NCBI RefSeq assembly: GCF_014696315.1
Contig: NZ_JACJPX010000079.1
Location: forward strand, 1 to 35,937
Direction of reading: 5' to 3'
DNA length: 35,937 nucleotides
Source of the DNA: Calothrix membranacea FACHB-236
GTDB taxonomy: Bacteria > Cyanobacteriota > Cyanobacteriia > Cyanobacteriales > Nostocaceae
Shown here: piece by piece, positions 1 to 35,937 of the stretch
Layout: each line of letters starts with the position of its first letter
Position numbering within the stretch: the stretch's first letter is position 1
Made by a program: the position numbers and the translations under genes
The notes under the pieces: generated by a model
Seen by the model: the letters and a program-made list of their open reading frames with translations, nothing else
Told to the model about the DNA's origin: nothing
The model's database searches: none

Positions 1-129
1 GGGTTTCCTGTTCGCGCTCTTGCTTTTCTACTCATGATGTATCACTTAGAACATCAGAATTGATATTCTAAGATTACATCTTATGCTTCCTTTTAGCTTA
101 AGTTGACACCAATGGGCAATGCCTTGCCC
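1..129 (-). mobile_element. Insertion sequence end with start of a transposase-like frame (left copy)
   Basis: Bases 1-129 are the reverse complement of 35809-35937 with a single mismatch (position 102 against 35836). Read on the minus strand, an ATG at 35-33 opens a frame MSRKARARTGNP that runs off the window edge. The outer limit of the repeat is the near-palindrome GGGCAAGGCATTGCCC, beyond which the two flanks differ. I infer the 5' end of an insertion sequence whose transposase points out of the window. The IS family cannot be named from 12 residues. Confidence 0.7.
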
Positions 130-241
130 TCTAGAATATATTGATGTGTCGCAAACATTATTTGAATTGATATTACATAGTATCAAAATCCGCTTCACCT
201 AGTTTTGTCTAAAATCAAAACGTACCTTCACCGCAGAATTT

Positions 242-313
242 AGGGACTTCCAAATAAAAAGATATTCCCTTGCTATTGTTAACTGTTGACTGTTAACTGT
301 TAACCGTCAACAG
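242..313 (-). repeat. Composite repeat: GTTGAC hairpin plus GGAATAT/GGAAGTCC core
   Basis: On the minus strand this reads as a hairpin with arms GTTGACGGTTAAC and GTTAACAGTCAAC (299-311 and 285-297), then CAATAGCAA, then a core GGGAATATCTTTTTATTTGG ending in AAGTCCC (242-270). The same order of parts occurs on the plus strand at 34741-34817. It lies just past the pxcA stop codon and may form a terminator-like structure. The remaining bases 130-241 and 314-351 hold no feature that I can see. Confidence 0.6.
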
Positions 314-351
314 CCCTTATTAATAGTTGTGCAATTTAGACGCGTATTAGC

Positions 352-1638
352 TTATTCATTCATTTCTTTCATTGTCGCTAATGCTGAAGGAGACAAGCGA
401 CTGAGATAGCGGAAGATCCAGTATTTGAATATCGTATCTAAAATTACCGGGAATGTAGCAATAAACAAATATATTGCACTTCTATTAGCTGGTAGACCTA
501 AATGTTCTGCTAAACCTTCTAAAAGGACATCCCACCCATGCGGTGAGTGAAAGCCAACAAACATATCTGTGAATAAAATAATTAAAAATGCCTTAGCACT
601 ATCGCTCAGTCCATAAACTATTTCGTCTAGAAAAGCTTTGATTATTACAATTTCCTTTTTGCTCATAGCGACTACAATACCAAAAGCCACTAAGGAAATT
701 AAATCAGCAAAAATATTACTGATAGCGCTATTACTTTCATAGTAAAATTCATCAGCTATTTCAATAGCCTTTTCTTGAATTTTCTCTCGTCTATCTTCAG
801 CCGAGAGTGTAGGTGCTTCCTGCAATAAACTTTCAAACTTAAGCTTGTTTTCAAAATTTCTCAATTCAGTTAAAGCTTTCTCTTCCATTTCGTAATTAAG
901 AAATATTTGAGTTGTGTTTTCTCCTCTAGCTTTGTCTACTATGGGATTGATTAATAAATGCTTGGAAAAATGCTGAGTTAACAGTGGGACAAGAATTAAA
1001 AGTAGAAAAAATCTCAGTGCAACTCTTGTTCTATTTCTCGAAATTTGATAATTTCTGACAAATTGTTCTTCTGCTTCTGGAGATAAATCCGCTTTAATTC
1101 TATTAATTGTTCTGCCCAAAGACCTTGGTACTACGCCTGTCTTTTGATTCACCTTAGGAACTTTATTAACTCTAGGAGGAGATGCATTTGCTGGTTGATT
1201 TACTGTGTGATTATCAATTGCTAGCGGCTCAGAATTTTGGATGGGTGAACCACTATTAATTTGTTCCCTTCTAGGAATATACCGAGCTATGACATCATCA
1301 ATAAATTGCAGCTTTTCTAATATATCACTGTTAGAAGACTCCAACATTGAACGGCTGACGCGGAACTCTGCTAGTTTGATATTAATAATAGTTAAATTTT
1401 TATTTAGGTAACCTGCCCAATAAGACATGACATTTTCGGTATAATCTGCTGATGAAGCAGAAATTTTTTGATTACCAAAATGTTCGATTTCAATATTTCT
1501 AATTATTTGAGCAGCTTCGTAAGCTTCTAAAAGCGACCTTTCAGGTGTAGAGACAAACCATTGCTTTACGGTGAGTATGTATTCTCTAACTTTTTGGCGT
1601 ATTAAACCTGCATTTTTTGTGACGAATGAGGATTTCAT
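352..1638 (-). CDS. pxcA: Proton extrusion protein PxcA (CemA family)
   Basis: This 428-residue membrane protein belongs to the CemA/PxcA family, related to the plastid envelope protein CemA. In cyanobacteria PxcA is needed for light-induced proton release and affects CO2 and nitrate uptake. The N-terminal half is hydrophilic with a low-complexity linker (about residues 130-180). The C-terminal half holds about four hydrophobic segments (near 208-232, 300-325, 340-362 and 385-412). The block with GFHSPHGWDVLLEG and the end with FKYWIFRYLSRLSP are typical of the family. Length agrees with filamentous cyanobacterial homologues. It stands alone, with no co-directional neighbour. The family call is firm; the precise ion-transport mechanism is not settled by sequence. 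Confidence 0.93.
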   Translation of the reverse strand: MKSSFVTKNAGLIRQKVREYILTVKQWFVSTPERSLLEAYEAAQIIRNIEIEHFGNQKISASSADYTENVMSYWAGYLNKNLTIINIKLAEFRVSRSMLESSNSDILEKLQFIDDVIARYIPRREQINSGSPIQNSEPLAIDNHTVNQPANASPPRVNKVPKVNQKTGVVPRSLGRTINRIKADLSPEAEEQFVRNYQISRNRTRVALRFFLLLILVPLLTQHFSKHLLINPIVDKARGENTTQIFLNYEMEEKALTELRNFENKLKFESLLQEAPTLSAEDRREKIQEKAIEIADEFYYESNSAISNIFADLISLVAFGIVVAMSKKEIVIIKAFLDEIVYGLSDSAKAFLIILFTDMFVGFHSPHGWDVLLEGLAEHLGLPANRSAIYLFIATFPVILDTIFKYWIFRYLSRLSPSALATMKEMNE

Positions 1639-1909
1639 TGCAGATATTTAGAGGGATTTATTTAATCAAGTTAATAAGATTAACTACCAACTATAGCGAT
1701 AGCTCAGTGAGAATAAAAATGAATAATAATTATGGTTGATTACATGAACTATTCATTCTGAGTTTACACCTATTAAAGGTTCATGTGAAGATTGATAATC
1801 TACTTGTGTTGGCATTGTTGACAATACTCATACCTCTATTTAATTTCTTTTGTATAACCTATACATCAGAGTAATTTAAAAAAATAAATACCATCTCTAT
1901 AGGTAGTTA

Positions 1910-2046
1910 TATAGCGTTTCCTGGTCTAGTGTAGTACAAATTTATCGGCGTGGATCTGCATTTATCCTCTTCCATTCCTGCGGAACGCTACGCGAACGGG
2001 GGTTAATTTTTTATTGATGTACCTCACCAATATGGCAACCGCTATA
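1910..2046. mobile_element. MITE-like element with TATAGCG terminal inverted repeats
   Basis: The element begins TATAGCGTTTCCTGG and ends as the reverse complement of TATAGCGGTTGCCATATTGG. The roughly 35-base ends are imperfect inverted repeats that share TATAGCG, GTG and GTACA blocks. It is 137 bases long, has no coding capacity and is flanked by TA-rich sequence, as expected for a non-autonomous element that inserts at TA. An internal module CGGAACGCTACGCGAAC (about 1980-1996) resembles one at about 20884-20904. Confidence 0.5.
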
Positions 2047-2116
2047 ATTTTACCAATATTCTGAATTTTGTATTAATAGTCATTTCTCAAGGTAGATGCT
2101 CAGAAATTACTTTACT

Positions 2117-2257
2117 TATATGGTAATCCCATTTGATTGCTGAAAAAATCTCGGTCAGCCGTAAAGCACAAAAAGCTTTGGCGCTGATGCGTTACGCTAG
2201 CGCTAACGCATCCTACGTAAACTACGTGAACTTCAAAAATCAAATATGAGTCCTATA
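2117..2257. mobile_element. MITE-like element, TATAG/ATTTGATT family, copy 1
   Basis: The left end reads TATATGGTAATCCCATTTGA. The right end, reverse complemented, reads TATAGGACTCATATTTGATT. The middle holds a palindrome built on GATGCGTTACGCTAGCG and CGCTAACGCATC. A second copy at 3597-3712 shares the ends and the central palindrome, differing mainly by an internal indel. It is non-coding, about 140 bases long, with TA at the borders. Confidence 0.65.
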
Positions 2258-2995
2258 CTTAATTCAGCATTAATAAATATCACCTGAGTTTTTTTGTTAT
2301 CTATAATACCCATTAAATTTCTATTACAATCTTATGTAGATTCTGTATAAATACTGTGTCAATACTGTGACATAGCTATATTTAGCTTCCGTAAGGCTAA
2401 TGTTAATGTGTAATATTTGTTAATTAAAAATATATTGGTAATACCAATTTTTAAATTACCAACAAAAAGCAGATTACTTGTCAAGCGTATTTAATAAATT
2501 TGTATATTTATGAAATTAGCAATGGCATCTTTTACGGAATATTGCAATTAGATAATAGCTATCATCATAATTTAGTATCATCTTCTCCATAGTTATTCGA
2601 TAACCATTGCAAAATGCTATTATTCAGTTAATTACATATGCCAGTGCATCGAATCATATTACCGGAATATGAGATTTTTAGTTAATGTTGATTAACTTCT
2701 GGTTACCAAATTGCTTGTATTGCTTGGAGCATCAACCAAGGTAATTGTTGAGCTATTAAGCAATATTAAGATACTAGGTTTCAGGTAATTGTCAATGTTA
2801 AGGCATAATTTATGGCTGTAAAATAATTACACATATTAGCTTTATTTTCTCTGGTAAATAAAATTTGCCAACTACTTTTGGTAACAATAATTAAGTGGAT
2901 TATTTTGCGTATTTTAACCTTACGGTAGTGGTAAAAATACAAGGTTTTCGCTAATCAGCTAAGTGTTCCCATTAAATTACTCAAAACCGAAAATC

Positions 2996-3565
2996 ATGGA
3001 TGTTAAAGAACTTCTAGCTAGGTATGCAGCAGGAGAAAGAAGCTTCCACGGCATAGAATTGCCAGAAGCAGATCTGCGGGGAGCTAACTTGGGTGGTGTA
3101 GACTTTGGCAGAGTTAACCTCAAAGGTGCTAACCTCACAGGCGCATCTTTGAGTGGGGCTAATTTAAGCCAGGCAAATCTTAGAGGAGCAAAACTACATA
3201 GAGCAAATTTATCGGAAGTCATTCTCAGTGGCGCTGACTTAAGCCAAGCCGCGCTGACAACTGCGAATTTAAATGAATCAGATCTCAGTGGGGCATATCT
3301 TAATGATGCAGACTTGTGTGATGCTACTTTGCACATGGCATCACTGAGTGCAGCAAATTTGCAAGGTGCTAATTTGAGTGGGGCTAAAATGGGTGGAGTG
3401 AGGATGTGGAAAGCAGATTTGCAGTGGGCAGATTTAACAGGAGCCGATTTAAGCGAAGCAAACTTAAGTGAAGCAAATTTAACCGGAGCTAATCTCTATG
3501 CTACAGATATGAGCGAAACATTTTTGACAGGAACTATCATGCCTGATGGTTTCATTCATTTATAA
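2996..3565 (+). CDS. Pentapeptide-repeat protein
   Basis: The predicted 189-residue protein is almost wholly made of A(D/N)LXX pentapeptide repeats, from about residue 20 to 178 (for example GANLGGVDFGRVNLKGANL). Such repeats fold into a right-handed quadrilateral beta-helix. I chose the ATG at 2996, which gives MDVKELLARYAAGER, the usual opening of cyanobacterial members. A GTG at 2963 would add 11 unconserved residues. Neither start has a clear Shine-Dalgarno sequence. No signal peptide or extra domain is visible. Cyanobacterial genomes carry dozens of such genes and most have no known role. The gene stands alone between repeat-rich regions. Confidence 0.85.
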   Translation: MDVKELLARYAAGERSFHGIELPEADLRGANLGGVDFGRVNLKGANLTGASLSGANLSQANLRGAKLHRANLSEVILSGADLSQAALTTANLNESDLSGAYLNDADLCDATLHMASLSAANLQGANLSGAKMGGVRMWKADLQWADLTGADLSEANLSEANLTGANLYATDMSETFLTGTIMPDGFIHL

Positions 3566-3596
3566 AAATGTCAACTTAATATCTTGTCACACTATA

Positions 3597-3712
3597 TATA
3601 GGAATCCGATTTGATTTATGAAAAAATTTCAGCACGAAAGGTTGGCGCTGATGCGTTACGCTATCGCTAACGCATCCTACGTGAACTTCAAAAATCAAAT
3701 ATGAGTTCTATA
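3597..3712. mobile_element. MITE-like element, TATAG/ATTTGATT family, copy 2
   Basis: The ends are TATAGGAATCCGATTTGATT and, reverse complemented, TATAGAACTCATATTTGATT. The centre is GATGCGTTACGCTATCGCTAACGCATC. Its 116 bases match copy 1 at 2117-2257 along most of the length. It lies 32 bases after the stop codon of the pentapeptide gene, within a TATATA tract. Confidence 0.7.
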
Positions 3713-3792
3713 TAAGCGATCGCTGTTTGGTATGAGTGACAAAAGCGCGATCGCGTCCTCATTATAATAGTAGTAATTTCTACGGGGTTCCT

Positions 3793-3912
3793 ATGAGCCA
3801 AACCATTGATGAACGCGTACATTGGACAAGCGCGGACTGGGAAAAGGCAGGGGGCAGGGGGCAGGGAGACAAGGGGAAAAATTCCAATTACCAATTACCA
3901 ATTACCAAATGA
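3793..3912 (+). pseudogene. Remnant of a Uma2-family (DUF820) gene
   Basis: An ATG at 3793 opens a 39-codon frame. Its first 17 residues, MSQTIDERVHWTSADWE, look like the start of cyanobacterial Uma2-family proteins, a large group with a restriction-endonuclease-like fold. From about 3843 the frame runs straight into a G-rich tandem repeat and then CAATTACC repeats, and stops at 3910. No later part of the family (the catalytic region) follows. I infer a 5' stub left when repeat DNA replaced the body of the gene. The family match rests on a short stretch. Confidence 0.45.
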
Positions 3913-3945
3913 CAAATGACAAATGACCAATGACCAATGACAAAC
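3846..3945. repeat. Short tandem repeats (GGGGGCA, CAATTAC, CAAATGA)
   Basis: Successive runs of GGGGGCA, CAATTAC and CAAATGA/CCAATGA units, typical of the short tandemly repeated repetitive sequences of filamentous cyanobacteria. They lie between the Uma2 remnant and the glycosyltransferase. Confidence 0.8.
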
Positions 3946-4020
3946 AGGCACTCAAAATTACACAGTCGCTAGCAAGATATGTCAAAATTCTGAAATCATT
4001 AGACTGCTGTAATTTGAATT

Positions 4021-5208
4021 ATGAATTTGAGCCTGTGCATGATCGTCAAAAATGAAGCAGCAACACTGCCTAAATGTCTCAGCAGTGTGAAAAATGTCGT
4101 CAATGAAATTGTAGTTTTAGATACAGGTTCTAGCGATCGCACTCCAGAAATCGCTAAAGCACATGGTGCAAAAGTACATCATTTTCAATGGAATAATAAC
4201 TTCAGTATTGCGCGCAATGAAGCTTTAAAATATGTCACAGGCGATTGGATTTTAGTGTTAGATGCAGATGAAACACTAACGCCAGAAATTGTACCGCAAA
4301 TTCACTCAGCAATTCAAAGCGAAGAATACTTATTAATCAATCTTGTGCGACATGAAGTAGGCGCAGAACAATCTCCTTATTCTTTAGTTTCTAGACTGTT
4401 TCGTAAACATCCAGATATTCAGTTTTCCCGTCCATATCATGCGCTAGTTGATGATAGTGTATCAGAGATTATCAAGAAAGAACCGCACTGGCAGATTGGC
4501 TATTTACAAGGAGTAGCAATTTTACATAAAGGATATCAAAAAACTGCGATCGCCCAAGGTAACAAATACGCTAAAGCTCAAGCAGCAATGGAAGAGTTTT
4601 TCAAAGCTCATCCTTATGATCCCTACGTTTGTAGTAAATTGGGAGCATTGTATATAGAAACTGGAAAAATTAAAGAAGGTATAGAATTACTCAGAAGAGG
4701 CGTGAGGGCGAGTGAAGAAAACTACGAAATTTTATACGAACTCCATTATCATTTAGGCATTGCTTACAATCGCTTACAAAATCCTCAACAAGCTAGCGCC
4801 CACTATCAAGCTGCTATCAAATTACCAATTTATCCGATTTTAAAATTGGGAGCATATAACAATCTTGGTAACTTACTCAAAGCAGCAGGAGATTTAAAAA
4901 ATGCCAGAAAAGCTTATGAAACAACCTTAAAAATTGACCCGAATTTTGCTAGCGGACATTACAACTTAGGGATGACATTTAAGGCTTTAGGCTTATTTAC
5001 AGATGCGATCGCCTGTTACCAAAAAGCCATCAAGCTAAACCCCAGCTATGCTGAAGCTTATCAAAATTTAGGAGTAGTGCAGCTTAAAGTTGGTAATGTC
5101 CAAGCTAGCGTCACAGCATTTAAAAATGCGATCGCCCTACACCAACAGCATAACCCCGAAGAAGCCAAGAGACTCCGCCAGGGTTTGCAAGAGATGGGGT
5201 TGATTTAG
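4021..5208 (+). CDS. Family 2 glycosyltransferase with C-terminal TPR repeats
   Basis: The 395-residue protein begins with a GT-A fold glycosyltransferase family 2 domain: LSLCMIVKNEAATLPKCLSS at the start, DTGSSDRT at 34-41 and the metal/nucleotide-sugar DADE motif at 81-84. From about residue 195 to the end it carries tetratricopeptide repeats (for example GHYNLGMTFKALGLFTDAIA and AYQNLGVVQLKVGN). This architecture is common in cyanobacteria. Such proteins are thought to act on surface polysaccharides or to glycosylate proteins, with the TPRs binding a partner. No signal peptide or membrane segment is visible, so it is probably cytoplasmic. Acceptor and donor cannot be inferred. The gene stands alone; tandem repeats flank both sides. 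Confidence 0.88.
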   Translation: MNLSLCMIVKNEAATLPKCLSSVKNVVNEIVVLDTGSSDRTPEIAKAHGAKVHHFQWNNNFSIARNEALKYVTGDWILVLDADETLTPEIVPQIHSAIQSEEYLLINLVRHEVGAEQSPYSLVSRLFRKHPDIQFSRPYHALVDDSVSEIIKKEPHWQIGYLQGVAILHKGYQKTAIAQGNKYAKAQAAMEEFFKAHPYDPYVCSKLGALYIETGKIKEGIELLRRGVRASEENYEILYELHYHLGIAYNRLQNPQQASAHYQAAIKLPIYPILKLGAYNNLGNLLKAAGDLKNARKAYETTLKIDPNFASGHYNLGMTFKALGLFTDAIACYQKAIKLNPSYAEAYQNLGVVQLKVGNVQASVTAFKNAIALHQQHNPEEAKRLRQGLQEMGLI

Positions 5209-5410
5209 TGCTGAGTTGTGAGTGCTGAGTGCTGAGTGCTGAGTAGGGGAGGGATGAGGCGGATGAGGGAGATGAGGGGGATGAGGAAGATGAGGGAGAT
5301 GAGGAAGATGAAGGAAAAAGTAATTACTCATTACTCATTACTCATTACTCATTACTCATTACTCAATCCCCAATCCCCAATCCCCAGTCCCCAGTCCCCA
5401 GTCCCCATTC
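5209..5410. repeat. Short tandem repeats (GTGCTGA, GATGAGG, ATTACTC, AATCCCC)
   Basis: Four runs of different heptamer-like units follow one another: GTGCTGA, GATGAGG/GATGAGA, ATTACTC and CCCCAGT/CCCCAAT. They fill the gap between the convergent glycosyltransferase and aminotransferase genes. Frames that cross this stretch are repeat translations, not genes. Confidence 0.85.
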
Positions 5411-6577
5411 CTAAATCCGACTCCGTACAAATTTCTCCAATCTGTCCATTCCCTTTTCAATGGTGGCCATGTCGGTGGCGTAGGAAAGGCGAATGTTCTT
5501 ATCAGCACCAAAGGCAATACCGGGAATTACTGCTACTTGATGTTCTTCAATGAGTGCATCACAGAATTCTAGGGATTTGAGACCAGTTTTGCTGATGTCG
5601 GGAAAAAGATAAAAAGCACCATCAGGTTTGGGACAACTCAAACCGGGAATGGCGTTGAGTCTGTCTAACATTACCTGTCGCCGTTTGGCGAAGGCTTGGC
5701 GCATTTCTTCTACGCAGTCTTGAGAACTTTCTAAAGCTGCGATCGCCCCATATTGAGCAAAGGTACAAACGTTAGATGTACTATGCCCTTGGATGGTGCT
5801 TGCGGCTTTGATGATTTCTACTGGCCCTGCTAAATAGCCAAGTCGCCATCCTGTCATGGAGTAAGCTTTAGCAAAGCCGTTGCTGATCAAAGTACGCGCA
5901 AAAATTTCCTTCCCTAAAGAACCAATGCTGATATGTTCTGCACCGTCGTAGAGAATTTTTTCGTAAATCTCGTCAGAGACAACAAAGATATCTGCATCAA
6001 CTACGACTTGCGCCAGTGCTTTAATTTCTGCTGGCGTGTACACCATCCCGGTGGGGTTAGATGGTGAGTTGAGGACAAATAACTTTGTCTTGGGAGTAAT
6101 TGATTTCCGCAGTTGTTCCGGTGTAATTTTATAACCCGTCGAAGCATCTGTGGAGACAATTACCGGAACCCCGCCTACCAAAGTTACCATTTCGGGATAA
6201 CTTAGCCAGTAGGGAGCAGGGATAATGACTTCATCACCCGGATCGATTAAAGCCACAATCAAATTGTAGAGAGAATGCTTACCGCCATTGGTGACGATGA
6301 CATTTTCTGCTTTATAATCTAGACCATTATCAGCTTTCAGCTTACGGGCGATCGCTTCCCTTAACTTTGGTTCTCCTGCGGCTGGGCCATATTTGGTTTT
6401 GCCTTCATCCAAAGCCTTTGCTGCTGCTGCTTTGATATGGGCTGGAGTGTCAAAATCTGGTTCTCCAGCGCTAAAACTACAAACGTCCACACCCTCTGCT
6501 TTCATTGCCTTAGCTTTAGCTGCGATCGCTAAGGTTAAAGAGGGTGTTACCTGACTTACTCTTGCTGCCAGCTTCAT
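5411..6577 (-). CDS. aspC: Aspartate aminotransferase (class I, subgroup Ib type)
   Basis: This is a 388-residue PLP-dependent class I aminotransferase, probably interconverting aspartate/2-oxoglutarate and oxaloacetate/glutamate; some relatives also use prephenate. Visible motifs are [11 protein letters not shown] (35-45), [14 protein letters not shown] (63-76), SPSNPTG (171-177) with the substrate-binding Asn, SDEIY (201-205) with the cofactor-binding Asp and Tyr, and the PLP lysine K237 in [14 protein letters not shown]. The C-terminal NIRLSYA arginine is present. Length is normal. The gene is monocistronic by position, about 150 bases downstream of the oxygenase gene on the same strand. 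The enzyme class is certain; the exact substrate range is inferred. Confidence 0.92.
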
Positions 6578-6727
6578 TCTTAATTTATTTGGCGAATCTC
6601 TAACCTATTTAACAATATCCCACAATCTTGAGCGAGAATTGACTTTTTAGAATTCCTTAGCTCATTTATTTCACAAATTATTGCATTTGGGAATTTTGTT
6701 GAGAGTATATGAGGTAAATATTTTTAC

Positions 6728-7639
6728 TTAACTTGTAAGTTCCTGAAGAGTTTGACTGGACATTGAAAATGCTGGAGCGCATAACCTCACATAAATATCT
6801 CTTTTATCATCATCAAAAGCTCTTCTACCGTGCATAATTCTTGTATTATCAATCATTAAAATATCTCCTTTTTGCCAAGAAATTTCCGTAGTTAATCTCT
6901 CGGCTATTTCATTAAGTTCAGACATAACTGTATCCGAGATATCTGAATCATCGGCAAATCTTAGCCGTTCGGGATATAAATGTTTACCAGGTAATAAGCT
7001 ATTAATAAATACCTGATGTTTGCCGCAGCTACTCGGTATAATGGCTGGACGAATATACTCAGTAACTATGGAATTATCCTTGTAAATAGTTAAACGAGTA
7101 TCATTAAGTTCACACATTGCTGCTACTTGATTCACATCCTCAGTTTTGTATTGTTTTTGCCACTCTGCTTCGGATAGATGAGTGGTAAACTTGATGTGAT
7201 TTTTGCTAAATAAATCTTTAGTAGCGCTACTCAGCTCATTATAGAATTGTCTCCCATCACATATTGTTGTTTCTCCCTTTGCTGATGCTGGATGCTCGCA
7301 GAAAAACCACAACATTAGTGGGATATTCTTTTGATAATACATCTCACCATGCAATTTAATCGCTGATTTAAAATTGTTAACGCTTAAAACTGTCTTGTCA
7401 CCATTAATAATCCGGCGTTGAAATACTCCGCCAGCATAATCAATAAAATCGGTACTTAATGAGTTACTAAATTCTGTAAAACCTTCCACATTAGTTGCAA
7501 ATCCTCTAAACAGCAACGCCCCATACTCTTTAAATAAACTAATAATTTCCTCCCGTGATAATTCCCAAATACTGTGATTGCTACCATTGATAATTTGTTG
7601 ACCTATGCTGTTTGAGATTGGTTGGATTTTGATGTTCAT
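6728..7639 (-). CDS. TauD/TfdA-like Fe(II)/2-oxoglutarate oxygenase
   Basis: The 303-residue protein belongs to the TauD/TfdA family of non-haem iron, 2-oxoglutarate-dependent oxygenases. The facial triad appears as H97-x-E99 (LHGEMYY) and H270 (RIMHGRRAF), with a 2-oxoglutarate-binding arginine near R285. An HxE rather than HxD first motif, with HGEM, resembles the SyrP-like subgroup that hydroxylates amino acids, often while bound to carrier proteins in nonribosomal peptide pathways. No NRPS or carrier gene is in the window, so the substrate is unknown. It lies about 150 bases upstream of the aminotransferase on the same strand, but nothing shows a shared role. No strong Shine-Dalgarno sequence precedes the ATG. 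Confidence 0.85.
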   Translation of the reverse strand: MNIKIQPISNSIGQQIINGSNHSIWELSREEIISLFKEYGALLFRGFATNVEGFTEFSNSLSTDFIDYAGGVFQRRIINGDKTVLSVNNFKSAIKLHGEMYYQKNIPLMLWFFCEHPASAKGETTICDGRQFYNELSSATKDLFSKNHIKFTTHLSEAEWQKQYKTEDVNQVAAMCELNDTRLTIYKDNSIVTEYIRPAIIPSSCGKHQVFINSLLPGKHLYPERLRFADDSDISDTVMSELNEIAERLTTEISWQKGDILMIDNTRIMHGRRAFDDDKRDIYVRLCAPAFSMSSQTLQELTS

Positions 7640-7857
7640 AATAATTAATCAAACTTGAGTAAACTGTCCTTGATTTTCACTAAAAACTATGCTTCTGACA
7701 GAATTGGTTTGCTCAAAGTTAACTAGCTTATTGTACTTACTAGTGAAGAAGTAAGGAGAATTCATATAAATTAAAGTTAGCGAAATTAACTCTAATTTAA
7801 GGTTTGTAGTCGTTAATTACATCTGAAATTTATCAGTTAAGATGTGAGCTATTAATA

Positions 7858-7883
7858 GGACACCAGTGTTAATATTGGTGTCC
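7858..7883 (+). promoter_or_regulatory. Perfect 8-bp hairpin in the leader of the SH3 gene
   Basis: GGACACCA and TGGTGTCC form a perfect 8-base stem around a 10-base loop. It lies 29 bases before the chosen ATG and just upstream of the Shine-Dalgarno sequence. No U-tract follows, so it is more likely an mRNA-stabilising or regulatory leader structure, or a protein-binding palindrome, than a terminator. Confidence 0.5.
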
Positions 7884-7912
7884 TTAAACCGCAGCAGATG
7901 AGGATAAATAAA

Positions 7913-8440
7913 ATGAAAAATCAAGCCTTAAAGCTAGCTACAGGTTTAGCACTTATATGTACTACTGTAGCTATCAATACTGGTATAGCTGATCAAATGG
8001 CCTTAGCTAAATCAAAAAATCCGACAAAATGTAATCTCTTTGCCTACGTTGATGTCTCGGATGGGCAAACTTTAAACGTGCGGAGTGGAACAAGCACCAA
8101 CAATAAAATTTTAGGACAAGTACCTGTTAATGAAACTGTTCAGGTGGTAGCTGTATTAACAAATTGGGCCAAGATTACCAATGCTAGTGGCGGTTTTAAA
8201 GGAACTGGTTGGGTATCTTTGCCCAAGTTAGGCATATCAACCAGAGGCTACGGTACTAAAGGCGTAAAGCTTTATGCCAAAACTAGTCAGAAAAGCCAAG
8301 TCATAGTGCGAGTTCCCCCTAACACCAGCGTTAAATTATTAGGCTGTCAAGGAGGATGGGCGTTAGTACAATATAAAGGCGTTAACGGTTGGTTATTTAG
8401 AGAAGACCAATGTGGTGCTGCTTTGACCACTTGTTCTTGA
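7913..8440 (+). CDS. Secreted bacterial SH3-domain protein
   Basis: The 175-residue protein starts with a signal peptide (KNQALKLATGLALICTTVAI, cut probably near ALAKS) and carries two SH3b-type units. The first holds LNVRSGTSTNNKILGQVP and a GTGWVS end. The second holds VKLYAKTSQKSQVIVRVPP and VNGWLF. Four cysteines in the mature part could form disulfides. Such domains usually bind peptidoglycan, so a cell-wall or periplasmic role is likely. I place the start at 7913 because GAGGA at 7900-7904 is spaced 8 bases from it; an in-frame ATG at 7898 overlaps that site. It appears monocistronic with a hairpin in its leader. Confidence 0.85.
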   Translation: MKNQALKLATGLALICTTVAINTGIADQMALAKSKNPTKCNLFAYVDVSDGQTLNVRSGTSTNNKILGQVPVNETVQVVAVLTNWAKITNASGGFKGTGWVSLPKLGISTRGYGTKGVKLYAKTSQKSQVIVRVPPNTSVKLLGCQGGWALVQYKGVNGWLFREDQCGAALTTCS

Positions 8441-8839
8441 TACCTGAGTGAAAATTAGATTCTCGGCTTGTGCAAAAAGTCGGGAATCTTGGCTGACTTG
8501 CAAAATTTATAAATTGATTGGCATTTTTGCCATAAAACAGAACTACCATAAGCTGCGATCGCAACCAATCCAAAATCTAAAATTGCCTAACTCTTCTGAA
8601 AGTCATAGAAGAAAAAAATATAAAAATTTTTAGATGCCAATAATTAGCTACTAAATAAACAGAAAACTGTCATAGATATCAAGCTCTTGGCAAATCTTAA
8701 TTATAAAGAATCTCAATAAAATAAATAAAAAAATTTAGTCTGTAGAGAGATGTATTTCTTACTGGGTAATAGTTTGATACTTATTACTTGTGTTTTAAGT
8801 TTTAATGAGAAAACGTAGAATCTGATGTAAAAATTATTT
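8441..8839. other. Intergenic region without recognised gene
   Basis: AT-rich sequence between the SH3 and CDF genes. It contains one HIP1 octamer but no protein-like frame. A 61-codon frame at 8448-8633 has no recognisable composition or start signal. It presumably carries the CDF promoter. Confidence 0.5.
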
Positions 8840-9745
8840 ATGACGTACGATAACCGCGCAGTGGTGCGAAGGGTTTTAATTATTACCTTACTGTTAAACC
8901 TGTTTGTGATGGCATTAAAAGCAGTAGTGGGTTACTCTACAGGCTCTTTAAGCTTGCTAGCTGATGCTTTACATAGTGTTACTGATAGCGCCAACAATGT
9001 TTTAGGGTTGGTTACTAGTAAGTTTTCTTCCCCAAAACCCGATCGCGAACATCCCTATGGACACCAAAAATTTGAAGCTGTGGGTGCTTTGGGAATTTCT
9101 GCTTTTTTAGGAATCGCTTGTTTTGAAATTCTCCAAGGCGCAATTGAGAGAATTTTTAAAGGTGGTCAACCTGTAACCATATCACCAGCAGAATTATGGC
9201 TATTACTAATTGTGCTGGGTGTAAATATTTTTGTGACTTTTTACGAACGGAGTGAAGGGAAGCGAGTAGGTAGTCCAATTTTAATTGCTGATGCTACACA
9301 TACCATGAGTGATGTGTGGGTAACCATTACTGTCATTGGCGGTTTGGTTGGCGTATCGCTAGGTTACCAATGGTTAGATATAGTTTTAGCTTTTCCTGTT
9401 GCTTTGTTAGTTTTTTGGAGTGGTTGGTCAGTTTTAAAAGATAATTTACCTTCTTTGGTCGATGAAATGGCGATCGCACCAGAAGCAATCCATGCGATCG
9501 CGCTTTCGGTTCCGGGAGTAATTAATTGTCATGACATCGCTTCTCGTGGAGTTCTGGGCCGTCAAGTCTTTATGGAAATGCATTTAATTGTCGATGCTAC
9601 AGATGTAGAAACCGCCCACCGCATCACCGAAGAAGTCGAAAGGCGACTAGAAGAACGTTTCCGTCCAGTAAGGATTCTCATCCATGTCGAACCCCCAGCT
9701 TACCAGTCTGAGACAATTACATTTGAATCTGAAGTGAAGGGATGA
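8840..9745 (+). CDS. Cation diffusion facilitator (CDF) family metal transporter
   Basis: This 301-residue inner-membrane protein has the CDF layout of six hydrophobic segments followed by a cytoplasmic metal-binding domain. The metal site residues are visible in TM2 (LADALHSVTDSANN) and TM5 (ADATHTMSDVW). The motif HPYGHQKFEAVGAL between TM2 and TM3 is typical. The C-terminal domain (about 205-290) includes VPGVINCHDIASR and MEMHLIVD. CDF proteins export Zn(II), Fe(II), Mn(II) or Co(II) by proton antiport. The HxxxD/HxxxD pair leaves the metal open, zinc and iron being most common. It is monocistronic, convergent with guaA, and a strong hairpin separates the two. Confidence 0.9.
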   Translation: MTYDNRAVVRRVLIITLLLNLFVMALKAVVGYSTGSLSLLADALHSVTDSANNVLGLVTSKFSSPKPDREHPYGHQKFEAVGALGISAFLGIACFEILQGAIERIFKGGQPVTISPAELWLLLIVLGVNIFVTFYERSEGKRVGSPILIADATHTMSDVWVTITVIGGLVGVSLGYQWLDIVLAFPVALLVFWSGWSVLKDNLPSLVDEMAIAPEAIHAIALSVPGVINCHDIASRGVLGRQVFMEMHLIVDATDVETAHRITEEVERRLEERFRPVRILIHVEPPAYQSETITFESEVKG

Positions 9746-9805
9746 ATGTAGAGAAAATTAACCGCAGATACACGCAGATACACGCTGATGAATTCCCCAA
9801 ACAAA

Positions 9806-9843
9806 ATGATGAGTTTGTAGTTGAAATAGCTACAAACTCATCA
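9806..9843. terminator. Bidirectional terminator-like hairpin
   Basis: GATGAGTTTGTAG (9808-9820) and CTACAAACTCATC (9830-9842) form a perfect 13-base stem with a 9-base loop, extended by one T-A pair. It sits between the convergent CDF and guaA genes. U-tracts are weak on both sides. A small tandem repeat of ACGCAGATAC lies just before it. Confidence 0.65.
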
Positions 9844-9897
9844 CTCTTGTACAAACGCGATTAATTGCGTCTCTCCAACTGAGTACTCAGCACTGAC

Positions 9898-11520
9898 TTA
9901 TTCCCACTCGATGGTTCCAGGCGGCTTGGAGGTGATGTCATACACTACTCGGTTGACACCTTTCACTTCATTGACAATGCGGTTAGAAATTACTTCCAAA
10001 ACATCGTAAGGTATCCGCGCCCAATCTGCTGTCATTCCATCTTCGCTGGTGACAATCCGTAAGACGATGGGGTAAGCGTAGGTACGTTTATCGCCCATCA
10101 CGCCGACGCTACGAATTGGTAGCAACACTGCAAATGCTTGCCAAACTTGATTGTACAAACCACGTTGATTAATTTCTTGCCGCACAATTAAATCCGCATC
10201 GCGCAAGATATTTAATCTTTCGGATGTCACTTCACCGAGAATCCGAATTGCTAAACCAGGGCCGGGGAAAGGTTGGCGTTGGACGATTTCTTCAGGTAAA
10301 CCAATAGAACGCCCAACTTTGCGGACTTCATCTTTAAAAAGTTTCCGCAATGGTTCTACTAGTTTGAAGCGTAAATCTTTGGGTAATCCACCCACATTGT
10401 GATGACTCTTGATTTTGACTGCTACTCGTTCGCCAGTTTGGGGATCGACGTTGGTATCAGCCGATTCAATCACGTCGGGATACAGGGTACCTTGAGCTAA
10501 ATAATCAAAGTGACCGAGGCGTTTGGATGTTTCTTCAAATACGCGAATGAATTCATGACCGATGCGGCGACGCTTTTCTTCGGGATCTGTGACACCTTCC
10601 ATCATCTCCAAGAAGCGATCGCGTGCGTTAACATACTCTACAGGAATATGAAATTGCTCTTGGAATAGCTTCACTAATCTTTCTGGCTCATACTTCCGCA
10701 TAAAGCCTTGATCGATAAACACACAAGTGAGTTGATCGCCAATTGCTTTATGTAATAAGAAAGCCAAGGTAGAGGAATCAACCCCACCAGAAAGCGCTAA
10801 CAGCACTCGCTTATCACCAACTCTGGCACGAATTTCGCGTACAGACTCTTCCACAAACGCTGCTGTAGTCCAGGTAGGTTCGCAGTCGCAGATATGATAA
10901 ACAAAGTTGCGAATTAATGCCAACCCACCTAAAGAATGCACCACTTCCGGATGGAACTGGACACCATAAAGTTTTCTTTCGTGGTCAGCAATCGCCGCAC
11001 AAGGAGTATTTTCTGTATGTGCTAGCAATTCAAATCCAGGAGGCATTTTTGTGACTGAGTCGCCATGACTCATCCACATTGTGGTGCCTTCTTCAACGTT
11101 AGTTAGTAAATCTGTGGGATCATCTATATATAGTGATGCCTTACCATACTCACCGCGATCAGCCTTTTCTACCAACCCACCTAGCTGGTTTACCATCAAT
11201 TGCATTCCATAGCAGACACCCAAAATAGGAACACCTAAATTCCAAATTTCTGGGTCACAATGGGGTGCGTGCTCTCCATAAACTGAACTTGGGCCACCAG
11301 AGAGAATAATTCCTTTCGGATTAAGTTGCCGTAACTGTTCAGCTGAAGTACGATAGGACAGGACTTCGGAGTATACCTGCGTCTCACGGATGCGACGGGC
11401 AATTAGCTCCGAATATTGCGAGCCGAAGTCTAAAATTACAATTATTTGGCGATTAAGCTGTCCCCAGGTTTCAGTGGATTGGGGTGCTTGTTCTGTTAGT
11501 AGAGTCACCGCTGTATTCAT
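9898..11520 (-). CDS. guaA: GMP synthase (glutamine-hydrolysing)
   Basis: GuaA converts XMP, ATP and glutamine to GMP, the last step of guanine nucleotide synthesis. The 540-residue protein has all three parts. The class I glutamine amidotransferase holds nucleophile C103 in GVCYGMQLM and H190/E192 in QFHPEV. The ATP pyrophosphatase domain holds the P-loop SGGVDSS at 244-250. The C-terminal dimerisation domain ends in [13 protein letters not shown]. The N-terminal 25 residues are a less conserved extension usual in cyanobacteria. It follows cbiD on the same strand after a 226-base gap, so the two may be separately transcribed. Confidence 0.97.
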
Positions 11521-11746
11521 GATGGCGAGAGTGTGTCTGTTAGGAGTAAGTCGCGCTGTGGTCTAAGAACTACCATTATTTCCGCCCGTTCTAGGTTTGT
11601 AATGGTAAATAAATCCCGCACAGACCCGCTTCAATAGCGTGTCTGTTTAGCCAAGAATTCGGCTTGGTATTAAAAAGAAAAAAATACCCTAGAGTTGATA
11701 CCGAAAAAGTTATTTATTTGGATTATTAATGATTATTCATATTAAG

Positions 11747-12862
11747 TTAACATAATTTTCCGGATAACATACAAGCAGTTTTGCTCTTTACGATAATTTT
11801 GCGATCGCGGTCAAAAAGTACCGATCCACAGGCTATAGCTGATGTATCTCTACTGCTGTGGCTGCGAATATATTCTTGGGAACGGGAGTCTATAGCCTCT
11901 GCGATCGCGCTGTAAACTTGATTTACCCAATCACTCCCTGTTGTCGCATCTAGGTGACGGAGGTGAGCAAGTGCAGCTTCCGCAGTTGGGCTAGCAAAAA
12001 TTGTTTGTATATCTGGCTGCGACAATCCAGCTAAACTACAGTAGGTACTGAGAATTTCTCTGCGTCCATCAGCAAGATGATGATGGGTATGAAAAATCCC
12101 TCCTGCCAATTTCATTAGTTTTCCATGATACCCAAACAATAAGATTTCTTTAACACCCAAATTATCGGCTTCCACTAACATTGGCCCGATCCAGTTAGCG
12201 GTTTTTACTAACTGTTCGGGATTTATACCGATTTTTCTGGACAAATCTAAGCCATTCTCGCCAATGCAAAATACCAAACTGTCAAATTGGCTGGCTTTGT
12301 GTCGTAAGTCTGCCAAGAAAGCTGTCAATTGTTCTGGCGAACTTAAAGGTTGGGAAATGCCTGTAGTTCCCAATAGCGATAGTCCTTCCACCACGCCAAA
12401 AGCAGAATTAGAAGTGCGAACAGCAAGCGATCGCCCAGCAGGTAAAATTATTGTGACTATAATTTTTTCTTCTGGTGCTAACAGTCTGCGTAAGTTCTCT
12501 TGCAATAGTTTATGCGCGTAACTATAAATTGCCGCTTTACCATCAGCATTTAACTGCTTACCAATTCCTTCTCCTCCTTGAATTATTACTGTCTCCCCTT
12601 CTCCTTGGTGCCATTCTACTAATGCCCAAATCGGAGTATTTTTAGTCAGGTCGAGATTATCACCCGGATCGCTGCGGGTAATTGCCAAAGCCATGTTTTC
12701 TGATAATCCCGCTACCTGTTCAATCGGGATTTCAGCGATTTCGGCTGGTTCAATCAAATCTACTGAAACTACATTGACAGGTTGATGATGACGTAACCAA
12801 TGTAAAGCTGCAACGGCAGAAGCACAAGCAAAGACGGGGAGTGTGTATCCAGAACGGATCAT
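11747..12862 (-). CDS. cbiD: Cobalt-precorrin-5B C1-methyltransferase CbiD
   Basis: CbiD methylates C1 of cobalt-precorrin-5B, with S-adenosylmethionine, in the anaerobic (early cobalt) route of corrin ring synthesis, here leading to pseudocobalamin. The protein is about 371 residues, normal for the family. Recognisable blocks are GYTLPVFACASAVAA at the N-terminus, VIIQGGEGIG, VEGLSLLGTTGISQPLS, and FGYHGKLMKLAGGIFHTHHH. I place the start at 12862 (MIRSGYTLPVF), as in homologues; an ATG 12 bases upstream would add MTFL. No cobalamin riboswitch is evident upstream. No other cobalamin gene lies in the window. Confidence 0.93.
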   Translation of the reverse strand: MIRSGYTLPVFACASAVAALHWLRHHQPVNVVSVDLIEPAEIAEIPIEQVAGLSENMALAITRSDPGDNLDLTKNTPIWALVEWHQGEGETVIIQGGEGIGKQLNADGKAAIYSYAHKLLQENLRRLLAPEEKIIVTIILPAGRSLAVRTSNSAFGVVEGLSLLGTTGISQPLSSPEQLTAFLADLRHKASQFDSLVFCIGENGLDLSRKIGINPEQLVKTANWIGPMLVEADNLGVKEILLFGYHGKLMKLAGGIFHTHHHLADGRREILSTYCSLAGLSQPDIQTIFASPTAEAALAHLRHLDATTGSDWVNQVYSAIAEAIDSRSQEYIRSHSSRDTSAIACGSVLFDRDRKIIVKSKTACMLSGKLC

Positions 12863-12874
12863 GAGGAAAGTCAA

Positions 12875-13314
12875 AAATAAGTAGGTTGGCGAAATTAAAG
12901 ATAACTTGCGAGGTCTGTCATTTGTCCTTTGTCATTAGTCATTGGTAAGGCTTTCAAGCATGTTTATATTGCGTAACATAGTTTGATTTATTCCCGCCCA
13001 CTTACTTAGTTATGAATTTGTAATTCGTAATTAAATCAATAGCATGACGGTAGCGAGTCCAAGTTAGCGCTACATCTGCTAAAAAGGTTAGGTTAAATTC
13101 CTCAACCGCATAGAGATAGTAAGTTACGGGTGAGGACTAAATCCCCATCCGTAACCTAATTGCGAATGAATAATTACGAATTACGTTTAATGTGAATTAA
13201 GCCTTGAAACCTTTGAGATTTCGTAGGTAGTTACAAAACAATGATTTTGAATGAATCTTGAAACCCTTATAGAATAAGAGGCGTTTCTAATTCACATCAG
13301 GTGAGAATTGTAAA
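12875..13314. other. Intergenic region with hairpin and repeats
   Basis: This stretch holds a run of CATTTGTC/CATTAGTC repeats (about 12915-12950) and a hairpin with arms GTTACGG and CCGTAAC (13123-13155). A possible small mobile element lies at 13190-13297. No gene is apparent. Confidence 0.5.
13190..13297. mobile_element. Possible MITE with ATGTGAATTA ends
   Basis: The 108-base segment starts ATGTGAATTA and ends TAATTCACAT, a perfect 10-base terminal inverted repeat. Inside are two direct copies of CTTGAAACC and no open frame. It lies just downstream of the 100-residue gene. Only one copy is present, so the call rests on structure alone. Confidence 0.35.
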
Positions 13315-13617
13315 TTAAATTCCTACTTGTAATAATACAGCTTGCATATCTTCCCAGGACAGGCCTTTTTGAATATAACGAGGCGATTCTGGATTGTAAG
13401 GGTTAGCCACTCGATCAATACTAATAATTTTAGCTTCGTCTGGCAGCACAGGTATATCAGGATCAAAAGCGGTTGGGCGCATTAATGAACTAGAAAAACC
13501 TTTAAATATAGCGATTTGGTCTTCCTCGTTGTCAACTTCCACCGTTACAAGTAAGACTTCTTGAGGACGTTTAACAGTATATTGTTCTAGTCGCTTGCCA
13601 ATGGAATTTTTCATCAT
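13315..13617 (-). CDS. Conserved hypothetical protein (cyanobacterial/plastid type, possibly DUF7734)
   Basis: The 100-residue protein is soluble and acidic, with no signal peptide or membrane segment. The blocks LEQYTVKRPQEVLLVTVEV, IAIFKGFSSSLMRPTAFDPD and LSWEDMQAVLLQVGI look like a family found throughout cyanobacteria and in plastid-bearing eukaryotes. I think this is DUF7734 but am not certain of the number. No function is known to me. The second Met (13614) could equally be the start. The gene shares its strand with the DUF3177 gene; the latter ends 218 bases upstream with a hairpin between them, so they are probably separate units. Confidence 0.75.
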   Translation of the reverse strand: MMKNSIGKRLEQYTVKRPQEVLLVTVEVDNEEDQIAIFKGFSSSLMRPTAFDPDIPVLPDEAKIISIDRVANPYNPESPRYIQKGLSWEDMQAVLLQVGI

Positions 13618-13725
13618 CTCAAGGATGTTCGCGTAGCGTCTTTGTAGGAAAATTATGAAGGATAAAGGATGAAAGTGGATTATATAGCCATCCTATTTCA
13701 GTTGAGAACAATATCGGTTTTGGCT

Positions 13726-13759
13726 GTTGACTGTTGACTGTCAACGGTTAACAGTCAAC
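13726..13759. repeat. GTTGAC/GTTAAC hairpin repeat
   Basis: Arms GTTGACTGTTGAC (13726-13738) and GTTAACAGTCAAC (13747-13759) pair along 13 bases with one G-T wobble. It belongs to the same hairpin family as 285-311 and 34741-34774. It lies downstream of the DUF3177 gene and may act as a terminator-like element, though no U-tract follows. Confidence 0.55.
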
Positions 13760-13834
13760 AACGCTTCATGTTAGATTTCACAAATTATTTAGGATTGTTT
13801 ATATGTATATTTTCCTTCATCCTTCAGCCTTAAA

Positions 13835-14431
13835 TTACTGTTGTGTAGCGGAACGTCCTTGTTTACCTAGCTTCACTAACACAAAGTAGCTTAAGTAAAG
13901 GACGTAAAAGACTAAGCCCATGATCCCCAAAAAGCCGAGGAACGCAGGTTTGCTATTGGCATGGAAATATTCTTTAAATAGTAATGGGGCTTCTAACCAA
14001 ACGCGACAATATGAACTTTTGAAGGTAGCCTCAGAAAAAGCACAACCCAAAAAAGGTATAAAGGCGATCGTGCCTAAAATACCATAAATTGTCATCGCCC
14101 AACGCCAAGAGGTAAACACTAATTTTAATGCTCCGCTTGCTTGATACTCGACTTCATCATTGAGATCCACCCAGAACCACAAAGAAATGGGGATCAAAAT
14201 GCGACCTATCAATCCCGAGAGAAAACTGACTCCAAATCCCCCAATCATTAAGTAAATGGTGATCGCTAATATACTTGATACTCGCCAGTAAATCGTTAAT
14301 AGGCGTTGTATCCCTTCTGCTTTTTGCACAAATGCCCAAATTAGCAGAACTAGGGGAATAATCACCATAAAAATCAGCGCCAATCTGAAATCTAGCCAAA
14401 CAAACGGGCGAAACCAAACGTCATTTCCCAT
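13835..14431 (-). CDS. DUF3177 family membrane protein
   Basis: The 198-residue protein is highly hydrophobic with about five membrane segments (near 14-36, 48-72, 76-92, 108-130 and 163-188). It matches what I know of DUF3177, a cyanobacteria-specific family of unknown function. The opening VWFRPFVWLDFRLA and the block LISLWFWVDLNDEVEY-like region (IPISLWFWVDLNDEVEY) are characteristic. A pair of cysteines (CAFSEATFKSSYC) lies in a predicted loop. It has no co-directional close neighbour upstream: 435 bases separate it from cp12. Confidence 0.8.
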   Translation of the reverse strand: MGNDVWFRPFVWLDFRLALIFMVIIPLVLLIWAFVQKAEGIQRLLTIYWRVSSILAITIYLMIGGFGVSFLSGLIGRILIPISLWFWVDLNDEVEYQASGALKLVFTSWRWAMTIYGILGTIAFIPFLGCAFSEATFKSSYCRVWLEAPLLFKEYFHANSKPAFLGFLGIMGLVFYVLYLSYFVLVKLGKQGRSATQQ

Positions 14432-14866
14432 ATTTTTTACCAGAATATAAATCCAATACCATAACTAATAATCATGACCCATATTGAGGATATCTAATTA
14501 GTTATTAACAGGCTAATAACTGTCACATCATAGCTAATAAAAAAACAAGCAACTCAAAGATCCTTAACTTTTATCTTGCACCAGCCTGTAGCTATCTTAG
14601 GCAGCGTTTTAACACATACCTAAAGATTAAAGTCGGCTAAAACCCCACAAATCTCTAATTTTTAGTAGAAGTTTCTGCTTAGGAAACAAAACTTCCTAAT
14701 TACAACACCTCACGATCAATCGCTAATTATCCTTAATTTCAGGATCGGCTGATTAAATATCAAAGTGGAGTAACATTAGAGAGGGGCTGGCGTAAAGGTA
14801 CAAGATAAGCGTAAATAGGTCTTGGTTGCTTGTCTGTCAGAGGAAAAAAAATTAGCAACTCACATT
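14432..14866. other. Intergenic region without recognised gene
   Basis: AT-rich sequence between the DUF3177 start and the cp12 stop. I see no open frame, strong hairpin or known RNA motif. Confidence 0.45.
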
Positions 14867-15088
14867 TTAGTCGTCATAAACGCGGCACTCAGCTGCTTCT
14901 GGATTGTCGTCGCAGTACTGTTCTAAAGAATTTTTTGGTTTAGTTTGACGTTGGTGAGAAGCTTCTGCTTGTAATTCTTCGACTGCATCCCAAGCTGCTG
15001 CACATTCAGCAGAATTGCTCCCTGATACGTCACAGACAGCACGGGCTTGTTCAACTTCTTCTTGGATTTTTTCTTGAATGTCGCTCAT
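14867..15088 (-). CDS. cp12: CP12, Calvin cycle regulator
   Basis: CP12 is a small, intrinsically disordered redox protein. In the dark it bridges glyceraldehyde-3-phosphate dehydrogenase and phosphoribulokinase into an inactive complex; in the light thioredoxin releases them. The 73-residue sequence has the full layout: an N-terminal cysteine pair (C19 and C28 in AVCDVSGSNSAECAAAW), the core AWDAVEELQAEASH, and the C-terminal pair in LEQYCDDNPEAAECRVYDD, which inserts in the GAPDH active site. Both disulfides can form, so it is of the classical type. It is monocistronic and divergent from the FIST gene. Confidence 0.96.
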   Translation of the reverse strand: MSDIQEKIQEEVEQARAVCDVSGSNSAECAAAWDAVEELQAEASHQRQTKPKNSLEQYCDDNPEAAECRVYDD

Positions 15089-15471
15089 AGCTTTAGTCTC
15101 GTTGTGTGGTGTTAATACCAGTATAGAAAAATGTCAAAAATGGCAGTTTTTTGTGCTAACGTTCACCATTCTAACCACTTAGCTGTTAAGTTAGTGTTTT
15201 AGTCTGATGATCCATAACTAATACAATAAACGCTGGCAGATATACTAAACCTATATTTATCTTTTAAGATTTTGTATAGCCAGTACTACAAAAGTATAAT
15301 CATACAATAGATTGCATAAATCTAATAGGGAATAGCAACCCTAGGTTCTTGGGATAGACAGGGCATTGAAGTGAAATAAATTTAGTTGGCTTCAACTCTT
15401 GTCGGATGAAATTATATCCAGGAACAAAACTCAAAAAAACCAGCCCAACGAGAGAAAAAAGCCTAAAACTC
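15089..15471. other. Divergent intergenic region of cp12 and the FIST gene
   Basis: AT-rich leader region holding the promoters of both neighbours. I cannot single out a binding site. The frame beginning at 15406 is only an upstream extension of the FIST gene and has no conserved residues. Confidence 0.4.
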
Positions 15472-16686
15472 ATGGCAGAGCAAATGCAATGGGCGAATGC
15501 CCTATCAACCCGTCCTTCTTTGGAAGCAGCAATAACAGAGGTGGTAGAAAGGGCTGTCTCGTCGTTAACAGCGCCCCCGGATCTTGGGCTGGTATTTATT
15601 TCGTCGGCTTTTGGTAGTGAGTATTCCCGACTTTTGCCTTTGCTTGCTGAGAAACTTTCTGTACCTGTGCTAATTGGTTGCAGCGGTGGTGGTGTAATTG
15701 GCACTACAGACATGGGACAAACCCAAGAACTAGAAGCAGAAGCCGCTTTAAGTTTAACTTTGGCACATTTACCAGGGGTGGATCTGAGAGTCTTTCACAT
15801 TGTGGCTGAAGAATTACCAGACTTAGATAGTTCACCAGATGCTTGGATCGATTTAATTGGTGTACCACCTTCACCTAAACCCCAGTTCATTTTACTGTCT
15901 GGTTCCTTTTCATCGGGAATCAACGATTTATTACAAGGGCTAGATTTTGCTTATCCGGGATCGGTGACAATCGGCGGACAGGCTAGCGCAGGCGGTATGA
16001 GTGGTCGCCTAGCGCTATTTTGTAACGATCGCCTATATCGAGAAGGTACAGTAGGATTGGCTTTGAGTGGCAATATTGTATTGGAAACAATTGTGGCCCA
16101 AGGATGTAGGCCAATTGGTGAACCACTGCAAGTCACCAAAGCCGAACGCAATATTATTTTGGAACTAGATGAGCAAGTGCCGCTAGTAGTATTGCGCGAA
16201 GTAATTGCCAACCTCACCGAAACAGAACGGATGTTAGCACAACATTCTCTGTTTGTAGGTGTAGCAATGGATGGGTTTAAGCCTTCTTTGCAGCAGGGAG
16301 ACTTTTTAATTCGCGGGATTTTGGGAGTAGATCCTTCAGCAGGTGCGATCGCAATTGGCGATCGCGTTCGTCCTGGGCAAAGGCTACAATTTCACCTACG
16401 TGATGCCGAAACTTCTGCCACCGATTTAGAATTTCTCCTAGAACAGTATCAAAACCAACACGCTCCAGAAGCTTCAGCCACCGCCGCTTTGATGTTTTCT
16501 TGCGTAGGACGCGGTGAAGGACTCTATGGCAAACCAAATTTTGATTCCGAACTATTTAGGCGCTACATCAAAGATATCCCTGTAGGTGGTTTTTTCTGTA
16601 ACGGCGAAATCGGCCCCATTGGTGGTAGCACTTTCTTACACGGTTACACCTCAGTATTTGGGATTTGTCGGGCGTTGGATATTTAG
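15472..16686 (+). CDS. FIST domain sensory protein (FIST_N plus FIST_C)
   Basis: The protein of about 404 residues has a FIST N domain (about 20-220; IGCSGGGVIG and LLSGSFSSGINDLLQGLD) followed by a FIST C domain (about 225-400; YGKPNFDSELFRRYIKDIPV, GGFFCNGEIGPIGG and FLHGYTSVFGI). FIST domains are predicted to bind small ligands such as amino acids. This is a stand-alone version without a kinase or cyclase part. I chose the ATG at 15472 (MAEQMQWANALSTRPSLEA), as in homologues; the longer frame from 15406 adds 22 unconserved residues. Neighbours give no further clue. Confidence 0.88.
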   Translation: MAEQMQWANALSTRPSLEAAITEVVERAVSSLTAPPDLGLVFISSAFGSEYSRLLPLLAEKLSVPVLIGCSGGGVIGTTDMGQTQELEAEAALSLTLAHLPGVDLRVFHIVAEELPDLDSSPDAWIDLIGVPPSPKPQFILLSGSFSSGINDLLQGLDFAYPGSVTIGGQASAGGMSGRLALFCNDRLYREGTVGLALSGNIVLETIVAQGCRPIGEPLQVTKAERNIILELDEQVPLVVLREVIANLTETERMLAQHSLFVGVAMDGFKPSLQQGDFLIRGILGVDPSAGAIAIGDRVRPGQRLQFHLRDAETSATDLEFLLEQYQNQHAPEASATAALMFSCVGRGEGLYGKPNFDSELFRRYIKDIPVGGFFCNGEIGPIGGSTFLHGYTSVFGICRALDI

Positions 16687-16689
16687 AAT

Positions 16690-16795
16690 ATGGGCAAAAG
16701 TCAAAAGTCAAAAGTCAAAAGTCAAAAGTTATTCTCCCTTATCTCCCTCATCTCCCTTATCCCCAATCCCTTATTCCCAGTCCCCACTCCCTCAC
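16690..16795. repeat. Short tandem repeats (AAAAGTC, TCTCCCT, CCCAATC)
   Basis: Runs of AAAAGTC, ATCTCCCT and CCCAATC/CCCAGTC units fill the gap between the convergent FIST and phosphoesterase genes, up to the stop codon of the latter. Confidence 0.8.
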
Positions 16796-17898
16796 CTCGG
16801 CAGCAGAATTGTGCTGTTGTTATCAATCAATGTAGGAGTGCCACTATTGGCGATCGCGCCGTATTTTTGAATGTAGTGGCGGACTTTATAGGGAAACTGG
16901 GGAAAGTCTAATAAAGCATCGCCATCGGCAATAGTTGCCCAAAAGTCTCGTAAACTAGGTGCTAGTTCTTTCGCCTGGTCAATGGGCAAGTTTAAAGGTG
17001 GTAAAGTTAGTAACTTGATCAGGAAAGGAAAAGAGCGATCGCCCATCCAGTCTTTTGATAACTGTTGTAAGTTGGGAAAATCAGGTACTGCTCTCACTCT
17101 ATGAGATAAAATTTGTAACCATTGCCTACCGTAATTATCGCGATGGTACTCTAATACCCGATAGGGGTGAGGATAACTGACTAAAGAACCAGTGGTAATA
17201 TCATATACTCCTTCAGAGCAAGCAACATCCTGTACGTGTAAATGCCCAGTAAATACTAAATTTACGTTGTGGCGTTTGAGCAATTGCACTAATTCTCTGG
17301 CATTTTCCAACATATAGCGGTTTGCCATCGGATGGCGTAATTGATCTGGTAGATGCTCAACTACATTGTGATGCACCATCACCAAAACTAATTCATCTTT
17401 GACTTTTGCTAGTACTTCTTCTAACCACTGGAACTGTTGATCATCTAAACGCCCTATTTGCTGGCCTTGTTCGTTAAAAGAGTTAGAATTTAAGCCAATT
17501 AGCCTAACTCCAGGTAGCAACTCAGTTGTGTAGTAAGGTTGCTGGGGATTGTCATAACCAAACTTGCGGTAGTAGTAAGGAAAATCGGTAAACGCAATTG
17601 ATTGTTCATCCGCCATCAACACAGGTACGTCGTGATTTCCAGGCACAACATAGGCAGGAAAAGGTAACTTAGCTAAACGTTGTTGTAACCAAGCGTGGTT
17701 TTCTGGTTCGCCATGCTGGGTTAAGTCTCCTGGGATTAAAAGAAAATCTAAGTCAAGCTGTGTTAAATGTTCTAATACGCTTTCAAAACCAGGGATGCTG
17801 ACTTCCACTAGATGAAAGCGGCTGGGATGATCCCAAATTGTATGAGTCAGTGCGATATGTAAATCGCTAACTATGGCAAACCGAAAATTTAAAGCCAT
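16792..17898 (-). CDS. Calcineurin-like metallophosphoesterase
   Basis: The 368-residue protein carries all signature motifs of the two-metal phosphoesterase fold: VSDLH (10-14), GDLTQHGEPEN (57-67), GNHD (86-89), VMVHHN and TGHLHVQD. About 100 residues after the core form a family-specific tail of unknown role. It resembles the Icc/CpdA-type group of cytoplasmic enzymes, which act on phosphodiesters such as cyclic nucleotides, but substrate cannot be read from sequence. No signal peptide is present. The gene is convergent with the FIST gene and divergent from the long gap before trmB. Confidence 0.9.
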   Translation of the reverse strand: MALNFRFAIVSDLHIALTHTIWDHPSRFHLVEVSIPGFESVLEHLTQLDLDFLLIPGDLTQHGEPENHAWLQQRLAKLPFPAYVVPGNHDVPVLMADEQSIAFTDFPYYYRKFGYDNPQQPYYTTELLPGVRLIGLNSNSFNEQGQQIGRLDDQQFQWLEEVLAKVKDELVLVMVHHNVVEHLPDQLRHPMANRYMLENARELVQLLKRHNVNLVFTGHLHVQDVACSEGVYDITTGSLVSYPHPYRVLEYHRDNYGRQWLQILSHRVRAVPDFPNLQQLSKDWMGDRSFPFLIKLLTLPPLNLPIDQAKELAPSLRDFWATIADGDALLDFPQFPYKVRHYIQKYGAIANSGTPTLIDNNSTILLPR

Positions 17899-18604
17899 TG
17901 ATTTCAGGATAGTTTATTAAATTAGGGTTTAAAACAAGCCTTTTCCCAAGAGTATAACTCGCGCTTTGTAAACCTGCTTTGAAGCGTCAAGGCTTAACAT
18001 TTGTACACATCAATAGGTTGCCGAGAACGACATTAAATTTATCTTAAAAAACAAGCACATATGCTGTTCAACAGACTGATTTCACCAAAACCATTGTTGC
18101 AGATTCGGGGTTTTTGTGGAACCCGTAAACCTGGCGTTAAGTCGATTGCAGTAGTTATTAGTGTAGAGTAGACAAAAGGGATCAAAATTTTCATCTGCCT
18201 TGGAGAATAGAGTTTATAGGTGTCTCTGCTGAAAATAGTACAGCCAGTAGTTAGTAAAGCTGTGAAGACTATATTTAAAAATCCTCTGATCAAATGAATA
18301 TTGAAAATTTATGTATAGAAGCAGCCAATGCAAGCTACTATTTTTTTTGATGAGTGCTAATAATAAAAAAATATTTTTGGTAAATCTTTATTGATTTTTT
18401 AGCTGATTAGGCACTTGGAACGAAGAAATATAAAGTAGTTTCTCTGATAGGATTCATAATGTTAGAGGTATTCAGATATAGATGATAAAGAGCAAGCAAA
18501 TTTTGAGACGAATTTACGTTGCTCTTTTATCGCTAATTGGTATTTAAGATAAAATATTGGTTAATCGCTGTTATTTGAGATAATCGTGTTAAGGAGAAGC
18601 TATT
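17899..18604. other. Long intergenic region upstream of trmB
   Basis: About 700 AT-rich bases with no convincing gene. A minus-strand frame at 18039-18293 has a lipobox-like start (ALLTTGC) but no other support. A terminator-like hairpin at 18487-18528 ends this region, which suggests a short transcript before trmB. Confidence 0.4.
18487..18528 (+). terminator. Intrinsic terminator-like hairpin upstream of trmB
   Basis: AAAGAGCAA and TTGCTCTTT form a 9-base stem that continues inward with AAATT/AATTT after a two- or three-base bulge. TTTT ends the right arm. It lies 76 bases before the trmB start, with no gene just upstream on this strand. It may end a small RNA or act as a leader attenuator. 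Confidence 0.5.
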
Positions 18605-19261
18605 TTGGCCGCTGTGCGAGTACGTCAACATGTTAATCCACTTGCCCAAAAGTATCAAAAAGCAATAAGTACCCTGGATTGGGACAAAGTATATGCCCAG
18701 CCTCACAAACCATTACATTTAGATATTGGGTGTGCTAGGGGACGGTTTTTGTTGAATATGGCAAAGATAGAACCTGAGTGGAATTTTCTCGGTTTAGAAA
18801 TTAGAGAACCCTTAGTAGTAGAAGCAAATCATTTGTCTGCGGATTTAGGTTTAACAAACCTCCATTATTTATTTTGTAATGTAAATAAATCTTTACAACC
18901 ACTCTTATCTTCTTTGCCACCAGGGATATTACAACGCGTCACAATTCAATTTCCCGATCCTTGGTTTAAAACCCGCCATGCTAAACGGCGAATAGTGCAA
19001 CCAGAATTAGTGGGAGAATTAGCAAATTATTTAGCTGTTGGTGGGGTTGTATTTTTACAATCAGATATCGAATTTTTAGCATTAGAAATGCGTAATCTTT
19101 TTGCTGAAAATCCAGCATTTCAGAAACTTAGTGCAGAAGAATGGCTGGCAGAAAACCCGCTACCAGTTGCAACAGAAAGAGAGATAGCCACTCAAAATAA
19201 GGGGGAGCCAGTTTATCGTGCTTTGTTTATTAAGAGAGAAGTAACAACAAGCAATTCTTAA
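18605..19261 (+). CDS. trmB: tRNA (guanine-N7-)-methyltransferase TrmB
   Basis: TrmB forms m7G at position 46 of the tRNA variable loop, using S-adenosylmethionine. The 218-residue protein shows the SAM-binding block [17 protein letters not shown] (37-53), [10 protein letters not shown] (62-71) and the family signature [16 protein letters not shown] (115-130). The start is a TTG at 18605: AAGGAG at 18591-18596 is spaced 8 bases from it, and the protein then begins [16 protein letters not shown] like its relatives. The gene seems monocistronic; the permease genes follow after 460 bases. Confidence 0.94.
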
Positions 19262-19724
19262 TACTATAATCGGCGATGAGCTAGCAGCCAATAATTGGGG
19301 ATTTTAGATTTACCTTATACCTAAAATCCTTACCATTACCCAAATAGTTTCGATTTCCTGCTTCGTTGTTATACTGCTTGAAAATTACAGCAGAGAGGAA
19401 ATGGGTAAGGTACTTCATATAAATGGAATATTTTTGTAGTTGGAAGTCCTTAAAGTTGTGTGCATTGCAGCTAACTTCTAGATTAGGAATTTTTAATCCC
19501 TAAAATTTATCCGGCAACCTCGAGAACGCAAATGGGGATACAATGCTCTGTAGAGATTTAGAGCAATATTATTGTCAGGAATAATAGCACCAGTCATAGC
19601 AAAGACTTCGCGGTTGAGTATTTATAGCGAAAGTTTTGTAGCGTTTCCTAATCGAGATATTACTCGATATTCATTTTTGAGGTTGAAGGTTGGCAAATAT
19701 TACATAACGATCGCAAATAATCGC
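19262..19724. other. Upstream region of the permease pair
   Basis: It contains a single copy of the GGAATAT/GGAAGTCC core (19423-19450) and an inverted repeat ATCGAG-N6-CTCGAT (19651-19668), 57 bases before the permease ATG, which could be an operator. The frame that continues upstream of the permease from 19572 is unconserved. No perfect GTA-N8-TAC NtcA box is present here. Confidence 0.4.
19423..19450 (+). repeat. GGAATAT...GGAAGTCC core repeat
   Basis: ATGGAATATTTTTGTAGTTG followed by GAAGTCCT matches the cores at 242-270 (minus) and 34789-34817 (plus). This copy lacks the adjoining GTTGAC hairpin. Confidence 0.5.
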
Positions 19725-20774
19725 ATGAAATTTCTGCTACCAATCCTATCACCACTGATTGCTATTACATCTGCTCTACTCGTTGGTGCTATCCTCATCC
19801 TACTCGCTGGGGCAAATCCCCTCACCGCATACACAGCTTTATTTCAAGAATCCCTTTCCAGCTATTTTGGTTTTGGTAACACCCTCACCAAAATGACACC
19901 GCTATTATTCACCAGTTTGGGGGTATTGGTAGCATTACGAGCTGGGCAATTTAATATCGGTGGTGAAGGACAGATTTACTTAGGTGCGTTGGGGAGTACT
20001 TTAATTGGGTTATACGTGCAAGGATTACCTGCTGTAATTCATGTCCCCTTAGCACTGTTCGCCGGATTTCTGTTTGGTGCAGTTTGGGGTTGGATTCCCG
20101 GTTATCTCAAAGCTATACGGGGAGTGAATGAGGTAATTACGACGTTATTGCTAAATTACATCGCTGTGAATTTAGTTAGCTACCTCGTCCAGAATCCCTT
20201 AATGGCACCAGGCGCACCTAGTCCTTATTCGCCATTAATAGGCAAAACTGCCCGCCTAGCGATTATACTACCACAAAGCCTCGCCCATGCTGGGATTTTA
20301 TTAGCTTTACTTGCCGCTGGAATATTGTGGCTGTTGTTAGGGCGATCGCCTTTCGGATACCAAATCACCGCCGTGGGATTTAACCCCATCGCCGCCCGTT
20401 ATGCTCAAATGTCGGTAGAACGTACCATCATGCTGGTGATGGCGTTAGCGGGAGGTTTAGCTGGTTTAGCTGGCAGTTGTGAAGTAATGGGGTTGAAATA
20501 TCGGCTATTTGAACAGGTTTCCCCAGGTTATGGATTTGATGCCATTGCGATCGCATTTCTCAGCCGTGGTAGTGTGGTCGGTGTAGTGTTGACTTCGCTA
20601 TTTTTTGCGGCGTTGCGTAGTGGTGCGAATGTCATGCAGCGGAGTGCAGGTGTGCCGGTAACTGTGGTTTACGCGATTCAGGGTTTAGCAGTGTTGTTTA
20701 TTGCTATTAGTTTAGCTGTGGAAAGAGCAATCAGAGTAAAAACGCAGAGTAACGCCAAGGTTAACGCAGAGTAA
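19725..20774 (+). CDS. Nucleoside-type ABC transporter permease 1 (BPD_transp_2 family)
   Basis: The 349-residue membrane protein has about nine to ten hydrophobic segments and belongs to the permease family of BmpA-type nucleoside ABC importers (YufP/NupP-like). Typical blocks are LRAGQFNIGGEGQIYLGALG, GVNEVITTLLLNYIAV and ITAVGFNPIAARYAQM. I start it at the ATG at 19725, because homologues begin near this point; a frame from 19572 adds 51 unconserved residues. The last residues (KTQSNAKVNAE) are encoded by a tandem AACGCAGAGTAACGCCAAGG repeat, so the native C-terminus may have been replaced. It is followed by its partner permease. No ATPase or solute-binding gene of this system is adjacent. 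Confidence 0.87.
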   Translation: MKFLLPILSPLIAITSALLVGAILILLAGANPLTAYTALFQESLSSYFGFGNTLTKMTPLLFTSLGVLVALRAGQFNIGGEGQIYLGALGSTLIGLYVQGLPAVIHVPLALFAGFLFGAVWGWIPGYLKAIRGVNEVITTLLLNYIAVNLVSYLVQNPLMAPGAPSPYSPLIGKTARLAIILPQSLAHAGILLALLAAGILWLLLGRSPFGYQITAVGFNPIAARYAQMSVERTIMLVMALAGGLAGLAGSCEVMGLKYRLFEQVSPGYGFDAIAIAFLSRGSVVGVVLTSLFFAALRSGANVMQRSAGVPVTVVYAIQGLAVLFIAISLAVERAIRVKTQSNAKVNAE

Positions 20775-20940
20775 CGCCAAGAAAACTCTGCGATACTTTG
20801 TCTTAAAAAGTTGAGCCACTTGCTTGCGGGGGTTCCCTCCGTTGTGCAAAGTGGCGTTCCTACGCCGGGAAACCCGGCTTTCCTTCGGAACGCTTGCGCG
20901 AACGAGGAACTTTTCGCTGCCCTTTCCTTAGCGAACCTTG
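20758..20940. repeat. Repeat-rich spacer between the two permease genes
   Basis: It starts with a tandem AACGCAGAGTAACGCCAAG unit that overlaps the end of permease 1. Palindromic GC-rich modules follow, such as CCGGGAAACCCGG and CGGAACGCTTGCGCGAAC, of the type dispersed in Nostocales genomes. The spacer is 184 bases, long for a permease pair that in other bacteria is usually nearly contiguous. Confidence 0.65.
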
Positions 20941-20958
20941 GCGTTTCAAAATAGCTCT

Positions 20959-21897
20959 ATGAATGATCTCAATTTTTTCTCTGATTACTTAGTAGCAACA
21001 TTACGTCTAGCCGTACCCTTGGGATTTGCAGCCTTAGGCGGATTGTATTCGGAACGCTCAGGGGTGTTAAATATTGCCTTGGAAGGAATGTTATTGGCTG
21101 GGGCTTTTACGAGCGCTGTTGGTACTTTCTACAGTGGAAATCCTTGGCTGGGTGTCATAGCGGCTGTGATTGCTGGGGGATTGGTAGGGTTACTCCACGC
21201 TTTTTTATGTGTAACTTTGCGTGTTGACCAATTAGTATCTGGACTAGCAATTAATCTTGTCGCCGCCGGGTTAACATCATTTCTGGGAAGGTTGATATTT
21301 GGTGGTAGTAGTACACAGCAATTACCGGGAATTGGGACGATAATTACTCCTGGGTTGGCAAATATTCCCGTGATTGGGCCATTGTTATTTCAGCAAGATA
21401 TTTTAGTATATTTACTATTAATATTAGTGATTTTTACGACATATATATTATTCCAAACCGGCTTTGGGTTAACATTGCGGGCTGTGGGTGAATCGCCGCA
21501 AGCTGCTGATACTGCTGGAATTTCGGTGCAAAAGGTACGTTATCTTGCTGTAGTTATCAGCGGTTGTCTTGCTAGTTTGGGAGGTGCTTATTTAACCTTG
21601 GTACAGGTAAGATTCTTTGCCGAGGGGATGAGTGCAGGTAAAGGATTTATTGCGATCGCAGCTTTAATTTTTGGCAGATGGCATCCTATAGGTAGTGCGT
21701 TAGCTTGTTTGCTATTTGGCGCTACGGAAGCTTTGCAACTGCGAATTCAAGCATTAGGGGCAAATATACCTTACCAATTTTTAGTCATGCTACCTTATGC
21801 GATCGCTTTATTCGCATTGGTAGGATTAGCCGGGAAATCGACACCGCCCAAAGCCTTAGGTACTGCTTACTTTGGAGAAAATCGCCACTCAGATTAA
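20959..21897 (+). CDS. Nucleoside-type ABC transporter permease 2 (BPD_transp_2 family)
   Basis: The 312-residue protein has about eight to nine membrane segments and is the second permease of a BmpA-type nucleoside importer (YufQ/NupQ-like). Motifs are GGLYSERSGVLNIALEGMLL (near 30-49), LRVDQLVSGLAINL, LTLRAVGESPQAADTAGI and SAGKGFIAIAALIFGRWHP. I prefer the ATG at 20959; an in-frame TTG at 20938 lies in repeat sequence. Together with permease 1 it would form the channel of a purine/pyrimidine nucleoside importer. It converges on upp, 47 bases away, which supports a pyrimidine-scavenging role. Confidence 0.88.
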   Translation: MNDLNFFSDYLVATLRLAVPLGFAALGGLYSERSGVLNIALEGMLLAGAFTSAVGTFYSGNPWLGVIAAVIAGGLVGLLHAFLCVTLRVDQLVSGLAINLVAAGLTSFLGRLIFGGSSTQQLPGIGTIITPGLANIPVIGPLLFQQDILVYLLLILVIFTTYILFQTGFGLTLRAVGESPQAADTAGISVQKVRYLAVVISGCLASLGGAYLTLVQVRFFAEGMSAGKGFIAIAALIFGRWHPIGSALACLLFGATEALQLRIQALGANIPYQFLVMLPYAIALFALVGLAGKSTPPKALGTAYFGENRHSD

Positions 21898-21898
21898 T

Positions 21899-21944
21899 TA
21901 TTATTGGGCATGGGGCATTGGGCATGGGGCATTGGGCATTTTCC
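21899..21944. repeat. Tandem repeat (GGGCATTGGGCATGGGGCAT)
   Basis: Repeated GGGCATG/GGGCATT units fill the short gap between the convergent permease 2 and upp genes. Confidence 0.75.
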
Positions 21945-22586
21945 TTATTTTGTACCAAACAAGCGATCGCCTGCATCTCCTAAACCGGGGATAATATAAC
22001 CATGTTCATCCAAATAATCATCAATAGCAGCCGTATATAAAGGCACATCTGGATGTACTTCACAGAAATGCTTAATCCCTTCCGGTGCAGCCAATAAGCA
22101 GACAAACTTAATCGATAACGGATTAGTAGATTTCAACCTTTCCACCGCCGCCACCGCCGAATTACCCGTTGCTAACATCGGATCGACAACAATCATGTCT
22201 CGGTGTTCGACATCATGGGGAACCTTAAAATAATATTCCACAGGAATCAGAGTTTTTGGGTCACGATATAAGCCCACGTGTCCCACCCTAGCTGAGGGTA
22301 TCAACTCCAACATCCCATCTAAAATACCTTGTCCCGCCCGCATAATAGAAACTAAAACCAGCTTTTTATCCGGCGCAAGCACAGGCGCATTCATCGCGGC
22401 GAGAGGCGTTTGAATCTCTTCATATTTCACAGGTAAATCCCGCGTTACCTCATAAGCCAACAACAAACTAACTTCTTTAACAAGGTTACGAAACTTTGTT
22501 GTACTCGTCTCCGCGCGACGCATCAGCGTTAGTTTGTGCTGAATTAATGGATGTTCAATTAATGTGACTTGATTGGCAATTGTCAT
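21945..22586 (-). CDS. upp: Uracil phosphoribosyltransferase
   Basis: Upp makes UMP from uracil and PRPP. The 213-residue protein has the PRPP-binding motif [14 protein letters not shown] (131-144), the block [14 protein letters not shown] (79-92) and the uracil-binding C-terminus [16 protein letters not shown]. Length is normal. It is the last of three same-strand genes after URC1-like and URC4-like genes, a grouping that links it to uracil breakdown as well as salvage: in Lachancea kluyveri the uracil phosphoribosyltransferase is required for the URC pathway. A 131-base repeat-filled gap separates it from the URC4-like gene, so it could also have its own promoter. Confidence 0.95.
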
Positions 22587-22717
22587 TTGTTATTTGTTAT
22601 TTGTCATTTGTCATTTGTCATTTGTCATTTGGGGTTTGGGATTGGGTAAGAGTTAAGAGTTGAATAATAATTTTGAATTTTGAATTTTGAATTTTGAATT
22701 GATTTGTCCCCAATCCC
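22587..22717. repeat. Short tandem repeats (TTGTCAT, TTTTGAA)
   Basis: Runs of ATTTGTC, GTTATTT and TTTTGAAT units, plus AATCCCC, fill the whole gap between upp and the URC4-like gene, inside the presumed operon. Confidence 0.8.
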
Positions 22718-23971
22718 CTAGAATACCGTTCCATCACTTTCTATTTGTATGGGGGGTATCCCACCTGTTCTGAGTTCAGCAGCAATTTTGCGTCCGGCTG
22801 TCCAAGTTCCCCCTTGGAGGATTTTGACTAATGGTAGTTCTTCGGTACTCATACCCAACTTGTCGCGCACTGTCGTAGCAATCAAATCTAGAAGAATCAC
22901 AGTCAAAGCGCGCCATTCAACGATAATTTCTGATGCTACAGAGTGAGAAGTGCGGAAAATATCAGGGTTTTTTACAGTAATAAGTCCCAAATCAACGCAT
23001 AAACCCCCATTGCGATATTCTGGTAAACCAGTGAGTTGATCTAAACCAGTAATTGTTATACCTATTTCTTGTAAAGGTTCCAATAAAGAATATGTCAACC
23101 ACTGAGACAGCTTATGAAAAGGCACTAATCCATCATCATTGATAGCTGGATGTTGCCAGACATCACCTAAATTTACCCCAGCTATCTCTAATCTTCCCGG
23201 CCAAATATCACTCAGCCCTTCTAGGATTGCATCTAATACAGTAGCAGCAGCTAACTGTCTATTTTCTGACTTACCCAACAGATAATTCACTAAATTCCCT
23301 GGACGAGGATTGTGATATCCAAACAGATGGGGGAAAGTAACTATGACTTGTCCTAATTTTTGTAATAAATTCAATCTTCCCGTAATTCCCACTAAGGGAT
23401 TTTCCCCATTGACTTGAAAACCAGTTGCTAGTTCTGCTTCAGTTAATCTTTGTAAGCGATAAGCATCAGCCTGGGGTAAGCAATTAAGTGCAAAATTACC
23501 TTCACAAAACATCCGGAAACTAGCCACAGCCAAGCCTTCAGAACGCCCCAATCTTAAACCAGTTTCCAGCTCATCATAATGCCACTTATCACCAGCACCG
23601 GCATCTAACAGTACACTCACAATCGCCAAATCAAACTTAGCCGCCGCCTTATCAGCAGGGGATAATCCCACTAACTGAGGATCTAAATTCGCTACCCGCT
23701 TGACACCCCCAACCTCAAAATGTCGCCAACGGCTGTGAAAGGGAATATCTAAATTTGGGTATTCTGTGCGGATTACCTCAATCACATAATCCGCAACCTT
23801 TCCCAACTGCGTCAAATCGCAAGCAAAATTCTCTGAGTTACCCTCACACACCCAAGAAAACAATTGCCCACATCGTTCCCGAATCGCCTCTGGAGAACGA
23901 AGATATCTCACAATCTCTTCTTCTTTCTCTTGTCTTTGTGTACTTTGCGCCTTCGCGGTTCGTCTATCCAC
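22718..23971 (-). CDS. URC4: URC4-like uracil catabolism protein (DUF1688)
   Basis: The 417-residue protein belongs to DUF1688, the family of yeast URC4, which is required genetically for growth on uracil as nitrogen source; its reaction is not firmly known. Recognisable blocks are YLRSPEAIRERCGQLFSW (23-40), VLLDAGAGDKWHYDE, GRSEGLAVASFRMF, PHLFGYHNPRPGNLVNYLL, and the end GTWTAGRKIAAELRTGGIPP. The start is a GTG at 23971 with a perfect AGGAGG (23978-23983) six bases ahead. The first 20 residues (DRRTAKAQSTQRQEKEEE) look like translated repeat DNA and may not be native. It lies between upp and the URC1-like gene on one strand. Confidence 0.88.
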   Translation of the reverse strand: MDRRTAKAQSTQRQEKEEEIVRYLRSPEAIRERCGQLFSWVCEGNSENFACDLTQLGKVADYVIEVIRTEYPNLDIPFHSRWRHFEVGGVKRVANLDPQLVGLSPADKAAAKFDLAIVSVLLDAGAGDKWHYDELETGLRLGRSEGLAVASFRMFCEGNFALNCLPQADAYRLQRLTEAELATGFQVNGENPLVGITGRLNLLQKLGQVIVTFPHLFGYHNPRPGNLVNYLLGKSENRQLAAATVLDAILEGLSDIWPGRLEIAGVNLGDVWQHPAINDDGLVPFHKLSQWLTYSLLEPLQEIGITITGLDQLTGLPEYRNGGLCVDLGLITVKNPDIFRTSHSVASEIIVEWRALTVILLDLIATTVRDKLGMSTEELPLVKILQGGTWTAGRKIAAELRTGGIPPIQIESDGTVF

Positions 23972-23999
23972 TCTTCACCTCCTAAATTAAGGATGAAGT

Positions 24000-24052
24000 A
24001 TCAAGGCTTAACACCCTTCACTCTTCATCCTTCATCCTTCACCCTTTACCCT
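24000..24052. repeat. Short tandem repeats (CTTCATC, CTTTACC)
   Basis: CTTCATC/CTTCACC/CTTTACC units fill the gap between the URC4-like start and the URC1-like stop. Confidence 0.7.
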
Positions 24053-25312
24053 TTATCCTTCCAAATCTCGCCCCTTCACCTCACCTAAACTTTCCGCGTC
24101 TAACACATCACCTGTGGTGTAGTAGCCAGCCGCCTTCTTCGCCTCAATTTCCACCCGTGCATCTTGGGGAATCAAATCTTCTGGGATGGGTACCCGTTCG
24201 ACAATTTCAATCCCCGATTGGGTGATGGCGTTGTACTTCATATTACTCATTGATACCATGCGGTCGATACGGGTAATACCTAACCAATGCAATACATCGG
24301 GCATCAATTCTTGGAAGCGCATATCTTGCACACCCGCCACGCATTCTGTACGGGCAAAGTAGGCATCAGCGCGATCGCCTCCTTCTTGTCGCTTCCTGGC
24401 ATTGTAAACTAAGAATTTGGTAACTTCTCCTAAAGCACGTCCTTCTTTGCGGCAGTAGACAATCACACCCACGCCGCCTTCCTGTGCAGTTTGGACGCAG
24501 ACTTCAATCCCATGTACTAAATAAGGGCGACAGGTACAGATATCGGAACCAAAGACATCAGAACCGTTACATTCATCATGTACCCGCACAGCTAGCGGTT
24601 TATTGGGATCTGCGATCGCTGCCATATCACCGACAATGTAAACTGTAAGACCGCCAATTGGTGGCAAAAAGACTTCCAAATCAGAACGCGTCACCAATTC
24701 AGGGAACATCCCCCCAGTTTGTTCAAATAAGGCGCGGCGTAAGTCGGTTTCTTGAATACCAAACCGCTTGGCAATTCCTGGTAAATACCAAACTGGCTCA
24801 ATTGCTGCCTTGGTAACGACCAAATCACCGCCTGGTTTCATAATTTTGCCATCCACCCGCAGCCGCCCCTTATCTACCGCTTCTTGCAGTTCCGGCATAT
24901 TAATATGAGCCTGAGTAATCGCAATTGTCGGGCGAATGTCATAACCTTGGGCGTAATAGGAGGCAAACACCTCACTAGCTACTGCCCCAAAGGGGTCAAG
25001 AGAAACAATTTTATCAGGATCGGCCCAACTAGGATGGGGGCCAATATGGGTAACGGGCGAGGTGTTAGTTAAATCGGCGCGATGATCTGACTGTAAAGCA
25101 CCGCTAGCCACCGCTAAAGCACGATAGACAGCATAACTACCGGAATGGGTGCCAATCACATTTCGGTGTGCTTGCTTGGTCAAAGTGGCAATGATTGGGC
25201 CACGTTCCATAGGATCAGCTGCTCCCCAATGAATGGGGGTTGGTTTGGGGCCAAAACTATTGGGATGGGATGTGAGAACAATATGCCTGGAAACACTATT
25301 TGGCTTTGGCAT
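24053..25312 (-). CDS. URC1: URC1-like GTP cyclohydrolase II paralogue
   Basis: The C-terminal half (about 200-385) is a GTP cyclohydrolase II domain. It has the zinc ligands C248, C259 and C261 in ECNGSDVFGSDICTC, RKEGRALGE (288-296) and Y303 at the place of the E. coli RibA catalytic tyrosine. The N-terminal 200 residues are an extension absent from riboflavin RibA, and the 419-residue layout matches yeast URC1 and its bacterial relatives. The RibA loop NNPKK is replaced by SNMKY, which argues for a substrate other than GTP. Riboflavin synthesis is therefore unlikely to be its job. It is first of three genes leading to URC4-like and upp. A GTA-N8-TAC box with a -10 element lies upstream. 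Confidence 0.87.
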   Translation of the reverse strand: MPKPNSVSRHIVLTSHPNSFGPKPTPIHWGAADPMERGPIIATLTKQAHRNVIGTHSGSYAVYRALAVASGALQSDHRADLTNTSPVTHIGPHPSWADPDKIVSLDPFGAVASEVFASYYAQGYDIRPTIAITQAHINMPELQEAVDKGRLRVDGKIMKPGGDLVVTKAAIEPVWYLPGIAKRFGIQETDLRRALFEQTGGMFPELVTRSDLEVFLPPIGGLTVYIVGDMAAIADPNKPLAVRVHDECNGSDVFGSDICTCRPYLVHGIEVCVQTAQEGGVGVIVYCRKEGRALGEVTKFLVYNARKRQEGGDRADAYFARTECVAGVQDMRFQELMPDVLHWLGITRIDRMVSMSNMKYNAITQSGIEIVERVPIPEDLIPQDARVEIEAKKAAGYYTTGDVLDAESLGEVKGRDLEG

Positions 25313-25431
25313 AGATTACTTGGTTTTTTTTGTGATGTTTTTATCAACTGTTAGTTAACATGTTTTGTCAACTACCAAAAGTCAGCTGCTATTTTTAAAT
25401 TTATGATGTCCTAACGACTAATTATCTATAA

Positions 25432-25472
25432 ATTTTACGCTAAAGACCAGTACTAATAGTATTACTGAATAC
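25432..25472 (-). promoter_or_regulatory. Predicted NtcA-activated promoter of the URC operon
   Basis: GTATTACTGAATAC at 25459-25472 fits the NtcA consensus GTA-N8-TAC. On the minus strand it is followed after 21 bases by TAAAAT (25437-25432), which fits the TAN3T -10 element of class II NtcA-activated promoters. A start of transcription near 25425 would give a leader of about 113 bases for the URC1-like gene. On the plus strand TAAATT (25498-25503) follows at 25 bases, slightly outside the usual spacing, so the box might also serve the divergent genes. Confidence 0.65.
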
Positions 25473-25605
25473 ATAAAAAATGTAACACGTAAAACGTTAA
25501 ATTTGTAACTCTAATTAAGAGAATTTAAAGATGACTTTAAATATGTTTAAGTAGAGATTTTTGTGCGACAGTTGATATATACATACATTTACCTAGACCG
25601 AATTT

Positions 25606-26076
25606 ATGGATTCTTTATCTATCAGCTCTTTACTTGAAGATTTGAAAAATTCAGATGCTACAGTCCGGGAACAAGCGACTAAGAAAATCTGGCGCATCTG
25701 GTTTCAACAAAAAGGCATTTATGGGCTGGAGAAAATTGACCACAGTCAGAAATTACTGGATGCTGGGGAAACTACTGAAGCTGAAGAAGTGCTAACAAGA
25801 TTAATTAACGAACAACCAGATTTTGCTGAAGCTTGGAATCGTCGTGCTTTTCTTTACTACAGCATGGGTAATTATCAAAAGTCCCTAGCAGATTGTCAGA
25901 TGGTTGTGAATCTCAATCCTGTACATTTTGGCGCACTCCACGGTATGGGCTTATGTTATGCAGCTTTAGGCAAATATAGTGAAGCAATTCAAGCTTTTCA
26001 GCGTGCTTTAGCCATTCAACCCTATTCACTGGTGAACCAAAAGTTAATTCTGGAATGTACATTCAGAATCAGCTAA
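25606..26076 (+). CDS. TPR protein
   Basis: The 156-residue protein opens with a short helical segment (MDSLSISSLLEDLKNSDATV) and then has about three tetratricopeptide repeats (roughly 45-145), for example AEAWNRRAFLYYSMGNYQKS and GALHGMGLCYAALGKYSEAI. It has no signal peptide and is probably a cytoplasmic adaptor. It is divergent from the URC1-like gene and lies 33 bases before the solute-binding protein gene, so the two are probably co-transcribed. Similar small TPR proteins are widespread in cyanobacteria; no specific partner is known to me. Confidence 0.82.
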   Translation: MDSLSISSLLEDLKNSDATVREQATKKIWRIWFQQKGIYGLEKIDHSQKLLDAGETTEAEEVLTRLINEQPDFAEAWNRRAFLYYSMGNYQKSLADCQMVVNLNPVHFGALHGMGLCYAALGKYSEAIQAFQRALAIQPYSLVNQKLILECTFRIS

Positions 26077-26109
26077 AACACCCCAGTCAATAGAGCCTTA
26101 TTTTATCCC

Positions 26110-27174
26110 ATGAATCAGCCGCCATCAGCATCAGCAACATTTGATAACCTGAATCGCCGCCAATTTCTTCAGTATGCTTCCTTATGTATAAGTAGTAGCA
26201 TCGTGAGTGCCTGTGCTAATAGCAACTCTGAAAAAATTACACCTTCTGGGTTAGATAAAGTAACCTTTGGTACAAATTGGTTAGCGCAAGCAGAACACGG
26301 CGGATTTTATCAGGCGATCGCAACTGGAATTTACAAAAACCACGGTCTTGATGTCACCATTAAAATGGGTGGCCCGCAAGTACCTAGTGGTACCCAGTTA
26401 TTGATGGGTGGTGCAGTAGATTTTTTCATGGGTTTTGGTATTGATGCTATCAATGCAGTTGCACAAAGCATTCCCAAAATTACCGTAGCAGCAATCTTTC
26501 AAAAAGACCCTCAATGTATCATTACCCATCCCAACACAGCAATTAAAACTCTTGCCGACCTCAAAGGCAAACCGATTTATGTATCAGCTGCTGCAAACGT
26601 TACTTATTGGCCACTGCTAAAAGCTAAGTATGGTTTTACCGACGCACAAAAACGCCCTTACAACTTCAATCCCGCACCCTTTTTGGCTGACAAAACCTCA
26701 GTGCAACAAGGGTATATCACTTCAGAACCATTCGCGGTTGAAAAGCAAGGTGGTTTTAAACCGATAGTGTTTTTACTAGCAGATTATGGTTATTCCACAT
26801 ACGCAACCACAATTGAGACAAAGAAAGAATTAGTAGACAAAAATCCCGACTTAGTGACACGCTTTGTTGATGCCTCAATTAAGGGCTGGTATAGTTACTT
26901 AGAAAATCCTCAACCAGGTAATGATTTAATCAAGAAAGCAAATCCAGAAATGACAGATGAGCAGTTAGCTTATAGCCTTACCAAACTCAAAGAATATGGA
27001 ATCGTGATTTCTGATACTGCAGAAAAACTCGGTATTGGCGCTATGAGTGAGGCTAGATGGAAATTACTATTTGACAATATGGTGCAGTCTGGAATTGCTC
27101 AGTCTAATGTTAAGTATCAAGAATCATTTACCCTACGATTTGTCAATAAAGGTGTAGAGTATTACAGAGCGTGA
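26110..27174 (+). CDS. NMT1/THI5-type ABC transporter solute-binding lipoprotein
   Basis: The 354-residue protein has a twin-arginine-like signal (NRRQFLQYASLC, 15-26) that ends in a lipobox VSAC with C35, so it is an exported lipoprotein. The mature part is an NMT1/THI5-like type 2 periplasmic binding domain: FGTNWLAQAEHGGFYQAIAT, GLDVTIKMGGPQVPSGTQLL, LADLKGKPIYVS and a long TSEPFAVEKQGG region. Family members bind pyrimidine-like compounds (thiamine precursors, pyrimidines) or taurine and nitrate-like ligands. Being divergent from the URC operon it may capture a pyrimidine. No cognate permease or ATPase lies next to it. The last codons run into a repeat. Confidence 0.88.
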   Translation: MNQPPSASATFDNLNRRQFLQYASLCISSSIVSACANSNSEKITPSGLDKVTFGTNWLAQAEHGGFYQAIATGIYKNHGLDVTIKMGGPQVPSGTQLLMGGAVDFFMGFGIDAINAVAQSIPKITVAAIFQKDPQCIITHPNTAIKTLADLKGKPIYVSAAANVTYWPLLKAKYGFTDAQKRPYNFNPAPFLADKTSVQQGYITSEPFAVEKQGGFKPIVFLLADYGYSTYATTIETKKELVDKNPDLVTRFVDASIKGWYSYLENPQPGNDLIKKANPEMTDEQLAYSLTKLKEYGIVISDTAEKLGIGAMSEARWKLLFDNMVQSGIAQSNVKYQESFTLRFVNKGVEYYRA

Positions 27175-27299
27175 GGGATTGGGGACTGGGGACTGGGGAC
27201 TGGGGACTGGGGATTGGGAAGATGAGGGGAATGAGGGAGATGAGGAAGCAGCAGAGAAATTCCAATTACCCATTACCGATTACCAATTACCGATTTCCT
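27175..27299. repeat. Short tandem repeats (GGGGACT, GATGAGG, CAATTAC)
   Basis: GGGGACT units, GATGAGG units and CAATTACC/CGATTACC units separate the solute-binding gene from the broken HisJ-type gene and abut the latter's 5' end. Confidence 0.8.
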
Positions 27300-27683
27300 A
27301 AACGAAAAATATTAACCTTGCTGTTTGCCGCAATGGTGATTATCAGTATTGTCACAGGTCAAAGCCATTCTCTCAACGCGGCTTCGTCTGTAGGCAAAGA
27401 TCCGCTGATATTGATTACTTCGCCAAATTATCCCCCTTATGAGTTCTATGATACTCAAGGAGGCGATCGCCAAATTGTTGGCTTTGATATCGATATTGCT
27501 AAAAGTCGGGCGCAAAAACTGGGGTTTAAACTCCAGGTGATGGAATCCGATTTTAATGGCTTAATCCCTGCACTCCAAGCCAATCGCGCTGATTTTGTGA
27601 TGGCGGGGATGACTCCCAACCCAGAACGCAAGAAAAATGTGGATTTACCGATAATTAATTATCTTAAATTTTTTAAACAATAA
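27300..27683 (+). pseudogene. Truncated amino-acid ABC transporter binding protein (HisJ/GlnH type)
   Basis: The frame encodes a signal peptide-like segment (KILTLLFAAMVIISIVTG) followed by the N-terminal lobe of a family 3 binding protein: LILITSPNYPPYEFYD, VGFDIDIAKSRAQKLGFKL, ESDFNGLIPALQANRADFVM and GMTPNPERKKNVD. It then stops after LPIINYLKFFKQ, where intact members of about 260 residues continue with the second lobe. The 5' end merges with tandem repeats and no good start remains. With half the ligand-binding fold missing it cannot work as a normal binding protein. It is likely a relic of an amino-acid importer. Confidence 0.75.
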
Positions 27684-27697
27684 GTTAAAAAACAAAT

Positions 27698-28147
27698 ATG
27701 CCCAAAAAAAGTTCCCCAAAATTACCAAATCGGAAGTGGAAAGAACGACATAAGTTTTTTCTTAATCCCTATTCTGATTGTGCATTTACTAAATGCCCCA
27801 AATGTGATACTAAAACCAAAGTTCGTAAATTTCCTTTAGTCATTCACATTCAGCCACAACAGCTTTTTATTTTAAATAAGCAATGCAAATATTGTGAAAG
27901 ATGTGACCTGATTATTGCCAAAAAGCAGGAAATTGAATCATTAATGACTGCTAGTTTTATCCAAGCAGACCCTAAAATCCTTGGCAATGATTATATGGTG
28001 ATGGGAACTGTTGATAGAAAAGACTGGAAAGAAGGAAATCAGAATGCAATTGCCCCATCACAAATGTTAGACCGGATATATGTTTTTCAAGATATCTGGG
28101 ATTTTGAAGTCATTCCCGCTGGGTGGTATCGTAGCGAAGACAAATAG
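27698..28147 (+). CDS. Hypothetical protein with zinc-ribbon-like cysteines
   Basis: I do not recognise this 149-residue family. It is basic at the N-terminus and has a cysteine cluster that could bind zinc: CPKC (33-36) and, about 33 residues on, CKYC followed by ERC, in total six to seven cysteines. The second half (about 85-145) is cysteine-free with MVMGTVDRKDWKEGNQ and IWDFEVIPAGWYRSED. Composition and even codon use suggest a real gene. It begins 14 bases after the truncated HisJ-type gene. No Shine-Dalgarno sequence is obvious. Confidence 0.65.
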   Translation: MPKKSSPKLPNRKWKERHKFFLNPYSDCAFTKCPKCDTKTKVRKFPLVIHIQPQQLFILNKQCKYCERCDLIIAKKQEIESLMTASFIQADPKILGNDYMVMGTVDRKDWKEGNQNAIAPSQMLDRIYVFQDIWDFEVIPAGWYRSEDK

Positions 28148-28224
28148 CCAATGGGTTAATGTTGCAATCATATTTTGTTATTGAATAACTTATATTAAGA
28201 CTATTTATTTGATTTTGAATACAA

Positions 28225-28302
28225 GTAGGATGCGTTAGCGCAGCGTAAAGCATCTTTCCCAGAGCCTTTTATGCGTTACGGCTTACGCCTAACGCATCCT
28301 AC
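28225..28302. repeat. Large palindromic repeat (GTAGGATGCGTTAG...)
   Basis: GTAGGATGCGTTAGCG and CTAACGCATCCTAC form the outer stem. A second nested pair, CGTAAAGCAT and ATGCGTTACG, lies inside. The unit GATGCGTTA is also the core of the MITEs at 2117 and 3597. It sits in the gap before the SDR gene. Confidence 0.65.
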
Positions 28303-28414
28303 AATACTTATATTTTTTAGCATTTAAACCAGATTACTATAAGTTATCAGCATCATTCTCTGTCAAAATAAATTATATGAGTTGCCATTGAATTGTTAAT
28401 AAATTTGATAAAAA

Positions 28415-29242
28415 ATGACGCAGTTATATAAGGCTGTTGTACTGATTACTGGTGCATCTGGCGGATTTGGGCAGGAATTAACCCGACAATTATTAAAGGC
28501 TGGTAGCCGACTGATTTTAACGGATTTAGATGCAGTAACTTTGCATCAAAAAGTAGAAGCAATTCAAAGCGAAATTTCCACTGGCGAGGTGATTGCTTAT
28601 CTAGCTGTAGATTTAGCTACTCGCGAGGGAAGCGAAAACCTTTATCAGCAAGTTAAAAAACTTGATATCCCAGTGGATATATTAATCAATAATGCAGGGA
28701 TAGGGCTTTTCGGTCGCATGGATGAAGTTCCTAGTGAGATATGGGAGCAACTAATGCAGGTAAATCTGTTAGCACCCATGCGATTAAGTTCCCTATTTGC
28801 TGCTGATATGATTGCTCGTAAAAAAGGTCATATCGTGAATATTTCTTCCTTAGCAGGCTGGTCAGCTAGTGCGGGGATGGCTCATTACTCAGCTAGCAAA
28901 TTCGGCTTACGAGGGTTTAGCGAAGGGCTATTCAATGAAGTTAAAGAACATCAATTAAAAGTTACAGCTGTTTATCCTTTCTTTAGTCGTACGCCGATTT
29001 TGCGATCGCAAAGCTTTGGTACTTTGAGTAAGCTGATAGCAGAAGGCTTTCCAGAAAGTTTAGCAACCGATCCAGTAGACGTAATGCGCGCCACCATTCA
29101 AGGAATAGTTAACGATAAACTCCACGTATTTCCCGATCCAACGGCTAAAAGTGTCCATCTTCTCAAAAGATATTCACCGCTACTACTGGACTGGATTAGT
29201 CATGCATTTACCAGGAGGTTGAAACTTGCTCAACGTCAGTAA
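28415..29242 (+). CDS. Short-chain dehydrogenase/reductase
   Basis: The 275-residue protein is a classical SDR. It has TGASGGFG (13-20) for cofactor binding, an acidic residue after the second strand (LTDLD) that favours NAD(H), NNAGIG in the core, the catalytic Ser in NISSLAGWS and the YSASK motif (catalytic Tyr and Lys). The C-terminal tail after about 230 is hydrophobic/basic (SPLLLDWISHAFTRRLKL). The substrate is unknown. Its stop codon overlaps the next gene by 17 bases, so it is translationally coupled with the flavin monooxygenase, which suggests joint oxidation of a lipophilic alcohol, aldehyde or ketone. Confidence 0.9.
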   Translation: MTQLYKAVVLITGASGGFGQELTRQLLKAGSRLILTDLDAVTLHQKVEAIQSEISTGEVIAYLAVDLATREGSENLYQQVKKLDIPVDILINNAGIGLFGRMDEVPSEIWEQLMQVNLLAPMRLSSLFAADMIARKKGHIVNISSLAGWSASAGMAHYSASKFGLRGFSEGLFNEVKEHQLKVTAVYPFFSRTPILRSQSFGTLSKLIAEGFPESLATDPVDVMRATIQGIVNDKLHVFPDPTAKSVHLLKRYSPLLLDWISHAFTRRLKLAQRQ

Positions 29243-30590
29243 TTTCAGTCCAACTCACAAGATAGTTGAGACTCAAGAAAAACATCTAATTATTGGGGCT
29301 GGTTTTGTCGGATTGGGTATGGCTGAAATGCTCAAATCAGCTAATATTCCTTACGACCAAGTTGATGCTAGTGACGATATCGGTGGTAATTGGTATCACG
29401 GCGTTTACGAAACTGCACATATAATTTCGTCACGCAAGATTACCGAATTTACTCACTTCCCCATGCCAGATAATTATCCCGATTTTCCTAGCGCTCAAAA
29501 TATGCGGGATTATTTGAACTCCTTTGCCGATCATTTTAGTTTACGCGAGCATATTGAACTGAATTGTACAGTCAGTTACGTACGACCAGTTGAAAAGAAT
29601 CTCTGGGAAGTTTCTTTTGCTAATGGAGAACAGCGAATCTATAAAGGCGTGTTGATTTGTAATGGTCATCACTGGTGCAAGCGGTTTCCGCAATTTCCAG
29701 GCGAATTTAAAGGAGAAATTATTCATTCTAAAGATTACAAACATCCAAAACAGCTGACTGGTAAACGCGTTCTAGTCATTGGTGGCGGAAACTCAGCTTG
29801 TGATGTCGCAGCAGAAGCCGCGCGGGTTGGTGCTAAATCTGTTTTGAGTATGCGTGAGTCGGTGTGGTTTATTCCCAAGTCTTTTGCAGGAGTACCGACT
29901 GCCGAACTAATGAAATGGTGGATGCCACAATGGTTACAACGGCTTTTGGCTTATGCAATTATTCGCCTGACCTTTGGTTCGCATAAAAGTTACGGTTTAC
30001 CTAAACCCAATTATCGAATTTTTGCCAAACACCCGACGCTGAATAACGAAGTACCCTATTACATCAAACATGGGCGAATTACTACTAAACCTGCGGTGCG
30101 GTGCTTAGATGGTTGGGAAGTGGAATTTGTTGATGGTAGTCGAGAAGCATTTGACTTAATAATTTGTGCCACTGGGTATGATGTTGCTTATCCATTTTTA
30201 CCCTTAGAACTTCAGCGTGTGAAAGGTGCAACAGTGCAATGTTATGGCGGCTCGTTTTTCTCAGATTACAAAGGGCTGTATGTGATTGGTTGGGGACAAG
30301 CAAGAGGTGGAGTAGGTTCGCTGATTTCCGCTAGCAATTCCCTGTTCATGCGTTTTCTCAAACTTCAAGATGAAATCAATGTGCCTCTTGGTTTAGTTCT
30401 TAAAGAAATGGGTCAACAATTACCAACAACTCACTTGGCCGATCCACAGCATATTTTTAGGCAAGTAAAGTTTGTTAGTTGGTTATTTAATTTCATAGTG
30501 AAAAAAGCTCATCAAGTTGATAGCAAATATCCTAATTTTAGTAATCAACCACTTCCAGCAGCACAAAACACTGAAAAAATTAGCTGTTAG
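29226..30590 (+). CDS. Flavin-containing monooxygenase (class B, FMO-like)
   Basis: The 454-residue protein has the FAD-binding motif IIGAGFVGLGMAE (22-34), the FMO-identifying sequence FxGxxxHxxxY seen as FKGEIIHSKDY, and the NADPH-binding IGGGNSACDVAAEAARVG. An ATGYD motif occurs before the C-terminal part. Class B enzymes oxygenate soft nucleophiles or carry out Baeyer-Villiger reactions. The start is a TTG at 29226 preceded by AGGAGG (29213-29218) seven bases away, inside the end of the SDR gene. The shared operon with an SDR is a common arrangement for ketone-oxidising pairs, but the substrate here is unknown. Confidence 0.88.
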   Translation: MLNVSNFSPTHKIVETQEKHLIIGAGFVGLGMAEMLKSANIPYDQVDASDDIGGNWYHGVYETAHIISSRKITEFTHFPMPDNYPDFPSAQNMRDYLNSFADHFSLREHIELNCTVSYVRPVEKNLWEVSFANGEQRIYKGVLICNGHHWCKRFPQFPGEFKGEIIHSKDYKHPKQLTGKRVLVIGGGNSACDVAAEAARVGAKSVLSMRESVWFIPKSFAGVPTAELMKWWMPQWLQRLLAYAIIRLTFGSHKSYGLPKPNYRIFAKHPTLNNEVPYYIKHGRITTKPAVRCLDGWEVEFVDGSREAFDLIICATGYDVAYPFLPLELQRVKGATVQCYGGSFFSDYKGLYVIGWGQARGGVGSLISASNSLFMRFLKLQDEINVPLGLVLKEMGQQLPTTHLADPQHIFRQVKFVSWLFNFIVKKAHQVDSKYPNFSNQPLPAAQNTEKISC

Positions 30591-30685
30591 GAAAATCAAC
30601 TGAAAAAGTATTTTTTTGTTGTGTAAGTAAGGGAACAGGGGGAGAAAATTTTATCAGGCAGAGATAAATTAAAAACCTACATTTT

Positions 30686-30772
30686 AAGTAGGGTGTGTTA
30701 TGCCGTAGGCTAACGCACCTTAAATTGTTGATTATGCACTGGTGCGTTGCGCTGCGCGACAACACACCTTAC
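30686..30772. repeat. Nested palindromic repeat (GTAGGGTGTGTTA...)
   Basis: GGTGTGTT...AACGCACC is followed by GGTGCGTT...AACACACC. The two halves can each fold, or pair with each other over the full length, giving a cruciform-like element with GTAGGG and CTTAC outer ends. Elements of this kind are dispersed in cyanobacterial genomes. It fills most of the gap between the monooxygenase and VOC genes. Confidence 0.6.
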
Positions 30773-30890
30773 GTAAAATTTGATAATTTGGATTTCCTAG
30801 AAGCCTCTGTAAAGCTAATCATTGCCAAATTAGTATCTTTTTAAATAAGCCAACAAAATAATCAAAAATATAATAATATCCAAAATTATT

Positions 30891-31919
30891 ATGACTCAAG
30901 CTCAACAGCATACAATTGAAGGTATTTATGAGGTATGCATTGGAGTTCCCGAACCAACTGCTGCTATTCAATATTGGGAACAGTTTGGTTATCGCATAGG
31001 GCAAATAGGTGAATTAACAGCAGATGTTGCCCAGGAATTATACGGTGTAAATTCAGGCTTAAAATCAATTCGTCTATATCACCAAGACGCGGATCATGGA
31101 TTAATTCGGTTGATGGTTTGGCAAAATCCGACTAATCAGGGTTTGGGAACAAGTTCGATGAAAGTTAAGGGAAATCGTTGGGCTACAACCTTAACTGCTG
31201 ATGCCCTAACTATCTTAAATCATGCAGAGCAAGCAAAAGCCGCAAGTTGGGATATCAGATACAGTAACCCTTACTGGGAAATTATTTACAACAAAGATAG
31301 AAAAAGTTCCCCTTTTATTGATCCGGCTGTTGGGGTACGAGAAATGCTGTTATTGCAACCCTTAACTCGACAAGTTTTATTTCAAAGGTTTGGCTATACA
31401 GTGCCCAATTACGGGCAAATTAACCCAAATGCACCATTTAAGACTAGTCAATTTACCCACATGGGGTTAATTGTTCAGGATGATAGTAAGGAAATTTTGA
31501 AATTTTACGAAGATGTTTTGGGATTGCTACGAGTGCGTGACGATGTCGAGACTAGTTACGAATCTTCTCCAGCAGGTCGAGATTTATTTGACCTTAACCC
31601 TGGGGAAAAGTTTATTGTTACCGCCTTTGACGATCCACGTTCTTCAGTGTCTGACTTCCTAGCTGCACGCAGTGGTAGGCTTTACATTATTCGATTTCCA
31701 GATTCCATGAATTTAGAATCGTGGTTTGAGGCTGCACAACCAGGTTGCTTAGGAATGTCATTATATACCTATCGAGTGCGGGGAATACAGGCATATTGCG
31801 ATCGCATTCGCGAAAGTTCAGCCCAAAATGTTACTAACATAGTCACTAATGAATTTGGCGAAATGAGTTTCTCGTTCACCGCACCTGATGGCTACTTCTG
31901 GACTTTGTTAGAAATTTGA
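30891..31919 (+). CDS. VOC (glyoxalase/dioxygenase) superfamily protein
   Basis: The 342-residue protein has two vicinal-oxygen-chelate modules. One begins at IEGIYEVCIGVPEPTAAIQY (about residues 9-28); the second begins at FTHMGLIVQDDSKEILKFYE and ends FSFTAPDGYFWTLLEI. The layout resembles glyoxalase or extradiol-dioxygenase-like proteins. Candidate metal ligands are H191 in the second module (THMG) and the C-terminal Glu. I cannot tell whether it is an enzyme, a binding protein or a resistance protein. It shares its strand with the SDR/monooxygenase pair but is separated from it by 300 bases with a palindromic repeat. Confidence 0.8.
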   Translation: MTQAQQHTIEGIYEVCIGVPEPTAAIQYWEQFGYRIGQIGELTADVAQELYGVNSGLKSIRLYHQDADHGLIRLMVWQNPTNQGLGTSSMKVKGNRWATTLTADALTILNHAEQAKAASWDIRYSNPYWEIIYNKDRKSSPFIDPAVGVREMLLLQPLTRQVLFQRFGYTVPNYGQINPNAPFKTSQFTHMGLIVQDDSKEILKFYEDVLGLLRVRDDVETSYESSPAGRDLFDLNPGEKFIVTAFDDPRSSVSDFLAARSGRLYIIRFPDSMNLESWFEAAQPGCLGMSLYTYRVRGIQAYCDRIRESSAQNVTNIVTNEFGEMSFSFTAPDGYFWTLLEI

Positions 31920-31920
31920 T

Positions 31921-32005
31921 CGGGAATAGGTAATGGGTAATTGGTAATTGGTAATGGGAGGTAAAGCCAAACACCAAATAACAAATGACAAATAGCAAAC
32001 ATCAA
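31921..32005. repeat. Short tandem repeats (GGTAATT, CAAATGA)
   Basis: GGTAATG/GGTAATT units and then AAATGACAAATAGCAAAC fill the gap before the YdcF-like gene and reach its first possible start codon. Confidence 0.7.
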
Positions 32006-32605
32006 ATGCCAAAAGTTAAAACTCGATGGGTGAAGCTAATTTTACTCAGTTTTTTATCTGCTCTACTACTAGCAATAACATCTACAGCTACAAGCATTTA
32101 TTTGTACGGTCATAAAATTACTGATACAAAAGCAGAAGCAGCCATTGTTTTAGGAGCAGCAGTATGGGGAGAAAAACCATCGCCAGTTTTTAGAGAACGA
32201 ATTAATCATGCAATTAATTTGTATAAAAATCAGAATGTTACTAAGTTAATTTTTACTGGTGGAGTGGGTGAAATTAATGAACCTGCTGAAGCTATAGTTG
32301 GCAAAAACTATGCTTTGGTAAACAAAGTAAAACTAACTGATATTCTCACTGAAACTGAATCTAGAACTACTTTCCAAAATCTCAAAAATGCTCAGTTAGT
32401 AGCATCTATTTATCAATTAAATAAATTTCTCATCGTCAGCGATCCATTGCACATGAAGCGTGCAGTACTCATGGCACGTAATTTAGGCATGGATGCTTAT
32501 CCATCACCTACACCAACAACTCGCTACCGCAGTTTTTCTAGTCAGATGCAGTTTCTTATACGAGAAACTTATTTTTACCTTGTCCACTTAGTGTTTAAAA
32601 TTTAA
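32006..32605 (+). CDS. YdcF/SanA-like (DUF218) membrane-anchored protein
   Basis: The protein of about 199 residues has one N-terminal membrane anchor (VKLILLSFLSALLLAITSTA) and a DUF218 domain: EAAIVLGAAVWGEKPSPVFR (about 47-66), KLIFTGGVG, ESRTTFQNLKNA and IVSDPLHMKRAVLMAR. DUF218 proteins such as SanA and ElyC affect envelope integrity and peptidoglycan or lipid-carrier metabolism; their chemistry is unclear. The domain should face the periplasm. An ATG at 31985 would add seven residues encoded by tandem-repeat sequence, so I prefer 32006. Confidence 0.85.
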   Translation: MPKVKTRWVKLILLSFLSALLLAITSTATSIYLYGHKITDTKAEAAIVLGAAVWGEKPSPVFRERINHAINLYKNQNVTKLIFTGGVGEINEPAEAIVGKNYALVNKVKLTDILTETESRTTFQNLKNAQLVASIYQLNKFLIVSDPLHMKRAVLMARNLGMDAYPSPTPTTRYRSFSSQMQFLIRETYFYLVHLVFKI

Positions 32606-32725
32606 CTTTTTACTTGATTTTTAGAGATTTTAAAATAAAAATAAATCAGTTTAATTATTAGCAACCTCAACCGGAAGATAGACTAGAAGACTTGAATAAG
32701 TACCAAAAGATCCGACCAAAAAATT

Positions 32726-33277
32726 ATGTTGATGAGAATTTGGGCTGTTACTGTTGTACTAACTTCTTCTTGGTTAACAACTGGGGTTATAGCTGCTGAA
32801 CCAATTAAACCTGTAGCGGCTGCTTCACAAAGGGAAGCTCAAAAAAAAGATAGTCAACCAATTATTGTGAATAAGGCTGATTTTGGGGTACAACGCGTTG
32901 GCTCCCAGGGTAAAGTTACCTTTATCCCCACCTTTAGAGTGCCACTTCAAGAAGGCAGCAAATACGGCTGGCAAATTCAACTCAAGGACTACAAGGGTGC
33001 AGTGACATGGCGAGAAATCCTGCGATTGCCAAAACGTCCAGAAACCTGGGGTGTAGATACTGGACAAGACCTTGCAATCTCTCCCGATGGCAAAGAAGCA
33101 GTGACAAAGCGCACGCAAACTACTACCGATGGTATGATTCAAAACTTCTGGACGATCGCACCTGGAGATCCAGATGGTAAACATAAGATACAGGTCTATA
33201 TTGAGGATCGTTTAATTGCATCTTTTGAGTTTGAAATTGTCCCATTGAAGAAGCCAAAGTCAGACAGCCGCATTTAG
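32726..33277 (+). CDS. Exported hypothetical protein
   Basis: The 183-residue protein has a signal peptide (MRIWAVTVVLTSSWLTTGVI, cut probably after AA near residue 24). The mature part looks like a beta-rich domain: VTFIPTFRVPLQEGSKYGWQ, LRLPKRPETWGVD and the end HKIQVYIEDRLIASFEFEIV, which resembles an immunoglobulin-like strand pattern. It lacks cysteines after the signal. I do not recognise a named family. It is likely periplasmic. The second Met (32732) may be the true start. Confidence 0.7.
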   Translation: MLMRIWAVTVVLTSSWLTTGVIAAEPIKPVAAASQREAQKKDSQPIIVNKADFGVQRVGSQGKVTFIPTFRVPLQEGSKYGWQIQLKDYKGAVTWREILRLPKRPETWGVDTGQDLAISPDGKEAVTKRTQTTTDGMIQNFWTIAPGDPDGKHKIQVYIEDRLIASFEFEIVPLKKPKSDSRI

Positions 33278-33302
33278 CAGCGAAAAAAGTTACTAATTTT
33301 TG

Positions 33303-33361
33303 TAGGGTGGGTACTACGTGATCATTGGTTAAAACTCCAATGATTACGAGTGTCCACCCTA
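33303..33361. repeat. Long hairpin (TAGGGTGG...CCACCCTA)
   Basis: TAGGGTGG and CCACCCTA form the outer stem; ATCATTGG and CCAATGAT form the inner stem around a loop TTAAAACT. It lies just after the exported-protein gene and may double as its terminator. Confidence 0.65.
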
Positions 33362-33429
33362 TGTATTACTGACCAAGAACTTATTTACCTCTATCTTAAA
33401 GATAGAGAGTTAATATTGTTTGACTAGCG

Positions 33430-33740
33430 ATGGTGAATCTAGCTGAATTTCAACAGTTAATCGCACAACAGCGCTTATGCCCAAATACGCTACCAAAACC
33501 GTTACAAGCACTGTTTTATGACAAAAAAGGTGATTGGGACAAAGCTCATGAAATAGTACAAAATGCCAGCGATAATGATAGTGCCTGGGTTCATGCTTAT
33601 TTACACCGTAAAGAAGGTGATTTGAGCAATGCACTTACTGGTATCGGCGCAGCAATCAGCCAGATTTTGCTGGTGGGTTAAACCAGGAATGGGAAGAAAT
33701 TGCTGCTAGTTTATTAAAAAATGTGAGTACCTTTGACTAG
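33430..33740 (+). pseudogene. Conserved cyanobacterial small protein with a frameshift
   Basis: The first frame encodes MVNLAEFQQLIAQQRLCPNT and continues to KEGDLSNA at 33633, then turns into unrelated residues and stops at 33681. From 33633 the next frame reads TYWYRRSNQPDFAGGLNQEW and EEIAASLLKNVSTFD to a stop at 33740, which is the natural continuation of this small alpha-helical family as I know it from cyanobacteria. One missing base near 33631-33633 explains the break. It restores a protein of about 104 residues, of unknown function. It could be a true mutation or a sequencing error. Confidence 0.75.
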
Positions 33741-33846
33741 CTAATAAGTGTGTTAATTGCCTCAATTATTTGGGGGTTGTTAAAACCTAAGATAATTACT
33801 AAAGTGAATAGGTTATATCTATATTCATCGCTATCTGTATAACCAA

Positions 33847-34620
33847 ATGCTAGCTGCTACAAAATGTTTTCGTGTTGATGAGTTGACGGTGCAAATTTAT
33901 AACAATGAAGCCGAAATGGCACAAGATGTTGCAGCAATTGCACAACAATATCTACAAAATGTGCTTCAGCACAAAGATACTGCTGCGGTATTGTTAGCAA
34001 CCGGAAATTCTCAACTGAAATTTCTCGATGCATTAATTGCCTTAGGTGGTGTAGATTGGTCGCGAATTATCCTATTTCATTTAGATGAATATTTAGGAAT
34101 TTCTAGCGATCATGCTGCTAGTTTTCGCCGCTATTTGCGAGAACGTGTGGAACAGCGAGTTAACCCTAAGCAATTTCACTATATTGAAGGTGATACATTG
34201 CAACCATTAGCAGAGTGCGATCGCTATAGTAAATTACTGCAAGCACAGCCAATTGACTTATGCTGTCTTGGTGTTGGCGAAAATGGACATTTGGCTTTTA
34301 ACGATCCCTCTGTAGCAGATTTTCAAGATCCTTACAGGGTAAAACTAGTAAAACTAGATGCTATCAATCGGCAACAACAAGTAAATACTGGTCAGTTTCC
34401 TAGTTTGGAAAATGTACCGCAATATGCATTTACTGTCACGCTACCATTGATTTGTGCAGCTAAAAAAATTATCTGCCTTGCGCCAGATAATCGTAAAGCA
34501 AATATTGTTAAGGATATCTTACACGGGCCGATTAACACAAAATGTCCTGCCTCGATTCTGCGTCAACAAACCCAAGCTACACTATTTTTAGATAGTAACT
34601 CTGCCAGTTTATTGGCTTAA
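33847..34620 (+). CDS. nagB: Glucosamine-6-phosphate deaminase
   Basis: NagB converts glucosamine-6-phosphate to fructose-6-phosphate and ammonia. The 257-residue protein has ATGNSQLKFLDAL (near 51-63), the catalytic FHLDEYLG with the Asp general base, and GVGENGHLAFNDP with the His of the active site; a C-terminal PASILRQQTQATLFLD follows. Some members of the fold are 6-phosphogluconolactonases, but the LDEY and GHLAFNDP motifs favour NagB. It appears monocistronic. Confidence 0.9.
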   Translation: MLAATKCFRVDELTVQIYNNEAEMAQDVAAIAQQYLQNVLQHKDTAAVLLATGNSQLKFLDALIALGGVDWSRIILFHLDEYLGISSDHAASFRRYLRERVEQRVNPKQFHYIEGDTLQPLAECDRYSKLLQAQPIDLCCLGVGENGHLAFNDPSVADFQDPYRVKLVKLDAINRQQQVNTGQFPSLENVPQYAFTVTLPLICAAKKIICLAPDNRKANIVKDILHGPINTKCPASILRQQTQATLFLDSNSASLLA

Positions 34621-34740
34621 AATAGCGCTGATTAAGGTCTCTATAAATTAGAGCCACACTCTCTGCGTAATTATTTAATATTATTTAAAGTTATACAAAA
34701 TATTAGAGAACTCCAAAAAATAAATTATTCCGTTAAAGTC

Positions 34741-34817
34741 GTTAACGGTTGACAGTTCACAGTTAACCGTCAACCATCAACAATAGCAATGGAATATTTT
34801 TTTACTTGGAAATCCCT
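34741..34817 (+). repeat. Composite repeat: GTTAAC hairpin plus GGAATAT/GGAAATCC core
   Basis: A hairpin with arms GTTAACGGTTGAC and GTTAACCGTCAAC (34741-34774) is followed by CAATAGCAAT and the core GGAATATTTTTTTACTTGGA ending AATCCC. The same order of parts occurs on the minus strand at 242-313, and the arm GTTAACCGTCAAC is identical. It sits between the convergent nagB and the small Cys-rich gene. Confidence 0.65.
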
Positions 34818-35020
34818 TACTTATAATATCCCTGCGATTTTAAATTAGACAAACAAGACTCTAAATGCGAACATTCCTCACATTGAAGTTCCTTACCTGG
34901 GTTAACACATCCACAGGGAGGATTCACAAAACATTCAGCAACCTGTTGGGTGATACGATATTTTTTACCTACAAACTCTAAAGCAGCTTCTTGTAAACAA
35001 AGCATTAAATCTCGCACCAT
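34817..35020 (-). CDS. Small cysteine-rich hypothetical protein
   Basis: The 67-residue protein has seven cysteines: one near the N-terminus and six between residues 30 and 56 (CFVNPPCGC, CEEC and SC). The pattern suggests a metal site, perhaps zinc or an Fe-S cluster, but no known spacing is matched. I do not recognise the family. The N-terminal helix MVRDLMLCLQEAALEF looks real. It is convergent with nagB. Confidence 0.55.
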   Translation of the reverse strand: MVRDLMLCLQEAALEFVGKKYRITQQVAECFVNPPCGCVNPGKELQCEECSHLESCLSNLKSQGYYK

Positions 35021-35250
35021 AAATAGTTACCTGGACTTTCCTGTTCCTGACTGAAAGGATGTATTGAATTAATAAAAGTAGAGGCAGAAGGCAATTATGC
35101 TGATAGGAACTCGCACCCCTCATCTATCCTAAATTTCATCCGATATTGTCTTTGTCTTCGCCTGCTACTTTGTTGTTATAATTTCGGTATTCTATCTACA
35201 AGCAAGCCATATTTTTGTTGAAACATCTGCTTAATGTAAAGACTGAAAAT

Positions 35251-35448
35251 TCAGGCTGGTGAATAATCAGTCCATTCAGAAATTACATCTTCTACTACAA
35301 ATTCTTTTCTTTGTGAGTTTTTAGCTTCATCTACCAGGACTTTTAGAGTTGTGGTATAGACATTATTCATGATTTGATGCCCATAACCAATAACTTTGCC
35401 TAGATGTCCAGTTTTTTGATTTAACACATAGTCCCCAATGTTAAACAT
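35251..35448 (-). CDS. Small conserved hypothetical protein with SH3-like/KOW-like start
   Basis: The 65-residue protein begins MFNIGDYVLNQKTGHLGKVI, a pattern of small beta-barrel modules (KOW or CarD-like), and continues with a TTTLKVLVDE strand and a basic/acidic end. I prefer the internal Met at 35448; the frame from 35463 adds MVVTA. Similar small proteins occur in Nostocales, function unknown. It shares strand with the Cys-rich gene, 230 bases apart. Confidence 0.6.
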   Translation of the reverse strand: MFNIGDYVLNQKTGHLGKVIGYGHQIMNNVYTTTLKVLVDEAKNSQRKEFVVEDVISEWTDYSPA

Positions 35449-35808
35449 AGCCGTAACTACCACTTATTCATTGATGATGTCTCTATATTGTCTATAGATT
35501 AGTCCAGAATAACTTCATGCTTTAAGCATGACTTATATAATACCTAAGGTATATTAAACTGTTTTCATATCATTTTTTTGCTCTATCTTTGGGAATAAAT
35601 AATATTGCTGAAATTCTATAAGCAAACGTTTTACTATTGCATCATCCCGCTTAAGAGAGTTGTATCAAGTTGTGTCTAAGAGACGATTCGTAAACAAAAG
35701 CTTCATAGGTTTTTGAAAAGTGATTGGCAGTGATTTTCAAGCTATTTTTGCACAGGATGATTTTTGTTTGGTTATACCAAATTGAAAAAAGAATGCGATA
35801 GATTGTAG
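35449..35808. other. Intergenic region before the right insertion sequence
   Basis: AT-rich sequence with a palindrome CATGCTTTAAGCATG at 35516-35530. No gene is seen. The last bases before the insertion sequence read GCGATAGATTGTAG. Confidence 0.4.
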
Positions 35809-35937
35809 GGGCAAGGCATTGCCCATTGGTGTCAAGTTAAGCTAAAAGGAAGCATAAGATGTAATCTTAGAATATCAATTCTGATGTTCTAAGTGATACA
35901 TCATGAGTAGAAAAGCAAGAGCGCGAACAGGAAACCC
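35809..35937 (+). mobile_element. Insertion sequence end with start of a transposase-like frame (right copy)
   Basis: This is the inverted copy of 1-129 with one mismatch. It starts at the near-palindrome GGGCAAGGCATTGCCC. An ATG at 35903 opens MSRKARARTGNP, running off the window. The preceding 94 bases would be the terminal repeat and promoter of the element. Confidence 0.7.

Follow-up and report, generated by a model that had tools for sequence, protein, structure and literature searches.

The locus considered here raises the question of whether a cyanobacterium can break uracil down for nitrogen and, if so, which reaction is carried out by URC4, a DUF1688 protein and the least explained component of the URC pathway. 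Many fungi and bacteria are said to share a conserved URC gene trio (excerpt of PMC3869809); the yeast pathway yields 3-hydroxypropionate and ribosylurea from uracil through URC1 and URC6, and the ribosylurea is then converted to urea by URC4 (excerpt of PMC7530994). The window, i.e. the whole stretch of 35,937 nucleotides that was analysed, lies on contig C142 of the 8.81 Mb genome of Calothrix membranacea FACHB-236, and the locus found in it is a cyanobacterial member of this known pathway. Its features are the following:

19572..20774, plus strand: ABC permease 1, nucleoside/BmpA type (BPD_transp_2, PF02653)
20938..21897, plus strand: ABC permease 2, of the same transporter as permease 1 (BPD_transp_2, PF02653)
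21945..22586, minus strand: uracil phosphoribosyltransferase, UPRT (upp; URC6/urg2 counterpart; PF14681, TIGR01091)
22718..23971, minus strand: URC4 (DUF1688; PF07958), predicted N-glycosidase with a predicted Qng1/DUF2419 fold
24053..25312, minus strand: URC1 (NF005536, PF12471 and PF00925), probable UTP/uracil-nucleotide cyclohydrolase of the GTP cyclohydrolase II superfamily (PRK07198/NF005536)
25432..25437, minus strand: TAAAAT, a -10 type box in the URC1 direction, 21 nt from the NtcA-type site
25459..25472, no strand: NtcA-type palindrome GTATTACTGAATAC, motif in the divergent URC1/TPR promoter
25606..26076, plus strand: TPR-repeat protein gene, first divergent gene
26110..27174, plus strand: NMT1/THI5-type binding protein (NMT1, PF09084), second divergent gene
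27171..27683, plus strand: short SBP_bac_3 protein, matched over model positions 1-78 of 132 only

The three uracil genes and their partnership

URC1, URC4 and UPRT are intact, adjoining and all on the minus strand; open reading frames, strands and family models agree with the preliminary description of three same-strand genes for a GTP cyclohydrolase II paralogue, a DUF1688 protein and a UPRT, and in the profile searches that it had proposed the three proteins match the UPRT, DUF1688 and URC1-type models over their cut-offs (for UPRT, PF14681 at E 8.7e-76 and TIGR01091 at 267.3 bits, cut-off 208.35). The two permeases do converge on the trio, as had been said, both being plus-strand BPD_transp_2 proteins; permease 1 is a real open reading frame, but the start assigned to it at 19725 is later than the TTG at 19572 with which the frame opens under the start rule of the ORF tool. 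Likewise, the NMT1-type gene diverges from the trio in the orientation described, but it stands second, behind a TPR gene that had gone unmentioned. A promoter and terminator scan of positions 21800-22100 found nothing. The closest named locus is that of Nostoc linckia FACHB-104, with a URC4 identity of 96%.

The 200-residue N-terminal extension ascribed to the cyclohydrolase is the GTP_CH_N domain (PF12471, residues 10-198); it is followed by GTP_cyclohydro2 (PF00925, residues 228-375), over its cut-off. The presence of this second domain, the name "GTP cyclohydrolase II" borne by the family in NCBIfam and in plasmid annotations, and the retention of catalytic RibA residues would all suit a riboflavin- or deazaflavin-type GTP cyclohydrolase placed beside UPRT by accident; indeed C248, C259, C261, Tyr303, Asp330 and Arg332, positioned from the alignment with RibA 2BZ0, are invariant in 71 of the 71 homologues aligned over at least 300 columns, and we take the three cysteines to be the zinc ligands, and the Tyr and Arg the catalytic residues, of RibA. 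The scores speak against this identity: URC1 reaches 780.6 bits on its own model NF005536 (cut-off 403) and 59 bits on the ribA model TIGR00505 (cut-off 205.85), the RibBA models failing likewise, while the one other GTP cyclohydrolase II match of the genome, separate and better (contig C127, 251.9 bits), shares only 31% identity with it over 151 aa. Moreover, URC1 is 69-70% identical to the URC1 proteins of the Azospirillum, Cupriavidus, Gordonia and Pseudoroseomonas gene groups and is constantly partnered with URC4. A grouping of the cyclohydrolase with riboflavin RibA, the outcome named as a refutation in the preliminary description, thus fails on scores; by these scores URC1 is not riboflavin RibA, and an accidental riboflavin- or deazaflavin-type enzyme is given next to no probability.

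The closest solved proteins are 7EJ3 and 7EEV (668 bits, with 7EJ3 aligned along almost the entire protein), which were deposited under the name GTP cyclohydrolase II and share with RibA and URC1 the zinc cysteines, the Tyr and the Arg, whereas RibA 2BZ0 itself is matched with only 46 bits. These are presumably the entries behind a paper titled UTP cyclohydrolase, so that UTP may be the substrate opened, and the breakdown of uracil "via UMP", as previously put, is doubtful.

DUF1688/URC4 is present in 33 of the 386 sampled genomes of the phylum, and URC1, counted at E<=1e-100 so that broken copies are left out, in 30, all of them within the 33; in the remaining three, URC4 is partial or carries stops, and two of these also have URC1 in pieces. 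Such joint presence and joint decay point to cooperation between the two proteins. The neighbourhood survey, also proposed earlier, covered 80 named URC4 loci and found full-length URC1 in the fetched flanks of 66 (two more with short pieces only) and full-length UPRT in those of 58, where some flanks end at contig ends and several sampled genomes recur among the loci, the counts being not fully independent. A TPR homologue is found at 34 of the 80 loci and is divergent from URC1 at 29 of these. A chance neighbourhood of the URC genes was considered and rejected, their order being kept far beyond chance across the 80 loci.

Some further observations concern single groups of genomes. Broken or fragmentary copies of URC1, URC4 or UPRT occur at L052, L059, L060, L062, L131 and L134, which looks like ongoing loss of the pathway in several genomes. 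In Microcoleus-like genomes (L043, L044, L052, L059, L060; L110, L112, L114, L115, L134), an amidohydrolase, cytosine-deaminase-like by eye, and a nucleotide-cyclase-like protein are encoded near URC1, an arrangement that would fit a feeding of cytosine into the URC route. A short protein (DUF2294-like by eye) follows UPRT at 13 of the 80 loci, e.g. L074:10958-11395. A Rhizobium leguminosarum plasmid carries a diverged URC1 paralogue (L150:7920-9119), 54% identical, which possibly represents a different cyclohydrolase subfamily; the 17 kb fetched there contain neither a URC4 nor a UPRT match.

URC4 and the Qng1 fold

URC4 (417 aa) matches PF07958 over the full model (E 1.6e-152, 508.6 bits, cut-off 25). 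Its predicted fold is that of Qng1/DUF2419, with an hhalign probability of only 78, derived from few and similar sequences. Set A2 comprised 31 sequences, one from the window and the others from 30 of the named loci (80 in all); L108 was left out because its stated range contains a stop. K287 and E318 of URC4 take the positions of Lys199 and Asp231 of Qng1 (7U07 numbering), catalytic-site residues which are both mutated in solved entries; the Lys is kept, the Asp is replaced by Glu, and two motifs, LT...(D/E)Y and E(L/W)RA.T, are common to the two proteins. The window's URC4 gives no match to PF10343 even at E<=10, eight other members being likewise unmatched, and among URC4 relatives the best of the 10 matches listed has 20.2 bits, below the cut-off of 25, the L085 match covering another region. 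Searching PDB sequences with a URC4 profile gave no hit, whereas the predicted fold did lead to Qng1; a literature search, whose coverage was without many journals, found no link of DUF1688/Urc4 to DUF2419/Qng1.

From queuosine and from queuosine monophosphate, Qng1 splits off the base (excerpt of PMC11130926). Sharing with this queuosine(-5'-phosphate) N-glycosidase the predicted fold, the catalytic-site Lys and the two motifs, URC4 looks like a bond-cutting enzyme, a predicted N-glycosidase related to the queuine-salvage enzyme of animals; it differs from Qng1/DUF2419 in falling below the Pfam cut-off, in the Glu in place of D231, in its greater length and in its position among uracil genes. 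The reaction scheme would be closed by a Qng1-like N-glycosidase whose substrate is ribosylurea, probably in its 5'-phosphorylated form; the least explained protein of the pathway would then have an assigned fold, a reaction and a probable active site, each open to direct testing.

Nitrogen-type promoter, import genes and fate of urea

NtcA is the global nitrogen regulator of cyanobacteria, and the promoters that it activates have the consensus GTAN8TAC with TAN3T 20-24 nt downstream. The 293 bp between the divergent URC1 and TPR genes contain the palindrome at 25459-25472 and a TAN3T box at 21 nt on the URC1 side (the TAAAAT above), the nearest on the TPR side being at 25 nt; the promoter of the window fits the NtcA-activated pattern. 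GTAN8TAC is present in 26 of the 30 divergent URC1/TPR regions (the window and the 29 of 80 loci in which both genes are divergent), where GTA ranks first of the 64 palindromic triplets (26 regions; next triplet 19), other spacings (5 to 12) of the GTA palindrome occur in 2 to 8 regions, and the GTA/TAC half-sites form a conserved island within a diverged alignment. On both sides of the site TAN3T boxes peak at 21-23 nt; among the 26 promoters, a box at 20-24 nt is found towards URC1 in 15, towards TPR in 14 and on both sides in 7; judged by other positions, about 2.8 and 3.8 would be expected towards URC1 and TPR, respectively, and other offsets show smaller or single equal peaks (6 at 55 nt towards URC1). 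A wider test of 63 of the 80 loci gave 25 with the site against 5.3 expected from base shuffles, the promoter loci being related and their counts not independent. Where the TPR arrangement is lacking, the site occurs about as seldom as expected by chance, and the whole window holds 14 GTAN8TAC matches; since the site is rare outside TPR loci and single matches are common, the case for NtcA rests on conservation among related genomes. The conserved motif suggests that NtcA binds between URC1 and TPR, which would connect the recycling of pyrimidines with global nitrogen control and add nucleotides to the possible nitrogen sources.

The import genes are scattered over the genome. Permease 1 is 42% identical over 284 aa, and permease 2 38% over 308 aa, to permeases of the Azospirillum URC gene group; within the window no ATPase or binding protein stands beside them, and the best BMP (72%) and ATPase (73%) matches lie on contig C101 of the same genome, together with DoxX-like and AllA-like genes (L152:955-9046 and L154:2211-3695). 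The full set (permease 2, permease 1, ATPase, BMP) stands beside the URC genes at only 10 of the 80 loci. As to the NMT1 protein, whose N-terminus shows, by eye, RRQFLQ and a lipobox-like SAC, the ATPase and permease that follow its gene in Nostoc linckia sit in this genome at the end of contig C5 (L167:5595-7299), the permease being 98% identical to that of Nostoc linckia; they are likely the partners of the window's protein. Synteny with Nostoc linckia stops just past NMT1, at about 27185, with the short SBP_bac_3 protein at the break. With the remaining parts of both transporters on contigs C101 and C5, the locus cannot be called self-contained, as it had been, though the genome holds the parts. 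Uracil or nucleosides are the putative substrates of the BmpA-type transporter; some of the nearest solved relatives of the NMT1 protein carry names that refer to the binding or making of thiamin-precursor pyrimidines. The same BMP, DoxX-like, AllA-like and ATPase genes were also seen near the URC cluster in several Calothrix- and Tolypothrix-named genomes, and the NMT1 gene is short or in several pieces at L068, L088, L090, L091 and L095, the adjoining TPR gene being full length.

The genome has a urease alpha match (contig C154), as have 29 of the 30 URC1 genomes; the exception, G338, carries a 1214-aa frame with a CT_C_D domain, as in urea carboxylase, a type of frame present in 6 of the 30. 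All 30 can thus probably dispose of urea, which is consistent with the pathway but no proof of it, because urease is common in the phylum (over cut-off in 208 of the 386 genomes). As for the Rut pathway, no RutA was found over the cut-off (best match 165.6 against 498.3 bits).

Proposed route and comparison with known systems

In the proposed route, uracil or nucleosides would enter via the BmpA-type ABC transporter, both permeases of which are encoded at the locus; UPRT would make UMP from uracil, and cellular kinases are able to phosphorylate this UMP further to UTP; URC1, which has the metal site and the catalytic Tyr and Arg of RibA, would open the uracil ring, so that C4-C6 leave as a three-carbon acid (in yeast, 3-hydroxypropionate) and (phospho)ribosylurea remains; URC4, as a Qng1-like N-glycosidase, would cut the N-C1' bond to give urea and ribose (phosphate); and urease would free ammonia, the genes being switched on by NtcA under nitrogen shortage. 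The genes, the predicted fold, the conserved residues, the co-occurrence and the promoter motif are observed, whereas we infer the substrate of URC1, the phosphorylated substrate of URC4 and its bond cleavage, the specificity of transport, the binding of NtcA, and growth on uracil. URC-type uracil catabolism, the function first proposed for this region, is well supported by the family models, the co-occurrence, the probable urea-consuming enzymes, the nucleoside-type ABC genes next to the trio in some relatives and in Azospirillum, and the NtcA-type promoter; a nitrogen-scavenging URC locus following this route is given a probability of roughly 0.8. Somewhat less assured, although still favoured, is the joint reading that DUF1688/URC4 is a metabolic N-glycosidase of Qng1/helix-hairpin-helix DNA glycosylase descent acting on phosphoribosylurea, and that the uracil-to-urea route of Nostocales is a member of the NtcA regulon by which nucleotides are mined for nitrogen.

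Two other explanations accept the trio as a URC cluster and differ in its purpose or its chemistry. The genes might serve the turnover of uridine nucleotides or damage control (excess UTP, uracil analogues) and not nitrogen nutrition, in line with fission yeast, where the urg trio is induced by uracil and the urg1 deletion grows as wild type with and without uracil (excerpt of PMC2174524); the conservation of the NtcA-type promoter in related loci, the presence in all 30 URC1 genomes of an enzyme that probably consumes urea, and the import genes beside the cluster at 10 of the 80 loci and in Azospirillum make this improbable. With Glu at the position of Qng1 D231, the chemistry of URC4 could differ, and the protein might combine the Qng1 fold with, for example, a ureido hydrolase or lyase activity on an open-chain intermediate, urea being freed by the AllA-like protein (ureidoglycolate lyase family), whose gene lies in the flanks of 12 of the 80 loci and whose family occurs in 26 of the 30 URC1 genomes. 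That family is widespread without URC (94 of the 386 genomes), and for this reason the AllA-like lyase is not claimed as a URC component; moreover, the Lys and the overall predicted fold are kept in URC4, and the yeast protein is reported to turn ribosylurea into urea (excerpt of PMC7530994), so that a different chemistry is also considered unlikely. The nitrogen-scavenging route with URC4 as a predicted N-glycosidase is preferred to both.

Compared with known systems, the locus has the same three clustered families as the URC genes of Lachancea (Saccharomyces) kluyveri and urg1-urg2-urg3 of Schizosaccharomyces pombe (GTP cyclohydrolase II-like URC1/urg1, DUF1688 URC4/urg3, UPRT URC6/urg2), and in both yeasts, as here, a urea-using enzyme is found in the genome; it differs from them in its bacterial ABC import genes, in the NtcA-type promoter that takes the place of a zinc-finger regulator, and in urease instead of urea amidolyase. 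On plasmid p4 of Azospirillum brasilense (NZ_CP032343.1), the order URC1-URC4-upp is the same as here and the genes for BMP, ATPase and two permeases adjoin it, whereas in Calothrix the two permease genes converge on the trio, and contig C101 carries the best ATPase and BMP genes.
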